Source: Bizionia sp. M204 (GTDB lineage Bacteria > Bacteroidota > Bacteroidia > Flavobacteriales > Flavobacteriaceae). From it: a stretch of 64,000 nucleotides of DNA. This document shows, piece after piece, positions 1 through 64,000 of the stretch. The notes beneath the pieces were generated by a model that had not been told where the DNA came from, did not search any database, and saw only the letters and a program-made list of their open reading frames with translations. The stretch is from assembly GCF_023205095.1 (NCBI RefSeq), contig NZ_CP046242.1, positions 1,663,001 through 1,727,000 on the forward strand, read 5' to 3'. The stretch's first letter is position 1. Every line of letters starts with the position of its first letter. Made by a program: the position numbers and the translations under genes.

Positions 1-110
1 TATAGTTTAAATTACAATAAAGCAGATATTCACTAAACGCAAACACCTGCTTTAACTACTAACCAAAATACGACTTTTGGTAGTTTTAATAAAATATATG
101 TACTATTATT

Positions 111-269
111 TTAATCAATAGCATCTTCTACATCGTCTGCTACATCTTGAGCAGCATCTCCTACATCATCCGCAACATCTTCAATGCTATCATTTTTTTG
201 TTCTCTACAACTTGGCAGTACTAGTGACATACTGAATGCCACTAAAAAAACATAAAGGAATTTTCTCAT
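111..269 (-). CDS. Small acidic lipoprotein, 52 aa
   Basis: Open reading frame of 52 codons starting ATG at 269 and ending TAA at 111. The N-terminus is a lipoprotein signal: MRKF, a hydrophobic stretch, then LPSC with Cys21 as the likely lipidated residue. The mature part is only about 31 residues and very acidic, built from repeats of the type DVADDV / DVGDAA / DVADDV, which could form a short amphipathic helix. Small Asp/Ala/Val-rich lipoproteins of this kind occur in flavobacterial stress clusters, but I assign no function. It lies 34 nt downstream of the DUF1328 gene on the same strand and is likely cotranscribed. Confidence 0.7.
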   Translation of the reverse strand: MRKFLYVFLVAFSMSLVLPSCREQKNDSIEDVADDVGDAAQDVADDVEDAID

Positions 270-303
270 AATAATTGGTTTTAATTGTTAATTAGAATAT
301 AAT

Positions 304-462
304 TTATACTTTTCTTCCACGAATAAGTGAAATAATAAAAAGTACAATAAAGATAAAGAATAATACTTTAGCAATTCCTGCAGCTCCTGCAGCTATTCCA
401 CCAAAACCAAAGATTCCAGCTATAATTGCTAATACTATAAAAATAATTGTCCAACGTAACAT
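304..462 (-). CDS. DUF1328 (YtjA) family small membrane protein
   Basis: A 52-residue protein from ATG at 462. It begins [16 protein letters not shown], then a Gly/Ala-rich turn ([15 protein letters not shown]), a second hydrophobic helix and a basic end (RGRKV). This two-helix pattern with the central GFGG..A..AAG signature and its length match the DUF1328/YtjA family of inner-membrane proteins, whose function is not known; homologues are often stress-induced. It sits among other stress genes and precedes the small lipoprotein gene on the same strand. Confidence 0.9.
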
Positions 463-649
463 AATATGTGTATTTAATGGTTAATTAGAAAACTGGCTAT
501 CAGCGTTCTACAATATAAATATCGTGATTTAATATACTTAAGCCTTGCTCAATCAGAATAGCTTTTAACTCAAATAGAATTCAATAAAAAAGGGCACTTT
601 AAAAAAAGACCCCTTCTTATTACTAGATTAAAAGAAAATTAATTGAAGA

Positions 650-1099
650 TTATTTTAAATCTTCTAATTTTTTAATCGTGTTTAATTCTTGCCAAATCGT
701 ATTTTTCTGATTTAAAACTAAATCTCTGGTTGATGTTGGCAAAGCTGTTTCTTTCAGCACATCTTCGTATTCTTCTACGGATGCTTTCTCTCCACGAATG
801 GCTTCTTCTAACATGGACTCTTCATTGTCACTTGAAAAAACTGCTTTTACATCCATCCAAGCTCTATGTGCTGTACCAGTTGCACTTCCGCCTGTTTCTG
901 GTTCTTGTCCAAAATTTTTAATTTCAGCCTTTAATTGATGACCAAAATCATAACGTTCAGCGGCTTTGCGGTTGAAAAAGTTTTTTAATGCAATGTGATC
1001 GGTGTTTTCAGCTGCTTTTTTGTAGCCTTTTTCAGCATCATAATTTTTTTCTAATAAGGCGTTTAATTTGCTTCCTACTTCTTTTGTGTATGGGTTCAT
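650..1099 (-). CDS. DUF2383 (PA2169-type) four-helix-bundle protein
   Basis: A 149-residue soluble protein, predominantly helical, with no signal peptide. The pattern of an N-terminal helix (LNALLEKNYDAEKGYKKAAE), an F-F-x-x-x-A-x-E-R-x-x-F-x-x-x-L region, a Gly-rich loop with TGTAHRAWMDVKA, and the Glu-rich ending EEAIRGEKASVEEYEDVL fits DUF2383, a ferritin-like fold of unknown role. Acidic residues and His are present, but no complete di-iron ligand set can be claimed from sequence alone. Transcribed alone; the upstream region carries a TTGCGTTAA-type inverted repeat seen in other promoters of this region. Confidence 0.85.
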   Translation of the reverse strand: MNPYTKEVGSKLNALLEKNYDAEKGYKKAAENTDHIALKNFFNRKAAERYDFGHQLKAEIKNFGQEPETGGSATGTAHRAWMDVKAVFSSDNEESMLEEAIRGEKASVEEYEDVLKETALPTSTRDLVLNQKNTIWQELNTIKKLEDLK

Positions 1100-1212
1100 A
1101 ATAATAAGTTTTTAAATTTTTAGCAATTTATTTACAGATGCTTGCTTTTTCACATCTCACACCTTAAAACTTAAAGTGCTTACAATTATAAAGATACGTG
1201 TAGAAATAAGAA

Positions 1213-1246
1213 TGCGTTAATCTAAAAAAATATTAAATTAACGCAA
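1213..1246. promoter_or_regulatory. Inverted repeat with TGCGTTAA / TTAACGCA arms
   Basis: TGCGTTAA at 1213-1220 and its exact reverse complement TTAACGCA at 1238-1245 are separated by 17 nt of A/T-rich DNA, upstream of the DUF2383 gene. The same element, TTGCGTTAA, recurs at 5807-5815 and 11093-11101, with shorter GCGTTAA forms at 2766-2772 and 2812-2818. It may be an operator. Binding protein unknown. Confidence 0.4.
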
Positions 1247-1270
1247 TAAAAGTAATGTGATAATTGGGCC

Positions 1271-1705
1271 TTATAAATTATTTTTCATGTGACTTTGGTA
1301 TGAAGTGGCCAAAGATGTTTTTTGAGTATCACTAAAAACTTTTCCTGCCAATTGAAAAAAACTATGTTCCTCATCTTCTAAATGATGCTCCACTTTATGT
1401 TTTAAATCTTTTGCAATTTTTAGCCAGGATGACGCATCACGTTCGGTATCTTCCAACTGCTCTATAAGCTCATCTATTTCATGATGTTCTGCTATTCCAT
1501 GTCTGGCATGTTCTTGCATCATATCGTTACTAATTAACGGCTTATAAAAATGACGTTCTTCAGCGTCTGCATGAACTTCTAATTGTTTTTTCACAGCTTT
1601 AAAAATTTCGTCTCTTGTTTTGGTATCGCCAGATGTTTTAACGAGTTTATCTAACAAATCTCGTTGTACATCGTGATCTTGTCTTATAGCTTCAAAAATT
1701 GTCAT
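1271..1705 (-). CDS. Hemerythrin domain protein
   Basis: A 144-residue cytoplasmic four-helix protein. Visible metal-ligand candidates are His11 in RQDHD, the H-A-D-A-E-E-R-H motif (helix 2), the HGIAEHHEID motif (helix 3), and HHLEDEEHSFF (helix 4), which is the hemerythrin HHE pattern for a di-iron centre. Such proteins bind O2 or NO or protect against iron and oxidative stress; the specific role here is inferred from the stress-gene context. It follows the YtxH/holin-like/small-protein cassette on the same strand after 57 nt and may belong to that transcript. Confidence 0.88.
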   Translation of the reverse strand: MTIFEAIRQDHDVQRDLLDKLVKTSGDTKTRDEIFKAVKKQLEVHADAEERHFYKPLISNDMMQEHARHGIAEHHEIDELIEQLEDTERDASSWLKIAKDLKHKVEHHLEDEEHSFFQLAGKVFSDTQKTSLATSYQSHMKNNL

Positions 1706-1762
1706 GATTTTTTGGTTTAGTTATTAATAAAAAAAGAAGATTAAAATATTGAAACAACATTT

Positions 1763-1972
1763 TTATCTTCTTGAAAATAGTTTTCTAAAAAGAACAAATA
1801 CACCATATTTACTGGCTCCTTTTATTAAAGGCTCAATCCAGTTATACGGTCTGAAGTCGTCTTTGATTTCTGTTTTCAGTAATTTTAATTCTTCCCAAGC
1901 AATTTTACGTTCTAAATTTAATTGCTTTAGTTCGATTTCAATGTCTTGGAAGTTCGTGTATGGTGGTTTCAT
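1763..1972 (-). CDS. Small soluble protein of the YtxH/holin-like cassette, copy 1
   Basis: A 69-residue charged protein. It has a coiled-coil-prone first half (DIEIELKQLNLERKIAWEEL) and a weakly hydrophobic basic C-terminus. It is clearly homologous to the 66-residue product at 15614-15814: both share LNLERKIA, E-x-L-K-x-L-K-T-E, and a Trp-containing NW segment. In both places it is the third gene after YtxH and holin-like genes. The family resembles flavobacterial DUF6327, but that name is from memory and untested. No function known; co-occurrence suggests a peripheral partner of the two membrane proteins. Confidence 0.78.
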   Translation of the reverse strand: MKPPYTNFQDIEIELKQLNLERKIAWEELKLLKTEIKDDFRPYNWIEPLIKGASKYGVFVLFRKLFSRR

Positions 1973-1999
1973 ATCTAATTTCTTAATAGTACGTTCAAA

Positions 2000-2362
2000 T
2001 TAATAATCTATATCATCTTCATAGAATTTAGCGCCTATTTTCATTATTACATATGCGCTAATAGATTTACGCGTTATATAAATAATGAGTCCGATAATAA
2101 AGAATATTGCTGCAACAGAAAGGTATCCTAAAGCCAAGTTTTCAAAAAGTTTGCCTAAATGAATAGCTCCAGCAAATGCACCAAAAATAAGTCCTAGAAC
2201 CAATAAGGTTCCAACAGCCAAAAGTTTGGCCACCATGCTTACAGCATAGGTTAATTGTTGGAATACTTTTAGCTTGAAATATTGGTGAGATTTTTCTAAA
2301 AAGTTCTCACCAATATCTGCAGCTCTTCCTGTTTTTTCTCCTATGGATTCAAAAACATTCAT
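2000..2362 (-). CDS. Holin-III / DUF1469-like membrane protein, copy 1
   Basis: A 120-residue protein with a soluble amphipathic N-terminus (MNVFESIGEKTGR...), then two strong transmembrane segments (about residues 42-68 and 78-100) joined by a short loop, and a short cytoplasmic tail. Layout and length match the phage_holin_3_6 / DUF1469 superfamily, which despite its name is mostly chromosomal and envelope-associated. Nothing phage-like surrounds it. It lies 6 nt after the YtxH gene and 27 nt before the small soluble gene, so the three form an operon. A paralogue with the same opening (MN-F-ES) is at 15818-16168. Confidence 0.8.
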   Translation of the reverse strand: MNVFESIGEKTGRAADIGENFLEKSHQYFKLKVFQQLTYAVSMVAKLLAVGTLLVLGLIFGAFAGAIHLGKLFENLALGYLSVAAIFFIIGLIIYITRKSISAYVIMKIGAKFYEDDIDY

Positions 2363-2368
2363 AATTAA

Positions 2369-2698
2369 TTATGATTTTTGAAGTTTCTTATTCTGAGCTT
2401 TTAAATCTTTTAGCTTGGCTTCCAAAGTTGTAATAACATCTTCAGCTTTATAACTAGCATCTGTTACTAAAGACTCTACTCTATCTTCTAAATTATGTCT
2501 TTCCGTGCTTACAGTTGAGGCAACACGATCACGTAAATCTGATGCTGATGATGCTAAACGTTGCTTCTGTAATTCTGCTTCATCTGCTATGCGTTGTCTT
2601 GTAGCACTTCCTTTATCTGGTGCAAATAAAATTCCTAATACTGCTCCTATAGCTGCTCCAGCTAAAATTCCTAATCCTGTACTTCCGTTATTTGTCAT
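2369..2698 (-). CDS. YtxH domain protein, copy 1
   Basis: A 109-residue protein with a Gly/Ala-rich N-terminal transmembrane segment (LGILAGAAIGAVLGILFAPDKG), the hallmark of YtxH proteins, followed by a long charged coiled-coil region ending in KLKDLKAQNKKLQKS. YtxH proteins are general-stress envelope proteins without a defined biochemical activity. First gene of a three-gene cassette; the promoter region is shared with the divergent aldehyde dehydrogenase. The paralogue at 16174-16503 has the same APDKGS-TRQRIADEA core. Confidence 0.88.
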   Translation of the reverse strand: MTNNGSTGLGILAGAAIGAVLGILFAPDKGSATRQRIADEAELQKQRLASSASDLRDRVASTVSTERHNLEDRVESLVTDASYKAEDVITTLEAKLKDLKAQNKKLQKS

Positions 2699-2765
2699 GG
2701 TATATATTTTTTAAGTTAAACATGTGTTTCAATAATTCAAAGATCATGATAATAAGCCGTTTACA

Positions 2766-2826
2766 TTAACGCTAATCATTTAATTATTGCCGTAAAACAA
2801 TTTCAGGTATCGCGTTAATTGTTTTA
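2766..2826. promoter_or_regulatory. Divergent promoter region with nested inverted repeats
   Basis: Between the YtxH cassette and the divergent dehydrogenase gene lie TTAACGC (2766-2772) and GCGTTAA (2812-2818), plus a perfect 10-bp inverted repeat, TAAAACAATT (2793-2802) and AATTGTTTTA (2817-2826), with 14 nt between the arms. The dyad may be an operator serving both directions. Confidence 0.4.
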
Positions 2827-2887
2827 TGGAATAGGTTAATTTCAACAACCGTTAAAAATTACCTTGTAAATACTTAAAAAAAACGCA

Positions 2888-4255
2888 ATGTCTAATAAAA
2901 CAATTAAAACCATAAACCCTTATAATGGGAATGCCTTGGAAAGTTATAAGCAGTTTTCGGACGATAAAGTGGAAAGCTACTTAAGTTTGGCCAACCAAAC
3001 CTTCAAGGAATGGAGCACTACAGAAATTTCTCATCGTACAACCTTACTAAAACAATTAGCTGATACGCTTATTACTAATAAACAGCATTATAGCCAGCTC
3101 ATGACACAAGAAATGGGAAAACCTATTTCTCAAAGCATGGCTGAAATAGAAAAATGCGCCTTGTTGGCCGATTTTTACATAACCAATGCTGACGATTTTT
3201 TAGCAGATGAACTCATAGATACCGATGCTTCTGAAAGCTTTATAAGTTATGACCCTTTGGGTTGTATTCTAGGAATTATGCCATGGAATTATCCCTTTTG
3301 GCAAGTTTTACGCTTTGCCATTCCAACTATTACAGCTGGAAATACCGTATTATTAAAACACGCGGCAAATGTTACAGGTTCGGCATTAGCAATTCAAGCC
3401 TTATTTGAAGAAAGTGGTTATCCAGAAGGATGCTTTCAAACCTTAATAGTAGATCACGATCAAATAGAAACTATTATTGCGGATAACAGAATTCAAGCCG
3501 TGTCTTTAACAGGAAGCGAAAAGGCAGGCAAACATATTGCCCAATTGGCAGGAAAAAACCTTAAAAAAACCGTTTTAGAATTAGGTGGAAATAATGCGTG
3601 TATTGTTCTAGCCGATGCCGATTTAGATTCACATCTAGAAACTATGGTAAATGCTAGAATGCAAAACACTGGACAAAGCTGTATTGCGGCCAAACGTTTT
3701 ATTGTTGAGGCTGCTATATATGATGAATTTTTAGAAAAATTTAAAAATAAAGTAACCTCCATAAAAATTGGTGACCCTTTAAAAGAAGCAACTGAATTAA
3801 GTGTTCTTTCTCGTGAAGATTTAGCGAAAACCCTGAAAGATCAAGTGGATAAATCCGTAAAAAAAGGCGCTAAAGTACTTATTGGAAATAAAAGCGACAA
3901 GGCCTTTTTTGAGCCCACAATAATTACCAATGTCACGCCAGATATGCCCGTTTTCGATGAAGAAACCTTTGGTCCTGTTGCTGCCATTATAAAAGTAAAA
4001 GATGCAGAAGAAGCCTATAAACTAGCAGCCAATTCCAGACTTGGTTTAGGTAGTATGGTTTTTACACAAGATACTGAAACTGCCAAACATCAAATTAATC
4101 AGATTCCGGATGGTGCCTTTTTTATAAATGCCATGGTAAAATCAGATCCTCGATTGCCGTTTGGTGGCACCAAAGCTTCAGGTTTTGGTCGGGAATTATC
4201 AGTTGAAGGCATCCACGAATTTGTAAATAAGAAAACAATATATATTAACCTTTAA
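2888..4255 (+). CDS. NAD(P)-dependent succinate-semialdehyde-type dehydrogenase
   Basis: A 455-residue aldehyde dehydrogenase superfamily enzyme, full length for the SSADH group, which oxidises an aldehyde (probably succinate semialdehyde) to the acid. Catalytic elements are complete: Asn134 in MPWNYPFWQ, Lys157 in the cofactor site, the G-S-E-K-A-G cofactor motif near 209-214, general base Glu231 in LELGGNN, and nucleophile Cys265 in GQSCIAAKR. The C-terminal PFGGTKASGFGRE motif is typical. The family is certain; the substrate is inferred from the overall pattern and closeness to GabD/Sad-type enzymes. Divergent from the YtxH cassette and followed after 12 nt by a small membrane protein gene. 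Confidence 0.9.
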   Translation: MSNKTIKTINPYNGNALESYKQFSDDKVESYLSLANQTFKEWSTTEISHRTTLLKQLADTLITNKQHYSQLMTQEMGKPISQSMAEIEKCALLADFYITNADDFLADELIDTDASESFISYDPLGCILGIMPWNYPFWQVLRFAIPTITAGNTVLLKHAANVTGSALAIQALFEESGYPEGCFQTLIVDHDQIETIIADNRIQAVSLTGSEKAGKHIAQLAGKNLKKTVLELGGNNACIVLADADLDSHLETMVNARMQNTGQSCIAAKRFIVEAAIYDEFLEKFKNKVTSIKIGDPLKEATELSVLSREDLAKTLKDQVDKSVKKGAKVLIGNKSDKAFFEPTIITNVTPDMPVFDEETFGPVAAIIKVKDAEEAYKLAANSRLGLGSMVFTQDTETAKHQINQIPDGAFFINAMVKSDPRLPFGGTKASGFGRELSVEGIHEFVNKKTIYINL

Positions 4256-4267
4256 AAAATAAACATT

Positions 4268-4420
4268 ATGCCAGTAGTTAAAGATAAAGATTCAGATAGA
4301 GAAGATTATTTATTACAAGATGATAAAAAAACAGTGTTTACTGCAACTTTTGTAATTGTTGCGCTAATAGTATTAGTTATAGCTGTAATTATTTCAGGAT
4401 TATATTTTGAATGGTTTTAA
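4268..4420 (+). CDS. Small single-pass membrane protein, 50 aa
   Basis: Starts ATG at 4268, 12 nt after the dehydrogenase stop, and ends TAA at 4420. It has an acidic N-terminus (MPVVKDKDSDREDYLLQDDK) and one strong hydrophobic helix (about residues 23-45) ending in LYFEWF. Codon use and the immediately following terminator support a real gene cotranscribed with the dehydrogenase. No family recognised. Confidence 0.65.
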   Translation: MPVVKDKDSDREDYLLQDDKKTVFTATFVIVALIVLVIAVIISGLYFEWF

Positions 4421-4454
4421 TCTTCTAAAGGAAAATTAACAAGTACTTAAAAAT

Positions 4455-4484
4455 AAAAAAGCTCAACATTTCGTTGAGCTTTTT
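4455..4484. terminator. Bidirectional intrinsic terminator
   Basis: Perfect stem AGCTCAAC (4460-4467) / GTTGAGCT (4473-4480) with a 5-nt loop, flanked by A5 on the left and T4 on the right, between convergent genes: the dehydrogenase operon on + and the AraC gene on -. Confidence 0.85.
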
Positions 4485-4568
4485 GTTTGTTATTAATTTT
4501 GTTTAAAATTATAATGCGTAAATCGTTTTAAGGGTTTGTCTTAAAAAAGACGGTTTTAAAAATAATTA

Positions 4569-5597
4569 TTACGCTGTCATAGATAAATCGCGCTGTGCAA
4601 ATTTGTAATCTTTTGGGCTACAGTTATACTTTTCTTTAAAAATTTTAGAGAAGTAACTTCTACTTGTTAACCCAATGGTATAAACCACTTGAGAAATATT
4701 CATATCTGTATTTTTCAATAAACCCTCGGCCTTTTTAATACGGACTTCTCTAATATATTCCGTTACAGTATGACCATGCATTAACTTAAAACCTTCTTGT
4801 AATTTTGAAGGTGATAAACCGAATTTGCCATATAAATCTGTAATGGTAATTTGTGTTTCTGAATTCTCATTTACATAATCCGAAACCGTTTTAATAGTTT
4901 CCATTTCAGTAACGGTAAGCGATCCTGTTTTTTGGTGATTATTATTTAAATCATCTGAATGTTGTTGTATTTCCAATGCTAAAATAACATGAACCAATCC
5001 TTGAACTAATAAATTTCTTACTAAACCTACCTGCGAAATAGCCTGTAGCTGGTCTATTTTTTTAGAAATTTTTAGGTTATGAGATCCTATATATACAAAG
5101 TTTTCTTCATCGTGATTTTTAAAGAAGGTATCATTTAATTTTTGCTTTAACCCTTCAGAACCAGACTCATTATTTAAGTTTGTCGTTTGGACTGAAATAA
5201 GCGTTGATTTTAATTGCTCATCCTTTTTAAAATACAGCAAATTTTCTTCCGCTTTTCTACTGGTTAGAATACCAGTTTGGAAACTTCCCAGCGTGCGCTT
5301 CTCGCCCGTTTCACCAAAACTATGCTCTAGTTGTCCTTTAGAGCAATATGTAAAATAGATTGGATTTTTATCTGGCGTATTAATAGCTAAAACAAAATCA
5401 TGATTAAAAACCATGTCAAATTCCAAATAGGTAATTCCATCATTTAACGAAATTCCTGTAATAATTCCTTTTCCTAATTCACTATCAACCTTTAAAGAAT
5501 GCTCTTTATGGTCAGTTGTAAAAGTGCCACCAAATGTTTGTTCTAATTGTTGGAAAGTAGCTTGTATTGTATTGGCTTCTAAATATGCAGTTTTCAT
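4569..5597 (-). CDS. AraC-family transcriptional regulator (342 aa)
   Basis: Full-length AraC/XylS regulator. The C-terminal 100 residues carry both helix-turn-helix motifs (ITITDLYGKFGLSPSKLQEGF and MNISQVVYTIGLTSRSYFSKIF) and the family signature ending in FKEKYNCSPKDYK. The N-terminal 230 residues have a beta-rich part resembling cupin-type sensor domains in flavobacterial AraC proteins (GDNG-like turn, TYLEFDMVFN), but the ligand is unknown. Monocistronic, with a long 262-nt upstream region that holds inverted repeats. Its position beside stress genes suggests local control, which is inference. Confidence 0.9.
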   Translation of the reverse strand: MKTAYLEANTIQATFQQLEQTFGGTFTTDHKEHSLKVDSELGKGIITGISLNDGITYLEFDMVFNHDFVLAINTPDKNPIYFTYCSKGQLEHSFGETGEKRTLGSFQTGILTSRKAEENLLYFKKDEQLKSTLISVQTTNLNNESGSEGLKQKLNDTFFKNHDEENFVYIGSHNLKISKKIDQLQAISQVGLVRNLLVQGLVHVILALEIQQHSDDLNNNHQKTGSLTVTEMETIKTVSDYVNENSETQITITDLYGKFGLSPSKLQEGFKLMHGHTVTEYIREVRIKKAEGLLKNTDMNISQVVYTIGLTSRSYFSKIFKEKYNCSPKDYKFAQRDLSMTA

Positions 5598-5710
5598 AAG
5601 GTCGTATTTTTAAGTTAGTAAATTAATCTCTTTATTTTCCGAATCATTAAAATGGCATATCCATAATTAATGATACTGTAAAGATCGATTAAGTAAGACC
5701 CTTTGCTGTT

Positions 5711-5815
5711 ACACAATTTCGGCATTGTGTTATACAATCTTTCGATTTAAGCCCAAAAACCCTGATTTTCAGGCAAATAAAAAAATAAAATTAAAAAAGT
5801 GCTTTATTGCGTTAA
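5711..5815. promoter_or_regulatory. Inverted repeat and TTGCGTTAA element upstream of the AraC gene
   Basis: ACACAAT (5711-5717) and ATTGTGT (5724-5730) form a 7-bp dyad with a 6-nt spacer, 114 nt upstream of the AraC start codon; a TTGCGTTAA element lies at 5807-5815 followed by AACAATGTGA. These are candidates for autoregulation. No clear -7 box was identified. Confidence 0.35.
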
Positions 5816-5859
5816 AACAATGTGAAACTAGTTTATGTGAAGATTTAATGGTTGCGCTA

Positions 5860-8454
5860 TTAAGCTGGTAAAAATATTATGAATTGAGCCCCTGCTCCTA
5901 ACGTTCCTTTTGCGTAAATATAACCATTATGGTTTTCTACAATTTTTTTACAAATAGCTAAACCGATTCCGGTTCCGGTATATTCTGTTTTTTGATGTAA
6001 GCGCTGAAAAACTTCAAATATTTTTTCAGTATGCTTTTTATCAAAACCAATACCATTATCCGAAACTATAATTTTATAATATTCTTGGCTAGTGGTTCTA
6101 AAACCTGTTGGTAATTCAGCATTACTTACCTTACTAGATTGTATTTCTATTTTAGGGAGCGACGTTTTACTTCTATATTTTAAAGCGTTGGCCAAAAGAT
6201 TGGCAAATAATTGCTCCATTTGAAAGAAAACACCATGGATATCTGGTAACTTATCTAATACAATTTCGGCTTCTGTATCTTTAATGGTATTAGCTAAATC
6301 CTCTTGTACTTTAAGTAATACATCATTTAAATCAACGCGCTCTAAATCTGTTTTACTACTATCAATCCTAGAATAAGCCAATAAATTTTGAATAAGATTT
6401 TGCATGCGTTCCGAAGCATTCTTAACTTTCACAAAGTAATTACTTCCCTTTTCTGAAAATGTTTCGCCTTCCATATCTTCAATTCTAGATATAAAGAGCT
6501 GTATTTTACGAAGTGGCTCCTGCAAATCATGACTGGCTACGCGGTTAAACGATTCTAATTCGGCATTACTCTGTTGTAGTTCCGCATTACTTTTTCGTAA
6601 TTCTTCAGCAGCACGGATGGTTTGTGTTACATCCTGCACTACACCAATCATAACCGTTTGCCCATCTTTATCTAAAAATTGTCCGTTAGTTTTTAGATAT
6701 TTAATTTTTCCTTTATTCGTTATTATTCGATAGGTAAACTCATCGGATGTTAAGCCGCTTATTGATTCTTTCAACCTCATATCATAGATCGGTAAATCCT
6801 CCGGGTGAATAAAATCTCGATATTTTTTTGATGAGGATAAAAATTCATTAGGACTGAAGCCTAAAATGCGATAAAAATTGTCTGATAGTTCGCTGGTATC
6901 TGAATCCTTATACCACAAGAAACTACCAATTTTGGCTATACTTTCAGCATCGTTTAAAATGGAGTTTCTAATAACCAATTGTTCATTTAGCTGGAGTAGT
7001 TGATCAGATTTTTCCTTTTCATCCGTGGTTTCCCTGATGGTAACCGTTACACCATCTCCCAATTTTATAGCGGTGGCAGAAAACCAATGTGTTTTACCTT
7101 CCTTTTCATAAGGAACATCATACTTTACTGTTTTGTTATTATCAATAGCATTCACTAAATGCTCGAAAACGCCAGTTTTAAAAATTTCTGGAAAAACGTC
7201 TGACACGTTTCTGTTTTTAATTTCTTCGGGAATATCACCCCTTACAGGGTTAATTCGGTCATTTACAAATAACACTTGAAAATCAATTATTTCATTATTC
7301 GCATTCCTAATGGATTTAAAGTGCATAACAATGTGTGAAATGCTTTTAAATATATTAGCCAATAATGCCCGATTATCTAATAGTTTTAGATTTTGATTTT
7401 CTAATCGTTTTTTTAGTTTAAGTTGTGTGTTTTTGGCCTGCTCTTGAGCGGTAATGTTTCTAGCGGTAACCAAAATACCATTGGACAATGTTGTAACGAG
7501 CGATTCAAACCACATGTGTGAACCGTTCATGGTCATTTCAATTTCGAATTTTACTTTTTCCTGGGTATTATAACACTCTAAAAATTTACTAAATGCATCA
7601 TGTCCTTCAAAAAACGGAAACACCTCTAAAACCGTTTTGCCTAACATATCATCTGGATCTAAACCAAAATAATCCCGATTGCAAGCGTTGGCATATACAA
7701 TGATGAAATCTACTATATCGTTGTCCTCATTAAATATGGGTTCATAATAATTTACCACATTATCCGTAGTACCCAGAACATTTCTTAAAAAGTTTTCCGA
7801 TTCTCTAATCCGTAATTTATTTCTATACATTCTTAAAAAAGAAAGGATAAAAACTAATAGTGCCAGAAATGCTAATAATAGTAGCAAAAGCGGTGCTAAA
7901 GATTTATCGGATTCATAGGTTTCTTGTCTAAGATGCATGAGCCGTTGCTCTTCACGCAATATGTCCCCTTTTAAACTTCTAATTTGGTAGAGCGTAATGC
8001 TAATTACAGACTTTTGCGCATCTCTATATTGCAACAAAGTATCATCGGTTTCTAAATTGGTATTATCTAAATCTTGAAGCTGATTATATAAGTCACCTAA
8101 AAGACCTTTAACCGATTGTAAACGTTTTATTTGTGATGGGTCATCTTCTAGCAAATGCATTAAGCTATCCATAATAACACGTCCTTCTTCACGATAGGCT
8201 TTAAAAACGTTTTCGCTTTTATCAGATTTTAATAGTGCATCTCTAAATTCTTCTGAATCCGCTTCGGTATAATGAGCTGTTAGCAAACTAATACCATTAT
8301 ACACATGTAGCGAATGGGAAACCATTTCAGCAGATTTCTGCATGACCACAATTTGTTTATAAGCCATGGTAGAGGTAAAAACAAGCAATACAAGTGCTAA
8401 AAAAGATAGCACAAAGTAGGTTTTAGTAGAAGTATAAACGCGTTTAAAATTCAT
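5860..8454 (-). CDS. Membrane-bound multi-PAS sensor histidine kinase
   Basis: An 864-residue kinase. Order of parts: transmembrane helix near residues 12-32; a helical extracytoplasmic sensor of about 150 residues resembling CHASE3; a second transmembrane helix near 187-208; three PAS-like domains (about 220-340, 360-480 and 500-615, the last with HPEDLPIYDMRL and a PAC ending VVQDVT); a short coiled coil (RKSNAELQQSNAELESF); then HisKA with the phospho-acceptor His near residue 640 in ASHDLQEPLRK, and HATPase with N (NLLANALKYRS), G1 (VSDNGIGFD), F and G2 (TGTGIGLAI) boxes, all intact. No receiver domain is attached. The receiver gene lies 5 nt upstream, so the pair forms one operon. Signal unknown. 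Confidence 0.92.
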   Translation of the reverse strand: MNFKRVYTSTKTYFVLSFLALVLLVFTSTMAYKQIVVMQKSAEMVSHSLHVYNGISLLTAHYTEADSEEFRDALLKSDKSENVFKAYREEGRVIMDSLMHLLEDDPSQIKRLQSVKGLLGDLYNQLQDLDNTNLETDDTLLQYRDAQKSVISITLYQIRSLKGDILREEQRLMHLRQETYESDKSLAPLLLLLLAFLALLVFILSFLRMYRNKLRIRESENFLRNVLGTTDNVVNYYEPIFNEDNDIVDFIIVYANACNRDYFGLDPDDMLGKTVLEVFPFFEGHDAFSKFLECYNTQEKVKFEIEMTMNGSHMWFESLVTTLSNGILVTARNITAQEQAKNTQLKLKKRLENQNLKLLDNRALLANIFKSISHIVMHFKSIRNANNEIIDFQVLFVNDRINPVRGDIPEEIKNRNVSDVFPEIFKTGVFEHLVNAIDNNKTVKYDVPYEKEGKTHWFSATAIKLGDGVTVTIRETTDEKEKSDQLLQLNEQLVIRNSILNDAESIAKIGSFLWYKDSDTSELSDNFYRILGFSPNEFLSSSKKYRDFIHPEDLPIYDMRLKESISGLTSDEFTYRIITNKGKIKYLKTNGQFLDKDGQTVMIGVVQDVTQTIRAAEELRKSNAELQQSNAELESFNRVASHDLQEPLRKIQLFISRIEDMEGETFSEKGSNYFVKVKNASERMQNLIQNLLAYSRIDSSKTDLERVDLNDVLLKVQEDLANTIKDTEAEIVLDKLPDIHGVFFQMEQLFANLLANALKYRSKTSLPKIEIQSSKVSNAELPTGFRTTSQEYYKIIVSDNGIGFDKKHTEKIFEVFQRLHQKTEYTGTGIGLAICKKIVENHNGYIYAKGTLGAGAQFIIFLPA

Positions 8455-8459
8455 AGTTA

Positions 8460-8906
8460 TTAGATACGGAAGAGAAAAGTATCTTTATTCAAATTGGAGG
8501 TATGATATTGCCAATTGAGTTGTAAGACCTTTTCGACTACTTCTCGCAATTTACTAAAGTTATTGGGCTTATTTACATAAATATTTGCTCCATTTAAAAA
8601 AGTATCTTCAATATCTTTTTCTGACGAGGATGTAGAATATATAGCCACACACAAATCTTTTAGTTTGGGATTATTCCGAATTTCAATTAAACATTGCTTA
8701 CCATTTTTTATGGGCATATTTAAATCTAAAAATATCAGATTTGGCAAAACAACATTAGGTAAAACTAAATAGTCCATGAGCTCTTGTCCATGGTTAAATA
8801 ATGATAATTTGGTGCGCATATCAATTTCTTCAATGGCTTCACTAAACAACATTCTGTCATCCTCATCATCATCCGCTAAAACAATATTTAATAGCATGTC
8901 ATTCAT
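8460..8906 (-). CDS. Single-domain response regulator (CheY-like)
   Basis: A 148-residue stand-alone receiver domain with the acidic pocket ADDDEDD (residues 11-17), phospho-acceptor Asp61 in FLDLNMP, the Ser/Thr switch in IYSTSSS (residues 89-95), and conserved Lys113 in VNKP. There is no output domain. This subtype (LADDDEDDRxLF) typically pairs with phytochrome-like or multi-PAS kinases in Bacteroidota. It is followed after 5 nt by the kinase gene, and an AraC gene lies 24 nt upstream, so all three may be cotranscribed. Confidence 0.92.
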   Translation of the reverse strand: MNDMLLNIVLADDDEDDRMLFSEAIEEIDMRTKLSLFNHGQELMDYLVLPNVVLPNLIFLDLNMPIKNGKQCLIEIRNNPKLKDLCVAIYSTSSSEKDIEDTFLNGANIYVNKPNNFSKLREVVEKVLQLNWQYHTSNLNKDTFLFRI

Positions 8907-8930
8907 TCCGTTCCTTTTATTAAGTAATAC

Positions 8931-9473
8931 TTATTGTTTTCTGTTTTTCATAATCCGCTGAAAACCACTTGGTGTTAAACCCGTTGTTTTTTTAAACTGA
9001 CCTGATAAATGGGCCACACTACTATAATCTAATTGGTAGGCTATTTCTGTTAAGGTTAAATTGGTATTACAAATACGCTCTTTAACTAAATCTACCTTTT
9101 TTAGAATCATATAATTTTCAATGGATGTATAGGTACTCTCGGAGAATACTGTGGACAAATGGGCATACGAATAATTTAAGGTATCTGATAAATAACTAGA
9201 TACTTTTAAAGTTCGTAAATCATTATTCCTAAGCATGTCATCAATGGTGTGCTTTATACGTTCAACCAAAGTTTCCTTTTGATTTGATAAAATTTGAATA
9301 CCATATCTTTTCAACGCGTCTTCTAAAGCTGACCGCTTTGCCGCATCCAAATCTTTTTGGATTTTAACTTCACCAATACTAGTGATAGTATGCGCAATAT
9401 CCAACGCTTCTAATTGCTCTTTTATCACGGTTTTACAAACCAAGTCTAAATCGTATTTTACAAACAGTATCAT
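8931..9473 (-). CDS. Short AraC-type regulator with HMA-like N-terminal domain
   Basis: A 180-residue protein: residues 1-65 look like a ferredoxin-fold heavy-metal-associated domain (beta-alpha-beta, with IKEQLEALDI and DALKRYGIQIL), and residues 80-178 form an AraC DNA-binding domain with two helix-turn-helix motifs and the ending FKKTTGLTPSGFQRI. Related Bacteroidota proteins carry a CxxC metal motif in the first loop. Here the corresponding stretch reads KYDLDLVCKTV with a single Cys, so thiol-pair metal binding looks lost. Located just upstream of the receiver-kinase pair on the same strand, so it may be part of that operon or its regulator. Confidence 0.85.
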   Translation of the reverse strand: MILFVKYDLDLVCKTVIKEQLEALDIAHTITSIGEVKIQKDLDAAKRSALEDALKRYGIQILSNQKETLVERIKHTIDDMLRNNDLRTLKVSSYLSDTLNYSYAHLSTVFSESTYTSIENYMILKKVDLVKERICNTNLTLTEIAYQLDYSSVAHLSGQFKKTTGLTPSGFQRIMKNRKQ

Positions 9474-9659
9474 GATAAATCCAAGCCTATTCTTTTAATT
9501 TTTTCCTTATAAAGGTAGATGTATTTGCTGAAATAAATTCGCATAAAGAACAATTATTTATTAACATGCTGATAATCAGTATTCAATTTTTACTGTAGTC
9601 ATCCTATGGTCATATATTGAAACAACTTTCTTTAGGATCCAATTATTACAAAAAAAGAA

Positions 9660-9678
9660 AGAGGCAGTAAATGCCTCT
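9660..9678 (-). terminator. Intrinsic terminator after the F420-type oxidoreductase gene
   Basis: Stem AGAGGCA (9660-9666) / TGCCTCT (9672-9678) with loop GTAAA. Read on the minus strand it is followed by a T-rich run (TTCTTTTTTT), matching the end of the gene whose stop is at 9703. Confidence 0.7.
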
Positions 9679-9702
9679 GTCTATAAAATATTTCAATTTG
9701 TA

Positions 9703-10344
9703 TTACGCAGAACGCGATGCGTTTACTAAATATTGTAGGTCTTCTCGCGACAAGGATTTACCATAAATAGCTTGATCTGGATCCATAATATTAGTATCGC
9801 TTAAACTTCCAACATATAAGGGCTCGAAACCAATATCCTGAATAAGTTGCCTTGCTAACACTTTGCTTTCTTCATCTTGAGCAGCAAAAGGAATGGCTAT
9901 TTTATCCACATCATTAAAGGCAAAGTTTTGTAGATCTTCCGCTTTAATGGTATTAAATGCTTTAATAGTTTTAGCGGTATTAAACTTCATGGCTGTATAT
10001 TCTGTAGCATTATAGTTTGCATCTCGAACGTCTTGTGCTATTTCGCCATCACGATCAGGATAGGGGTTCGTAGCATCTATAATAACTTTATCTCCATACT
10101 CTCCAGCATAAACTTCAGCTAATTCATCTATAGCTTCAAAAGGTGTTGCTAATAAATATACATCAGCATCAGCCTCAAAAGCATCAGCAACGCTAACAGC
10201 TTTAGCATGCCCTTCACTTTCCTGAACTAAAGGTTGTAGGCTTTCTGGATGCCTAGAACTAAACAAAACTTCATGTCCTGCTTTAGCCCAATGCTTTCCT
10301 AAATTTCCTCCTATGTTTCCACTTCCTATAATTCCTATTTTCAT
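9703..10344 (-). CDS. F420/NADP oxidoreductase-type Rossmann protein
   Basis: A 213-residue protein with an N-terminal dinucleotide-binding motif (GIIGSGNIGGNLGKHWAKAG) followed by SSRHPE, which resembles the NADP-binding N-terminal domain of the F420-dependent NADP reductase family (the group also called NADPH-dependent F420 reductase or COG2085). Bacteroidota do not make F420, so the natural substrate is unknown; an NADP-linked reductase role is inference. The gene downstream of the nitroreductase is separated by 22 nt on the same strand, so the two are probably cotranscribed. Confidence 0.87.
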   Translation of the reverse strand: MKIGIIGSGNIGGNLGKHWAKAGHEVLFSSRHPESLQPLVQESEGHAKAVSVADAFEADADVYLLATPFEAIDELAEVYAGEYGDKVIIDATNPYPDRDGEIAQDVRDANYNATEYTAMKFNTAKTIKAFNTIKAEDLQNFAFNDVDKIAIPFAAQDEESKVLARQLIQDIGFEPLYVGSLSDTNIMDPDQAIYGKSLSREDLQYLVNASRSA

Positions 10345-10366
10345 GATATTTTAAATTTTTCTATTA

Positions 10367-10978
10367 CTATTTATTTTCTTTCCACATGCCATTAAAAGCA
10401 AAACTTTCTTGCGGCTTTCTTCTACGTTTATCTATCTCTTGTTTTTGTAAATCCTCTGGTAATACATCTAAATCGCCTCCATAATACCCCAAAGCTATTG
10501 CCGTTGCAACATGGTACCCATTAGGAACATTAAATTTTTTATGTGCTTCTTGCCAGTTTACACCAGCCATATGATGCATACCAATACCTAAATATTGCGC
10601 CTGCATAGTCATATTCCCTAAACTCAATCCCAAATCGTGTAAGGCATGAAAATTTTCCTTTCCTTCTGTATTTGTTTCTTTATATGCCGCCAACATTAAA
10701 AGTGGTGCGTTACTTGCCCAGGTTTTATTAAAATCGCTTAAACAATCAAAAATTTTCTGGTAAGCTTCCGTTCCTTGTACGCCATATATAAATCGCCATG
10801 GTTGTAAGTTGTTTGAGCTTGCAGACCAACGGACGGCCTCAAATAATTGGCCCAGATGGCGGTTGTTTATTAATTCATTTTTAAAAACACGAGGACTATA
10901 TCGTTGCTTTAATAAGGCAAATATTTCAAAATCCGTTTCGGCTATATTTTCTAATTGTATTTGATTTGGTGACGTCAT
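10367..10978 (-). CDS. Nitroreductase family FMN oxidoreductase
   Basis: A 203-residue nitroreductase-fold protein. Typical pattern: KQRYSPRVFKNELI at the N-terminus (FMN-binding R-S-x-R region), FEAVRWSASSNNLQPWRFI (substrate and FMN loop), the LGLSLGNMTMQAQYLGIGMH helix, and the ALGYYGG turn. Members reduce nitro compounds, quinones or enones with NAD(P)H; the substrate here cannot be read from sequence. First gene of a likely two-gene operon with the Rossmann protein, divergent from the LpxR-like gene. Confidence 0.9.
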   Translation of the reverse strand: MTSPNQIQLENIAETDFEIFALLKQRYSPRVFKNELINNRHLGQLFEAVRWSASSNNLQPWRFIYGVQGTEAYQKIFDCLSDFNKTWASNAPLLMLAAYKETNTEGKENFHALHDLGLSLGNMTMQAQYLGIGMHHMAGVNWQEAHKKFNVPNGYHVATAIALGYYGGDLDVLPEDLQKQEIDKRRRKPQESFAFNGMWKENK

Positions 10979-11092
10979 AGCTTCTAGATTTTTTAGGTTC
11001 TTTTTACCGTTGCAAAATATTTATTTATGTTCGAAATATTTGCCGTTATCCCCTAAAAAGTTGATGCAATAAAAATAAAAAAATAAATTTTA

Positions 11093-11149
11093 TTGCGTTA
11101 ACAAAAAACGTAATTGAGAAGAAAACAGGTATAATTTCAAATATCTTTG
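11093..11149. promoter_or_regulatory. Divergent promoter with TTGCGTTAA element and -7 box
   Basis: TATCTTTG at 11142-11149 matches the Bacteroidota -7 consensus TAnnTTTG, 19 nt before the ATG of the LpxR-like gene. TTGCGTTAA at 11093-11101 lies between this gene and the divergent nitroreductase gene. Confidence 0.5.
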
Positions 11150-11168
11150 CCTTTTTTAAAACTGATAA

Positions 11169-12119
11169 ATGATTAAATATAGCCTCCTTACTTTAGCATT
11201 TTTAATACATATTGTAATATTTGCTCAAGACACTAAAACGTATAAACATGAAATAGAAATTGTAACAGATAATGACTTTTTTGTTATATACAATACCTCG
11301 GATAGAAACTACACATACGGCATCAGTGCTAGGTATAGATGGAAAACCAATACCACTAATTATTTAGGAGCGCTATTTAAGAACAAACAAGGCCATTCCT
11401 TAATGGCAGGAATAAATATTGAGGCTTACACACCCAATTATCTTGATGATGGAACGAAAGACGACGAAATTATTGAAAGACCTTACGCGGGTTGGAGTTA
11501 TGCCGAATTTCAAACCAATTATCTTTTTAGTAAAGCGTATTTGCGTTTTGGTTTAGAAATAGGAATTTTAGGGCAAGCATCGCAAGCTGGTGCCTTACAA
11601 AACTATTTTCACGAACATATCTCAAAAGATGAACCCGTGGATTGGAGTGATCAAATTCCTAATCAATTTGGACTAAATTTTACCGGTACCTATGCTCATG
11701 ACATTTATAGTATTGGCTTTATGGACACCTATGCTTCTATTGATGCGTCTTTAGGAAATATTCATACCTATATTTGGCCAAAATTACATTTTAGAATAGG
11801 AAAACTGAATAGCATAAATGCATCTGTAGGCAGTAAAAACGGTCTATTTTCTGATAATGAACATGCGGAATGGTTTTTTGATTATGGCGTAGGTTATAAA
11901 GTATCTTTTTACAATGCCACAATACAAGGAAATATTTTCAATACCAATTTAGCCAAACCAGAAACACAAATAAATCATTATATTTTTACATCACATGCAG
12001 GTGTTCAATATTCCTATAAACGTTTTGCGGCAACATTTTCCATGCAATTTAATACAGGAGAATTTGACAGGACCAAAAACCACTCCTTTGGAAGTTTAAA
12101 GGTATTATACAGATTTTAG
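11169..12119 (+). CDS. LpxR-like lipid A deacylase, outer-membrane barrel (DUF2219)
   Basis: A 316-residue protein with a Sec signal (about residues 1-19, ending in FAQ) and then alternating beta-barrel strands ending in Phe (VLYRF), typical of an outer-membrane protein. LpxR-family signatures are visible: TDNDFF..TSDRNYTYGI near the N-terminus, RPYAGWSYAEF, and DQIPNQFGLNFTG. LpxR removes the 3'-linked acyloxyacyl chain of lipid A in other Gram-negatives, so this enzyme probably remodels lipopolysaccharide. Activity is inferred from family membership. The 3' end overlaps the convergent AI-2E family gene by 4 nt. Confidence 0.82.
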   Translation: MIKYSLLTLAFLIHIVIFAQDTKTYKHEIEIVTDNDFFVIYNTSDRNYTYGISARYRWKTNTTNYLGALFKNKQGHSLMAGINIEAYTPNYLDDGTKDDEIIERPYAGWSYAEFQTNYLFSKAYLRFGLEIGILGQASQAGALQNYFHEHISKDEPVDWSDQIPNQFGLNFTGTYAHDIYSIGFMDTYASIDASLGNIHTYIWPKLHFRIGKLNSINASVGSKNGLFSDNEHAEWFFDYGVGYKVSFYNATIQGNIFNTNLAKPETQINHYIFTSHAGVQYSYKRFAATFSMQFNTGEFDRTKNHSFGSLKVLYRF

Positions 12120-13138
12120 AGTGCATTTTCTTCTTGACTGGCATATTCTTTCTTATAAATGCGGATGATTACTAAAGCCAAACTGATTAATAAAGGACCA
12201 AAAATTAACCCTATAAAACCGAACAACGGAATCCCTATAATAACACCGATTAATGTGATTAATGGGTGAACATCGTCCAACTTCCGAAGCACAAACAAGC
12301 GAATTAAATTATCGGTAGATCCTACAATTACAATACCATAAATAAGGATTCCCCAAGCCTCAAAGGTGTTTCCACTTGCCATAGTAATGATAAAAACAGG
12401 GAGTGTTCCTAACATATTACCCACAAATGGTACCATGGAACCTATGGTTACAATTACGGCCCAGAAAAAAGGCGAATCTATTCCGAAAATTAAAAAACCT
12501 ATTAGCGCCACAATACCTTGAGCTACTGCTACCAAAGGAATGCCCAACGCATTTGCTCTTACCATAGCATGCATTTCATTACCCACTAACTTTAAATTAT
12601 CACGGTTTATTGGAATGTAATCCATTAAAGATTCTCGTAATTGCCGCCTATTTGTAAACATGTAATAGAGCATAAAATACATTATAGAAATAGCAATAAC
12701 CGTATTAAATGTGCCTCCAGCAAAACTTTGTAAATTTTCAGATAACCAACCTGATATAGCAGAAGCATCAATTTGAGACGATAAATCATATCCAAAACGA
12801 CTTTCAATTTCAGTCATTTGGCTTTTAACAATTTTTGTAACGCGTTCGGAGTTCTCAACGGCTTTGGTAATTTTATTACCTAACATAAACGCCGCACCAG
12901 CAATAGGTAATAATATAGTAAAAAATGACATTAACATCAGTGTTATAGCTGCCATATTAGGATTCCAACCGCGCTTAACCAGTTTACTCATTGTTTTTCT
13001 TAATAGAACGTAAATGGTAATAGCTCCTAAAACGCCGGAGAAATAAGGAATAATTTCCCGAAAAATTAAAATACTAACCAGCAGTATCAACATTAATAAG
13101 AATAGTTGACGGATAACTTTAGGTGGAATAGTATTCAT
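12116..13138 (-). CDS. AI-2E family transporter (PerM-like)
   Basis: A 340-residue inner-membrane protein with about seven to eight hydrophobic segments and a central soluble region, matching the AI-2E_transport/PerM family in length and order: paired helices at the N-terminus, a long helical segment (VTKIVKSQMTEIESRFG), then a Gly/Pro-rich transmembrane bundle with GSMVPFVGNMLGTLPV and IGIPLFGFIGLIFGPLL, both family signatures. Family members export small molecules or Na+; the AI-2 link is from one founder member and should not be assumed here. Confidence 0.9.
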   Translation of the reverse strand: MNTIPPKVIRQLFLLMLILLVSILIFREIIPYFSGVLGAITIYVLLRKTMSKLVKRGWNPNMAAITLMLMSFFTILLPIAGAAFMLGNKITKAVENSERVTKIVKSQMTEIESRFGYDLSSQIDASAISGWLSENLQSFAGGTFNTVIAISIMYFMLYYMFTNRRQLRESLMDYIPINRDNLKLVGNEMHAMVRANALGIPLVAVAQGIVALIGFLIFGIDSPFFWAVIVTIGSMVPFVGNMLGTLPVFIITMASGNTFEAWGILIYGIVIVGSTDNLIRLFVLRKLDDVHPLITLIGVIIGIPLFGFIGLIFGPLLISLALVIIRIYKKEYASQEENAL

Positions 13139-13185
13139 ATAGTATTAGTTTGCTTGTTAATAATTGCCTGTAATAAATATAGGTT

Positions 13186-13455
13186 TTAATTGTTTCTTAA
13201 AGCATTTATTAATTCAGATTTATTCATTTTAGAACGTCCGTCAATTCCAACATTTTGTGCTTGATTATAAAGCTCTTGTTTTGTCCAATCTTCATAAGGT
13301 TTTGCTTGACCTCCCTTTTTTCCCGAATTAGGGGAATTGGCTATTCTTGCCGATTTTTCTTTACTATAACCTTTGTCGCGTAAAGCTTCATATTGTTCTT
13401 CGTTTTTTATACTTGGGATATCCATATTTAAAGTTTTATAAAAATTATTTAACAT
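13186..13455 (-). CDS. DUF7218 / Rho-termination-factor N-terminal domain protein
   Basis: An 89-residue basic protein. After ISN-type lead residues, the KGYSKEKSARIANSP motif (DUF7218-like) is followed by GKKGGQAKPYEDWTKQELYNQAQ and a Rho_N-like SAP helix pair (GIDGRSKMNKSELINALRNN). Small proteins of this type are stress-associated and may bind nucleic acid, which is inference. An internal Met (codon 11, start at 13425) is an equally plausible start, since the ten preceding residues are not part of the conserved domain. Confidence 0.8.
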   Translation of the reverse strand: MLNNFYKTLNMDIPSIKNEEQYEALRDKGYSKEKSARIANSPNSGKKGGQAKPYEDWTKQELYNQAQNVGIDGRSKMNKSELINALRNN

Positions 13456-13579
13456 GATTTATAGATACCAAATATGTAGGATTACTTTTTAAATCTTTAA
13501 CACTATCCAATAAATAATGAATGCCAATACGTGATAGAATAAATATTTATTACTGCCATTTTTTTATTAATTGAGTTCA

Positions 13580-13607
13580 TTGTTGTTCCAAGTGGAAGCT
13601 ATATTTA
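13580..13607 (+). promoter_or_regulatory. Candidate promoter of the CsbD gene
   Basis: TTG at 13580-13582 and TATATTTA at 13600-13607 (one mismatch to TAnnTTTG) are separated by 17 nt, upstream of the csbD-like start at 13648. Spacing fits the Bacteroidota -33/-7 pattern. Confidence 0.4.
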
Positions 13608-13647
13608 CAAAACAATTAAAAGAATATTAACTTAAATTTTAAAAATC

Positions 13648-13833
13648 ATGAATAAGGATCAATTAGAAGGAAAATGGAAACAAGTAAAAGGTGAGTTTAA
13701 ACAAAAGTATGGTAAGCTTACAGATGATGATGTAACGTACTCGGAAGGTAAATTCGACGAAATGGTTGGAAAACTTCAAGAAAAAACGGGTAAAACTAAA
13801 GAAGAAATTGAAAAAGAAATTAAAGAGTGGTAA
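13648..13833 (+). CDS. CsbD family stress protein
   Basis: A 61-residue, highly charged protein. MNKDQLEGKWKQVKGEFKQKYGKLTDDD is the classic CsbD opening, and a second EGKFDEMVGKLQEKTGKT half follows. CsbD proteins are small general-stress proteins with unknown mechanism. Monocistronic, with its own promoter candidate and terminator. Confidence 0.95.
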   Translation: MNKDQLEGKWKQVKGEFKQKYGKLTDDDVTYSEGKFDEMVGKLQEKTGKTKEEIEKEIKEW

Positions 13834-13862
13834 TTACGAATTACGTATCTACCATTCATAAA

Positions 13863-13900
13863 AATATCCCTAAATATAAATTTAGGGATATTTTTTTTTG
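13863..13900. terminator. Bidirectional intrinsic terminator
   Basis: Stem AATATCCCTAAA (13863-13874) / TTTAGGGATATT (13881-13892) with loop TATAAA, followed by a T-run to 13899 on +. Lies between convergent csbD-like and BrkB-like genes. Confidence 0.88.
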
Positions 13901-13915
13901 TTTTTTATAGACGTA

Positions 13916-14809
13916 TTATTCAACTTTTGAACTCGCCTTAATACCAAGGCCATAACGTTCCGCATAAACCCATGTAAATTGTGCTCCAAAAAATAAAATT
14001 AAACAGGAGTAAGACACCCAGAGTAATATAAGTACGATGGTTCCTGCGGCTCCATAAGTTGACCCAGGATTTGCCTGACCAAAATATAAGCCTAAAAGAA
14101 ACTTTCCTAAAACAAATAGAACGGAGGTTATTAAAGCGCCAATCCATACCGTTTTCCACTTAATTTTTGCATCCGGTAGAAATTTAAATATGAGTGCAAA
14201 CAGTAAGGTAATGACACCTATGGACACTAGAAAATCGAATATAAAAGCAATATAAACTACTAGGTCTGGAAACAACCCTTGGATATAATCATTTAACGCT
14301 GATATAATTGCTGTAATTAAAAAACTAATAAGCATTAAAAAACCAATGGCTAGAATAAACGCAAAACTACGGGCACGATCCAAGATCATTTTCCAAATTC
14401 CCATATTATTCTCCGAACTTATTTTCCAAATTTGATTAATAGATATTTGCAAATGATAAAATACACCCGTTGCACCAAAAATTAAAGTACCAATTCCCAA
14501 AATGGTTGCCAATGTACTTTTTTCATTATTTTGGGTTTCAACCATCATAGCTTGTATAGATTCAGCTGCATCACTACCTAAAGCTCTTGAAATTTCATTA
14601 GTTAATTGACCTTGTACAATTTCAACACCCCAAAAATATCCTACCAAATTTATGATAATAACTAAAAGCCCTGGCAAGGATAAAACGGCATAATAGGCTA
14701 CAACCGCACTTAATCTAAACGGTTCATTAGCATCCCATGCTTTATAAGTATCCACTATAAGCGATGGCAAATGTTTTAATTTAAATTTTTCACTATTTAT
14801 TTGGTTCAT
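13916..14809 (-). CDS. YihY/BrkB family inner-membrane protein
   Basis: Six hydrophobic segments in a protein of 297 residues from the preferred start, ATG at 14809 (MNQINSEKFKLK), which is preceded by an A-rich leader. A longer reading frame to 14896 is possible but adds a basic stretch with no family similarity. Conserved YihY/BrkB features include PFRLSAVVAYYAVLSLPGLLV in the first helix, LGIGTLIFGATGVFYHLQ, and YGAAGTIVLILLWVSYSCLILFFGAQ. Function unresolved in the family; the old ribonuclease BN label is incorrect. A hairpin terminator of the preceding gene lies within 70 nt upstream. Confidence 0.9.
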   Translation of the reverse strand: MNQINSEKFKLKHLPSLIVDTYKAWDANEPFRLSAVVAYYAVLSLPGLLVIIINLVGYFWGVEIVQGQLTNEISRALGSDAAESIQAMMVETQNNEKSTLATILGIGTLIFGATGVFYHLQISINQIWKISSENNMGIWKMILDRARSFAFILAIGFLMLISFLITAIISALNDYIQGLFPDLVVYIAFIFDFLVSIGVITLLFALIFKFLPDAKIKWKTVWIGALITSVLFVLGKFLLGLYFGQANPGSTYGAAGTIVLILLWVSYSCLILFFGAQFTWVYAERYGLGIKASSKVE

Positions 14810-14872
14810 GTTTTTTGCAATTAAAAAGTTCGTACAAGCCCAACACCTAAATTTAGCGCTTTTAATTGATTG

Positions 14873-14898
14873 AAAAAAGGTTGACTTTAAAGCCAACC
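14873..14898 (-). terminator. Intrinsic terminator after the SYLF gene
   Basis: On the minus strand GGTTGGC pairs with GTCAACC (14879-14898, loop TTTAAA) through one G-U wobble, followed by T6. The plus strand has an A-C mismatch at that position, so minus-strand termination of the SYLF gene fits best. Confidence 0.75.
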
Positions 14899-14924
14899 CT
14901 TTTTTAAAAATATATTTTATTTAA

Positions 14925-15461
14925 TTACATTTTAAATTTGTGATAACTAAATTTCTGACCAACAACAGATATGTCTGCCATTAAACCTGCTTTAGGCATG
15001 GTTAACACAATTACTTCATCGCTATAACTGATGTTTTTAGAAACACCTTTATCCACTGCTACTGCAGACGTTTCAGCTCCAAATTCAAAATTTCCTTCTT
15101 TAAATTTAGATAAAGCCTCATCGGTTTCAAAGAAAACAACCTCAACAATAGCTTGACCACCAGCTTTTAAGCCAACGCTTAATTCTTTTAAATCAGCCAT
15201 ACCTACAGCCTTACCATTTTCATAAACAACACCATTACCACTAGCTCCACCTAATATTAAGCCACCTTTTCCTACATTTGGAAAAATTACATAACCTGAA
15301 GCACTTTTGAAGAATTTTTCAAAACCGGCATCTTTTTCCAAGATCATGGTTTTTGCATTCTCGGCATCTTTCATTATTTTAATGTCTTTGTCATTTTGTG
15401 CAGCGGCACCCACGGTTATAAAAAGGAGGCATGCTGCCATAATTGTTTTTAAAGTATTCAT
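14925..15461 (-). CDS. SYLF (YSC84) domain lipid-binding protein, secreted
   Basis: A 178-residue protein with a Sec signal (residues 1-21, ending AAAQ). The mature part matches the SYLF/YSC84 family: GYVIFPNVGKGGLILGGASGNG, LSVGLKAGGQAIVEVVFF and the C-terminal KAGLMADISVVGQKFSYH. SYLF domains bind phosphoinositides or membranes in eukaryotes; in bacteria the role is envelope-associated and undefined. Downstream on the same strand of the second YtxH cassette but separated from it by a strong terminator. Confidence 0.9.
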   Translation of the reverse strand: MNTLKTIMAACLLFITVGAAAQNDKDIKIMKDAENAKTMILEKDAGFEKFFKSASGYVIFPNVGKGGLILGGASGNGVVYENGKAVGMADLKELSVGLKAGGQAIVEVVFFETDEALSKFKEGNFEFGAETSAVAVDKGVSKNISYSDEVIVLTMPKAGLMADISVVGQKFSYHKFKM

Positions 15462-15560
15462 AGTTTTAAGTTTTAATTATTAATACCCAAACTTAATTAT
15501 ATACCTGCATTAATAATGACACAATACGTAAAATCCTTATCGTATATAATTTAAGTCATA

Positions 15561-15593
15561 AAAAAAATCCATATTGCGAATATGGATTTTTTT
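15561..15593 (-). terminator. Strong intrinsic terminator after YtxH cassette 2
   Basis: A 15-bp perfect stem (15561-15575 with 15579-15593, loop GCG), A-run and T-run on both sides, 20 nt past the stop of the last cassette gene on the minus strand. Confidence 0.9.
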
Positions 15594-15613
15594 TTATAGC
15601 AAATACGTTATTA

Positions 15614-15814
15614 CTATTTTAGAAAACGTTTCATTATCATATACAAACCGTATTTTCCCGCTAGATTAAGTAGTGTACTCACCCAATTTGACGGTTTTAA
15701 ATCTTCTTTAAATTCTGTTTTAAGAAGTTTCATTTCCTCTAAAGCTATTTTACGCTCTAAATTTAAGCGCTTCAAGTCAGACTCTATATCTGTAAAAGAT
15801 TCGTAGTTTTTCAT
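15614..15814 (-). CDS. Small soluble protein of the YtxH/holin-like cassette, copy 2
   Basis: A 66-residue charged protein, paralogue of the product at 1763-1972 with shared LKRLNLERKIALEE, LLKTE and the NWV segment. It again occupies third place after YtxH and holin-like genes. The N-terminal half looks like a coiled coil; the last 20 residues are weakly hydrophobic and basic, which could allow peripheral membrane contact. No function known. Confidence 0.78.
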   Translation of the reverse strand: MKNYESFTDIESDLKRLNLERKIALEEMKLLKTEFKEDLKPSNWVSTLLNLAGKYGLYMIMKRFLK

Positions 15815-15817
15815 AAT

Positions 15818-16168
15818 TTATGAATCAAAAAATTTAGTAGAAAGGCTTTTAATAATAACTTTATTAATGGCTGCTCTTTTTAAATAAATTATTCCTGATA
15901 CAAGTAAAAAAACACCAGCAACTATTAAATAACCAAGTGCTAAATCTCCCAACCATTCGCCCATAGCTAAAGCTAATGCAAAAGCAATAAATAGTAGCCC
16001 TATGGCAAGTAATCCTCCAATAACTAATGCTTTAGCAACCAAGCTTATGGATACTGTTAACTGTTGAAATATCTTGAGCTTAAAATACTCTTGCGATTTT
16101 TCAACATACGTTTCTCCAGCATCGGTCATTTTGCCAGTCGTTTCACTTAAAGATTCGAAAATATTCAT
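15818..16168 (-). CDS. Holin-III / DUF1469-like membrane protein, copy 2
   Basis: A 116-residue protein with two transmembrane segments (about residues 45-67 and 76-96) and an N-terminus nearly superimposable on copy 1 (MNIFESLSETTGK / EYFKLKIFQQLT). Spaced 5 nt from the YtxH stop and 3 nt from the small soluble gene, so the operon is compact. See copy 1 for family remarks; I treat it as a chromosomal envelope protein, not a phage holin. Confidence 0.8.
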   Translation of the reverse strand: MNIFESLSETTGKMTDAGETYVEKSQEYFKLKIFQQLTVSISLVAKALVIGGLLAIGLLFIAFALALAMGEWLGDLALGYLIVAGVFLLVSGIIYLKRAAINKVIIKSLSTKFFDS

Positions 16169-16173
16169 TTAAA

Positions 16174-16503
16174 TTATGATTTTTGGAACTTCTTATTTTT
16201 AGCTTTCAAGTCACTTAATTTCTTCTCCAAACTTGTGATAACGTCTTCCGTTTTATGACTCACATTACTTACTATAGATTCCAATTGCTGATCAAAATCT
16301 TCTTTCCTATGCGTGACTGTATGGGCTACTTTGTCTCGTAAATCATGCGCTGTTTCACTCATTTTATCACGAGCATGTCCTGCTTCATCTGCAATTCGCT
16401 GTCTCGTATTTGAACCTTTGTCTGGAGCAAAGAGAATTCCTAATGTTACGCCAATGGCTGTGCCTGCTAAAATTCCTAATAATGTACTACTTTCTTTTCC
16501 CAT
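16174..16503 (-). CDS. YtxH domain protein, copy 2
   Basis: A 109-residue protein, the same length as copy 1, with the Gly/Ala-rich membrane segment LGILAGTAIGVTLGILF, APDKGSNTRQRIADEAGH, and a charged helical tail ending KLSDLKAKNKKFQKS. First gene of the second cassette; its upstream region holds a near-perfect dyad at 16627-16646. Confidence 0.88.
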   Translation of the reverse strand: MGKESSTLLGILAGTAIGVTLGILFAPDKGSNTRQRIADEAGHARDKMSETAHDLRDKVAHTVTHRKEDFDQQLESIVSNVSHKTEDVITSLEKKLSDLKAKNKKFQKS

Positions 16504-16626
16504 GATATTTGATGTTTATTTTAAATTATAATTCAGTATAAATCTTAATAAAAATATTAAAAATCTTACAACTCTAATTTAGTGAATTTTCAGCATATAT
16601 GACGACATAGTCTATAAATTTATTAT

Positions 16627-16646
16627 GTGGTAATATAGATTATCAC
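16627..16646. promoter_or_regulatory. Imperfect dyad upstream of YtxH cassette 2
   Basis: GTGGTAAT (16627-16634) and ATTATCAC (16639-16646) are complementary at 7 of 8 positions around ATAG. It lies 124 nt upstream of the YtxH start. Possible operator; no consensus recognised. Confidence 0.3.
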
Positions 16647-16686
16647 AATAACGAAATTAATATGGAACATTTTACAGTTAAAATGC

Positions 16687-16716
16687 AAAAAGCTTGAGTG
16701 AACCTCAAGCTTTTTT
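16687..16716. terminator. Intrinsic terminator after the FKBP gene
   Basis: Stem GCTTGAG (16692-16698) / CTCAAGC (16704-16710), flanked by A5 and T6, just past the stop of the FKBP gene on the minus strand. Confidence 0.85.
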
Positions 16717-16739
16717 ATAATGGAATATTTAAAAAATGT

Positions 16740-17168
16740 TTATTTGATAGCCACTAACTCTAATTCGAAAGTTAAATCTTGACCAGCTAATGGATGGTTT
16801 CCATCAACAATAATATGATCATCATTTACAGCAGCAACACGAAATTGGTGCTCTGTTCCATCAGGGTTTTTAGACGCAAGTCCCATTCCCACTTCCGGCT
16901 TAATGTCTTGAGGTAACTGATCTTTTTTCACTTCATGAAATAGTTCTTTCTGAACGTCTCCGTATGCTTCAGTTTTTTCTATTACGACTGTTTTTTTATC
17001 GTTTACTTTCATATCTAAAACTGCCTTTTCAAAACCAGGAATTAGCATACCTTGACCAAGTGTGAATTCTAACGGCTCTCTATCTGCAGAGCTATCAAAA
17101 ACTTGACCACTACTTAATTTTCCTGTGTAATGAACTTGTACAGTATCATTTTCTTTTACATGACTCAT
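16740..17168 (-). CDS. FKBP-type peptidyl-prolyl isomerase, SlyD-like
   Basis: The preferred start is ATG at 17168 (MSHVKENDTVQVHYTGK), giving 142 residues; the upstream Met at 17207 adds an unconserved leader. FKBP half-domain motifs are clear: VHYTGKLSSGQVFDSS, LGQGMLIPGFEKAV, and the terminal NHPLAGQDLTFELELV with the insert-in-flap region between, as in SlyD. There is no His-rich metal-binding tail. Cytoplasmic folding catalyst/chaperone by family; monocistronic with a terminator. Confidence 0.92.
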   Translation of the reverse strand: MSHVKENDTVQVHYTGKLSSGQVFDSSADREPLEFTLGQGMLIPGFEKAVLDMKVNDKKTVVIEKTEAYGDVQKELFHEVKKDQLPQDIKPEVGMGLASKNPDGTEHQFRVAAVNDDHIIVDGNHPLAGQDLTFELELVAIK

Positions 17169-17349
17169 AAAAATTGTATTTAATTTAAATTCGTGCAAAA
17201 CTAACAATTATTAGTCGGAATACCATAGCTGCTCAATGTCTTATCAAAATATTAACGTTTATTTTAACCGAAACAAAGGAAAAACCATAATTTCTTGATT
17301 TACCTATTAAAAAAAAATCTTAAATTGTTTCATTTAATTCAATTATCCA

Positions 17350-18516
17350 TTGGCGTTCATTTTCTTCGCATTAAAAACTCAAAAAACATATTACTCACCT
17401 TATTGGCTGTTCTCATGTTTGCTTGTGTGTTTTCGCAAACAAAAAAAAAAGAGTACGCTTCGAGATTCATTAGACAACAAAATTGATTTCAGCGATTTTC
17501 TTTTAAATCCGAAAGGTTTTATCCCTTTAATTCAACCCATAACCGAACCAGCTTTAGGCAATATTGGCGGTGTTATTTCTCCCATTTTTATTAGTCCCAA
17601 TAAAAATAAAATAGAAGGTGAATACACGCCTCCTAATATTACATCCGTTTTTGGTGGCTATACGGCCAATGATACTTGGATGGTAGGTGCTATCAGAATG
17701 GCTTCACTCCCTAAATATGGCTTGAAATATCAGGTCATGATGGCCTATTCATCCGTAAATATGGATTTCTATAGAACCATTCCTATAATTGGTGAAAAAC
17801 AATTTGCATTTAATTTTAAGGCATTACCTATATTTTTTTCCCTCTTAAAGGAAATTAATAATACCGGTCTATTTGTTGGAATAGAATACCTATACTTAAA
17901 AAATGAAGTAACACCTAAATTTGATTTTATAACCTTACCTGATTTTCTTGATGAAAAATCCCTGAAAACTAATTTGAGCAGTCCAGGGATTGTTTTAGAA
18001 TTTGATAACCGTGATAATATTTTTACACCAGACAATGGCTTTTTAATTAACGCTACCTATCATTTTAATGCAGATTGGACAGGAAGTGATTATAACTTTG
18101 GTAATTTAGAACTGTCTGCGCAGTACTATCACCAATTTATTCCCGAATTGGTTAGTGGACTTCGTTGGGCGTCTGAATTTCAGTTTAACGAGTCGCCGTT
18201 TTATGTGGAGCCTTCCATAAATTTACGAGGGGTTCCTAAAATGCGTTATCAAGGTCGATCTACACATCTCATTGAAACCGAACAGCGCTTTGATTTCACC
18301 AAACGATGGAGTTTAGTTGGTTTCGGGGGATTAGCAAAAGCAGTAAAAGAAAATGAATCCTTTGTGGACTCTGAATTAGTTTATAATTACGGTACTGGAT
18401 TTCGATATTTAATTGCGCGTAAATTTAAAATTCGGATGGGAATAGATGTTGCATGGTCCAATAACGACTTTGGGTATTATATAATATTTGGAAGTTCTTG
18501 GAATAACAGAAAGTAA
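17350..18516 (+). pseudogene. BamA/TamA-type outer-membrane barrel with a frame break in its signal peptide
   Basis: The body (from about 17450) encodes some 350 residues of beta-barrel sequence: paired strands, LEFDNRDNIFTPDNGFLINATY (a surface-antigen/BamA motif), RGVPKMRYQG, and a C-terminal strand GFRYLIARKFKIRMGIDVAWS. No POTRA domain is present, so it resembles the short barrel-only group. The signal peptide (NILLTLLAVLMFACVFSQ) is read in another frame, and the frames meet at an A10 tract (17441-17450). Removing one A joins SQTKKK to STLRDSLD. Neither frame has an upstream ATG: the only initiators near the signal are TTG at 17295 (signal frame) and TTG at 17350 (barrel frame). Sequencing error, slippage or decay are all possible. 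Confidence 0.7.
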
Positions 18517-18751
18517 TTATTGGGATGGAGATTCATGCCAGCAGTATTTTTTTTCAAATAAATAAGACTACAGACAGCACTGTCGTTCGTCTAAAAATAA
18601 AAATGAAAACATATAGTATCCATTAGCTGCGCAGACCCTGAAGTGGGTTCGTTGCTCAATTAAGCTCAAACTGCTGGCGCAGTTAACGACTTTTTTTTTT
18701 ATGCCATGACTTTCAATCCTCTAACAACGACGACGTAATGGCATAAAAAAA
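18517..18751. other. Gene-free stretch with inverted repeats before tRNA-Pro
   Basis: No convincing ORF. It contains a 9-bp inverted pair GCCAGCAGT (18537-18545) and ACTGCTGGC (18670-18678), and a 14-bp pair (18694-18707 with 18738-18751; core ATGCCAT / ATGGCAT with T7/A7). The local GC content is higher than in the surrounding intergenic DNA. It could be a decayed element beside the tRNA gene, or a structured RNA; I cannot name it. Confidence 0.35.
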
Positions 18752-18775
18752 CCTAAAATCCATTAAGATTTTAGG
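18752..18775 (-). terminator. Intrinsic terminator of tRNA-Pro
   Basis: Stem CCTAAAATC (18752-18760) / GATTTTAGG (18767-18775), loop CATTAA. On the minus strand it is followed by T7, about 10 nt beyond the tRNA 3' end. Confidence 0.75.
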
Positions 18776-18784
18776 CTTTATTGG

Positions 18785-18860
18785 TCGGGGTGGCAGGATT
18801 CGAACCTGCGACCTCCGCGTCCCAAACGCGGCGCGATAACCGGGCTACGCTACACCCCGA
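18785..18860 (-). tRNA. tRNA-Pro (anticodon TGG)
   Basis: A 76-nt cloverleaf on the minus strand. Acceptor stem TCGGGGT / ACCCCGA (7 bp), T-arm GCAGGTTCGAATCCTGC, and anticodon stem CGCG / CGCG enclosing loop TTTGGGA, whose anticodon is TGG (bases 18822-18824 on the plus strand). CCA is not encoded. Adjacent terminator present. Confidence 0.97.
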
Positions 18861-18978
18861 ATTGGCTATCTTTTTCAGTTTTAAAATAAACATTCTAAAA
18901 CCGAGGTGCAAATATATAGCTTTTCTTTAGAATCATGCAACAAAAAAATTTTAAATTTATAGTTAAATTATATATATC

Positions 18979-20088
18979 ATGAAATCACGTTTTTACATAT
19001 TAGCATTAATTCTTTCTATGAGCATTTTGGCGTGTGCTCAAGATAAAAACCCAACAAATATCCATCATTCCCATGAAGTGGTTGTTCCTGATTTAAAAAA
19101 CCCTTGGGGCTTTGTGTTTCTGCCTGATAACGCCATGCTGATTACAGAAAAATCGGGAGCACTTATTCATTTCAAAAATGGTAAGAAAACACGCATTACA
19201 GGACTTCCTGAAATCCATGTTTATGGACAAGGTGGTTTAATGGATATTGCACTTCATCCTGATTATAAGTCTAACGGATGGATATATTTCTCCTATGCTT
19301 CTTCAGATGGTAATGGTCAAGGAGGACATACCGCAATTGCGCGTGCAAAACTGAGCAATAACGCATTAGTTAATTTTCAAGTGCTATACAAGGCAACCCC
19401 CAATACAAAAGCAGGTCAGCACTTCGGTTCACGAATTGTAATAGATAACAACAACTTTTTATTTTTCTCCATTGGCGATCGTGGTAATCGGGATGTCAAT
19501 CCACAGGACTTAACTAAAGATGGCGGGAAAATCTATCGCTTACATGACGATGGCTCTACTCCTACAACCAACCCTTTTGTAACCACACCAAATGCCAAAA
19601 AAGCTATTTATTCATATGGTCATCGTAATCCGCAAGGCATGGCCATTCATCCTAAAACAAAATCTATTTGGATTCATGAACATGGTCCAAAAGGTGGCGA
19701 TGAAATTAATATTGTACAAGCTGGCAATAATTATGGTTGGCCAAAAGTTACGTATGGCGTAAATTATTCTGGAACAGAAATTACAAATAAAACAACCTTA
19801 CCAGGTATGACGGAACCTATCCATTATTGGGATCCTTCCATTGCACCAAGCGGCATGGCATTTATTAATAGTTCTATATATCCAGATTGGAAAGGGAATC
19901 TTGTGGTAGGTTCATTAAAGTTTCAATACCTAGATTTGTGCTATCTTGAAGGCAAAAAAGTTATAAAAGAAGAACGCTTGTTAGATGGTTTAGGCCGGGT
20001 TAGATCCGTTGTACAAGGTCCAGATGGCTATATTTATGTTGGAATTGAAAATCTTGGAATTGTAAAAATTCTACCTAAAAAAGCGTAA
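18979..20088 (+). CDS. PQQ-dependent sugar dehydrogenase (glucose/sorbosone type), lipoprotein
   Basis: A 369-residue six-bladed beta-propeller protein. The signal ends in a lipobox, SILAC with Cys19, so it is an envelope lipoprotein. Family motifs: NPWGFVFLPDNAMLITEK, GQGGLMDIALHPDY, GQHFGSRIVID (catalytic-loop region), SIGDRGNR, YGHRNPQGMAIHP, and HEHGPKGGDEIN with LNYGWP-type NYGWP. Soluble sGDH homologues bind PQQ and oxidise sugars; PQQ binding is inferred from family only, and no PQQ synthesis genes are in view. Confidence 0.9.
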   Translation: MKSRFYILALILSMSILACAQDKNPTNIHHSHEVVVPDLKNPWGFVFLPDNAMLITEKSGALIHFKNGKKTRITGLPEIHVYGQGGLMDIALHPDYKSNGWIYFSYASSDGNGQGGHTAIARAKLSNNALVNFQVLYKATPNTKAGQHFGSRIVIDNNNFLFFSIGDRGNRDVNPQDLTKDGGKIYRLHDDGSTPTTNPFVTTPNAKKAIYSYGHRNPQGMAIHPKTKSIWIHEHGPKGGDEINIVQAGNNYGWPKVTYGVNYSGTEITNKTTLPGMTEPIHYWDPSIAPSGMAFINSSIYPDWKGNLVVGSLKFQYLDLCYLEGKKVIKEERLLDGLGRVRSVVQGPDGYIYVGIENLGIVKILPKKA

Positions 20089-20146
20089 ATCAAACATCAA
20101 TAGCGAAGTTTAAATAAATGAACCAATAAATTCCATCCTAAATAAC

Positions 20147-20154
20147 TAAATTTG
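20147..20154 (+). promoter_or_regulatory. -7 promoter box of the udk operon
   Basis: TAAATTTG matches TAnnTTTG, 24 nt before the udk start codon. No strong -33 TTG could be placed at standard spacing. Confidence 0.5.
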
Positions 20155-20178
20155 TAACCATAACTAAAAAAATAATTC

Positions 20179-20787
20179 ATGCTTATTATTGGTATTGCTG
20201 GTGGTACTGGCTGTGGTAAAACAACCGTTGTAAATCAGATTCTTGATCAACTTCCAGAAGGTGAAGTTGGTGTAATTTCTCAAGATTCTTATTATAAAGA
20301 CACGACACATTTATCCTATGACGAACGTGTAAAAATAAATTTTGACCATCCGCGCTCCATCGATTTTGAATTATTAGAATCGCATTTAAAAGAATTAAAG
20401 AAAGGAAATGATATTCATCAACCTGTTTATTCGTTTATAAAACACAATCGCACAGGTGATATAATTCTTACACACCCAAGAAAAGTTATGATTGTTGAAG
20501 GTATTTTAATACTTACAAATCCAGAATTACGAGATATGTTCGATATTAAAATATTTGTTCATGCCGATAGTGATGAACGCCTAATTCGCCGATTAAAACG
20601 TGACATTTCAGAACGTGGTCGCGATTTAGATGAAGTTTTAAGCCGTTATCAAAACACGCTTAAACCCATGCATCAACAATTTATTGAACCCATGAAGGAG
20701 TATGCTGATATTATTATTCCAAACAATAAATACAACACTGTTGCTGTGGATATTGTTAAAACTATTATCAATCAACGTTTAGTATAA
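20179..20787 (+). CDS. udk: Uridine kinase
   Basis: A 202-residue P-loop kinase that phosphorylates uridine and cytidine in pyrimidine salvage. Walker A is GIAGGTGCGKTTV at the N-terminus; further signatures are QDSYYKD, NFDHPRSIDFELL (the nucleoside loop) and RRLKRDISERGRDLDEVL. Length and order are exact for Udk. First gene of an operon: its stop overlaps the start of the DivIC-like gene by one base (TAATG). Confidence 0.95.
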   Translation: MLIIGIAGGTGCGKTTVVNQILDQLPEGEVGVISQDSYYKDTTHLSYDERVKINFDHPRSIDFELLESHLKELKKGNDIHQPVYSFIKHNRTGDIILTHPRKVMIVEGILILTNPELRDMFDIKIFVHADSDERLIRRLKRDISERGRDLDEVLSRYQNTLKPMHQQFIEPMKEYADIIIPNNKYNTVAVDIVKTIINQRLV

Positions 20788-21113
20788 TGGCCAAGCTAAA
20801 TAGCAAATATTTAAAACCTTTTAAAAATATTTTCATCGTAATAGTTGTGGTATTTGCTGTATGGATGATGTTCTTTGATGCCAATTCCTATTTAATTCAC
20901 AGAGAATTAAATACGGAAATTGAAGAACTTGAAACTGAAAAAGAGTACTACAATAAAGAAATTGAAAAGGATAAAAAAGCCATTAAAGAATTGAGTAGCG
21001 AATTAGGTGTTGAAAAATTAGCGCGCGAAAAATACTATATGAAGAAAGCTAATGAAGAAATCTTTATAATTGAATATGAAGATAGTATTCCAAAAGAAAA
21101 TAAAAATGACTAA
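20787..21113 (+). CDS. Septum formation initiator, FtsB/DivIC-like
   Basis: A 108-residue bitopic protein: short cytoplasmic start, one transmembrane helix (about residues 13-29, IFIVIVVVFAVWMMFF), then a periplasmic coiled coil (LNTEIEELETEKEYYNKEIEKD) and LGVEKLAREKYYMKKANEE, which is the FtsB/DivIC signature. It probably bridges FtsL and FtsQ homologues in the divisome. Translationally coupled to udk (1-nt overlap) and overlaps the mutA start by 8 nt. Confidence 0.9.
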   Translation: MAKLNSKYLKPFKNIFIVIVVVFAVWMMFFDANSYLIHRELNTEIEELETEKEYYNKEIEKDKKAIKELSSELGVEKLAREKYYMKKANEEIFIIEYEDSIPKENKND

Positions 21114-22476
21114 ACCTTTATTTAGCCTGTTTCCAGAAGTATCTTCCAAAGAGTGGAAACAAAAAATTCAATCGGATTTAAAAGGTGCCGATTATAACGA
21201 AACACTTATTTGGCAATCCAATGAAGGTATTAATGTGAAACCATTTTACCATCAAGATATGTTAGAAAATGTTTCAACCAAAGCCATTCCAAATACGCCC
21301 TGGAATATTTGTCAGACCATTTTTGTCCAACATATTGACGTAGCCAACGGTATTGCTATTTCTGCTTTAAAAAATGGCGCTGAAAGCATTAAATTCATTA
21401 TTCCCAATGATAGCGTTTCTGTAGATGATCTTTTAAAAGATATTGACTTAAAAAAAACGACAATCTATTTTGAGGTCCAATTTTTATCAGAATCTTTTGC
21501 TAAAAAAATCACCAATTTAGGTGGTAATAATCAAATCATCATCCAAACAGATATTATTGGAAATCTAGCACGAACAGGCAATTGGTTTTCTAATTTAAGT
21601 GCAGATCATGACGCTTTTACGAACATCGTAAAACTTTCAAACACGGCCACTATTGACACTAGTTTGTATCAAAATGCTGGTGCTAATATGGTCCAACAAT
21701 TAGCCTATGCTTTGGCACATACCAATGAATATTTTAATTATTTAAATGAGCAGCTTTCAGCATCAGAAAAACAAACATTTAAAACAGTTTTTCAAATAGC
21801 TATTGGCTCCAATTACTTTTTTGAAATAGCCAAAATTCGTGCCTTACGCGTTTTATATCAGGCATTGGCAGCAGATTATGGATTTAATACAACCTGTCAT
21901 ATTTTTGCGGTTCCAACCAAACGTAACAAAACCATTTACGATTATAATACCAATATGCTTCGTACAACCACGGAATGTATGAGTGCTATTTTAGGAGGTG
22001 CCAATACCATTTACAATATGCCTTATGATGCTATTTATCATAAGAATAATGAATTTGGAGATCGGATTGCACGGAATCAACTTTTAATATTAAAGCATGA
22101 AAGTTATTTTGATCAAGTTAAGAATCCTGCCGAAGGTTCCTATTATATGGAGACGTTAACAGATCAGTTAGCTGAAAAAGGATTGGAACTTTTTAAAGAT
22201 ATTGAAACTAACGGTGGTTTTTTAAAACAGTTAAAAGACGGCATTATTCAACGTAAAATAAAAGAAAGTGCCAACAAAGAACAAGCGCAATTTGATGCTG
22301 GAAAAATAACCTTACTTGGAACAAATAAACATCCAAATAAAGCCGATAAAATGGCCGATGAATTGGAGTTGTTTCCTTTTGTTAAAACCCAAGCAAGAAA
22401 AACCCTTATTGCTCCTATAATTGAACGACGATTAGCCGAAAATATGGAACAAGACCGTTTGCAAACGGAACAATAA
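21106..22476 (+). CDS. mutA: Methylmalonyl-CoA mutase small (beta) subunit
   Basis: From ATG at 21106 (MTKPLFSLFPEVSSKEWKQK), 456 residues; the longer frame from 21070 lies inside the preceding gene and adds no conserved sequence. It has the TIM-barrel domain of the mutase small subunit (LKGADYNETLIWQSNEG, NMLRTTTECMSAILGGAN, RNQLLILKHESYFDQVKNPAEGSYYME) but a short C-terminal end without the DGHDRG cobalamin motif, as is normal for the beta subunit. It pairs with the large subunit 61 nt downstream to isomerise methylmalonyl-CoA and succinyl-CoA. Confidence 0.95.
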   Translation: MTKPLFSLFPEVSSKEWKQKIQSDLKGADYNETLIWQSNEGINVKPFYHQDMLENVSTKAIPNTPWNICQTIFVQHIDVANGIAISALKNGAESIKFIIPNDSVSVDDLLKDIDLKKTTIYFEVQFLSESFAKKITNLGGNNQIIIQTDIIGNLARTGNWFSNLSADHDAFTNIVKLSNTATIDTSLYQNAGANMVQQLAYALAHTNEYFNYLNEQLSASEKQTFKTVFQIAIGSNYFFEIAKIRALRVLYQALAADYGFNTTCHIFAVPTKRNKTIYDYNTNMLRTTTECMSAILGGANTIYNMPYDAIYHKNNEFGDRIARNQLLILKHESYFDQVKNPAEGSYYMETLTDQLAEKGLELFKDIETNGGFLKQLKDGIIQRKIKESANKEQAQFDAGKITLLGTNKHPNKADKMADELELFPFVKTQARKTLIAPIIERRLAENMEQDRLQTEQ

Positions 22477-22537
22477 CCCATTCCTATAAAAGGCAAATTT
22501 GTACAGTGATAACGCATCAGTTAAATAACCCATTATT

Positions 22538-24661
22538 ATGAGTCGGAAAAACATTCAACATATTCAATTAAAATCAACAGAATCTCAAGCAAGAAATGAA
22601 GCGTTTGACACCTTTAATTCTGCTGAAGATATTGCTATAAAATCTGTTTATTCCAAAGCGGATGTAGCTAATTTAGAGCATCTCAATTTTGCTGCAGGTA
22701 TTACACCAAATCTTCGAGGTCCTTATAGCACGATGTATGTTAGAAGGCCTTGGACTATAAGGCAATATGCAGGTTTTTCAACAGCGGAAGATAGTAATGC
22801 GTTTTACAGACGAAATCTAGCTGCCGGACAGAAAGGCTTATCGGTTGCATTCGATTTAGCAACACATCGTGGTTATGACTCGGATCATAATCGTGTGGTT
22901 GGCGATGTTGGTAAAGCTGGTGTAGCCATTGATTCCGTAGAGGATATGAAAATTCTTTTCGATGACATTCCATTAGATAAAATGAGTGTTTCCATGACCA
23001 TGAATGGCGCTGTTTTACCAATAATGGCTTTTTATATTGTAGCGGCTGAAGAACAAGGTGTAAAACCCGAGCTTTTAGCAGGAACAATTCAAAATGATAT
23101 TTTAAAGGAATTTATGGTGCGTAACACCTATATTTATCCGCCAACACCTTCCATGAAAATCATTTCAGATATTTTTGAATATACCAGTAAAAACATGCCG
23201 AAGTTTAACAGCATCAGTATTTCGGGTTATCATATGCAAGAGGCTGGTGCCACCTGCGATATTGAATTGGCTTACACCCTAGCCGACGGATTGGAATACG
23301 TTAAAAAAGGCATAGCCGCAGGGATGGATATTGATACGTTTGCGCCTCGTTTATCATTTTTCTGGGCCATTGGCATGAACCATTTTATGGAAATCGCAAA
23401 AATGCGTGCCGCTCGAATGCTTTGGGCGAAACTGATAAAACCATTCAATCCTAAAAATGAAAAATCACTTGCGTTACGAACCCATTGTCAGACTTCCGGT
23501 TGGAGTTTAACAGAACAAGATCCGTTTAATAATGTTGCGCGAACGACCATTGAAGCGGCAGCAGCTGCTTTTGGAGGCACACAAAGTTTACATACAAACG
23601 CTTTAGATGAAGCTATTGCCTTGCCAACTGATTTTTCCGCACGAATTGCCAGAAACACACAAATTTATTTACAAGAAGAAACACAAATAACGAAAACAGT
23701 TGACCCATGGGCTGGGAGTTATTATGTAGAAAAATTAACTCATGATATTGCCGAAAAAGCTTGGGAACTTATTGAAGAAGTTGAAGAATTAGGCGGTATG
23801 ACCAAGGCCATTGAAGCTGGAATACCAAAACTTCGTATAGAAGAAGCTGCGGCTAGAAAACAGGCACGAATAGATTCCAATCAAGATATTATTGTAGGTG
23901 TTAATCAGTATAGGTTAGCTGAAGAGGCACCAATTACCACGCTGGAAGTAGACAATCAAACGGTTAGAACATCACAAATTGAACGTTTAAATAAAATTAA
24001 GGCAACCAGAGATGCTAGTAAAGTGAAACAAGCATTAGCCAATTTAACGACCGCGGCAAAATCAAATCAAGATAATTTATTAGCTTTAGCCGTTGAAGCG
24101 GCTCGAGAACGTGCTACACTAGGAGAAATTAGTGATGCATTAGAAGTTGCCTTCGGACGATATAAAGCACAAATTAAATCCTTTTCTGGCGTGTATAGTA
24201 AAGAAATTAAAGATGACGAATCTTTCAAAAAAGCCAAAGCATTGGCAGATGCCTTTGCTGAACAAGATGGCAGACGTCCGCGAATTATGATTGCCAAAAT
24301 GGGTCAAGATGGTCATGATCGTGGCGCAAAAGTAGTTGCCACAGGTTATGCGGATGTTGGTTTTGACGTGGATATTGGCCCACTTTTTCAAACACCTCAA
24401 GAAGCAGCCAAACAGGCTGTTGAAAATGATGTACACGTATTAGGCGTGTCATCTTTAGCTGCTGGTCATAAAACTTTGGTGCCTCAAGTTATTGATGCAC
24501 TTAAAGCCTACGGCCGCGAAGACATTATGGTTATTGTTGGTGGTGTCATTCCCAAACAAGATTATCAATATTTATTTGATGCTGGTGCGGTTGCCGTTTT
24601 TGGTCCCGGAACAAAAATTAGTGACGCAGCCATACAAATTTTGGACATATTGATTGATTAA
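22538..24661 (+). CDS. mutB: Methylmalonyl-CoA mutase large (alpha) subunit, B12-dependent
   Basis: A 707-residue catalytic subunit. N-terminal TIM barrel with [20 protein letters not shown] and [18 protein letters not shown] (substrate region), [16 protein letters not shown], and the C-terminal cobalamin-binding domain with DGHDRG (His as lower axial ligand) and GVSSLAAGH. Needs adenosylcobalamin. Functions in propionate metabolism with mutA; no meaB or epimerase is in view. No B12 riboswitch is visible upstream of either subunit. Confidence 0.97.
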
Positions 24662-24711
24662 TTAATGACTACAAACTTATACTGATATTCAATTTAGAAA
24701 ATATAAATTTT

Positions 24712-24755
24712 AATTCGGATAAATTTGTCTGAATTAAAAATATGTTTTATATTTG
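24712..24755 (+). promoter_or_regulatory. Promoter and predicted NsrR-type operator of the rrf2 gene
   Basis: The dyad AATTCGGATA (24712-24721), AATT, TGTCTGAATT (24726-24735) agrees with the palindrome of the ric and nirK sites at 8 of 10 arm positions. It overlaps a -33 TTG (24725-24727), followed after 20 nt by TATATTTG (24748-24755), a perfect TAnnTTTG. A repressor bound here would block its own promoter. Confidence 0.65.
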
Positions 24756-24772
24756 TCCCATAAAATAAAACT

Positions 24773-25207
24773 ATGTTTTCTAAAGCTTGTGAATACGGCA
24801 TCAAAGCCTCCATATTTATTGCTTTAAACTCCCACCAAGAACAACGGGTAAGTTTAAAAGCGATTGCTAAAGAAATTGCTTCACCCGAAGCATTTACAGC
24901 AAAAATTTTACAAGATTTAGCTAGACATAACATCATTAACTCCGTAAAAGGTGCTCATGGTGGTTTTGAAATTGTAAAATCGCAAATTTCGAGTATTAAA
25001 TTAGAAGAAATTGTACGTGCCATTGATGGCGATACTATATATAACGGTTGCGGTTTAGGCCTGCACACTTGCGATGAAAGTCATCCCTGTCCTGTACATG
25101 ATAAATTTAAAGATATCCGAAATGATTTGAAAGTCATGCTAGAAACAACAAATTTGGAAGAATTAGCTTTAGGCGTCAAGTCTGGTGCTTCCTTTTTAAA
25201 AATTTAG
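24773..25207 (+). CDS. Rrf2-family iron-sulfur regulator, NsrR-like
   Basis: A 144-residue winged-helix protein. The Rrf2 opening SKACEYGIKASIFIAL, recognition region EAFTAKILQDLARHNIINS and the wing KGAHGGFEI are typical. Three Cys at positions 93, 100 and 106 (NGCGLGLHTC, HPCPVH) match the cluster ligands of NsrR and IscR, so it probably binds a [2Fe-2S] or [4Fe-4S] cluster. The adjacent ric gene and the three shared palindromes support NsrR-type NO sensing. NO specificity is inference; IscR-like function is the main alternative. Confidence 0.88.
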   Translation: MFSKACEYGIKASIFIALNSHQEQRVSLKAIAKEIASPEAFTAKILQDLARHNIINSVKGAHGGFEIVKSQISSIKLEEIVRAIDGDTIYNGCGLGLHTCDESHPCPVHDKFKDIRNDLKVMLETTNLEELALGVKSGASFLKI

Positions 25208-25245
25208 ACACCATAAATAAGTACGAGTAAAAAAAATTTAATTAT

Positions 25246-25269
25246 AAATAGGATATATTTATCCGAAAT
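25246..25269 (+). promoter_or_regulatory. Predicted NsrR-type operator of ric
   Basis: AAATAGGATA (25246-25255), TATT, TATCCGAAAT (25260-25269). GGATA-N4-TATCC is a perfect inner dyad. TATATTTA at 25254-25261 (7 of 8 to the -7 consensus) lies inside the dyad, so binding would occlude the promoter. The start codon is 13 nt downstream. Confidence 0.65.
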
Positions 25270-25282
25270 AAAGTAAAGCATT

Positions 25283-26020
25283 ATGGAAACATTACATAAA
25301 AACATGAGCAAACCAATTGGCGAATATGTAGCCGATGATTTTAGAACAGCTGCCGTATTTAGTAACTACGGGATAGATTTTTGCTGCAAAGGACACAGAA
25401 CTGTTGAGGAAGTTTGTAATAAAAATGGCGTAAATCCAGATGAACTTTTAAGTAAACTGGATGCTATTTTAGAATCCAAAGGTAATAACGCCATTGATTA
25501 CAAATCCTGGCCTTTAGATTTACTTGCAGATTATATTGAAAAAACACATCATAGATATGTGGAAGAAAAAATTCCCGTATTGCGCCAGTTTTTAGATAAA
25601 TTATGTAAAGTGCATGGTGGTAATCATCCGGAATTGTTTAAAATTAATGAACTCTTTACTGGTTGTGCTGGCGAACTAGCTGCACACATGAAAAAAGAAG
25701 AGTTAATACTTTTTCCATTCATTAAAAAAATGGTGAAAGCAACTTTAGACGGTCAAGCAATAGAAGCGCCGCACTTTGGAACTGTGGAAAATCCAATTGC
25801 TATGATGATGGAAGAACATGAAAACGAAGGCGAACGCTTTAGAAAAATTGCGCTTATCACTAACAATTATACACCACCTGCAGATGCTTGTAACACCTAT
25901 AAAGTTACCTATGCTATGCTGGACGAATTTGAGAAAGACTTACACCTACACATACATTTAGAAAATAACATTTTATTCCCTGAAGCCGCCAAATTAGAGC
26001 AGCGCTTTTTCCAAGAGTAA
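25283..26020 (+). CDS. ric: Iron-sulfur cluster repair di-iron protein (Ric/YtfE/ScdA)
   Basis: A 245-residue cytoplasmic protein. N-terminal ScdA_N (DUF542) domain with YGIDFCCKGHRTVEEVC (about residues 28-46), then a hemerythrin-like domain with ligand candidates in THHRYVEEKIP, LAAHMKKEELILFPF, MMEEHENEGERF and HLHIHLENNILFPE. Ric/YtfE repairs Fe-S clusters damaged by NO or oxidants and may convert NO. Located 75 nt after the rrf2 regulator with its own operator. Confidence 0.95.
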   Translation: METLHKNMSKPIGEYVADDFRTAAVFSNYGIDFCCKGHRTVEEVCNKNGVNPDELLSKLDAILESKGNNAIDYKSWPLDLLADYIEKTHHRYVEEKIPVLRQFLDKLCKVHGGNHPELFKINELFTGCAGELAAHMKKEELILFPFIKKMVKATLDGQAIEAPHFGTVENPIAMMMEEHENEGERFRKIALITNNYTPPADACNTYKVTYAMLDEFEKDLHLHIHLENNILFPEAAKLEQRFFQE

Positions 26021-26045
26021 ATTAATAGCAATTGTTATTTTCAAT

Positions 26046-26206
26046 AACTGGAAGTTAATATCTTTTTAACTTCCAGTTTACTAAAAAGTTTAGTAATTAA
26101 TAGTTTGTTTACTGATACACTTCTCTTGTCTATTTTATAAATAAGTATTTTTTTAGAGGGAATATTTATTGTAAGTTATGGTTTCAACAAGAGAAGTGTT
26201 TTTTTT
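26046..26206 (+). ncRNA. Structured leader or small RNA with terminator, upstream of the His-rich membrane gene
   Basis: Three hairpins follow one another: a 13-bp perfect stem (26046-26058 with 26066-26078), an 8-bp stem TTACTAAA / TTTAGTAA (26078-26085 with 26089-26096), and a 13-bp perfect stem ACACTTCTCTTGT (26117-26129) / ACAAGAGAAGTGT (26187-26199) closing a 57-nt loop and followed by T8 (26199-26206), 22 nt before the next start codon. This is either ric termination, an attenuator or a small RNA. The T-run favours termination on plus. Confidence 0.4.
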
Positions 26207-26228
26207 ATTTATTCTAACGTCTTAATGC

Positions 26229-27431
26229 ATGCCAAAAAATCTGGTTATCACCTGTCTATTTAATTTTTTAATAGCAGCACTTATGGGTTTGATGTTGCGT
26301 TATTTTTACGTGAATCCCATAGCAATCAATTATAGATTTCTTACGCATGCCCACTCTCATGTTGCCATGTTAGGTTGGGCTTATTTAGTGCTTTATTGCT
26401 TTATCGTGCACTATTTTGTGCCAGAACAAAAATCCGTTTATTCTAAACTTTTTTGGTTAACCCAAATTGCGGTAATTGGTATGATGATCAGTTTTCCCAT
26501 TCAAGGTTACGCTGCCATTTCTATAAGCTTTTCAACTCTACATATTTTTTGTAGCTATTACTTTGTGTATCGGATTTGGAACGATTTACAAATAAAAAAT
26601 AGCCTAGTAAAACAATTAGTTAAGGCTTCCTTACTTTTTATGGTTATTTCAACCATTGGCGTTTGGTGTTTAGGTCCAGCTGTGGGTTTATTGGGACAAG
26701 CATCAGCCTTTTATCAAATAGCTATTCAGTTCTTTTTAAACTTTCAATTTAATGGTTGGTTTCTATTAGCTGTTTTGGCTATTGCCTGTCATCAGTTAAA
26801 AATTCAACCATCAGAAAGCGCCAAAGTATTTTTTAAATACCTTGTTTTAGCTACCATTTTAACCTTTGCCTTACCTATACAATGGTTTGCCAGTCACCCA
26901 CTACTCTACTGGGTTAATGGGTTAGGCATCCTTTTACAACTAGTTTCACTCTACTATTTCATAAAAATTATAAAACATAAATTTCAAACGTTTAAGGCCG
27001 AAACATCTATGCTAGTCATACGTATGTATCAGTTTTCTTTAGGTTGTTTTATCATTAAAACCAGCTTACAAACCCTGTCTATAATACCGCAGTTTTCTTC
27101 TGAATTATTTGAACATCACAATTTTATTATTGGCTTTATTCACCTAACCATGCTTGGTGTTATTAGCGGTTTTTTATTTGCATTTTTATTACAATCTAAA
27201 ACTATCTTGCCAAGTCGTTTTATTTCCGTTGGCTTATCCTTATTTTTACTGGGCTTTATTTTAACGGAAGCTATTTTATTTATTCAAGGCGCTTTCTACT
27301 TTTTAGGAATTGGACTTTTGCCAAACTATTACAGCATTTTATTTGTAGTAAGTATCCTTTTACCTGTTAGTATTACGCTTATTCTAATAAGTTATCTTAA
27401 ACAAAAATATTATGGAACCCAAACCACTTAA
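26229..27431 (+). CDS. Polytopic membrane protein with conserved-looking His, unknown function
   Basis: A 400-residue protein with about 12 hydrophobic segments and no large soluble domain. Features: THAHSHVAMLGW (His40, 42, 44), His61, LHIF (His105), HQL (His188) and EHHNFIIGFIHLTMLG (His296, 297, 305). The His-x-His before a GW helix and the H-x(7)-H-L-T-M-L-G element recall haem-binding helices of haem-copper oxidase subunit I or NnrS proteins, but I do not recognise it as either. Its setting between ric and a hemerythrin gene suggests NO, O2 or haem handling. Its end overlaps the hemerythrin gene by 20 nt. Confidence 0.8.
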   Translation: MPKNLVITCLFNFLIAALMGLMLRYFYVNPIAINYRFLTHAHSHVAMLGWAYLVLYCFIVHYFVPEQKSVYSKLFWLTQIAVIGMMISFPIQGYAAISISFSTLHIFCSYYFVYRIWNDLQIKNSLVKQLVKASLLFMVISTIGVWCLGPAVGLLGQASAFYQIAIQFFLNFQFNGWFLLAVLAIACHQLKIQPSESAKVFFKYLVLATILTFALPIQWFASHPLLYWVNGLGILLQLVSLYYFIKIIKHKFQTFKAETSMLVIRMYQFSLGCFIIKTSLQTLSIIPQFSSELFEHHNFIIGFIHLTMLGVISGFLFAFLLQSKTILPSRFISVGLSLFLLGFILTEAILFIQGAFYFLGIGLLPNYYSILFVVSILLPVSITLILISYLKQKYYGTQTT

Positions 27432-27873
27432 ACGTCATAAAGCATTACAACCATTAAGTCGTGAGCATCATCACGGTTTATTACTATCCTGGAAAATCAG
27501 GTCAGGTTTCAGCAAAAACGTGTCTGTAGAACGCATGAAAACATATGCGGATTGGTTTTTTGAAAATCATTTAATACCACATTTTGAATTAGAAGAAGCT
27601 GAAATTTTTTCCATTCTAGATTCTCAAAATGAGTTGGTAAAAAAAGCACTGGCAGATCATAGACGATTAAAACGCTTATTTGCGGAAGATTCCAGTTTAG
27701 ACAAATCGTTGAGTAAAATTGAAGAAGAATTAGAGCAACACATTCGTTTTGAAGAGCGTATCTTATTCCCTGAAATACAAAAGGTTGCAACCGAAGAACA
27801 ACTGCAGCATATAGCAAAAATCCACCAGCCAGAATCTTTTGAAGATAACATAACTGATGAATTTTGGAAATAA
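27412..27873 (+). CDS. Hemerythrin domain protein (second)
   Basis: A 153-residue cytoplasmic protein with HKALQPLSREHHHGLLLSWK, FFENHLIPHFELEEAEIF, and EEELEQHIRFEERILFPEIQ, i.e. His/Glu spacing of an HHE di-iron bundle, plus ADHRRLKRL in helix 3. It starts inside the preceding membrane gene (20-nt overlap), so the two are translationally coupled and likely act together. NO or O2 binding is inferred from family and context. Convergent with the alginate-export gene. Confidence 0.88.
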   Translation: MEPKPLKRHKALQPLSREHHHGLLLSWKIRSGFSKNVSVERMKTYADWFFENHLIPHFELEEAEIFSILDSQNELVKKALADHRRLKRLFAEDSSLDKSLSKIEEELEQHIRFEERILFPEIQKVATEEQLQHIAKIHQPESFEDNITDEFWK

Positions 27874-27913
27874 ACGAATAGGCAACAAAAACTAGTTTCC
27901 GAACATAGTGCAG

Positions 27914-29179
27914 CTATTCGTTACTCTTAAAACTTGTTTTAAATAAACTAGGTTTTATGGTAATCATAGCCCAAGCCCAATTAGTTGTAGCATTGGCATT
28001 TCCGCCTTTTAAAACGGCCATAGTGTCTGTTGCAAACATTTGCGAATATCCTGCTTGAAAACTCACATCTTTAGTCCATTTATAAGTTAATGCTAAATCT
28101 ATTTCTGTTCCTAGATAAGCATCCATATCTTCATTTAAAGAATTGGTTACGGTTGCCGCAGACGAAAACATGTGCGGAATAACAGAAACGGAAAACTTGT
28201 TTTTAGTATAGGTTATATTGGCGTAAACATCAACCAATCCCACCGAATTGATGTGATTTCCTACGTAAAAATAATCCATCCATCCATTAAATTTATGATT
28301 TGTTCCATACCAAGGATTAAAGGAGTTACTATCAGAATTTGTAGCATCCATATCCGTTCCTGAAAGATATTCTACACCTAACCCCGGTTTTAAACCGTTT
28401 TTAAAAGTATAAGATCCATTAAAGGATAGATTATAAGCTTGAACCGGTTGGTCAGCAATTTTTCCGGTCTGAAAATATAGGGATGCATCCGCGTTAAATG
28501 GACTTTTAGCTAGTTTAGCATACGCACCAAATGTTTGGTTGTAATCTACTTCTTCCTGCCCATTTTTTATGAAAGCCAATCCATTATTAAGTGCTAAAAA
28601 ACTTAAATTAACAGGTGATAACTGTGTATGATACCAAATATATTGTAAAGATTTGTAATTGTTTAAGGCGTAATTGGTTTCAAAAAGACTTTCAGAACTA
28701 GCATTTAGTGCTAAACCCAATTCAAAATGATTATTGGTATTAGGTTTATAAATAGCTAATAAAGCATCATGACTTCTTGCTTGTTGTGCCCAACCTACGG
28801 CTCCAAAAATCCGTTGATCGTCATAAGAAATTTCTTGACGCCCAAGTTTTAATGAAAATTCAGGCGTAAACAGTAATTCTGCCCAAGCTTCATGAATGCT
28901 TGTTCCATTATTATCTGCCGTATTCAAGGTAGGAACATCGCCCCAAACACGAACATCTTGAATGCTTAAATACATATTAATTTTTTCACTTCCATATCCC
29001 AAATTTAATCGGGTACGTTGGGATACGAATGAAGCAGCATCTAATGAATCTACTGTCAACGTTTTATATCCATTACGATATTCTAAGCGTGGTCTCAATT
29101 CTGCCGAAATCTCAAAATTTTGGGCAAAAAGGGGCTGGCTCATAACTCCGAGGAGCATGATAATTAATAGTTTTCTCAT
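27914..29179 (-). CDS. Alginate-export family outer-membrane porin
   Basis: A 421-residue protein with a Sec signal (about residues 1-19, ending LFAQ) and amphipathic strands across its length. The opening NFEISAELRPRLEYRNGY and LKLGRQEISYDDQRIFGAVGWAQQARSHDAL is the alginate_exp porin signature. No alginate genes are nearby. Its place as the last gene of the nirK operon strand suggests it may serve nitrite or other solute passage, which is inference. Confidence 0.88.
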   Translation of the reverse strand: MRKLLIIMLLGVMSQPLFAQNFEISAELRPRLEYRNGYKTLTVDSLDAASFVSQRTRLNLGYGSEKINMYLSIQDVRVWGDVPTLNTADNNGTSIHEAWAELLFTPEFSLKLGRQEISYDDQRIFGAVGWAQQARSHDALLAIYKPNTNNHFELGLALNASSESLFETNYALNNYKSLQYIWYHTQLSPVNLSFLALNNGLAFIKNGQEEVDYNQTFGAYAKLAKSPFNADASLYFQTGKIADQPVQAYNLSFNGSYTFKNGLKPGLGVEYLSGTDMDATNSDSNSFNPWYGTNHKFNGWMDYFYVGNHINSVGLVDVYANITYTKNKFSVSVIPHMFSSAATVTNSLNEDMDAYLGTEIDLALTYKWTKDVSFQAGYSQMFATDTMAVLKGGNANATTNWAWAMITIKPSLFKTSFKSNE

Positions 29180-29231
29180 AAGATTATTATTTTACTATGC
29201 ATGCCAGTTTGCATGCGTGAAGACCTTTATA

Positions 29232-29948
29232 TTAGGATGTTAATTCTAAAATAGTTGCTATAGTTTCTTTATTGTCCACGCCTAAACCTTCTTGCTGATG
29301 CATTAATTCGCCTTGCGCATTAAATACCGAAATGATATTGGAGTGCGAAAAATCTATAGGTGAAATTTCTTTATACTTTACAGATAATACATTGGCAAAT
29401 TCTCTTACACCACTTTCTGAACCTTGTAAAAATGTCCAATGTTCATCATCCATAGCATTTTCTATTGCAAAATCTTTTAAACGCTCTGGTGTATCTACTG
29501 TAGGGTCTATACTGACCAATATAAACTGAAGATCGTTTAAACTTTCTTTCGGGATTTGCGCTTCAATATTTCGCATATCTGCTACAAGTCTGGGACAAGC
29601 CGCTTTACAGGATGTGTAAATCATGACCATGACCAAGGTTTTTCCTTTTAAATCTTCAAGCTGAATTTCGGTACCTTCTTCCGTGTTCCATTTACTGGTC
29701 AGGTTAAAAATTGATTCATCAGAAATCTCTCCAAAAGCTTCCGTTTTTGAAACTTTTTCTTCAACTAATTGTAAGTCCATTTTACAAATAGGACAACCCA
29801 CGTTTTTTTCATAAGTTTTATCTCCTTCACATTGCATCGGACATTGATAAACCCCAGAAAGTTGACCTGTATTTTTCTTATCAGAATTACAACTTTGAAA
29901 TGCTACAACCGTTAGCAAAACAACAACTATATATTTTAGTGTTTTCAT
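29232..29948 (-). CDS. SCO family copper chaperone with N-terminal heavy-metal-binding domain
   Basis: A 238-residue lipoprotein (VAFQSC, Cys20). Residues about 33-65 form a heavy-metal-binding (YHS-like) domain: YQCPMQCEGD and CPICKMDL. The remainder is a SCO1/SenC thioredoxin fold with the copper motif TSCKAACP and the distant His in DFSHSNI. SCO proteins deliver copper or reduce thiols of copper enzymes. With nirK as the upstream gene it probably helps assemble the copper sites of nitrite reductase. Starts one base after the preceding gene ends. Confidence 0.93.
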   Translation of the reverse strand: MKTLKYIVVVLLTVVAFQSCNSDKKNTGQLSGVYQCPMQCEGDKTYEKNVGCPICKMDLQLVEEKVSKTEAFGEISDESIFNLTSKWNTEEGTEIQLEDLKGKTLVMVMIYTSCKAACPRLVADMRNIEAQIPKESLNDLQFILVSIDPTVDTPERLKDFAIENAMDDEHWTFLQGSESGVREFANVLSVKYKEISPIDFSHSNIISVFNAQGELMHQQEGLGVDNKETIATILELTS

Positions 29949-29949
29949 T

Positions 29950-30726
29950 TTATTTTAATTTTTCAACATCTTTTACACAACGAAAACCTAGGTTTTTCAT
30001 GGAATTCTTTGCTTGTAAGCTTCCGCGAATAGCATAACGCATAAAAGCGGCATAATTCATTAAATCCGTTGCATTTATGGAAGCACTACCGCAAAACAAA
30101 TTGCTATCGGTGTCTGTATCTTTTCTAGATTCTCCGGTAATTAATACCGAATTAAAATCTAGCGTCCACTCCCAAACCAAACCATGTAAATCATAAACGC
30201 CCCAAACATTTTTTGGACTTTCTCCAATAATATACTCCTTACGAGGTTCTTCATACCAAGCTAAAATCCGTGCATTATATTCGGGTTTAACGCGGGCGTC
30301 TTTGGTGGTTTCGTCTGCCATAGCAGCATATTCCCATTCATCTACAGTTGGTAATCGTTTGTCTTGACATTCGCAATAGGCTTTCGCGGCGAACCAGGAT
30401 ACATTGGTAATTGGGCTGTTGGGATTAACAAAATCATTCATTTTTAAATCTGACTCCCAATTAGACAAGTAGCTTTTATCTGCAAATAAGCCTTTTACTT
30501 GCGACTTTCGCCATTTTGGATTCTCTTTTAAAAACGTTTCATAGTCTTTAATACTAACAGGATACATGTCCATTTTAAAATCTTTGACAGCAACAACTGT
30601 TGAGTCACGACCATACAACGGTAAGTAGCGGCTTCCTTCTATAAGAACCATATCTTTAGCTTGTCCAAACATAATAGATTGAAATACTAAACACATTAAA
30701 AACAAGCTAAAGACTCTGGTTTTCAT
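29950..30726 (-). CDS. Formylglycine-generating-enzyme-like (SUMF1) secreted protein
   Basis: A 258-residue protein with a Sec signal (about residues 1-22, ending SIMFGQ). FGE-sulfatase fold motifs: NFMDMYPVSIKDYETFLK-type opening (DMYPVSIKDY), NPNSPITNVSWFAAKAYC, RLPTVDEWEYAA, VWGVYDLHGLVWEWTLDF and the ending NLGFRCVKD. No sulfatase gene is near, and the catalytic Cys pair of true FGE is not evident, so it is probably not a sulfatase-modifying enzyme. It lies 8 nt after nirK and directly before the SCO gene; a role in nitrite reductase maturation or as a non-haem metal protein is inference. Confidence 0.85.
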   Translation of the reverse strand: MKTRVFSLFLMCLVFQSIMFGQAKDMVLIEGSRYLPLYGRDSTVVAVKDFKMDMYPVSIKDYETFLKENPKWRKSQVKGLFADKSYLSNWESDLKMNDFVNPNSPITNVSWFAAKAYCECQDKRLPTVDEWEYAAMADETTKDARVKPEYNARILAWYEEPRKEYIIGESPKNVWGVYDLHGLVWEWTLDFNSVLITGESRKDTDTDSNLFCGSASINATDLMNYAAFMRYAIRGSLQAKNSMKNLGFRCVKDVEKLK

Positions 30727-30734
30727 ATTTTAAA

Positions 30735-32195
30735 TTATTTATTTTTTACTTTATTAACCATTTCTGTTGTAACAACTTGTTTGTTGTTCCCCCAGCTATT
30801 ATAAACATAAGTTAAGACATTAGCAACCTCTTCTGAAGAAATCATCTGTCTCGTCATAACACTATTATAAGTGTTTCCGTTAACAGTTATCTCTCCACTT
30901 AAGCCATTAACTACAGCACTAATTGCACGATTTACATCAGCATTTAAGTAATCTGATTTTGCCAATGGCGGAAAAGCATTAGGAATACCTTGACCTTCGC
31001 CTTGGTGACAAGCAAAACATGTTTGCATGTATACTTGTTTACCAAATTCCATTTGCTCCTCAAATGATTTTGCTGGAATTTCAGATTCTACAATTTCATC
31101 GGTTGTAGGCATACTTTGAATTCCAGGACCCTCTGGATGGTAAATACCTTCATATGTTTCGCCAGAATAGATTTTCTCATTTTCTTCACCTTCAACATTT
31201 AGAATTCCTAAAGCGCCTTTATTAAAAGCTCTAAAAATAGAGTGATCTACTAAAACAAGTGATCCAGGAACATCCACACGGAACTCAACAATAGCAGCTC
31301 CACCAGCAGGAATAAGCGTGGTTTGTATGTTTTCATTAATCAAGTCGCCTCCTTCTACATATACTTTGTCAAATATCTCGCCAATAACATGGAAGGATGA
31401 TACTAGGTTTGGTCCACCATTACCAACATAAAGTCTTACAGTTTCCCCTACTTGAGCTGTAATGGCATTATCGCCAGTTAAACCATCAACACTACCGTTA
31501 AACACAACATAATCGGCATTTTCATCAACCGCTTTTTGCATATCGAAAGGTTGCAATCCTCGTTCACCATTTTTTCCTTTAGTATAGAAGTCACCTTGCA
31601 TGATATAATACTCTTTATCAACTGGTGGCAAACCGCCTTCAGGCTCAACCAAAATTAAACCATACATACCATTTGCAATGTGCATTCCAACCGGTGCTGT
31701 TGCACAATGATAAACAAACAAGCCTGGATTTAACGTTTTAAAAGAAAACGTTTTTTCAAATCCTGGTGCCACGAATGAAGACTCTGCGCCTCCGCCTGGT
31801 CCAGTAACGGCATGTAAATCGATGTTATGCGGTAATTTGTTGTCTGGGTGATTCGATAAGGTAAACTCCACTTCATCACCTACTCGGGTTCTAATAAAAC
31901 TTCCTGGCACAGAGCCTCCAAAAGTCCAATAGTTATATCTTACACCATCAGTCATTTCGCCTTCTTGCTCAAGAATTTCCATATTCACTTTAAGCTTTTT
32001 CGCTTTTCTTCTCCCAATAGGTGTTGGAACGTGAGGTGGCGCCGTTAATTCTGCCATCATTTCTTGATTAACTGGAATATCTTCAGCATTTTCATAGCTT
32101 GCTTGTTTTTCTTCCATACAACCTGTAAAAAATACAGCCAAAGCAAACAATACCATCATTGGGTAAACGGGTTTCATAAATTTCTTTGTTTTCAT
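30735..32195 (-). CDS. nirK: Copper nitrite reductase NirK fused to cytochrome c, lipoprotein
   Basis: A 486-residue lipoprotein (FFTGC, Cys26). Two cupredoxin domains carry every catalytic residue: type 1 copper His123, Cys164, His172 and Met177; type 2 copper His128, His163 and His318; and the proton-relay pair Asp126 and His269. A C-terminal cytochrome c (about 385-470) has CFACH at 393-397, with Met447 or Met451 as the probable axial ligand. The haem domain supplies electrons to copper in the same chain. It reduces nitrite to NO at the cell envelope. First gene of the SUMF1-like, SCO, porin operon and preceded by the operator. Confidence 0.97.
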   Translation of the reverse strand: MKTKKFMKPVYPMMVLFALAVFFTGCMEEKQASYENAEDIPVNQEMMAELTAPPHVPTPIGRRKAKKLKVNMEILEQEGEMTDGVRYNYWTFGGSVPGSFIRTRVGDEVEFTLSNHPDNKLPHNIDLHAVTGPGGGAESSFVAPGFEKTFSFKTLNPGLFVYHCATAPVGMHIANGMYGLILVEPEGGLPPVDKEYYIMQGDFYTKGKNGERGLQPFDMQKAVDENADYVVFNGSVDGLTGDNAITAQVGETVRLYVGNGGPNLVSSFHVIGEIFDKVYVEGGDLINENIQTTLIPAGGAAIVEFRVDVPGSLVLVDHSIFRAFNKGALGILNVEGEENEKIYSGETYEGIYHPEGPGIQSMPTTDEIVESEIPAKSFEEQMEFGKQVYMQTCFACHQGEGQGIPNAFPPLAKSDYLNADVNRAISAVVNGLSGEITVNGNTYNSVMTRQMISSEEVANVLTYVYNSWGNNKQVVTTEMVNKVKNK

Positions 32196-32226
32196 AATTT
32201 TAAATATTGATTAGTGTTTAAAAATT

Positions 32227-32264
32227 AATTCGGATGTTTTTATCCTAATTAAAGAACAAATGTA
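32227..32264 (-). promoter_or_regulatory. nirK promoter with predicted NsrR-type operator
   Basis: On the minus strand TACATTTG (plus 32257-32264) is a perfect -7 box. The dyad AATTAGGATA, AAAA, CATCCGAATT (plus 32227-32250) begins 6 nt downstream, so it covers the likely transcription start. It closely matches the dyads at rrf2 and ric. Start codon 31 nt further. Confidence 0.68.
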
Positions 32265-32461
32265 ATCATCATATCAAGTTTGTTTTATGATATTTGTCAG
32301 TTTCCTTAATTTTAAGTTAAAAATATTAAAAAAACAAGCTAAACCAATTAAAACCAGTCCTATTAAAAAAAAGGTCGCCTGTTTAAACGTTTGTTAACAA
32401 CTTCCATTTTCTAAACCCACAAATAATTGTATTTTTACGCGTAATTAAACCAAATCAATTA

Positions 32462-33226
32462 ATGGGTAAAATAATAGCTATAGCTAATCAAAAAGGTGGT
32501 GTTGGTAAAACAACAACCTCTATTAATTTAGCTGCTTCCCTAGGCGTACTTGAAAAAAAAGTACTCCTTATAGATGCTGATCCACAAGCTAACGCAACGT
32601 CTGGATTGGGTATTGATGTTGAAACTGTCGAGACTGGAACCTACCAACTTCTTGAGCATTCTAATAGTGCTAGAGAAGCCATTGTCAAAACCGATACGCC
32701 GAACCTGGATATTATTCCAGCACATATAGATCTTGTTGCTATTGAAATTGAACTAGTAGATAAGGACGAACGTGAATATATGCTTAAAAAAGCATTAGGA
32801 GACATTGTTGATGACTACGACTTTATATTAATAGATTGCGCACCATCTTTAGGCCTTCTAACTTTAAATGCTTTAACAGCGGCGCACGCCGTAATTATTC
32901 CTATTCAATGTGAATATTTTGCCTTAGAAGGACTTGGTAAACTATTGAATACGATTAAAAGTGTGCAAAAAATTCATAATCCTGAATTGGATATTGAAGG
33001 TTTACTGTTAACAATGTATGACTCACGCCTGCGCTTATCAAACCAAGTGGTTGAAGAAGTTCAAAAACATTTTAATGACATGGTGTTCCAAACCATTATT
33101 CAACGAAATGTCCGTTTAAGTGAAGCACCAAGTTATGGTGAAAGCATTATAAACTATGATGCGGCAAGTAAAGGTGCCACAAATTACTTAAGTTTGGCAA
33201 AAGAAATTATTAATAAAAACTCCTAA
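32462..33226 (+). CDS. parA: Chromosome partitioning ATPase ParA
   Basis: A 254-residue deviant Walker ATPase. P-loop NQKGGVGKTTT at the N-terminus, LLIDADPQANATSGLG, and the FILIDCAPSLGLLTLNAL Walker B region are complete. It acts with ParB in chromosome segregation. Start spacing and length are standard; parB begins 3 nt after its stop. Divergent from nirK across 266 nt. Confidence 0.97.
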   Translation: MGKIIAIANQKGGVGKTTTSINLAASLGVLEKKVLLIDADPQANATSGLGIDVETVETGTYQLLEHSNSAREAIVKTDTPNLDIIPAHIDLVAIEIELVDKDEREYMLKKALGDIVDDYDFILIDCAPSLGLLTLNALTAAHAVIIPIQCEYFALEGLGKLLNTIKSVQKIHNPELDIEGLLLTMYDSRLRLSNQVVEEVQKHFNDMVFQTIIQRNVRLSEAPSYGESIINYDAASKGATNYLSLAKEIINKNS

Positions 33227-33229
33227 AAC

Positions 33230-34132
33230 ATGGCGAAGGCAACGAAAAAACAGGCTTTAGGTAGAGGATTATCGGCATTGCTAAAAGATCCTTCAAACGA
33301 TATAAAAACAAGTCAGGATAAAAATGCAGACCAAGTTATTGGCAATATTGTAGAATTAGATATTGACGCAATTGATATTAACCCATTTCAACCACGTACT
33401 AATTTTAACGAAGAAACCCTGCGTGAATTAGCCTCCTCTATTAAAGAGTTAGGCGTTATTCAACCTATTACGGTTAGAAAATTAGACTTTAATACCTTTC
33501 AATTGGTATCAGGTGAGCGTCGTTTTAGAGCTTCTAAATTAATAGGTTTGGAAACCATTCCAGCCTATATTAGAATTGCAAATGATCAAGAATCGCTTGA
33601 AATGGCTTTGGTTGAAAACATTCAACGTCAAGATTTAGATCCTATTGAAATTGCTTTATCCTACCAACGATTAATTGACGAAATTAATTTAACACAAGAG
33701 CAAATGAGTGATCGTGTTGGTAAAAAACGATCCACTATTGCTAACTATTTACGTCTATTAAAATTAGATCCTATTATCCAGACAGGTATGCGAGATGGTT
33801 TTATCTCCATGGGTCATGGTCGTGCCATTATTACCATTGAGGATCAAAGCCTCCAATTGGATATTTATGAGAAGATAATTACCAATAAATTATCTGTTCG
33901 AGATACGGAAACATTAGTCCGTGACTTTCAATCAGATAAAACGTTAAAAACACCAAAAGAACCGGAAGAACTTCCTAAATTTGTAAAAAAGGGTATTAAA
34001 GATTTTTCTGAATACTTTGGTCATAAAATCAACGTTAAAGTATCAAAAAATGGAAAAGGTAATATTTCAATTCCTTTTCATTCAGAAGAAGACTTTAATC
34101 GTATTTTAAAATTGGTAAAACGTGCTGAATAA
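33230..34132 (+). CDS. parB: Chromosome partitioning protein ParB
   Basis: A 300-residue ParB/Spo0J protein: basic start KKQALGRGLSALLKD, the ParB nuclease-fold motif with NPFQPRTNFNEETLRELA and VSGERRFRASKLIG, helix-turn-helix (EQMSDRVGKKRSTIANYLRL), and a C-terminal dimerisation segment with GKGNISIPF. It loads at parS with ParA. No parS of the usual CACGTG type was found next to the operon. Overlaps the next start by 11 nt. Confidence 0.97.
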   Translation: MAKATKKQALGRGLSALLKDPSNDIKTSQDKNADQVIGNIVELDIDAIDINPFQPRTNFNEETLRELASSIKELGVIQPITVRKLDFNTFQLVSGERRFRASKLIGLETIPAYIRIANDQESLEMALVENIQRQDLDPIEIALSYQRLIDEINLTQEQMSDRVGKKRSTIANYLRLLKLDPIIQTGMRDGFISMGHGRAIITIEDQSLQLDIYEKIITNKLSVRDTETLVRDFQSDKTLKTPKEPEELPKFVKKGIKDFSEYFGHKINVKVSKNGKGNISIPFHSEEDFNRILKLVKRAE

Positions 34133-34724
34133 ATATGCCATAGTGCTTATTATTATCTTGGCTTTTTGTAGTAATACGTGGGCTCAAGAAGATAAAAACT
34201 CTGAAGACAAGGAAGAAGTCCAAACAGAAACACTAGAAGAACTACAAGTTGAAGCAAATAATATTGTTTCAGATCCTATTGATCCGTTAGCACCTGCGCG
34301 TGCCGCTTTTTATTCTGCTGTATTACCAGGATTAGGCCAAGCCTACAATAAAAAATATTGGAAAATCCCTATTGTTTATGCAGGATTAGGAATTGGTATG
34401 TATTTTTATTTAGACAATAATAAAGAATACCAACGCTATAGAGATGCCTATAAAAGACGATTGGCAGGTTTTACGGACGATGAATTTTACGGAACCATTA
34501 ATGATGATGGCTTGCGTGAAGCACAAAAAACACTGAGCAGGAACCGAGAAATTTCGCTTTTGGTTACCATTGCTATTTACGCCTTAAATATTATTGATGC
34601 CAATGTGGATGCGCATCTACTGCAGTACAATGTGGATGATAATCTGTCCCTAGCACCTCATTATAAAATTAATGAGTTTGATAATACAGGAGATTTAGGT
34701 ATTACTGTTAATTTTAAATTTTAA
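34122..34724 (+). CDS. DUF5683 domain membrane protein
   Basis: A 200-residue protein with a GTG start at 34122 inside parB. A Sec-type signal (residues 1-20, ending WAQ) is followed by an acidic segment and the DUF5683 body: PARAAFYSAVLPGLGQAYNKKYWKIP, a transmembrane GLGIGMYFYLDNNKEY, and YALNIIDANVDAHLL. Bacteroidota-specific; function unknown. Always near parAB or dapB in relatives as far as I recall; here it is between them. Confidence 0.9.
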   Translation: MLNKYAIVLIIILAFCSNTWAQEDKNSEDKEEVQTETLEELQVEANNIVSDPIDPLAPARAAFYSAVLPGLGQAYNKKYWKIPIVYAGLGIGMYFYLDNNKEYQRYRDAYKRRLAGFTDDEFYGTINDDGLREAQKTLSRNREISLLVTIAIYALNIIDANVDAHLLQYNVDDNLSLAPHYKINEFDNTGDLGITVNFKF

Positions 34725-34726
34725 GC

Positions 34727-35428
34727 ATGAAAATTGCACTTTTAGGATATGGTAAAATGGGTAAAACCATTGAAAAAATAGCAATTCAACGTGGCCATAC
34801 TATTGTTATAAAAACAAACGATGAAGATAGCTACGATATCACCCAAGCAGATGTTGCTATCGATTTTAGTGTTCCCAATGCTGCTTTTTTTAATATCATA
34901 AAATGTTTTAAGCACGGTGTCCCAGTTATTTCTGGAACTACCGGTTGGTTGGACAATTTCAAGAAAGCCAAAGCACTTTGCGAAGAAGAAAATGGCGCTT
35001 TTATTTATGCATCAAATTTCAGTTTGGGTGTCAATATCTTTTTTGAATTAAATAAACAACTAGCCAAAATGATGTCCAAAATTGAGTCTTACAAAGTTTC
35101 TTTAGAAGAAATTCATCACACTCAAAAACTGGATGCGCCAAGTGGAACGGCTATTACATTAGCAGAATCTATTATTTCTGAACACGATTCGTATTCAGAT
35201 TGGAGCCTGCTTTCAAAAAAAGAAAACACCATACCCATTTCAGCTAAACGCCTTGATGATGTTTCTGGAACCCATGCCGTTTCCTATACCAGCAATACAG
35301 ATACCATTACTATTGAACATGAAGCGCATAGCCGCGAAGGGTTTGCACTAGGCGCTGTTATTGCCGCTGAATGGCTACAAGATAAAACAGGTGTTTACAC
35401 CATGAAAGATGTGTTAAACATAGGTTAA
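34727..35428 (+). CDS. dapB: 4-hydroxy-tetrahydrodipicolinate reductase
   Basis: A 233-residue NAD(P)H-dependent reductase of lysine and meso-diaminopimelate synthesis. Nucleotide motif LGYGKMGKTIE, GTTGWLDN, the signature EIHHTQKLDAPSGTAIT with catalytic His and Lys, and the C-terminal HEAHSREGFALGAV. Starts 2 nt after the DUF5683 stop; 63 nt before lepB. Confidence 0.97.
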   Translation: MKIALLGYGKMGKTIEKIAIQRGHTIVIKTNDEDSYDITQADVAIDFSVPNAAFFNIIKCFKHGVPVISGTTGWLDNFKKAKALCEEENGAFIYASNFSLGVNIFFELNKQLAKMMSKIESYKVSLEEIHHTQKLDAPSGTAITLAESIISEHDSYSDWSLLSKKENTIPISAKRLDDVSGTHAVSYTSNTDTITIEHEAHSREGFALGAVIAAEWLQDKTGVYTMKDVLNIG

Positions 35429-35491
35429 AACAAACAATTCAGGTAACGAAATATGAAGGTTGCCTACCAATAACAACAAAAGTAAAAATAT

Positions 35492-37087
35492 ATGACACTC
35501 ATTCAATTGTTCATAGTTATCCTAATTATTCAAATTATTCACGGATTAGGCACTTGGAAATTATATATAAAAGCTGGTAGACAAGCTTGGGAGGCTTTCG
35601 TTCCTGTGTACAACGCGGTTATTTTAATGAAGATAATTAACCGTCCATGGTATTGGACAATCCTGCTCTTTTTACCGATTGTAAATCTCATCATGTTTCC
35701 AGTTGTATGGGTTGAAACCGCTAGAAGTTTTGGGAAAAATTCCGCGACAGATACCGTTTTGGCGCTATTCACTTTAGGTTTTTATAATTACTATTTAAAC
35801 TATGCTGTAGATGTGCAACATGTAAAAGATAGAAGTTTACATCCCCGAACGCCTCTTGGAGATTGGGTAAGTTCTATTCTGTTTGCAATTGTAGCTGCAA
35901 CCGTAGTGCACACCTATATTATTCAACCGTATACCATTCCAACGTCTTCTTTAGAAAAATCATTACTGGTTGGCGATTTCCTTTTTGTTAGTAAATTTCA
36001 TTACGGCGCGCGCGTTCCCATGTCTACTGTTGCTGCGCCAATGGTTCATGATACCATTCCGTTTATTAATAAAAAATCATATTTATATGATGACAATGTA
36101 GAAAACAGAAACACCTCATTCATAAACAAATTATCACTACCCTATTTAAGAATTCCAGGTTTTCAAAATATAAAACATAATGATATTGTTGTTTTCAACT
36201 GGCCAGTAGATACGTTGTACAATATGTATAAATCGGCTGATAGAAATTATTACAAACCAATTGATAAGAAAACGAATTACGTAAAACGTGCCGTTGGTAT
36301 CCCTGGAGATTCTTTAGAAATTCGCAATGGTTATGTATATATTAATGGCAAACAAAATGCTTTGCCAGACAGAGCTAAATTGCAATTTTCTTATAAAGTA
36401 GAAACAAAAAATGGGCCTTTCAATAATTATATATTGTCTAGCCGCTATAATATAACCGATTTCCCGCAGTATAACCAAGACTACTCCGTGAGTTACTTCC
36501 CCGGAATTTCAGATGAAAATTTAGCGAAATTTAAAAACCATCCAAACGTGAAGAGTGTTGAACCTCTTAAGCGTGAGGAAGGTGAGCGTGAATTAAGTGT
36601 TTTCCCGCATGACGCTAATTACAATTGGAATAACGATTGGTTTGGACCGCTTTATATTCCTGAAGCTGGAGCAACAATTGACTTAAATTTAGAAGTTTTA
36701 CCACTTTACAAACGTGCCATTACAGAATATGAAAATAACACCTTACAAGTAAAAGGCAATCAGATTTTTATTAATGGTGAAGTGGCCAATAGCTATACAT
36801 TCCAAAAAGATTATTATTGGCTCATGGGAGACAACCGCCATAACTCGTTAGACGCACGTTCTTGGGGATTTGTGCCTTTCGATCATGTGGTTGGAAAACC
36901 GGTATTTATATGGATGAGTTATAATAGTAATGGTCAAGGCATTAAAGAAAAAATTCGTTGGGAGCGTTTATTTACAACCGTAAATGGTAGTGGCGAACCA
37001 GTTTCATATTTCATTCCGTTTTTAGTCCTATTAGCCGCGTGGTTTGGGTTTAGTAAATGGCGTAAACATAAGAAAGCTAATAGTTAG
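35492..37087 (+). CDS. lepB: Signal peptidase I, long Bacteroidota form
   Basis: A 531-residue membrane protease that cleaves Sec signal peptides. N-terminal hydrophobic region (residues 1-85) resembles DUF5684; then a helix, the box with nucleophile Ser in IPTSSLEKSL, the general-base Lys in NYVKRAVGIPGD, and the C-terminal box GDNRHNSLDARSWGFVP. A final transmembrane segment follows. The long insert between boxes is typical of the phylum. Confidence 0.95.
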   Translation: MTLIQLFIVILIIQIIHGLGTWKLYIKAGRQAWEAFVPVYNAVILMKIINRPWYWTILLFLPIVNLIMFPVVWVETARSFGKNSATDTVLALFTLGFYNYYLNYAVDVQHVKDRSLHPRTPLGDWVSSILFAIVAATVVHTYIIQPYTIPTSSLEKSLLVGDFLFVSKFHYGARVPMSTVAAPMVHDTIPFINKKSYLYDDNVENRNTSFINKLSLPYLRIPGFQNIKHNDIVVFNWPVDTLYNMYKSADRNYYKPIDKKTNYVKRAVGIPGDSLEIRNGYVYINGKQNALPDRAKLQFSYKVETKNGPFNNYILSSRYNITDFPQYNQDYSVSYFPGISDENLAKFKNHPNVKSVEPLKREEGERELSVFPHDANYNWNNDWFGPLYIPEAGATIDLNLEVLPLYKRAITEYENNTLQVKGNQIFINGEVANSYTFQKDYYWLMGDNRHNSLDARSWGFVPFDHVVGKPVFIWMSYNSNGQGIKEKIRWERLFTTVNGSGEPVSYFIPFLVLLAAWFGFSKWRKHKKANS

Positions 37088-37149
37088 TTGTAAAACGTAA
37101 AGTTGTGCAACGCATTATGTAATCAGCTTTGCAACAAGCATCTAAACCC

Positions 37150-37770
37150 ATGAATATTCTTATACATCCAACGTATTTTCCAAGCATCGCGCATTTTGTC
37201 GCTATAAGTCAGGCGGAAACCGTCACCTTTGAAATGGCTGATAATTTTCAAAAACAGACCTATAGAAATAGAGCCTATATTTATGGTGCTAATGGTAAAT
37301 TATTGTTGAATATTCCAGTAATACACAGCCAAAAAGACCGGCAGCAGTATGTGGATGTCCAGACTTTTAATGACGAAAATTGGCAACGCAACCATTGGAA
37401 ATCTTTAGAATCTGCTTATAAAACATCGCCTTTTTTCGAATTTTATGAAGATGAATTAAAGCCCTTATTTGAAGAACCCGTTTCTAATTTGCTCGAATTT
37501 AACCGACGCTGTTTTCAAACCATTTGCGATTGCTTACAATTAGAAATTGAAACCCTACAAACAACTACATTTGAAAAGAAACCCGCTCAATTTACCGATT
37601 TACGGCATCTAGTAAAGGCCAAAGGTGAACAAGCACCTAATTTTGAATCCTATACCCAAGTTTTTGATGATAAACATGGCTTCATTAACAATTTAAGTAT
37701 CTTAGATTTAATATGTAATGAAGGACCGAATGCTTTAAATTACCTAGAATCTCAAAAACCATTCTGGTAA
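37150..37770 (+). CDS. WbqC family protein
   Basis: A 206-residue protein from ATG at 37150 (MNILIHPTYFPSIAHF); a TTG further upstream adds seven residues and is less likely. WbqC signature elements are QKQTYRNRAYIYGANG, LNIPV, WQRNHWKSLESAYKTSPFFEFYEDEL and the end YLESQKPFW. Family linked to polysaccharide locus genes; activity undefined. Stop overlaps the next start by 1 nt. Confidence 0.88.
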   Translation: MNILIHPTYFPSIAHFVAISQAETVTFEMADNFQKQTYRNRAYIYGANGKLLLNIPVIHSQKDRQQYVDVQTFNDENWQRNHWKSLESAYKTSPFFEFYEDELKPLFEEPVSNLLEFNRRCFQTICDCLQLEIETLQTTTFEKKPAQFTDLRHLVKAKGEQAPNFESYTQVFDDKHGFINNLSILDLICNEGPNALNYLESQKPFW

Positions 37771-38078
37771 TGCTACAAAATCTCGTTCACTACAATCTGC
37801 ACTTTTTACTGCCTTTACTAGTTGCATTCGTCTTTTACAGAACCTATTGGTTAAAGGCATATCTTATTATGGTAGCAACTATGATTATTGATTTAGATCA
37901 CCTATTAGCAACGCCTATTTTTGATCCCAATAGATGTAGTATTAATTTTCATCCATTGCATACCTATTGGGCAATTGGCCTGTATGTGCTTTTGTTAATT
38001 CCGAAAAAAACCAGATTAGTTGGTATTGGATTGGTAATTCATATTATAGCAGATTCAGCAGACTGCGCCTTAATGTAA
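37770..38078 (+). CDS. DUF6122 family small membrane protein
   Basis: A 102-residue protein with about three to four transmembrane segments. Polar conserved-looking motifs lie inside the membrane: MIIDLDHLLATPIFDPNRCS, FHPLHTYWAIG and HIIADSADC. The pattern of Asp/His near helices recalls metal-dependent membrane hydrolases of the DUF457/YdjM group, a possible function by inference. Translationally coupled to the WbqC gene. Confidence 0.85.
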   Translation: MLQNLVHYNLHFLLPLLVAFVFYRTYWLKAYLIMVATMIIDLDHLLATPIFDPNRCSINFHPLHTYWAIGLYVLLLIPKKTRLVGIGLVIHIIADSADCALM

Positions 38079-39092
38079 TTTCAAGGTGGCCATTATAGGA
38101 TAATGATCTGAATATTTGTTATCTATGGTTTTAAAATCCGTGATTTCAAAAGAAGGATCACTGAAAATAAAATCGATGCGGATGGGAAAAAACTTGAAGT
38201 CGTATGTTCTACCAAAACCATTTCCTGCTTGCTTAAACGTATCGTTTAAATCGCCTTTCAACTCCTTATAAACGTATGAAAACGCGGTATTATTAAAATC
38301 GCCAGAAATAATAACCTTATAAGGACACGACGCTTTATGCTCTAAAAACAATTCGGTTTGGAGTTGTTGCATTTCAAACGTTTGTTCTATTCGTTTTAAT
38401 AAGCGTTCAGAATCTTCCTGTTTCAGCTTATCCATATTAGCATCAATTTTTAAGGATTGTAAATGGACATTATAAATACGAATGGTATCATCGGCCTTTA
38501 CTATATCCGCAAAAATGGCGTTGTTTGATGTCTCGGGAAATTCCACAGATCCTGAATTAATAATGGGGTATTGTGATAAAATAACCTGACCATATTTAGT
38601 TTTATTCCCTGATAATTTCTCGAATTTATATTTAAAAGTTGATAAATCAATATCAGGATGTGGATGATATTCTTGAATCGTCAGTACATCTGGTGCTTTC
38701 TGTTTGATTAAATCTACCATTTTCACAGCTATGCCTTTTTCAGGAATCCAATCGTACAAGTTAAATAAGCGCACGTTATAATTCATGACTTTAAGTTGGT
38801 GGTCATGAATTTTATCATCTTCGGAAGAAAACTTATATAAAGACCCAAAACTAAAATAGCCGATCACTAACACAACAGCAGATAATATTAACTGTTTTTT
38901 GAGTTTGATTAACCAATATAAAAAGAACACCACGTTTATAAGAATCAAGAAAGGCACGCCTAAACTCAATACAGAAAGTAATGCAAACGTTTTAGGTGGT
39001 ACAAACGGCAATAAATACGATAACAGCAAAACAAAGGCTAACAGACCATTTAAGAGGTATATAAATTTATCTATTAACGTTAAGTTTTTCAT
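38070..39092 (-). CDS. Endonuclease/exonuclease/phosphatase family membrane protein
   Basis: A 340-residue protein. The first 90 residues hold three transmembrane helices; the remaining 245 form an EEP fold with MNYNVRLFN (catalytic Asn), TIQEYHPH (Glu), IYNVHLQSL (His), ISGDFNNTAFS (Asp/Asn) and SDHYPIMATL (Asp-His). All catalytic motifs are present. Substrate may be a nucleic acid, phospholipid or phosphodiester; unresolved. Convergent with the DUF6122 gene by 9-nt overlap. Confidence 0.92.
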   Translation of the reverse strand: MKNLTLIDKFIYLLNGLLAFVLLLSYLLPFVPPKTFALLSVLSLGVPFLILINVVFFLYWLIKLKKQLILSAVVLVIGYFSFGSLYKFSSEDDKIHDHQLKVMNYNVRLFNLYDWIPEKGIAVKMVDLIKQKAPDVLTIQEYHPHPDIDLSTFKYKFEKLSGNKTKYGQVILSQYPIINSGSVEFPETSNNAIFADIVKADDTIRIYNVHLQSLKIDANMDKLKQEDSERLLKRIEQTFEMQQLQTELFLEHKASCPYKVIISGDFNNTAFSYVYKELKGDLNDTFKQAGNGFGRTYDFKFFPIRIDFIFSDPSFEITDFKTIDNKYSDHYPIMATLKLH

Positions 39093-39174
39093 ATAATTTG
39101 AATGAAAACGGCAAGCCGAAATCCAATAACAATACTACAAGCTGCTATAACTTATATTTACTACAAATAGTATA

Positions 39175-40059
39175 TTATTTTCCAGCTTTAAACAAAAACT
39201 CTTTTTCGGCTTTTGTTAAACTATCATAACCACTTTTACTAATTTTATCTAGAATGACATCTATTTTTTTCTGTTTATTAAACTGATCGAATTCCTCCTT
39301 TGAAAAACCCGCAACTTTACCAGACTTCTTTTTATAAACGGTTTTTAAGGGTGATTTTTTCGATTTTGAAAATAGGCTCATAAACTGATCCATATATTTC
39401 TCGAACCCCTTCCCAATATCTTGACCTTTAACTAATTGTTTCGCATAAAAATAACCTAAAATAGCGCCACCTAAATGTGCTAAATTACCACCAGCATTGC
39501 CAGAAACAGGATCATTTATGCCGGCAATGATGCCCAAAACATCAAAAGCAACAATGGCTGCACCAATATACCACAGCTTTAAATTAAAGGTGAAAAAACG
39601 CACCTCCATACTGGGCATATAAGCACATAAAAAAATCAATAATGCACGAACAGCTGCCGATGCGCCCACCAATCTAGTTGGCGATTGAAACAAACTCGGA
39701 AACAGGTTATAACCTAATAAAAATAAAAGTCCTCCTGAAATAGCACCTAAAAAATACACATTTAGTCCCATTTTTTTTGAGAACATATTATTAAACATGC
39801 CACCAATAAAATAAAGCCAAATCATATTAAAAAAGAAATGCCAAAAATCATAATGCACAAACGCATAAGTAATAACGCTCCATGGTTGAATTATAAACTC
39901 GCTAAATACACTCGGTAATTCAAACCACTGTAAATCGAATTTGAAAAGTAGCGTTACTAATAATCCGATTATAAAAACAGCAAAATTACCAACTATCAGC
40001 TTTTCAAAAACATTGAGATGCTGCAATTTTGTGCGGATATCTTGATTTAAGTTTGTCAT
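39175..40059 (-). CDS. Rhomboid-like intramembrane protease with C-terminal extension
   Basis: A 294-residue protein with six transmembrane segments, then a 65-residue cytosolic basic extension (about 225-294) ending KAEKEFLFKAGK. Rhomboid motifs: HYDFWHFFFNMIWLYFIG, catalytic Ser in LVGASAAVRAL and His in LAHLGGAILGY. The usual GxSG is GASA here, with the second Gly replaced. Runs after the second rhomboid with a 1-nt gap, so the two are one operon. Confidence 0.9.
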   Translation of the reverse strand: MTNLNQDIRTKLQHLNVFEKLIVGNFAVFIIGLLVTLLFKFDLQWFELPSVFSEFIIQPWSVITYAFVHYDFWHFFFNMIWLYFIGGMFNNMFSKKMGLNVYFLGAISGGLLFLLGYNLFPSLFQSPTRLVGASAAVRALLIFLCAYMPSMEVRFFTFNLKLWYIGAAIVAFDVLGIIAGINDPVSGNAGGNLAHLGGAILGYFYAKQLVKGQDIGKGFEKYMDQFMSLFSKSKKSPLKTVYKKKSGKVAGFSKEEFDQFNKQKKIDVILDKISKSGYDSLTKAEKEFLFKAGK

Positions 40060-40060
40060 A

Positions 40061-40831
40061 CTAATCCCAACGGTTTTTGTTGAATTGTGTTTTTTTCCAA
40101 TACCACATAATTAAAAACCCAGTTAAAGCGCCTCCAAGGTGGGCAACATAGGCCGTATTACTAGGACTAAAAAAGGATTGTCCCGTTATAGCCGAAATTA
40201 AATCTAATGCAATAATTCCCGGAATAAAATACTTGGCTTTAATAGGGACTGGCAGGAAAATCAACATTAATTTAGATTCTGGATACAACATGCCAAAGGC
40301 CACTAAAACCCCCATGATAGCACCAGAAGCACCAACCATGGTACTATTAAAAACACCTACAAATTGTTGCATTTTTGCTGCACCCATTATTTGTTGCCAT
40401 CCTGTATTATACATACCTGAATTTAATGTTTCAAGTATTTGAGACTCACTAACACCGGCTTCGGTTAATGTGCTGAGTCCTGAATAAAAGGTAATATAAT
40501 AGTAACCAATCATACAAAGGGCCGCGCCTAAACCCGCTGACAAGTAGAAAAATATGAATTTTTTAGCGCCAAAACGTTGTTCTACGGCCGTTCCAAACAT
40601 CCATAACGCAAACATATTAAACAAAATATGCATAAAACCGCCATGCATAAACATATGTGTAATTATTTGCCAAGGCTGGAAGGCCACATTTTTAGGAAAG
40701 TGTAAGGCAAACCAATCGTAGAACACAGTATTCTCGCCCAGTGCCGCTCCTCCAACTGTAAGCGTACCTACAAACATAAGCACGTTTAAAATAATTAAAT
40801 GTTTGACCGTATCGGTAATATTATTCATCAT
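40061..40831 (-). CDS. Rhomboid family intramembrane serine protease
   Basis: A 256-residue protein with six to seven transmembrane segments. Motifs: HMFMHGGFMHILFNMFALWMFG, catalytic Ser in MVGASGAIMGVLVAFG (canonical GxSG) and His in YVAHLGGALTGF. Cleaves membrane-protein substrates by family. Between mutL (10 nt downstream of its stop) and the second rhomboid, so it is part of the mutL transcript. Confidence 0.95.
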   Translation of the reverse strand: MMNNITDTVKHLIILNVLMFVGTLTVGGAALGENTVFYDWFALHFPKNVAFQPWQIITHMFMHGGFMHILFNMFALWMFGTAVEQRFGAKKFIFFYLSAGLGAALCMIGYYYITFYSGLSTLTEAGVSESQILETLNSGMYNTGWQQIMGAAKMQQFVGVFNSTMVGASGAIMGVLVAFGMLYPESKLMLIFLPVPIKAKYFIPGIIALDLISAITGQSFFSPSNTAYVAHLGGALTGFLIMWYWKKTQFNKNRWD

Positions 40832-40841
40832 AAGATTTTAC

Positions 40842-42695
40842 TTATATAAATTTTTTATCTATTTCATCCACGCTTATCGTAACGAAAGTTGCTTGATTTG
40901 TTGGTGAACTATTAGGGTCTTTACAAGCAAATAAACTATTCACTAAATGCTCTTGCTCCATCAAAGATAAGGATTGTCCTCTCTTAATAGCCAAACTCTT
41001 TGCCATGGATTTTGCCAATAAATCGGTTGCACTAAAATGAGTATCTGGCACTTCGTTTTCTATGTCACTAATCAGCTGTTCCAAAATAACAGTGACTTCA
41101 CTCTCCGGAACACTAATTGGAACTCCTGAAATTTCAATATGATCATTATGAAAGTTAGCAAATACAAATCCAGTGTGTTCTAAATCTTCTTGTACTTCTT
41201 TTATACAATCCATTTCTTGTTGCGATAAAAACACTAATACAGGAAATAACAATTGCTGACTTACACTCTCTTTAATAGTAATATGCTTTAAGAAATTTTC
41301 ATATAGAATTCGTTGGTGCGCACGATGTTGGTCAATTACCAACATACCCGATTTTATAGTACTAACTACATATTTATTATGAAGTTGATAGGTAGATTGT
41401 TTCACATCTAAACTGGAGTCGTCTTGAAACATATTACCGGTTTGTTCATCGCTCTCAAAACGCATTTCGTTGAAATCGGATGTCGATTTGGTTCCTTTAG
41501 ATTCCATTCCAACATACAAACCTTCCCAACTTCCAGCTGGTTCTTTTTTGTACGATGTATTAAAAGATGCTTTAGATCGGGTTTCTTCTTGAAAGGGATT
41601 AAACGAACGATCCACTTCTATTTTAGGGGTTTTTGCTTGTTTATTTTCGAAATTATAAGGCGTATCAAAATTGGAATCCCGATCAAAATCTAAAACTGGC
41701 GCAATACTAAATTGCCCTAAACTATGTTTGACTGCCGACCGTAAAATAGCGTATAAAGTATGTTCGTCATCAAACTTAATTTCTGTTTTGGTTGGATGAA
41801 TATTAATATCAATAGTTTGCGGATTTACGGTTAAGTCTAAAAAGTAACTCGCATGCGTTCCATCTTTTAGTAACCCATCAAAAGCAGAATTAATAGCGTG
41901 ATTTAAATAAGCACTTTTTATAAAACGGTTATTCACAAAAAAGAATTGTTCGCCACGTGTTTTCTTGGCGTATTCGGGTTTTCCAACAAATCCTGAAACG
42001 GTTAAAACTTCGGTTGTTTCATTTACAGGCACCAATTTCTCATTGGTTTTTGCCCCAAAGATATTTACAATACGTTGTCTGAAATTACTGGAAGGCAACT
42101 GAAATGTTTCGCTGCCATTATGATACATAGAAAACTGAATAGATGGATGCGCTAAAGACACCCGGTGGAATTCATCAATAATATGTCGCAATTCAACCGT
42201 ATTCGATTTTAAAAAATTACGTCGCGCTGGAATATTAAAAAAGAGGTTTTTTACAGCAATAGAGGTTCCTGTTGGTGTTACAACCACTTCTTGTTCTTTT
42301 ACCTCGCTACCCTCAATAACTATTTGGGTGCCTACATCATCCGCTTCTTGCTTGGTTTTTAATTCCACATGGGCAATAGCGGCAATACTTGCCAAAGCTT
42401 CGCCACGGAATCCTTTGGTATGTAATTGAAACAAATCGTCAGCCGATTTAATTTTAGAGGTTGCATGACGTTCAAAACTAAAACGTGCATCGGTAACACT
42501 CATCCCTGAACCATTATCGATTACTTGAACAAGGGTTTTTCCAGCATCTTTAATAAGCAGTTTAATTTCTGAAGCTTGCGCATCAATGGCGTTTTCCAAA
42601 AGCTCTTTTACTACGGAAGCTGGTCTTTGAACAACTTCACCTGCAGCAATTTGATTGGCTACATGATCGGGTAATAATTGAATAATGTCTGCCAT
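40842..42695 (-). CDS. mutL: DNA mismatch repair protein MutL
   Basis: A 617-residue MutL. The GHL ATPase N-terminus is intact: VKELLENAIDAQAS, IDNGSGM, TKGFRGEALASIA. In the C-terminal domain the endonuclease motif DQHAxxExxxxE is present as DQHRAHQRILYE (Ala to Arg, first Glu to Gln) and the CPHGRP region as CKDPNSSPTN, so metal-dependent nicking looks impaired or altered. Adjacent gene start overlaps its start by one base. Confidence 0.96.
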   Translation of the reverse strand: MADIIQLLPDHVANQIAAGEVVQRPASVVKELLENAIDAQASEIKLLIKDAGKTLVQVIDNGSGMSVTDARFSFERHATSKIKSADDLFQLHTKGFRGEALASIAAIAHVELKTKQEADDVGTQIVIEGSEVKEQEVVVTPTGTSIAVKNLFFNIPARRNFLKSNTVELRHIIDEFHRVSLAHPSIQFSMYHNGSETFQLPSSNFRQRIVNIFGAKTNEKLVPVNETTEVLTVSGFVGKPEYAKKTRGEQFFFVNNRFIKSAYLNHAINSAFDGLLKDGTHASYFLDLTVNPQTIDINIHPTKTEIKFDDEHTLYAILRSAVKHSLGQFSIAPVLDFDRDSNFDTPYNFENKQAKTPKIEVDRSFNPFQEETRSKASFNTSYKKEPAGSWEGLYVGMESKGTKSTSDFNEMRFESDEQTGNMFQDDSSLDVKQSTYQLHNKYVVSTIKSGMLVIDQHRAHQRILYENFLKHITIKESVSQQLLFPVLVFLSQQEMDCIKEVQEDLEHTGFVFANFHNDHIEISGVPISVPESEVTVILEQLISDIENEVPDTHFSATDLLAKSMAKSLAIKRGQSLSLMEQEHLVNSLFACKDPNSSPTNQATFVTISVDEIDKKFI

Positions 42696-42976
42696 TAGTT
42701 TTCAGGAAGGAATATGGATAAATCGAAACCAATAATCAGTAAAAATATAAAAACTAAAACAGCTATAATGATCAATACACGTCTATTGGCATGTTCATCA
42801 GCATTGTTTTTATAATCGTCAGCGGTATTTATCTTTGTTTTTAAACCACCACTACTTCCAACGGTTGAGCGAAAATCATCGAACTTGTGTTTTATTTCGT
42901 ACGGATTCTCATCACCTTTATAATAACGCGGTGTGTAGCTGTATTTTTTATTTTTTCGCTTACTAAAAACTCCCAT
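42695..42976 (-). CDS. Small single-pass membrane protein (tandem pair, downstream)
   Basis: A 93-residue protein: basic N-terminus KNKKYSYTPRYYKGDENPYEI, a charged middle and one transmembrane helix near the C-terminus (about 68-88). It shares the motif S-Y/N-x-P-R with the gene 9 nt upstream. Relatives are often labelled riboflavin synthase subunit beta because ribH is near; nothing in the sequence supports that activity. Function unknown. Confidence 0.82.
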   Translation of the reverse strand: MGVFSKRKNKKYSYTPRYYKGDENPYEIKHKFDDFRSTVGSSGGLKTKINTADDYKNNADEHANRRVLIIIAVLVFIFLLIIGFDLSIFLPEN

Positions 42977-42985
42977 AATTCTATA

Positions 42986-43192
42986 TTATTCGTAGCCACT
43001 TAATATGTAAATCACTATTAAGATAGCAATCAAAAACAAGACCAAAAATAATGGTGAGGTAAGAAAACTACGTTTTCGCTTTCTATTACCCTTTAAACTT
43101 TGCCATTTTGTCTGAATATCATCTGGCTGATTTTTTTCAGGAACATCTTGGAATCTTGGTTTATAATTAAAGCTTTTATTTTTTTTAGCCAA
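42986..43192 (-). CDS. Small single-pass membrane protein (tandem pair, upstream)
   Basis: A 68-residue protein with MAKKNKSFNYKPRFQD, a basic middle (KGNRKRKRSF) and one C-terminal transmembrane helix. Paralogous in layout to the next gene: the S-F-N-Y-K-P-R-F start mirrors Y-S-Y-T-P-R-Y. Probably the first gene of the small-protein, mutL, rhomboid transcript, since a 160-nt gene-free stretch precedes it. Function unknown. Confidence 0.78.
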   Translation of the reverse strand: MAKKNKSFNYKPRFQDVPEKNQPDDIQTKWQSLKGNRKRKRSFLTSPLFLVLFLIAILIVIYILSGYE

Positions 43193-43354
43193 TGTACTTT
43201 CTAATTAGTTGCTTTAACTTCAAAAGTACTGAATTTACAAGGAAAAAGGACATTCAGATTGCCAAAAATTGTTAACAATATCCTGCTTGCTAGTCCATGA
43301 AGCTAGCTCATGTCTATTAAAATATATAAAATAAAATTTAAGAAATTAGGCTAT

Positions 43355-43834
43355 TTACTTGTTCAATTCTGCCATTTTAATAGCAGCAATAGCCGCTTCA
43401 GTTCCTTTGTTTCCGTGTTTTCCACCCGAACGATCAATAGACTGTTGGATATTGTTATCGGTTAGTACGCAAAAAATAACAGGGACGTTATGTAAAACGT
43501 TAAGATCCTTAATTCCTTGAGCAACACCTTCACACACAAAATCGAAATGTTTGGTTTCGCCTTGGATTACACTTCCTATGGCAATAACAGCATCAACCGG
43601 TTGTTGTTGCATTTTTTTACAACCAAAAATTAATTCATAACTACCAGGAACATTCCAACGAATAATATTTTCTTTTGAAACATTATTATCTAACAAAGCG
43701 TCGATGGCGCCTTTGTAAAGTCCTTCTGTTATGGTATCATTCCATTCTGAAACAACAATCCCAAACCGAAAGTTCTTCGCGTTTGGGATTGTAGCTTTAT
43801 CGTATTCTGATAAATTGTTATTTTCTGTAGCCAT
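43355..43834 (-). CDS. ribH: 6,7-dimethyl-8-ribityllumazine synthase
   Basis: A 159-residue lumazine synthase, the penultimate enzyme of riboflavin synthesis. Signatures: FRFGIVVSEWNDTITEGLYKGA, WNVPGSYELIFGCK, VIAIGSVIQGETKHFDFVCEGVAQGI, with the His in KHFDFV, and VIFCVLTDNNIQQSIDRSGG. Length and order are exact. Three nt after the TPR gene, on the same strand. Confidence 0.96.
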   Translation of the reverse strand: MATENNNLSEYDKATIPNAKNFRFGIVVSEWNDTITEGLYKGAIDALLDNNVSKENIIRWNVPGSYELIFGCKKMQQQPVDAVIAIGSVIQGETKHFDFVCEGVAQGIKDLNVLHNVPVIFCVLTDNNIQQSIDRSGGKHGNKGTEAAIAAIKMAELNK

Positions 43835-43837
43835 GTA

Positions 43838-44611
43838 TTAGTTACTTGCCAAAGCCTCTGCTTTACCAATAAAGATGTCAATATTAGCACCTTCAGTCGA
43901 CGTTGGATAGTTTTCTTTAATGTTTTTAAAATGCTTAAGCGCAACATCTGTTTTGCCTAAATCTAATGCTATAACACCTGCTTTGTATAAAAACATAGGT
44001 GTGGTAAATTCATTGGAACGCATTTTAGCAGCTTCTTCATAATAGCCTAAAGCATCTTCTTGTTGGTTTAATTGCACAAAGGCATCACCAATACAACCTT
44101 TGGCCATAGGCGCCAAAATTTCGTCATCTCCTGAAAAATTTCCTAAATACGAAACCGCATTTTTGTAATCTTTCATATTTAAATAGGCCATACCAGCGTA
44201 ATAGTTAGCCATATTTGCAGATGGTGTTCCACCATACTCTGAAATAATATCTAACATACCAAATTTCCCTTCACCTCCATTTAAGGCTAAGCTAAATAAG
44301 GAATCTTTTTCAGCCGTTGCATTTACTGCTTGGTCATAATATTTTTGAGCTTGGTACATATCATTCATAGCTTCCGTTTGCTTTGGTTTTGCTATAAACT
44401 CGTTATACCCTAAATAACCTAAAACTACGGCGGCTACCAAACCTATAATAATGAAAATGTATTTCTGATTGGCAATTACCCAATCTTCAGTTTTGGAAGC
44501 ACTTTCATCAAGTGTATTAAAAACTTCTGCCGTTGTTGAGTTCTCTTCAACATCATGCTGCTTTTCTTCTTTCGTTTCTGGTTTATATCCTCTCTTCTTG
44601 TACGTTGCCAT
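43838..44611 (-). CDS. Membrane-anchored tetratricopeptide repeat protein
   Basis: From ATG at 44611 (MATYKKRGYKPETKEEK) 257 residues; the reading frame can be extended by 8 residues to 44635 without support. A charged N-terminus, one transmembrane helix (about residues 46-66, YIFIIIGLVAAVVLGYLG), and TPR units in the C-terminal 190 residues (MANYYAGMAYLNMKDYKNAV and IGDAFVQLNQQEDALGYYEEAA). Similar YfgM-like proteins accompany secretion factors; function here unknown. Confidence 0.9.
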   Translation of the reverse strand: MATYKKRGYKPETKEEKQHDVEENSTTAEVFNTLDESASKTEDWVIANQKYIFIIIGLVAAVVLGYLGYNEFIAKPKQTEAMNDMYQAQKYYDQAVNATAEKDSLFSLALNGGEGKFGMLDIISEYGGTPSANMANYYAGMAYLNMKDYKNAVSYLGNFSGDDEILAPMAKGCIGDAFVQLNQQEDALGYYEEAAKMRSNEFTTPMFLYKAGVIALDLGKTDVALKHFKNIKENYPTSTEGANIDIFIGKAEALASN

Positions 44612-44734
44612 ATATTCTAAATTAATGCGGTGCAAAAATATAATATTTCTTTAGATTTGAAAGCCTATTTATTTGTTATTTTTCAATAATTTGCACATCC
44701 TTTAAACTGAACACCCTTTTAAGTTTCTTTTTAC

Positions 44735-45814
44735 ATGATTTTGAAATCCTTATCGGTACTGAATTATAAAAATTTTGATGAACGCAGCTTTGTTTTCAAT
44801 GAGAAAATAAACTGTTTTGTTGGAAACAATGGCGTGGGTAAAACGAATGTATTAGATGCCATCTATCACCTATCGTTTGGGAAAAGTTACTTTAATCCTA
44901 TTGCATCCCAAAACATTAAACACGACGAAGCTTTTTTTGTGGTAAATGGTGAATATGAAAAGGAAAATACGGCAGAAAAAATTGTGGTGAGTTTAAAACG
45001 TGGTCAGAAAAAGATTATAAAACGAAATGGCAAAATTTATGAAAAGTATAGCGACCATATTGGATTTTTGCCTTTAGTGATTATTTCGCCAGCCGATCGG
45101 GATTTAATTATTGAAGGAAGTGCAACCAGACGGAAATTTGTGGATGGTGTTATTTCGCAAAGCGATAAAAACTACCTGAATGCCTTATTAAAATACAATA
45201 AAATTTTAGCGCAGCGTAATTCGCTCTTAAAGTATTTTGCCTTAAACCATACCTTTAATAAGGATACTTTAGAGGTTTATAATTTACAACTCGATCAATA
45301 CGGACATGAAATTCATGAGAAACGTCAAGCATTTTTAGAGTCCTTTATCCCTATTTTTAAGGCACGTTATGAAGCCATTAGCAGCGGCAACGAATCCGTA
45401 GAATTGGTGTATGAAAGTGATTTAACAGATAACCGATTGGAGGCCTTGTTAAAAACCGTTATTAATAAGGACAAGGCCATTCAATACACCAGTGTTGGTA
45501 TTCATAAAGACGATTTAATATTTAACATTTCCGGACATCCAATTAAAAAATTCGGTAGTCAAGGACAGCAGAAATCATTTTTAATTGCTTTAAAATTGGC
45601 ACAATTCGATTTTATAAAATCCAAAAGTCAGGTAAATCCTATTTTGCTATTGGATGATATTTTTGATAAATTAGACGAACAACGGGTATCCCAGATTATT
45701 AAATTGGTAGACGATGAAAATTTTGGTCAGCTTTTTATAAGCGATACACATGCGGACCGGACGGAAGCTGTTGTTAAGCAAGTGCATCAATCTTACGAAA
45801 TTTTTAAACTTTAG
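44735..45814 (+). CDS. recF: DNA replication and repair protein RecF
   Basis: A 359-residue RecF. Walker [10 protein letters not shown] (residues 30-38), ABC-type signature [17 protein letters not shown], and Walker [14 protein letters not shown] are intact. It loads RecA at gapped DNA. Length is normal. Divergent from the TPR gene and followed by a lipoprotein and DUF721 gene on the same strand, a common flavobacterial order. Confidence 0.96.
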
Positions 45815-45827
45815 AACCGTTTTCATT

Positions 45828-46259
45828 ATGAAACAGAAACGTCAAAACCTTATCTTACTGCTCGTTACTGCGCTTGTTATTTCCAGTTGTACTAAAACCC
45901 CAGACGAGTCTTTAAAAAATCTTGAAGGGTATTGGGAAATTGAACGTGTTACCCTAAAAGATGGCCGTATTAAAGAATATAATTTTAATGATACAATTGA
46001 CTTTATAAGTTTAGAGGATTCATTACAAGGCGTCCGAAAAAAAATGAAACCTAATTTCATGGGGACGTTTGAAACTTCTAAAGATGCGGAAACCTTCATT
46101 ATTAAAATTGAAAATGATAACCTGAATGTATATTATACAACACCTTTTGATTCTTGGAAGGAAACCATTTTGTTAGTAACTAAAGAGCAATTAAAAGTCG
46201 TAAATAAGCATGAAGCCGTATTTTTGTATAAACGCTACAAACCTTTAAATTTAGACTAA
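45828..46259 (+). CDS. Lipoprotein of unknown function
   Basis: From ATG at 45828 (MKQKRQNLILLLVTALVIS), 143 residues; a longer frame overlaps recF. Lipobox VISSC, Cys21. The mature part resembles the lipocalin-like fold of small Bacteroidota lipoproteins (LKNLEGYWEIERVTLKDG, GTFETSKDAETFIIK). 13 nt after recF and overlapping the next gene by one nt. Function unknown. Confidence 0.82.
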   Translation: MKQKRQNLILLLVTALVISSCTKTPDESLKNLEGYWEIERVTLKDGRIKEYNFNDTIDFISLEDSLQGVRKKMKPNFMGTFETSKDAETFIIKIENDNLNVYYTTPFDSWKETILLVTKEQLKVVNKHEAVFLYKRYKPLNLD

Positions 46260-46555
46260 TGGCCAAACGTAATAATGAAAACTTAACAATTGCAGACGCA
46301 CTTAAGGAGTTTGTGGAAACCAACCGGTTAGAACAGGGATTAAATGCGGTAAACGTGCAAGATGCATGGCAAAGCATGATGGGTAATGGTGTAAATAATT
46401 ACACGACAGCCATTCAACTTAAAGGCGACACATTGTATGTGCAATTAAGTTCTAGTGTCCTGCGTGAAGAATTAAGTTACGGGAAAGAAAAAATTATTTC
46501 TATGCTTAACGAAAATTTAGGGAAGCACATTATTAAAGAATTGGTGCTGCGTTAG
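46259..46555 (+). CDS. DUF721 (DciA-like) protein
   Basis: A 98-residue protein with the DUF721 pattern: ADALKEFVETNRLEQGLN, VQDAWQSMMGNGVNNYT, GDTLYVQLSSSVLREELSY. DciA is a replicative helicase loader, and related DUF721 proteins share this fold. Located after recF, in keeping with a replication link. Translationally coupled to the preceding lipoprotein gene (1-nt overlap). Confidence 0.88.
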   Translation: MAKRNNENLTIADALKEFVETNRLEQGLNAVNVQDAWQSMMGNGVNNYTTAIQLKGDTLYVQLSSSVLREELSYGKEKIISMLNENLGKHIIKELVLR

Positions 46556-46620
46556 TTGGTAGTTAGTTGTTAGTTCATGAAATATTATTAGAAAAAAGTC
46601 CAACTATACGTTTAAAACAA

Positions 46621-46646
46621 AAAATCCCGCAGTTTGCGGGATTTTT
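46621..46646. terminator. Intrinsic terminator between recF operon and M4 protease
   Basis: Stem AATCCCGCA (46623-46631) / TGCGGGATT (46635-46643), loop GTT, A/T runs on both sides. Serves both convergent genes. Confidence 0.88.
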
Positions 46647-46666
46647 TAGTATAATATAGGACTCAA

Positions 46667-49237
46667 TTAGTCCTTAATCAATTTAATAACGGTATTTGCC
46701 GTTTTCGTATAGACTTTCATAAAGTATAAACCAGAGGCCACACGAGAAATATCTAAAGTAGTTGTTTCCTGAATTCCAGATAAATCTATAGACTTCACTA
46801 AACGTCCATTGATATCCATAACATCAGCTTTCACTAAATCTAAATTTCCAATATTCTTCATTGTAAATTGACCATTTGATGGATTAGGGTATACTTTTAT
46901 ACCATTTTCAACAGCTGTAAAATCTTCAATAGATAAAGCATAAGCACAATTATAAACCGTTAATTCATCTAAATACCAACCTTCTCGTCCATTGCAACCA
47001 TCACTTCCTAAATCAAATCTAAACTGAACGGTACTATTTCCCATGACACCTAAAACAGATAAGTCTATAATACTTGTCCCCCAACTACCGCTATTTGAGC
47101 CACCATCAGACCCCGTAAAGGCCTCTTGACCTTCCATAGGGTTGTCATTTCCTTCTGAAGCTGGATTAATGACATCATTATAACCATTTATTATAAATGC
47201 CGAGGCAGGAATCAATATCCAATTACCTCCATCTAATTTATATTTAATATTTACACCATCCCAATTAGGTTCTGTTGAAACGTAATGATTGAAAGCCATT
47301 TCATACGTACCTTCATTAAAGTCTGGCATGGTAACAATAGGACTTTCTAAACTCATGATACCATTTTGAAAACTGTTTTGACAATTTCCTCCGTAGGTAT
47401 CACCAATAGGCGCGTTTACTGCATAAACACCATTTCCAGCTCTGCCATTAGGCAGGCTAGTTCTCAATTCCCAATCTCTAGGGATCCAGGTTGACGAAGT
47501 TTGAGATTGGTTAACAGTCCAGCCATCTAAACCAGTCTCCCAATCCTCTGAAAATATGGGATTATCTAGGGCGTTCTCACATAAATCTGGAGCCGCACCA
47601 ATTACTGCTGTAAATCCGCACTGCTCTGGTTCGATACGTAATTCTACGGCTAGAATAGCTTTTACTAATTCGTTATAATCAGCCATGGTTAAAATCTCAT
47701 TAGAGGGTCCAGCAGCCGTTGCCACTGTAGATAATCCCTCTAAATTAATACCTAATAAATCTGTGCAAGATGCTTCAAGCGCGTCTGCCAACGTAAAGAA
47801 ATCGCTAGTAGCCGTTAAATACGTGCTTTGGGCGCGCCAAAAAATATGGGCCGCTTTGGTCAAACCAATACCGTTAATAGTTTGTCCATTATAAGTGCCT
47901 CCATCAACTAAAAGCGCATAGGCGTGATTTGGAATTCCAGAATTAGAATGTACTCCTCCTGAATCACCTTCACCACAGCGGTATAAGCCATCGGTAACTT
48001 TTCCAGGATCGTTATTACAAGGTGGATTCCACATATCGCGAATAGCACCACCAAAGGCAGTAGCATCTTCGCCAATTCGCCAACGATCAGAACTATTGCA
48101 GCCCGTTCTTAAGGATACATCATCATCTTCATCTGCGTAATTATTTATTAAATCAACGGTTTCTCCCCATATATCTGAAAATGACTCATTCATAGCGCCC
48201 GATTGCCAAGCGTAAATTAAGCCACTCGTATATTCAGTATAAGCGTGTCCCCATTCATGTGCAATAACATCATCTGTTGCTGTACCATTACAATAATTAG
48301 CAGTTACACCATTCCAGTTAGCGTTTGGACAGTTAATATTTGGATTGTTGTTAATGGTTCGCATTTGTGCATCCGCATTATTATAAGATACGTACCCAAA
48401 AGCATTATTAAAAAAATTATAGACATGCCCTGAAGCCTCCACTTCATTACGTTGCCAAACCGTTAAACTGCCTGGAAAAGCATCGCCTTCTGTCCAAACT
48501 ACTGTATTGGTGTTTCCTTCATATACCGTGCGATCTAACGCATGTGGCATACCTGTAAATTGCTCTACCAAAGTACCATCATGTGCATTGATATAAACAT
48601 ATTCTCTAACATCTGCATTGTTTCTAGCTTCCACCTCATAGACCAAATAGCTAGATCCTAAATTATTTTCAATAAGACCTTTTTGAAAAACAAATAAATT
48701 TGTCTCATTCGCAAAAACGGTTTCACCAGAATAGTTAATATCCTGTTTAGCTAATACGTTTAGAGCTACTGCATTTGCCGCTTGTTCTGAAATGCTGGGA
48801 ACAGGAGGTACTTTAATATTTGCAATGTAATTACCATTTATGGCCGTTAGCTGATTAGAATGATTAAAATGGAAACGCAATTGGCCATCAAAAACAGGAA
48901 CACCTTGATGTTGCTGAATAAGGGTTACCGTTTGAAAACCATAGTTGTCTTTTTTAGCGGGTTGAAATGTAAAGTTGCTTAAATCTTGACTGTCATTAAA
49001 CAGCCCTGTATAGGTTTCTAAAAACGTTCGGATTTTTTCTTGAAGCGTACCACCAGATAATGTTAGTGGTTGATTTACGGGGAATTTAATAAACTCGGGA
49101 ATTCCAGATTGGACATTCACCGAAACATGCGCTTGCGTAACTATTTGTAATTCATTGATAGCTTTTTGCGAGTTTTGGGCTATTAATAAGGTAGAAAATA
49201 GGACACAAACTAATAATACATAGTTTGTTTTTTTCAT
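46667..49237 (-). CDS. Secreted M4 metalloprotease with T9SS sorting domain
   Basis: An 856-residue protein: signal peptide (residues 1-20, ending LIAQ), FTP/PepSY-type propeptide (about 60-220), thermolysin-like domain with zinc motif HEWGH (327-331) and downstream Glu in MNESFSD (350-355) plus catalytic His near GGVHSNSGIPN, then a non-catalytic domain and a T9SS type A C-terminal domain (YPNPSNGQFTM to GLYFMKVYT). Exported by T9SS and attached or released at the cell surface; degrades proteins. All catalytic residues are present. Confidence 0.95.
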   Translation of the reverse strand: MKKTNYVLLVCVLFSTLLIAQNSQKAINELQIVTQAHVSVNVQSGIPEFIKFPVNQPLTLSGGTLQEKIRTFLETYTGLFNDSQDLSNFTFQPAKKDNYGFQTVTLIQQHQGVPVFDGQLRFHFNHSNQLTAINGNYIANIKVPPVPSISEQAANAVALNVLAKQDINYSGETVFANETNLFVFQKGLIENNLGSSYLVYEVEARNNADVREYVYINAHDGTLVEQFTGMPHALDRTVYEGNTNTVVWTEGDAFPGSLTVWQRNEVEASGHVYNFFNNAFGYVSYNNADAQMRTINNNPNINCPNANWNGVTANYCNGTATDDVIAHEWGHAYTEYTSGLIYAWQSGAMNESFSDIWGETVDLINNYADEDDDVSLRTGCNSSDRWRIGEDATAFGGAIRDMWNPPCNNDPGKVTDGLYRCGEGDSGGVHSNSGIPNHAYALLVDGGTYNGQTINGIGLTKAAHIFWRAQSTYLTATSDFFTLADALEASCTDLLGINLEGLSTVATAAGPSNEILTMADYNELVKAILAVELRIEPEQCGFTAVIGAAPDLCENALDNPIFSEDWETGLDGWTVNQSQTSSTWIPRDWELRTSLPNGRAGNGVYAVNAPIGDTYGGNCQNSFQNGIMSLESPIVTMPDFNEGTYEMAFNHYVSTEPNWDGVNIKYKLDGGNWILIPASAFIINGYNDVINPASEGNDNPMEGQEAFTGSDGGSNSGSWGTSIIDLSVLGVMGNSTVQFRFDLGSDGCNGREGWYLDELTVYNCAYALSIEDFTAVENGIKVYPNPSNGQFTMKNIGNLDLVKADVMDINGRLVKSIDLSGIQETTTLDISRVASGLYFMKVYTKTANTVIKLIKD

Positions 49238-49280
49238 AAAATTCTTTTTTAGAATTCAGTAAAGGTAATACTTAGAATAA

Positions 49281-49315
49281 AAAAAGCCTAAAATGAATAA
49301 CATTTTAGGCTTTTT
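49281..49315. terminator. Bidirectional intrinsic terminator
   Basis: A 15-bp perfect stem (49281-49295 with 49301-49315, core GCCTAAAATG / CATTTTAGGC), loop AATAA, A5 and T5 on the flanks. Follows ndk on the minus strand, in the leader of the M4 protease gene. Confidence 0.9.
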
Positions 49316-49335
49316 AATTTTTATTGTGCTTTTAA

Positions 49336-49755
49336 TTAAAACATCTCACGTCCAGAAAAATGGAATGCGCTTTCAATAGCTGCATTTTCATCGCTATCAC
49401 TTCCGTGAACTGCGTTTTCTCCCATAGAAGTTGCATATAACTTACGAATAGTTCCTTCAGCAGCATCAGCAGGATTTGTAGCACCAATTAAGCTTCTAAA
49501 ATCTTCAACAGCATTATCTTTTTCTAATATAGCTGCTACAATTGGACCACGTGTCATGAACTCAACCAACTCACCAAAAAATGGACGCTCGTTATGTACA
49601 GCATAAAACGCTTCAGCATCAGCTTGTGTCATTTGTGTTTTTTTCAATGCGACGATTCTAAAGCCTGAAGCATTGATTTTCTCTAAAATTGCGCCAATGT
49701 GTCCGTTTTCAACTGCATCTGGCTTAAGCATGGTAAATGTTCTATTTGTTGCCAT
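49336..49755 (-). CDS. ndk: Nucleoside diphosphate kinase
   Basis: A 139-residue NDK transferring phosphate among nucleotides. [39 protein letters not shown], the catalytic His in [12 protein letters not shown] and AIESAFHF. Full length, own promoter (CAAAAGTA at plus 49842-49849 is TACTTTTG on the minus strand). Confidence 0.97.
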
Positions 49756-49841
49756 TCTTTTGTTTAAGTTATATTTCTATTAATAGATTCTAATTAAGAA
49801 AAGCAATTTACTATCTAAATTTCTTTCCTTTAAATTTCGTG

Positions 49842-49849
49842 CAAAAGTA
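49842..49849 (-). promoter_or_regulatory. -7 promoter box of ndk
   Basis: TACTTTTG on the minus strand matches TAnnTTTG. Leader to the ndk start is about 87 nt. No clear -33 element. Confidence 0.5.
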
Positions 49850-49908
49850 ATGTATTTCTTAATAAAAACCATATAAACCAATACTAAAAAATTGTATATT
49901 CGTCACCT

Positions 49909-50928
49909 ATGAAAAAAGAAGCTATTTCAGACATCAAACAACTGCTCCGATCACCAAAAAAAATGGTTATTGTTCCGCATAAGAATCCAGATGGTGATGC
50001 TATTGGTTCAACCTTAGGACTCTATCACTATTTAAGGATACATAATCAAGAAGCTGTAATTATTGCACCTAATGATTATCCCGAATTTCTAAAATGGATG
50101 CCAGGCGAAGACAGCATTTTAAAATATGACACAGATTCAGAAAAATGTGATGCCTTAATTCAGGATGCGGATATCATTTTTACGTTAGATTTTAATGCGT
50201 TAAACCGAACGGGAAATATGGAACCGGCTTTAAAAGCTAGCTCTGCTATGAAAATAATGATAGATCATCATCAACAACCAGATGATTATGCCACCTATAT
50301 GTATTCGGATGTTAGTATGAGTTCCACCTGCGAAATGGTGTATCATTTTATTGCTATGCTAGATGACAAAAACCTTATCAATCAAGATATTGCTACGTGT
50401 TTATATACTGGAATTATGACAGATACAGGGTCGTTTCGTTTTGCTTCAACTACAAGCGAAACACACCGTGTTACGGCTTTCTTAATTGATAAAGGCGCCC
50501 AACATTCTGAAATCCATAATGCGGTTATGGATGCTAATAGTTTTGAGCGTATGCAACTTTTAGGCTGTGCATTAACTAATTTAAAGGTTATTCCAGAATC
50601 TAGGACAGCCTTTATAACGTTATCTCAAGACGAATTAAACACCTACAATTATAAAAAAGGTGATACAGAAGGCTTTGTAAATTATGCATTATCCCTTCAA
50701 AATATTATTTTTGCTGCTATATTTATTGAAGATAAACAAAACAATATTATTAAAATATCGTTACGTTCTAAAGGCGACTTTTCCGTGAATGAATTTGCAC
50801 GTGCACATTTTGAAGGCGGTGGTCATACTAATGCAGCGGGTGGGAAGAGCGATTTGTCGCTTCCAGAAACGGTTGAAAATTTTATTAGTATATTACCCGC
50901 TTATAACAATGCCCTGAAAAATGAATAG
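49909..50928 (+). CDS. DHH/DHHA1 phosphoesterase, NrnA-like
   Basis: A 339-residue enzyme of the bifunctional oligoribonuclease/pAp phosphatase group. Metal motifs: PHKNPDGDAIGSTLG, FTLDFNALNRTG, DHHQQPDDYA and the C-terminal GGGHTNAAGG, all typical of NrnA. It probably degrades nanoRNA or 3'-phosphoadenosine-5'-phosphate. The stop overlaps gldI by 8 nt. Confidence 0.93.
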   Translation: MKKEAISDIKQLLRSPKKMVIVPHKNPDGDAIGSTLGLYHYLRIHNQEAVIIAPNDYPEFLKWMPGEDSILKYDTDSEKCDALIQDADIIFTLDFNALNRTGNMEPALKASSAMKIMIDHHQQPDDYATYMYSDVSMSSTCEMVYHFIAMLDDKNLINQDIATCLYTGIMTDTGSFRFASTTSETHRVTAFLIDKGAQHSEIHNAVMDANSFERMQLLGCALTNLKVIPESRTAFITLSQDELNTYNYKKGDTEGFVNYALSLQNIIFAAIFIEDKQNNIIKISLRSKGDFSVNEFARAHFEGGGHTNAAGGKSDLSLPETVENFISILPAYNNALKNE

Positions 50929-51466
50929 ATTTTTAGTTATAATATGTCTACTACTAACTGCTTTTGCCTGTAAATCACCAGAAGCAAGACGTCCCATTTC
51001 TGCTAAATCGGGTTCGTTTATTGATCAGTCTGTAGAACGTAATAAAAATTTAATAAAAAAGGAACGCGCTGTTTTTGAAACCATAATGGCTAAAGATTCT
51101 GTAACAGATTATATAGCTTCCAACAGTGGATTCTGGTATTATTACCAAACCAAAGCGGCAGACTCATTACTAACTCCTGAATTTGGGGATATTGTGACTT
51201 ATAACTATACTATTAAAGATATTAATGAAACAGTAATATATAGTCAAGCCGACTTAAAGCAGCAAACCTACATCATGGATAAGCAGGAATTGTTTACCGG
51301 ATTGCGCGAAGGTTTAAAACTAATGCGTGAAGGCGAAACGGTTACATTTTTATTTCCTTCCCAAAAAGCGTATGGCTATTATGGAGACGAGAATAAAATA
51401 GGCACCAATGTGCCACTTATATGTGAAGTTTCATTGATAGACATAAAAACAACAGAACCCAATTAA
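50921..51466 (+). CDS. gldI: GldI, FKBP-type lipoprotein for gliding motility
   Basis: A 181-residue lipoprotein (LTAFACKSP, Cys17). FKBP motifs in the C-terminal half: FGDIVTYNYTI, TGLREGLKLMREGETVTFLFPSQKAYGYYGD and the ending CEVSLIDIK. The N-terminal region with FIDQSVERNKNLIKKERAVFE matches GldI of gliding flavobacteria, needed for gliding and T9SS. Cotranscribed with the NrnA-like gene and followed by a second FKBP-containing gene. Confidence 0.92.
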   Translation: MNRFLVIICLLLTAFACKSPEARRPISAKSGSFIDQSVERNKNLIKKERAVFETIMAKDSVTDYIASNSGFWYYYQTKAADSLLTPEFGDIVTYNYTIKDINETVIYSQADLKQQTYIMDKQELFTGLREGLKLMREGETVTFLFPSQKAYGYYGDENKIGTNVPLICEVSLIDIKTTEPN

Positions 51467-51497
51467 ATTGATATAAACACTTATTTAAAACTCAAAA

Positions 51498-52658
51498 ATG
51501 AACACATTGAAACATACCATGAAATTATTAGTATTGGCACTTTTAGTAAGTTTTACATCTTGCAGTCAGCAGTATCCTGATTTAGAAGATGGACTTTACG
51601 CGGAATTTGTGACCAACAAGGGTACCATGGTTACCAAATTATTTTACGGCAAAGTTCCCGTAACAGTTGCCAATTTTGTGGCATTAGCAGAAGGTACACA
51701 CCCTAATGTTTCCGATGCTTATAAAGGAAAGCGTTATTATGACAGTTTAACATTTCACCGTGTTATCGATAAATTTATGATTCAGGGTGGCGACCCTACA
51801 GGAACAGGATCTGGAGATCCTGGTTACAAATTTACCGATGAATTTCACCCAGATTTAAAACATACAAAACCAGGTATGCTTTCCATGGCTAATTCGGGAC
51901 CAAACACAAATGGTAGTCAATTTTTCATAACAGAAGGACCAACACCGCATTTAGATAATAAGCACTCTGTTTTTGGGGAAGTTGTTATTGGCATGGACGT
52001 ATTAGATACTATTTCTAATGTAGCCGTGGAACCAGGAAGTAACAAACCGGTAGTACCAGTTATTATTGAAAAATTAAATATCATTAGAAAAGGTAAAGCT
52101 GCGGAAGGTTTTAATGCTGCTGAAGTATATAAAGAAGAACTGCCTAAAGTATTAGAAAAGCAAGAAGCTTTAAAAGAAGCGGCTCGCGAAAAAATTAAAG
52201 AATCGGCTAGCGTGGCTGCAGAAGCATTTATTGCTAAAAATGCAGACTTAAATGGAACCGTTAAAAAACTAGATACAGGCGTGGTTATGATTTTTACGGA
52301 AGAAGGTGAAAACACGAAGCCATCAAGTGCAGATAAAGTACTAGTTAATTATGCTGGTTTCTTTGAGGATGGTCGTTTATTTGATACAAGCTGGGCCGAA
52401 GTTGCTAAAGCAAACAACGCGTATAACGAACAACGTGATGCACAAGGTGGTTACAAACCATTTGCTATGATTTATAATGAAACTGCTGGATTGGTTCCTG
52501 GTTTTAGAGAAGCCATGTTAAATATGAATGTTGGGAATAAAGCCAAAGTATTTATCCCTTCATATTTAGGATATGGTGAAAATGGCTCTGGTCCTATTCC
52601 TCCAAACTCAAATTTAATTTTCGAATTAAAAATTGAAGGTATTCAAGGAAAACAATAA
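51498..52658 (+). CDS. Cyclophilin-FKBP fused peptidyl-prolyl isomerase lipoprotein
   Basis: A 386-residue lipoprotein (SFTSC, Cys22). Residues about 30-195 are a cyclophilin: [50 protein letters not shown] helical linker ([19 protein letters not shown]) leads to an FKBP domain (about 275-384) with [32 protein letters not shown] and ELKIEGI. Two unrelated isomerase folds in one chain. Envelope folding of exported proteins inferred; 31 nt after gldI. Confidence 0.93.
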
Positions 52659-52672
52659 TCCAAACACCCTAT

Positions 52673-52712
52673 AAAAAAAGCCGCGTTTCTAGTTTAGAAA
52701 CGCGGCTTTTTT
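52673..52712. terminator. Strong bidirectional terminator
   Basis: GCCGCGTTTCTA (52680-52691) / TAGAAACGCGGC (52695-52706), loop GTT, with A7 and T6 flanks. Shared by convergent PPIase and pepD. Confidence 0.92.
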
Positions 52713-52732
52713 ATGGTATTAATTGATTTATT

Positions 52733-54198
52733 TTATTGCTTCTTCGGGATATTCTTTAAAATCTCTAAAACAAATTTCCAGTATTTTTGTGCTGATGAAA
52801 TTTGGGCACGTTCATCTGGACTATGCGCTCCTTTAATATTAGGTCCAAAACTAATCATATCCATCTCTGGATAGTTCTGACCTAAAATACCACATTCCAA
52901 TCCTGCGTGACAAGCAGCAACGTGTGGCTTTTCATCATTCATATCTATATAAAGCGTTTCTAAAACTTGTAATATTTTAGAATCCATATTTGGTGTCCAT
53001 CCTGGATATTCGCCTGAAAACTCTACTTCACATCCGGTTAATTCAAAAGTAGCTCGTAAACTATTGGCTAAATCCCATTTTGCACTTTCAACTGAAGATC
53101 GTGTTAAACAGGCTATTTCTATATTACCATCTTTTATAACAACACGGGCAATATTATTTGAGGTCTCCACCAAGTCCTTAATATCTGCACTCATTCTATA
53201 CACACCATTTACGGCCGCATACAATGCACGCGTAACACCTTCTTGAACACCTAAATCCATAATGTTTTCAGGCGTTTCTACTTTGGAAACTTCAATTTTT
53301 AAATCGGGTTCCATCGTTTTTAGCTCGGTTTGAATAACCTGCGCATAGTCTGCCATTTCGGCAACAAAAGCATCTTCATGAATGGAATCGATGGCAACAA
53401 TAGCATGACTTTCACGTGGAATGGCATTGCGTAAGCTACCGCCATTAATTTCAGAAATACGTAAACCAAAATTCTCAAAACCATCAAATAATAAACGGTT
53501 CATAATTTTATTAGCATTTCCTAAACCTTCGTGAATTTGCATCCCGGAATGACCACCTTGTAAGCCTTTTACAGTAATGGCATACCCGGTTTTAAATTCT
53601 GGTGTTTCTTCTTCTTTGTAGGTTCTTCTAGCAGTTACATCAACACCGCCTGCGCAACCTACTCCAATTTCATCATCTTCTTCCGTGTCTAAGTTTTTAA
53701 AAGTATTTCGCCTTGCAGCAAACCGCCTTCAAGTCCCATAGCGCCTGTCATTCCCGTTTCCTCATCAATAGTAAATAAGGCTTCTATTGCTGGATGTTCA
53801 ATATCAGTGCTTTCTAAAATGGCCATAATAGTAGCCACACCTAACCCGTTATCGGCTCCTAGCGTTGTGCCTTTGGCACGCACCCAATCGCCATCAATAT
53901 ACATATCAATTCCTTGGGTGTCGAAATCGAAATCTGTATCATTATTTTTTTGATGCACCATGTCTAAATGCGACTGCATGACAATGGCTATTCTATCTTC
54001 CATGCCTTTTGTTGCTGGCTTTCTTATAATGACATTTCCTACGCTATCTTCTATAGTTTCAAGACCTAATTTTTGACCGAAATCCTTCATAAATGCTATA
54101 ACCCGTTCTTCTTTTTTTGAAGGTCGTGGTACCGCATTTAAATCGGCAAATTTATTCCATAAGGCTTTTGGTTCTAGTTCTCGTATTGCTTCGTTCAT
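52733..54198 (-). pseudogene. pepD: Aminoacyl-histidine dipeptidase PepD, frameshifted
   Basis: The 1466-nt span is one base short of 489 codons. Codons from 54198 give 169 residues with the metallopeptidase M20 motifs SHLDMVHQ, GADNGLGVA and DEETGMTGA, then stop after LLKT at 53689. A second frame carries the rest: NLDTEEDDEIGVGCAGG, GLQGGHSGMQIHEGLGNAN, and IHCHAGLECG-type AACHAGLECG at the C-terminus. Adding one A to the A5 run (T5 at plus 53694-53698) restores a continuous 488-residue protein matching PepD. The rest of the sequence has no stops, so the break is recent or a sequencing error. The enzyme would split Xaa-His dipeptides. Confidence 0.9.
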
Positions 54199-54259
54199 AT
54201 CTGTATTTTTTAAGTTTTACAAAGGTAATTATAATGTATAGAGTAATAAAACAATTCCT

Positions 54260-54267
54260 TATTTTTG
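54260..54267 (+). promoter_or_regulatory. -7 promoter box just before the DUF3810 gene
   Basis: TATTTTTG matches TAnnTTTG perfectly but ends only 4 nt before the ATG at 54272, so transcription would begin at or near the start codon, implying a leaderless message. Confidence 0.4.
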
Positions 54268-54271
54268 AAAT

Positions 54272-55333
54272 ATGCAGAAAAACCCAAAGCTTTTAATAGC
54301 GCTCGCGCTTATCCCACAGATTATCCTTATTAATATTTTGGCGCAATTTCCAGAATTTGTAGAAACCTATTACAGTCATGGAATTTACCAATGGGTTTCT
54401 GCCATATCCCGTTATGTTTTTGGTTGGATGCCATTTTCTTTTGGCGATATTTTTTATGCAGCAGCCATCATTTTCATAATCCGTTGGTTGCTTATAACTA
54501 GAAAACGGATTTTTAAAGATTTTAAAAATTGGATTATTGATATTTTCGCAACCATCTCTTTAATCTATTTCGCTTTTCATGTTTTTTGGGCTTTTAATTA
54601 TTACCGATTACCGCTTCATAAAAACCTGAATCTGAAAGCCGATTATTCAACCGAAGAACTTATAATGGTTACCGAAAAATTAATAGAAAAATCGAATGCA
54701 CTTCATGTTAAGGTAGCTATTAACGATACCGTAAAAGTAAATCTACCCTATACTAAAAAAGACATTTTAAACATGGCGCCTTTGGGTTACATACAATTAC
54801 AAAAGCAGTATCCACATTTGGAATACCACCCAAAGAGTATTAAAATGTCCTTGTTTAGTGTACCGCTAACGTATATGGGATTTAGCGGCTATCTAAATCC
54901 TTTAACCAATGAAGCTCAAGTAGACGCACTCATTCCCGTATATAAATTCCCAACAACCGTTTCTCATGAAATTGCGCATCAGTTAGGTTATGCTGCCGAG
55001 AATGAAGCTAATTTTATTGGGAGTCTGGCTGCCATGTCACATACAGACCCTTATTTTAAATACAGTGGAACAACCTTCGCGTTACGCCATTGCTTAATGG
55101 AAGTTTTTAGGCGAAATCCCGAAAAATATCAAGAACTATTATTGACCATCAATATAGGTATTCTGAAAAACTATCAAGAAGTTCAAGATTTTTGGAGGCG
55201 TTATCAAAACATCACAGAACCCGTTTTTAAAGAAACTTATAATTCCTTTTTAAAGGCCAATAACCAACAAGGTGGTATGAAAAGTTACAGCTACGTTGTA
55301 GCCCTTTATGTGAATTACTTTTTGGAATCCTAA
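54272..55333 (+). CDS. DUF3810 putative membrane metalloprotease
   Basis: A 353-residue protein with three transmembrane segments in the first 115 residues, then a soluble domain with VSHEIAHQLGYAAENEANFIG. The HEIAH zinc motif and downstream Glu are protease-like. The family is found in Bacteroidota and Firmicutes and has no proven substrate. Convergent with pepD at its 5' end across 73 nt; monocistronic. Confidence 0.9.
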   Translation: MQKNPKLLIALALIPQIILINILAQFPEFVETYYSHGIYQWVSAISRYVFGWMPFSFGDIFYAAAIIFIIRWLLITRKRIFKDFKNWIIDIFATISLIYFAFHVFWAFNYYRLPLHKNLNLKADYSTEELIMVTEKLIEKSNALHVKVAINDTVKVNLPYTKKDILNMAPLGYIQLQKQYPHLEYHPKSIKMSLFSVPLTYMGFSGYLNPLTNEAQVDALIPVYKFPTTVSHEIAHQLGYAAENEANFIGSLAAMSHTDPYFKYSGTTFALRHCLMEVFRRNPEKYQELLLTINIGILKNYQEVQDFWRRYQNITEPVFKETYNSFLKANNQQGGMKSYSYVVALYVNYFLES

Positions 55334-55421
55334 ACATAATGTTAAAAAAAATCCAATTCATTTAGCACCCATTTCTTATTACTTATATTTAAGTTTTTAA
55401 ATTTCAAACCAACCTAAACCC

Positions 55422-58397
55422 ATGAAACAACTCCTTACGCTTTTGTGTTTTGTGTTCAGCACAACGCTGTTTTCACAAAACTATTTCCCAAAAAATGATG
55501 GTGTAAAAACTGAAAGTTATAATTACCATGCTTTCACCAATGCAACCCTTCACATTTCCCCAACAGAAACCCTTGAAAATGCCACATTATTAATTAAAGA
55601 TGGCAAAGTTATTTCTAGTGGAAAACAAGTTCAAATTCCAGAAAATACTACAGTTATCAATCTGGAAGGCAAACACATTTATCCCTCATTTGTGGATATA
55701 TACTCATCGTTTGGAACCAAAAAACCAACACGTGCAGAAAACTCAAACAGCCCACAATATGATGCCTCACGCGAGGGTTACTATTGGAATGACCATATTA
55801 AACCCGAACAAAATGCTATTGAAGGTTATGCCTTTGATGCTAAAACAGCAACCGAATTACGCGAAGCTGGTTTTGGAACCGTAAACACCCATATTCCAGA
55901 TGGCATTATTCGTGGAACAGGTAGCTTAATTGCGCTATCCCCAAGTGGAACAGATGCCTCTCGCATTTTATCAGATCGTTCTGCACAGTATTTGTCAACC
56001 AGCAAAAGTGTTACGTCTAGACAAGCATATCCAACCTCTTTAATGGGAGCTATGGCGTTAATTAGACAAGTAAACTATGATGCTGATTGGTATGCCAAAG
56101 GTTTATCAGAAACAAAAGACCGATCATTAGAAGCGTTCAATAACAATAAAGATTTAGTTCAAATAATTGATGCAGGAAGTAAAATGAACGACTTGCGTAT
56201 GGACAAAGTTGGAGACGATGTAAACACCCAATATGTTATTGTTGGTGGTGGTGATGAGTATGAGTTAATTCAAGAAATTAAAGCTACAAATGCATCATTC
56301 ATTATACCTATCAATTTTCCAGATGCATTTGATATGGAAGATCCCATCATGGCAAACACAGCAAGCTTATCGGATATGCGTGAGTGGAACCAAAAACCAA
56401 GCAATCCTGCTGTTTTACATAAAAACGATGTGCCTTTTGCCCTCACCTTACACGACTTAAAAAAACCGTCTGAATTTATGCCAAACTTGCAAAAAGCCAT
56501 TGAATACGGTTTGGATGAAACAGCAGCTTTAGCAGCATTAACAACCGTTCCTGCTAAAATTATAGGAAAAAGTAATGAAATAGGAACCCTTAAAAATGGA
56601 TCTTATGCAAATTTCTTAATTACGTCTGGAACTATCTTCGATACCAAAACAACGCTTTATGAAAACTGGGTTTTAGGTAACAGACACGAAATTGTACCCA
56701 TGAATACAAAAGATATTCGTGGCGATTATGAGTTGCAAGTTGCCGGAACGACATACGATTTAAAAATTTCTGGTGAAATTTCGAAGTTAAAAGCAACGGT
56801 TAAAACAGATACGCAAAAACTAGGCTCAAAAATTACATTGACTGATGATTGGTTAGCATTAACGTTCTCCAGTATAGATACCACAAAACAAGATTTTGTA
56901 AGACTTTCAGCTAAAATTACCAACACTCCAAATATAAGTGGGGCTGCTATTTTACCAAATGGAAATGAAACCACTTTTTATGCAAAAAAACTAGAATCGA
57001 AAGCCGCTGAAAAATCAGATGACTCCGACGATGATGACAACAAGGAATCTAAATCTGATGTAAGGATATTTCCAGTTACGTTTCCTAATGAAGCCTATGG
57101 TTTTACTGAAAGACCAAAACAACAAACCATTTTATTTCAAAATGCTACGGTTTGGACTAATGAAGAAGCTGGTATTTTAAAAAACACCGATGTCCTTGTT
57201 AAAGATGGTAAGATTGCTAAAATTGGCAACAATTTAAGCGCCGGAAATGCTATGGTTATTGATGCCACAGGGAAACACATTACTTCTGGTGTTATTGATG
57301 AACATTCGCATATTGCAACAGCAGCGGTAAACGAAGCTGGTCAAAACTCCACCGCCGAGGTTACTATTGAAGATGTTGTAGATTCAGATGATATAAACAT
57401 ATACAGAAACTTATCTGGAGGTGTTACAACCATTCAAATTTTGCATGGTTCAGCAAATCCTATTGGTGGTCGCTCTGCAATAATTAAATTGAAATGGGGC
57501 GAGTCAGCACAAAACTTAATCTTTCCAAATAGTCCTAAATTCATCAAGTTTGCTTTGGGTGAAAACGTAAAACAATCCAACTGGGGCGACTATTCGCGTT
57601 CCCGTTTTCCGCAAACCAGAATGGGTGTGGAACAAGTGTATACGGATTATTTCACCAGAGCAAAAGAATACGAAGCTTTAAAGAAAAGTGGTAAACTGTA
57701 TCGTAAAGATTTAGAAATGGAAACCCTTGTTGAAATTTTAAATAAAGACCGCTTTATTAGTTGTCATTCCTACGTTCAAAGTGAAATTAATATGTTAATG
57801 GAAGTTGCCGAACGTTTCAACTTTAATATAAATACGTTTACACATATTTTAGAAGGTTATAAAGTAGCTGATAAAATGAAAGAACACGGCGTTGGAGCTT
57901 CTACTTTTAGTGATTGGTGGGCTTATAAATATGAAGTGAATGATGCCATTCCATACAATGCCGCTATACTTCATAATCAAGGTATTGTAACCGCTATTAA
58001 TAGTGATGATGCTGAAATGTCTAGACGATTAAATCAAGAAGCGGCTAAAGCAATCAAATATGGTGGTGTTAGTGAAGAAGAGGCATGGAAAATGGTGACA
58101 TTAAACCCGGCCAAATTATTACATATCGATGATCGTGTTGGTAGCGTGAAGGTTGGTAAAGATGCTGATATGGTACTATGGAACGGCCACCCAATGTCTA
58201 TTTACACCAAAGCTGAAAAAACCCTAATTGAAGGAAAAGTTTATTTTGATATGGATCGTGATAAGCAAATTCGCGAAAGCATAAAACAAGAGAAAAACGA
58301 ATTAACAACGATGATGTTGCAAGCCAAAAACAAAGGTTTAAAAACCAAACCCGTTGTTAAGAAAGTAGATGAACATTTCCATTGTGACACGATTTAA
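55422..58397 (+). CDS. Two-domain amidohydrolase-like secreted protein
   Basis: A 991-residue protein with a Sec signal (1-19, ending LFSQ). Residues about 30-430 form an amidohydrolase fold lacking metal ligands: the HxH position reads PSFVDIYSSFG. The second copy (about 565-970) has ligands DEHSHIATAAV (HxH), CHSYVQSE (His), FTHILEG (His) and NSDDAEMSR (Asp), and resembles imidazolonepropionase-like amidohydrolases. An acidic linker near 530-548 joins the two. Substrate unknown; 17 nt before the next gene, which overlaps in context. Confidence 0.9.
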   Translation: MKQLLTLLCFVFSTTLFSQNYFPKNDGVKTESYNYHAFTNATLHISPTETLENATLLIKDGKVISSGKQVQIPENTTVINLEGKHIYPSFVDIYSSFGTKKPTRAENSNSPQYDASREGYYWNDHIKPEQNAIEGYAFDAKTATELREAGFGTVNTHIPDGIIRGTGSLIALSPSGTDASRILSDRSAQYLSTSKSVTSRQAYPTSLMGAMALIRQVNYDADWYAKGLSETKDRSLEAFNNNKDLVQIIDAGSKMNDLRMDKVGDDVNTQYVIVGGGDEYELIQEIKATNASFIIPINFPDAFDMEDPIMANTASLSDMREWNQKPSNPAVLHKNDVPFALTLHDLKKPSEFMPNLQKAIEYGLDETAALAALTTVPAKIIGKSNEIGTLKNGSYANFLITSGTIFDTKTTLYENWVLGNRHEIVPMNTKDIRGDYELQVAGTTYDLKISGEISKLKATVKTDTQKLGSKITLTDDWLALTFSSIDTTKQDFVRLSAKITNTPNISGAAILPNGNETTFYAKKLESKAAEKSDDSDDDDNKESKSDVRIFPVTFPNEAYGFTERPKQQTILFQNATVWTNEEAGILKNTDVLVKDGKIAKIGNNLSAGNAMVIDATGKHITSGVIDEHSHIATAAVNEAGQNSTAEVTIEDVVDSDDINIYRNLSGGVTTIQILHGSANPIGGRSAIIKLKWGESAQNLIFPNSPKFIKFALGENVKQSNWGDYSRSRFPQTRMGVEQVYTDYFTRAKEYEALKKSGKLYRKDLEMETLVEILNKDRFISCHSYVQSEINMLMEVAERFNFNINTFTHILEGYKVADKMKEHGVGASTFSDWWAYKYEVNDAIPYNAAILHNQGIVTAINSDDAEMSRRLNQEAAKAIKYGGVSEEEAWKMVTLNPAKLLHIDDRVGSVKVGKDADMVLWNGHPMSIYTKAEKTLIEGKVYFDMDRDKQIRESIKQEKNELTTMMLQAKNKGLKTKPVVKKVDEHFHCDTI

Positions 58398-58416
58398 TAC
58401 TCTAAAAGAAAATAAG

Positions 58417-59712
58417 ATGAAACATTATACTATATACATCCTTGTTATTACGCTATTTGTAGGAAGCTTTTCCTTTGCGCAACAAACACCAGGATCCAAA
58501 CAAATTAAACCCATTGCTATTGTTGGCGCTACCGCACACATTGGAAATGGTCAAGTAATTGAAAATTCTGTGATTGTTTTTGAAAACGGAAAAATCACAT
58601 CGGTGAATACAACAAATTCCAACACGTCTGGCATGACTATTATTGATGCCAAGGGTAAACACGTGTATCCCGGATTTATTGCAGCCAATTCTGCTTTAGG
58701 ATTAGTAGAAGTCGATGCTGTAAGAGCTTCGGACGATCAAGATGAAGTTGGCGGTATGATTCCACATGTACGCAGTTTAATTGCTTACAACACAGAATCT
58801 AAAGTCGTAGAATCCATGCGTCCAAATGGCGTGTTAATGGCACAAGTATCGCCTAAAGGTGGTCGTATTTCTGGAACCTCATCCATTGTTCAATTGGATG
58901 CTTGGAATTGGGAAGATGCTGCTATAAAAACAGATGATGCTATTCACCTTAATTGGCCAAGTGCTTTTTCTAGAGGTCGTTGGTGGTTGGGAGAACCTGC
59001 AGGTTTAAAACCAAACAAAGACTATGCTGAACAAGTAAACGAGGTCGCTGCTTTTATTACCGACAGTAAAGCCTATTTAAAAGGTGATAAAAAACCTATA
59101 AACTTACCTTTTGAAGCGATGCAAGGTTTGTACAATGGTAAGCAAAAATTGTTTGTTCATGTAAATGATGAAAAAGGAATTACAGACGCTATTCATTTTG
59201 CAAAAGATCATAAGATGGAGCAATTAGTTATTGTGGGTGGTGCAGAAGCATATAAAGTCACCGGATTATTGAAACAAAACAACATACCTGTTTTAATTAA
59301 TACACCACACACATTGCCTGCCAATGATGATCAAGATTATGATTTACCATTTAAATTAGGAAAACTTTTATATGACGCAGATGTTCTTGTAGGCATTCAA
59401 GTTGGAAATGCGGAAAACTTCCAAACACGTAATTTACCATTCTACGCAGGCACTTGCGCAGCGTACGGGATGGATAAAGAAGAAGCTCTAAAATTAATCA
59501 CATCTAACAACGCTAAAATACTAGGTATTGATGCCTTTGTTGGTACTTTAGAAGCAGGAAAAGATGCCACACTTTTTATTAGTGAAGGTGATGCTTTGGA
59601 TATGCGCACCAATATTTTAACACGAGCTTTTATCCAAGGTCGTGAAATAAGTTTAGAAAGTCACCAAACAGAATTATGGAGACGTTATTCTGAAAAGTAT
59701 AAGAATCAGTAA
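58417..59712 (+). CDS. Amidohydrolase-like secreted protein without HxH
   Basis: From ATG at 58417 (MKHYTIYILVITLFVG), 431 residues; a longer frame from 58369 overlaps the previous gene. Signal peptide (1-22, ending SFAQ). The amidohydrolase fold resembles the first half of its upstream neighbour: the metal motif is replaced by YPGFIAANSALGL. So it is probably a non-catalytic partner or a changed enzyme. Nineteen nt after the two-domain gene, so one operon. Terminator follows. Confidence 0.85.
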   Translation: MKHYTIYILVITLFVGSFSFAQQTPGSKQIKPIAIVGATAHIGNGQVIENSVIVFENGKITSVNTTNSNTSGMTIIDAKGKHVYPGFIAANSALGLVEVDAVRASDDQDEVGGMIPHVRSLIAYNTESKVVESMRPNGVLMAQVSPKGGRISGTSSIVQLDAWNWEDAAIKTDDAIHLNWPSAFSRGRWWLGEPAGLKPNKDYAEQVNEVAAFITDSKAYLKGDKKPINLPFEAMQGLYNGKQKLFVHVNDEKGITDAIHFAKDHKMEQLVIVGGAEAYKVTGLLKQNNIPVLINTPHTLPANDDQDYDLPFKLGKLLYDADVLVGIQVGNAENFQTRNLPFYAGTCAAYGMDKEEALKLITSNNAKILGIDAFVGTLEAGKDATLFISEGDALDMRTNILTRAFIQGREISLESHQTELWRRYSEKYKNQ

Positions 59713-59735
59713 GTTTTACGAATATAAAGTGCAAA

Positions 59736-59771
59736 AAAAAGGCGAGCTAATTTTAATCAGCTCGCCTTTTT
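59736..59771 (+). terminator. Intrinsic terminator of the amidohydrolase operon
   Basis: GGCGAGCT (59741-59748) / AGCTCGCC (59759-59766), A-run on the left, T5 at 59767-59771 on the right. Confidence 0.85.
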
Positions 59772-59790
59772 GTATTTTAACATATTAAAT

Positions 59791-60609
59791 CTAATTAATA
59801 AATTCAGCTTTTTCTGGTTTGACAAATTTTGAAGATGCAATTTCATTTTTAGAAAGCTTAACATCTATAAATTCAGTGCTTTGTTTAGCTTCCGTAGGCT
59901 TGTCATCTTTGTAGCCATAACCCACAATTGTTTTAGGCAATAATAAGCCATTCACGTTTTGCCAATTATCATACCTTCTAAAGTGTAATTCTTTTTTATC
60001 TATACCTGGAACAAAACTAACCGTATACCCTAACCATTCCATGTGGTAAGTTGTTGGGTTGTAATACAACACATAGCGGTCATCAGACGTTTCTCCAACA
60101 CCTGCATTGTAAGTAATTTGAATTCCAGGATACGTTACGCCTTCAACAACCAAAGGCTCTGCGTCTGCATAATTAATTCCGTCATCAGACAAAATAAAGG
60201 GCATGGCATAAAAATAAAACATTAAATTGTAACCATATTTTGGATCATATCCTTTGTAGGCTTCTTCCGTTTTATTTAAAAGCCAAACCTGCTCTCCATT
60301 AAAACCAATAGTTGATTCCGGATTGTCTAGTAATGCTTCTCTGGAATTTAAATTTGTCATTATCACTTCCTTTCCATCCGGCTTATCCATAGTAAAAATC
60401 AAAGATTTCATTGCTTTCCAAGTGTCTAATCCGCCATGTGCATCAAATACTTTAGTCAGATTTTCTGGATAGTTTTTATTTTTAGCTTCTTGAACGTTTA
60501 ATGTGTCTTCTGTTTGCGCTTTAGAGATTATTGTTTCTGGCTCCGCCTTATTTTCTTTACATGCCGAAAAAACAAATAAAAGTGTTACAGCAAAAAAATA
60601 GTTTTTCAT
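59791..60609 (-). CDS. Lipoprotein of LolA/DUF6503-like type
   Basis: From ATG at 60609 (MKNYFFAVTLLFVFSAC), 272 residues; the 18 preceding codons are not a signal. Lipobox VFSAC, Cys17. Mature sequence: VFDAHGGLDTWKAMKSLIF, YVLYYNPTTYHMEWLGYT, repeated strands resembling outer-membrane lipoprotein-sorting-like folds (DUF6503 in flavobacteria, from memory). Function unknown. Monocistronic. Confidence 0.8.
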   Translation of the reverse strand: MKNYFFAVTLLFVFSACKENKAEPETIISKAQTEDTLNVQEAKNKNYPENLTKVFDAHGGLDTWKAMKSLIFTMDKPDGKEVIMTNLNSREALLDNPESTIGFNGEQVWLLNKTEEAYKGYDPKYGYNLMFYFYAMPFILSDDGINYADAEPLVVEGVTYPGIQITYNAGVGETSDDRYVLYYNPTTYHMEWLGYTVSFVPGIDKKELHFRRYDNWQNVNGLLLPKTIVGYGYKDDKPTEAKQSTEFIDVKLSKNEIASSKFVKPEKAEFIN

Positions 60610-60664
60610 AAAATCGTTTCTTTTAGTGGTTATACTGCTTTGTCGAATTTCAAAAGTAGACATT

Positions 60665-60695
60665 ACAAAAAAAAGCTTCAGGTTTACTGAAGCTT
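60665..60695 (-). terminator. Intrinsic terminator of the giant T9SS gene
   Basis: AAGCTTCAG (60673-60681) / CTGAAGCTT (60687-60695), loop GTTTA; on the minus strand it is followed by a T-run (eight A on plus at 60667-60674). It lies 26 nt past the stop at 60721. Confidence 0.85.
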
Positions 60696-60720
60696 ATATA
60701 ATTTTAGTCGGCGTATTTAT

Positions 60721-63700
60721 CTATTGAATAATCAGCTTTTCAATCGTCTTAAATCCGTTGCTCTTCAATTCAATAAAATACAGTCCTTGAGGTAAATTAG
60801 CAACATTAAGAGAAAGCATATTACCTTCTAATATGGGATTCGATGTGGATACTAATTTTCCGGTTACATCAAAAACTTGGATCTGAATGGTATTCATGTT
60901 TCCCTTACTAAACTCAAAATTAACCACCGTATTTGCTGGGTTTGGATACATAGTATAATTAACGGATGCAAATTCACCAACGGACAAGTTCGCTACAAAC
61001 TCGGTTTCAAACGTATTGGTGGTAATAGCTGGATTAAAATCGAAATAAATATCGGCTGTATTTGGAATCAGATCACCTTCAGAATAACCTGGCAAAGGTT
61101 TGATTTTAAAATACACATAACCATGGCTATTGGGTTCGTCCATACTTTCGCTTGGAAGGTTTATAGCATCAAACTGCCATGTTAAAGCATTGTCAACTCG
61201 GGTCACAGTATAATCATGACTCGCCTTTAACATTTTAAAAGACGCTGGATCCAATTGATTATCTAATACATCTTCCACTCTAATTTCAAGTGCTTCAGCA
61301 GTACCTAAATTTTGAAAATTAATGGTGTAATACAGATAGTCTTCACTTGTAAAATCGTCTAGTTTAATTTCTGGACCATGGGATTCTGTTTTATCATTTG
61401 GGTCATACGAATTTACAACCGCTTGTGTTATCGTAGAACTGTTATTACTAAAGTCCAAATCCGTTTCACTGTAAACTACAGAATTGGTAATAAAATCGCC
61501 AATATTTAAACTGGTTGGCACATCTAATTGTACAAGAACTTCTTCTTCCATACCAGGCATTAAATTATTGAAATTTAATATAAAACTAGTACTTGTATTC
61601 GTAATCGTATTTCCTGGATTTAAACCTAAAACGGTATTCAATGTAACCAAAGCATCATGCGTAAATTCAACAGAACCTGAAACAGGAATAGTTCCTAAAT
61701 TTTCAACAACCAGATAATTAGTTGAAATTTGACCTGGTCTTGGTGGTGTAAATGAAAATAAACTAACGCCAATATCGCTACAAGTGCCTATAGATGTCAG
61801 CGGAAAATTAACCGCTACGGTTTCACCTTCAATAGGTGATACATTTTCAATTAATGTGGTTGTTTGTGATAAACAAGTATTATAAATCTCATAAATCTCA
61901 AAACTGACATCATAGGTATCTCCTACTTGCGTGTTTGGAATAATAAAACTACCATAAGATGAATTGACATAGTTTATAACACCATCATTATTCATTTCAT
62001 AACTAAAAAGTCCTTCATTAAATTTCACTTCTGAATCATCAAAAATAGAATCGCCATTTTCATCTAGAAAGGCATTGACTACAATAGCGTTTTCAATCTC
62101 CAAACAATATACAGACAACTCGATAGGTGTAAATGCACCAGACTCACAACTAACAGAGGCATCAGAATCTATTACAAATGAAATGGTATCACCACTAGCA
62201 GCGAACAATAGACCAGCTAAATTACCGTTATTATTTCCTTCATAAATAAGGGTGTTATCCGTGTCATAAACTAATAGATTATCACAACAGGTCTCCAACT
62301 GGCCTGATGTAAAAAACAAGGTTATTGGCGAACCGTTGTCACTCGTATAAACATATTGGGTGGTATCATTATTAGTGTAACAAATAGTTACAGTTTCTTG
62401 ACAACCAACGGCACAATTAGAATCAACAACCAATTCCAATGTAGTAGTTGCAAAACAGCCATCCGATAGATTATCTACACGCACAAAAACGGTTTGAACG
62501 CCTGCTATAATATTTGTATAATTAATCGAATTTAAAACATTTGTCCCTGTTTCCGCGTCAGCCCGTGTTTCGTAATAGCTAACGGCATAGTCATTGAAAT
62601 TTAATCCACCTAAAATTTCTAAATCCTTATCGTTTAAGTTAAACATGGCAAAACCATCTGCTGTACCATCTAAATCGCAAACAATTAATGGGGAAGGCGC
62701 AGTTAACGCGATAGATTCTTCAACAAGTAATTCAATGGTGCTAAAACCAGCACAGCCAGTTAAAAGGTTGTCTCCTCTCACATAAATGATTTGAGGGTTA
62801 CTCGTATTCGTAAAACTCTCTGAAACAAGTATTGGGTTATTGAAGTTAACGGCATCAACTTCCGTTTCATAAAAAGTTAATTCAACATTTTGCTGCCCAT
62901 TAAGTATTTGAGGCAATACATCTGTTATATTAAATTGGGCAATACCATCGTTGGTTTGGTCATCACAAACCATCAAGGTTACATTCTCTAAATCAGCACT
63001 TTCTGATACATTTAAAAAGCAAGAGGTATAAACAATACACCCTGTATTAGGATCTAATACTTTGGCTATTATTTCTTGATTGTTGGGAATGATATTAACA
63101 TAAGGGCTTAATAGAGGATTAGTATCGTTTTGAGCATCCCTAGCAGATGCATAATATGAGAATTCAAAACCTGAATTTGGAGCTAAAATTAATTCTGATA
63201 AAGCGTCTAAATCAAACTCTGCAAAACCAGGAGTCGTACTGCAAGCTTCCATTTCTGCGGGAGACGTAGCTGGCATTAAATCAACTTGTATGGTAAAGGA
63301 GCTGGTTTCAAAATTGCCAGAATCCAAATCTTCCACACGAACAAATATGGTTTGCGGATTCGATGTGTTTGTATAACTGCTAGGATTTGAAATAGCATTA
63401 TTACCAATTTCGGCATTAACTAAACTTTCGTGGTACGTAACAACACTGCAAGTTGAGCCACCCGATATAATAGCTGTTTGTTGGGTTAAATCAAACATTT
63501 CATTCGTCACATCACTACACATTTGAAGATTTACTGGTGCTTCACCAATTAAGCTAGTGTAAACTATAATATCTTCAGAATACGTTTCATAACCAAAAAA
63601 GCTGAAATTGAAATAAGACGTTTCTACGGTATAGGTTTCATCCGCAGTTGGACAAACAGTAACTATGGGACTTGTACTAATTATTTGTCCAGAACCGTTA

Positions 63701-64000
63701 GACCATTGATAGGTGTTTTCTACAACCGTTCCTGACGGATTAAAACGCCATGCTTCATTGGTTGCTTCCCAAGCGCTTGTATTTCTACCAGGCGGCACCA
63801 CAGCAACAGTTCCTGCTGGATTTTGAATACCTATTACGGCATTACCATTATTCCAGACAGAACAACTTGGTTTATCTTGTAAATAGACTTCTATAATATT
63901 GGTGGTTTCATACAAAACCATCATTTGCGTGGTTTTTAGATCATCACATTGAAAATGAGGCCTATTATTATAACTTATTACTATTGATCTAAAAGGTGCT
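60721..64000 (-). CDS. Large T9SS-exported surface protein, 5' end outside the window
   Basis: The frame stays open to the right edge, so the visible first Met at 63924 is not the start: upstream codons read RSIVISYNNRPHFQCDDLK. At least 1090 residues. Order: NHL/choice-type opening; four ~95-residue repeats (about 130-520 in the visible part) each with C-x-D or MCSD, FNLxD and TNTSNPQTIFVR; a CUB-like domain with CCDNLLVYD; CARDB-type segments; DUF7619 (SYDPNDKTESHGPEI to DFNPAITTNTF); T9SS type A domain YPNPANTVVNFEF to GLYFIELKS. Probably a surface adhesin. Confidence 0.9.
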   Translation of the reverse strand, partial: APFRSIVISYNNRPHFQCDDLKTTQMMVLYETTNIIEVYLQDKPSCSVWNNGNAVIGIQNPAGTVAVVPPGRNTSAWEATNEAWRFNPSGTVVENTYQWSNGSGQIISTSPIVTVCPTADETYTVETSYFNFSFFGYETYSEDIIVYTSLIGEAPVNLQMCSDVTNEMFDLTQQTAIISGGSTCSVVTYHESLVNAEIGNNAISNPSSYTNTSNPQTIFVRVEDLDSGNFETSSFTIQVDLMPATSPAEMEACSTTPGFAEFDLDALSELILAPNSGFEFSYYASARDAQNDTNPLLSPYVNIIPNNQEIIAKVLDPNTGCIVYTSCFLNVSESADLENVTLMVCDDQTNDGIAQFNITDVLPQILNGQQNVELTFYETEVDAVNFNNPILVSESFTNTSNPQIIYVRGDNLLTGCAGFSTIELLVEESIALTAPSPLIVCDLDGTADGFAMFNLNDKDLEILGGLNFNDYAVSYYETRADAETGTNVLNSINYTNIIAGVQTVFVRVDNLSDGCFATTTLELVVDSNCAVGCQETVTICYTNNDTTQYVYTSDNGSPITLFFTSGQLETCCDNLLVYDTDNTLIYEGNNNGNLAGLLFAASGDTISFVIDSDASVSCESGAFTPIELSVYCLEIENAIVVNAFLDENGDSIFDDSEVKFNEGLFSYEMNNDGVINYVNSSYGSFIIPNTQVGDTYDVSFEIYEIYNTCLSQTTTLIENVSPIEGETVAVNFPLTSIGTCSDIGVSLFSFTPPRPGQISTNYLVVENLGTIPVSGSVEFTHDALVTLNTVLGLNPGNTITNTSTSFILNFNNLMPGMEEEVLVQLDVPTSLNIGDFITNSVVYSETDLDFSNNSSTITQAVVNSYDPNDKTESHGPEIKLDDFTSEDYLYYTINFQNLGTAEALEIRVEDVLDNQLDPASFKMLKASHDYTVTRVDNALTWQFDAINLPSESMDEPNSHGYVYFKIKPLPGYSEGDLIPNTADIYFDFNPAITTNTFETEFVANLSVGEFASVNYTMYPNPANTVVNFEFSKGNMNTIQIQVFDVTGKLVSTSNPILEGNMLSLNVANLPQGLYFIELKSNGFKTIEKLIIQ

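Follow-up and report, generated by a model that had tools for sequence, protein, structure and literature searches.

In a window of 64 kb (the whole stretch of Bizionia sp. M204 DNA that was analysed, 64,000 nucleotides), a gene for an Rrf2-family regulator lies beside ric, and a nirK gene with its likely operon partners is read from the opposite strand. The features of the locus are the following:

24712..24735, + strand: candidate Rrf2 dyad in the rrf2 promoter, AATTCGGATAAATTTGTCTGAATT; kept in 76/80 named relatives
24724..24727, + strand: putative -33 element TTTG at the centre of the rrf2 dyad; 20 bp spacer to the -7 element
24748..24755, + strand: putative -7 element of rrf2, TATATTTG; TAnnTTTG at +34..+37 from the dyad start
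24773..25207, + strand: rrf2 (clade A), 144 aa; Cys93/Cys100/Cys106/His109 and Glu7; PF02082 and TIGR00738 above cut-off
25246..25269, + strand: candidate Rrf2 dyad 5' of ric, AAATAGGATATATTTATCCGAAAT; kept in 66/75 named relatives
25283..26020, + strand: ric, iron-sulfur cluster repair di-iron protein; TIGR03652 245.6 bits, cut-off 204.7
29232..29948, - strand: SCO1/SenC copper protein, likely nirK operon; PF02630; arrangement kept in relatives
29950..30726, - strand: formylglycine-generating-enzyme-like protein, likely nirK operon; PF03781
30735..32195, - strand: nirK, copper nitrite reductase; TIGR02376 361.5 bits, cut-off 296.3
32227..32250, - strand: candidate Rrf2 dyad across the likely nirK start site, AATTAGGATAAAAACATCCGAATT; kept in 28/32 named relatives
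32257..32264, - strand: putative -7 element of nirK, TACATTTG; 35 bp from the FNR-like box
32288..32299, - strand: FNR/CRP-like box, TGACAAATATCA; 35 bp before the nirK -7 element

NirK carries a C-terminal cytochrome c domain (PF00034 at 385-466), and the formylglycine-generating-enzyme-like gene adjoins nirK in the named loci holding nirK.

The first-pass annotation of the window had placed three dyads of one palindromic form at 24712-24735, 25246-25269 and 32227-32250, and had read them as the mark of a shared NO regulon of rrf2, ric and nirK. The coordinates are exact and the dyads real, but each is an imperfect copy of the palindrome as then written, with 2 (rrf2), 3 (ric) and 2 (nirK) mismatches over its 20 specified bases; counted by hand, the arms pair with each other at 8, 7 and 8 of 10 positions, respectively. 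These dyads are the only matches in the window at up to 3 mismatches, and 100 shuffles gave 0. In the complete genome (3.36 Mb), a related pattern with W flanks and up to 3 mismatches is found at 9 places versus 11 for the backwards control, and a looser consensus, also allowed 3 mismatches, has 76 and 53 matches versus 75 and 66 for controls. Significance from the number of sites in the genome is ruled out by the 9 sites against 11 and, because site counts are about those of the controls, it is position, conservation and co-occurrence that carry the case.

Lack of the dyad at orthologous promoters was to count against the proposal, and this is not what was seen in 80 named loci of relatives, picked by similarity to the Rrf2 protein of the window and mutually related. 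Counting loci with the gene in question, 76 of 80 have the dyad before rrf2, 66 of 75 before ric and 28 of 32 before nirK, and the link to norB that had been put forward for checking appears in the 8 of 10 loci in which it precedes qnorB. It is missing before rrf2 in L052, L069, L078 and L085, before nirK in L042, L044, L067 and L092, before qnorB in L082 and L103, and before ric in L065 and eight other loci, in which it sits before an intervening qnorB instead. Since the main motif had been trained on the rrf2, ric and nirK sites, it was retested with one training promoter at a time: a motif from nirK only recovers 79/80 rrf2 and 68/75 ric promoters, above 99% of permuted motifs, and one from rrf2 only recovers 31/32 nirK promoters. 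Scanning 1.56 Mb with the motif trained on all three gave 198 matches, a single one of them inside a long ORF, whereas 20 permuted motifs gave 1.0 match on average and 11 at most. Twenty-seven matches precede genes outside the training, labelled by ORF length as a 748-aa NorB type (11), the nos cytochrome (9), a 132-aa protein (6) and a PAS/hemerythrin protein (1). The candidate regulon thus extends to qnorB and the nos operon and, through sites with a looser core, to norC: the loose pattern is found at 20/27 norC promoters (one match lying 300 bp away), 25/30 nos promoters and 16/30 promoters of two other Rrf2 groups, B (beside nor) and C (beside nos), these being counts over the loci listed, without shuffle control.

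The exact operator pattern, AAWTMRGAYA-N4-TRTCYKAAWT, also follows its presumed regulator. It occurs in 26 of 55 genomes with a clade A Rrf2, being absent from the other 29, and in 2 of 94 without (Fisher p 1e-11, shared ancestry ignored), while the control pattern has 3 matches in the 149 genomes. Where no Rrf2 match was found at E 1e-15 and 1e-20, a limit beyond which remoter Rrf2 proteins may exist, the dyad stands at 0/6 ric genes (5 genomes) and at 0/5 true nos operons, 3 of which keep the FNR-like box at 35 bp spacing. This absence, together with the presence of the dyad in the promoter of rrf2 itself, makes it very improbable that the dyad is the site of some other factor that is not related to Rrf2. 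Taken together, conservation, the cross-trained motifs and the joint occurrence of dyad and Rrf2 gene give strong support to the regulon shared by rrf2, ric and nirK.

Other ric genes speak against the reading. Among 18 ric upstream regions from genomes in which ric is not directly beside rrf2 (6 of them within 3 kb of it, and that of G021 with the operator before qnorB), 8 exceed a score of 7.5, but all stay at or below 18. In 19 genomes without a close Rrf2, 13 of 20 ric loci have negative best scores. G053, however, reaches 23.1, and its adjoining Rrf2 (46%) groups with clade A; the other six positive loci score 7.8 to 18.6, mostly of a looser AAAGAYA type, against a null with 99% at 6.5 and a maximum of 16.1 of 580. 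The site before qnorB-ric of G021 is a distant one: assuming a circular contig, some 0.56 Mb separate it from the rrf2 of that genome. As judged from sequence, this mirror-image element is a mark of NO repair and denitrification genes in Bizionia sp. M204 and its relatives.

Bacteroidetes promoters follow a -33/-7 consensus, on which the call of the -33 element at rrf2 is based. Overlap of each dyad with a promoter element or start site had been claimed for all three genes. The claim is supported for rrf2, where 76 sites, that of the window among them, give 71 matches to TAnnTTTG 34-37 bp past the dyad start, and for nirK, with TAnnTTTG 13-17 bp 5' of the dyad (17 matches over 25 sites). It finds no support for ric, at which a -7 element within the dyad is ruled out, since TAnnTTTG lies inside the dyad at 3 of 66 sites only.

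The nirK promoter carries a second palindrome, the FNR-like box of the form TGAY-N4-RTCA, which was absent from the first-pass annotation. A box whose start lies 34-36 bp before TAnnTTT is found in 29/33 promoters of nirK, for which shuffling gives a mean of 0.00, and in 17/27 of norC, for which it gives 0.05, and 28 of the 30 nos loci listed have it at the corresponding spacing to TAnnTTTG; the same arrangement is absent from rrf2 (0/80), ric (0/75) and qnorB (0/10) promoters. What is new here is this predicted FNR-like box at a fixed 35 bp 5' of the -7 element in most nirK, norC and nos promoters. Its place near -41.5 and its fixed -7 spacing, reckoned from sequence-predicted starts, are those of a CRP/FNR class II site. 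Because most promoters of the respiratory genes have the box and those of rrf2, ric and qnorB do not, the former seem to be two-input and the protective genes one-input, and the box separates the two sets. The window's genome has four HTH_Crp_2 matches, three of them above cut-off, the best one with several cysteines near its N-terminus. According to passages of PMC8510549, the CRP/FNR homologue found in one Flavobacteriales bin serves in carbon sensing, a report that does not encourage one to ascribe a role in oxygen or NO response to all proteins of this kind.

The order of the two palindromes differs between promoters. At nirK, 22 dyads lie 48-52 bp past the box, three of which (L042, L044 and L067) score below 15. 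At nos, the box begins 24-26 bp past the best dyad start in 27/30 loci, and 36 bp past it, a further helical turn away, in the genome of the window; 4 of the 27 abutting dyads score 5 or less. The nos dyad is centred near -60, on the far side of the activator box from the gene, and from there a bound protein cannot simply block polymerase. It is conceivable, if doubtful, that Rrf2 acts at nos as a co-activator or anti-activator and not as a simple repressor, as reported for Thermus NsrR. The rigid spacing and the four nirK promoters with the same layout (-25) speak for this, as does the effect of nsrR deletion in Thermus, which according to passages of PMC5748679 lowers norC and nirJ transcription and raises that of nirS. 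Nevertheless, the rrf2 and nirK sites are at positions expected for repression.

The regulator itself clearly belongs to the Rrf2 superfamily (PF02082 83.3 bits, cut-off 30; TIGR00738 85.5 bits, cut-off 73.3), and a structure model built from 32 sequences (pLDDT 83.7) confirms the Rrf2 fold, that is, the fold only. Cys93, Cys100 and Cys106 had been named correctly; they are invariant, as is Glu7, and give the protein the three cysteines of an NsrR. Their spacing, CX6CX5CX2H, is shared by 106/106 distinct clade A proteins picked by the start SKACEYG and by 48/48 other flavobacterial Rrf2 proteins, and it differs from CX4CX5C without histidine at +3 in E. coli NsrR. In an alignment with E. coli NsrR, Glu7 falls on another acidic residue, Asp8; in Streptomyces NsrR, an Asp8 is a cluster ligand. 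The NsrR profile (NCBIfam NF008240) gives 29.7 bits, below its cut-off of 182, and matches 31/32 members of alignment A2 weakly (best E 1.9e-12). We take this model to be perhaps a narrow, enterobacterial one, so the window's Rrf2 may still be a distant NsrR. A tree of 78 rows (a quarter of clade A plus all others) gives no firm placement of the Rrf2 groups relative to the references E. coli NsrR and IscR, which are on branches of length 10 and 5. The description of the regulator as NsrR-like fits its target set, as predicted sites precede NO-linked genes of the NsrR type (ric/ytfE, nor, nir), and not by profile score, cysteine spacing or fold, the last being nearer to CymR, RsrR and IscR. We therefore call the protein an NsrR-like Rrf2 and, at most, a candidate NsrR.

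These features leave some room for an Rrf2 that does occupy the dyad but in the manner of IscR responds to iron, oxygen or general iron-sulfur status and not to NO specifically, which we consider unlikely. The histidine of IscR (CX5CX5CX2H), which E. coli NsrR is without, is kept here, one spacing being longer by one residue; the IscR profile TIGR02010 scores 53.4 bits (cut-off 207.55), above the NsrR profile; and IscR outranks NsrR in the fold search with the model, along with CymR and RsrR. However, in a search that did not extend to isc and suf, the promoters that came up belong to NO-linked genes (those of ric, nirK, nos, norC and the NorB-type reductase), and the alignment of Glu7 points towards NsrR.

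It is also quite unlikely that the dyad is bound by Rrf2 paralogues of group B or C, or by several Rrf2 proteins of which clade A is only one. The core RGAYA-N4-TRTCY is common to promoters of all three groups (without shuffle control), a site of this kind accompanies a group B gene in the window's genome, and the clade A motif gives lower scores to nos sites in genomes where group C is present (medians 16.1 and 13.6 versus 18.9 with A only; p 0.016 for group C versus A-only, without ancestry correction). Yet exact clade A-type sites track clade A, also in genomes such as G110, G130 and G141, where clade A is the only Rrf2 match found, and most rrf2 sites are at a nearly constant distance from the clade A start. 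With the near-identical core of the two other groups, a given site may belong to one paralogue or another. The idea that the operator changes cleanly at nos from group A to group C was dropped as weak, given the same uncorrected p value.

The dyad, its conservation, the promoter set, the two-palindrome layout and the co-occurrence with the Rrf2 gene are all present in the sequence. On them we infer, with a probability of about three in four, that the dyads are operators of the adjacent Rrf2, an iron-sulfur protein most likely sensing NO. Without NO, a cluster-loaded Rrf2 dimer would sit on the operator, covering the -33 element at rrf2, and thus causing autorepression, and the start site at nirK. 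NO from NirK or from outside would damage the cluster, and the dimer would leave the DNA, which would release ric, rrf2, nirK, nos and, in genomes that have it, qnorB together. As nirK, norC and nos would also require an activator, presumably of CRP/FNR type, bound about 41.5 bp before the start, the respiratory genes would respond to low oxygen (or a like signal) plus NO, and the detoxification and autoregulatory promoters to NO only. More tentatively, and with doubt on our side, this might amount to a two-palindrome code of the Flavobacteriaceae. The FNR-type box at -41.5 would license nirK, nor and nos, and the Rrf2 operator would gate them by NO and alone control repair and detoxification. 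The steps would be divided among three Rrf2 groups, one linked to ric/nirK, one to nor and one to nos, through slightly shifted operators, and the side of the box on which the operator lies (at the start site or abutting upstream in helical register) would decide between blocking and helping.

Flavobacteria are common in the sea, and many of them have a nosZ of clade II, whose product is the enzyme for nitrous oxide removal. Our literature search (titles, abstract starts and selected passages) found no operator or regulon for flavobacterial denitrification genes. In our opinion, with an operator, a candidate regulator and a second box, it becomes possible to test directly how flavobacteria control their turnover of NO and N2O.

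Several known systems bear comparison. The aniA gene of Neisseria gonorrhoeae encodes a nitrite reductase that is presumably of the copper type. As described in passages of PMC1802743, its promoter has an FNR activator and an NsrR repressor relieved by NO, much as is proposed here for nirK, whereas here the two-site layout extends to nirK, norC and nos across a Bacteroidota family, with TAnnTTTG -7 elements and a different Rrf2 operator. The NsrR regulon of beta- and gammaproteobacteria, Bacillus and Streptomyces, in the account of PMC1274295, likewise joins an Rrf2-family regulator to dnrN (ytfE, a ric), norB and, in some species, nirK; its most conserved target, hmp, for which no dedicated search was made, does not appear next to the sites described here. 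Its operator, gATGyAT-N5-ATrCATc (PMC1274295), differs from ARGAYA-N4-TRTCYT here, as the first-pass annotation had said of the enterobacterial motif, and a word search for 'flavobacteri' in the main text of that paper gives no match. In Thermus thermophilus, the activators DnrS/DnrT come first and NsrR, with a dual role, second at nir/nor promoters (passages of PMC5748679), similarly to the scheme proposed here; its operator, CTTGACCNNGGTCATGG, differs. Rrf2 genes also lie near nosZ in clade II nos clusters of metagenome contigs, like group C here; the authors find their role difficult to predict, and the passages of PMC6264515 that treat them hold no binding motif or regulon.

Three further sites were seen in the scans. 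The window's genome has one before a PAPS reductase gene (score 20.5), G014 has an exact site far from its rrf2 without a clear target, and in G016 one exact site, probably by chance, overlaps the start of an apparent CRP-type gene.

The first-pass annotation had placed a shared palindrome before three genes, and the three dyads were located in the window sequence at those positions:

24712-24735: dyad 1, preceding rrf2 (24773-25207), a gene identified by PF02082 and TIGR00738 over cut-off
25246-25269: dyad 2, preceding ric, identified by TIGR03652 over cut-off
32227-32250, minus strand: dyad 3, preceding nirK, identified by TIGR02376 over cut-off

The palindrome quoted there holds as a consensus but is absent from the window as a literal sequence, since the copies are imperfect (2, 3, and 2 mismatches of 20). 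At up to three mismatches nothing in the 64 kb window matches it besides the three dyads, and 100 shuffles gave no match. A similar pattern occurs at 9 places across the complete 3.36 Mb genome versus 11 for a backwards control, and therefore the argument depends on the positions of the sites. The nirK product has a C-terminal cytochrome c domain, and downstream of it come a formylglycine-generating-enzyme-like gene and then a SCO1/SenC gene, an order that is kept in relatives. The window also encodes, at 26229-27431, a seemingly membrane-bound protein of 400 aa, which adjoins ric in many relatives and has no Pfam or NCBIfam match.

Conservation was studied in 80 named loci, which ranked highest of 508 in a contig scan with the window's Rrf2 protein, including Bizionia, Xanthomarina, Gelidibacter, Winogradskyella and Algibacter. 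Taking the best match to the quoted consensus within 200 bp upstream of each gene, at most 6 mismatches were found in 70/81 rrf2 (window included) and 23/33 nirK upstreams, and at most 5 in 66/76 ric upstreams; shuffled half-sites at up to 6 mismatches gave about 1.65 (rrf2), 1.4 (ric) and 1.0 (nirK). A motif derived from 110 distinct sites, approximately AAWTMRGAYA-N4-TRTCYKAAWT, matched 198 places in these loci (1.56 Mb) at a score of at least 15, versus 1.0 on average and 11 at most for 20 motifs with permuted columns, and just one match fell within a long ORF. The downstream ORFs, labelled by start sequence or length, were rrf2 (77), ric (65), nirK (24), a 748-aa protein (11), the nos cytochrome (9), a 132-aa protein (6), a PAS/hemerythrin protein (1) and others (5). 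Pfam (PF22085, PF00115) identifies the 748-aa protein, named qnorB here, as a nitric oxide reductase of the NorB type; it has no NCBIfam match. Training on a single promoter and testing on the others was meant to avoid circularity, recovery being counted above 99% of permuted motifs. The nirK-trained motif recovered rrf2 in 79/80 and ric in 68/75 cases, nirK was recovered in 31/32 by the rrf2-trained and in 27/32 by the ric-trained motif, and qnorB in 8/10 by each. The conservation at related promoters that the annotation had proposed as a check is thus borne out, the dyad being present at 76/80 rrf2, 66/75 ric, 28/32 nirK and 8/10 qnorB genes. In eight of the nine ric exceptions qnorB lies between rrf2 and ric, and the dyad then precedes qnorB. 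The operator and the regulon are real and conserved.

The presence of the dyad also tracks that of the Rrf2 gene. Of 149 Flavobacteriaceae genomes, 55 have a close orthologue (at least 149 bits, a cut chosen by the analyst). Exact matches to the degenerate pattern are present in 28 genomes, 26/55 with the orthologue versus 2/94 without (Fisher p 1e-11, ancestry ignored), and its backwards control has 3 matches in all 149. The two exceptions are genomes G053, which carries a 46% identical Rrf2 placed in the clade of the window's protein (clade A), and G016. In genomes without an Rrf2 match at the cut-offs used, the dyad was found at none of six ric genes (G016, G031 with two, G094, G100, G136) and none of five true nos operons (G016, G031, G078, G094, G124). 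In G021 it precedes qnorB-ric about 0.56 Mb from rrf2, if the contig is circular. However, the exact site is absent from 29/55 genomes with the orthologue, and among 18 upstreams of ric genes not directly beside rrf2, eight exceed a score of 7.5 but not one exceeds 18. In three genomes an exact dyad lies some 120-390 bp before a small cupin gene: G013 and G134, on contigs other than that of rrf2, and G080, 12.5 kb from rrf2 (loci L318:2275-2619, L319:1241-1579, L322:1625-1972); in L318 the cupin gene adjoins a bacterial-like globin gene. G014 has an exact, nearly perfect dyad (L317:2057) far from rrf2, with no recognisable target gene.

Cys93, Cys100 and Cys106, pointed out in the first-pass annotation, are invariant, and so is His109. 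The arrangement CX6CX5CX2H is found in 106/106 clade A and 48/48 other flavobacterial Rrf2 proteins, and Glu7 in 106/106 of clade A. In comparison, E. coli NsrR has CX4CX5C without such a histidine in its database record, whereas IscR has CX5CX5CX2H. The NCBIfam models score well below their cut-offs (NsrR, 29.7 versus 182 bits; IscR, 53.4 versus 207.55), and the best PDB matches of the predicted fold are CymR, RsrR and IscR, with NsrR first at rank 27. Ligand spacing, model scores and fold ranking thus leave membership in NsrR not established; the protein likely works like NsrR.

The regulon idea of the earlier annotation was right in outline, and the fuller picture takes in nos, nor, two-input promoters and paralogues. 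Outside the window, the same genome has a dyad (score 21.7) before a cytochrome c-fasciclin-nosZ-nosL-nosD-nosF-nosY operon and another (17.5) before a second Rrf2 gene beside norC-norB-norQ-norD-(PAS/hemerythrin)-norE; nosZ was identified by TIGR04246 and norQ by PF08406, the other nos and nor genes being named from sequence and order. In the tree, the flavobacterial Rrf2 proteins encoded near such genes fall into clade A (33 rows, SH-aLRT 99), group B, which includes the nor-linked proteins (25 rows, SH-aLRT 98), and a poorly resolved group C, the gene of which is divergent from nos in many genomes. A looser core, RGAYA-N4-TRTCY, is common to norC promoters and those of these Rrf2 groups. 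Genes of the further groups, which have CX6CX5CX2H and a similar operator core, are:

L145:12102-12560: nor-linked Rrf2 gene
L264, L272, L277, L279: nos-divergent Rrf2 genes

L075 (about 16420-16819) and L144:2537-2935 hold a 132-aa protein with no family match; one such protein closes the nos region in the window's genome, and a similar one with an upstream dyad occurs in six other loci. The window's genome also has a dyad-like site (score 20.5) immediately upstream of a PAPS reductase gene (L122:1501, equal to G000:C1:387891), which may be that of a different Rrf2 regulator.

A second palindrome, TGAY-N4-RTCA, begins 35 bp before the -7 element TAnnTTTG in 28/30 nos promoters (manual count). 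Class II CRP/FNR activators bind with their centre near -41.5, and this spacing would put the box there. In the window it reads:

32299-32288, minus strand: nirK box TGACAAATATCA, 35 bp before TACATTTG at 32264-32257

The box with TAnnTTT at 34-36 bp is found at 29/33 nirK, 17/27 norC and 3/30 group B/C Rrf2 promoters, and at none of 80 rrf2, 75 ric and 10 qnorB promoters (shuffled means, 0.05 or less). The best nirK dyad lies 48-52 bp past the box start, over the likely start site, in 22/29 (three of these score below 15); in four it sits directly against the upstream side of the box (-25) and in three at -82/-83. In nos promoters the dyad adjoins the upstream side of the box in 27/30, four of them with scores of at most 5, and in the window's genome it is one helical turn farther away. 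The dyad is gone from the five Rrf2-less nos promoters, three of which keep the box with 35 bp spacing.

The layout and its conservation are observed directly; binding, the sign of control, the NO signal and the cluster are inferred. At rrf2 the dyad over the -33 element would give autorepression, while at nirK repression over the start would be combined with activation through the FNR-like box. The dyad would act alone at ric and qnorB, and NO from NirK would release rrf2, nirK, ric and qnorB together. Published work describes NsrR regulons including nirK, norB and dnrN in proteobacteria (PMC1274295), FNR plus NsrR control of Neisseria aniA (PMC1802743) and DnrS/DnrT plus NsrR in Thermus (PMC5748679), and clade II nos clusters have been noted to contain Rrf2 genes (PMC6264515). 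No flavobacterial operator of such kind was found in the literature searched (titles, abstract starts and passages, subscription papers being mostly outside its scope). In a metatranscriptome study, carbon sensing is the role assigned to the CRP/FNR homologue in one Flavobacteriales bin (PMC8510549). HTH_Crp_2 is matched four times in the window's genome, and the best match, which has several cysteines close to the N-terminus, is a candidate activator for the box:

L313:1492-2169: FNR-like protein with these cysteines, encoded about 13-20 kb away from the nos operon
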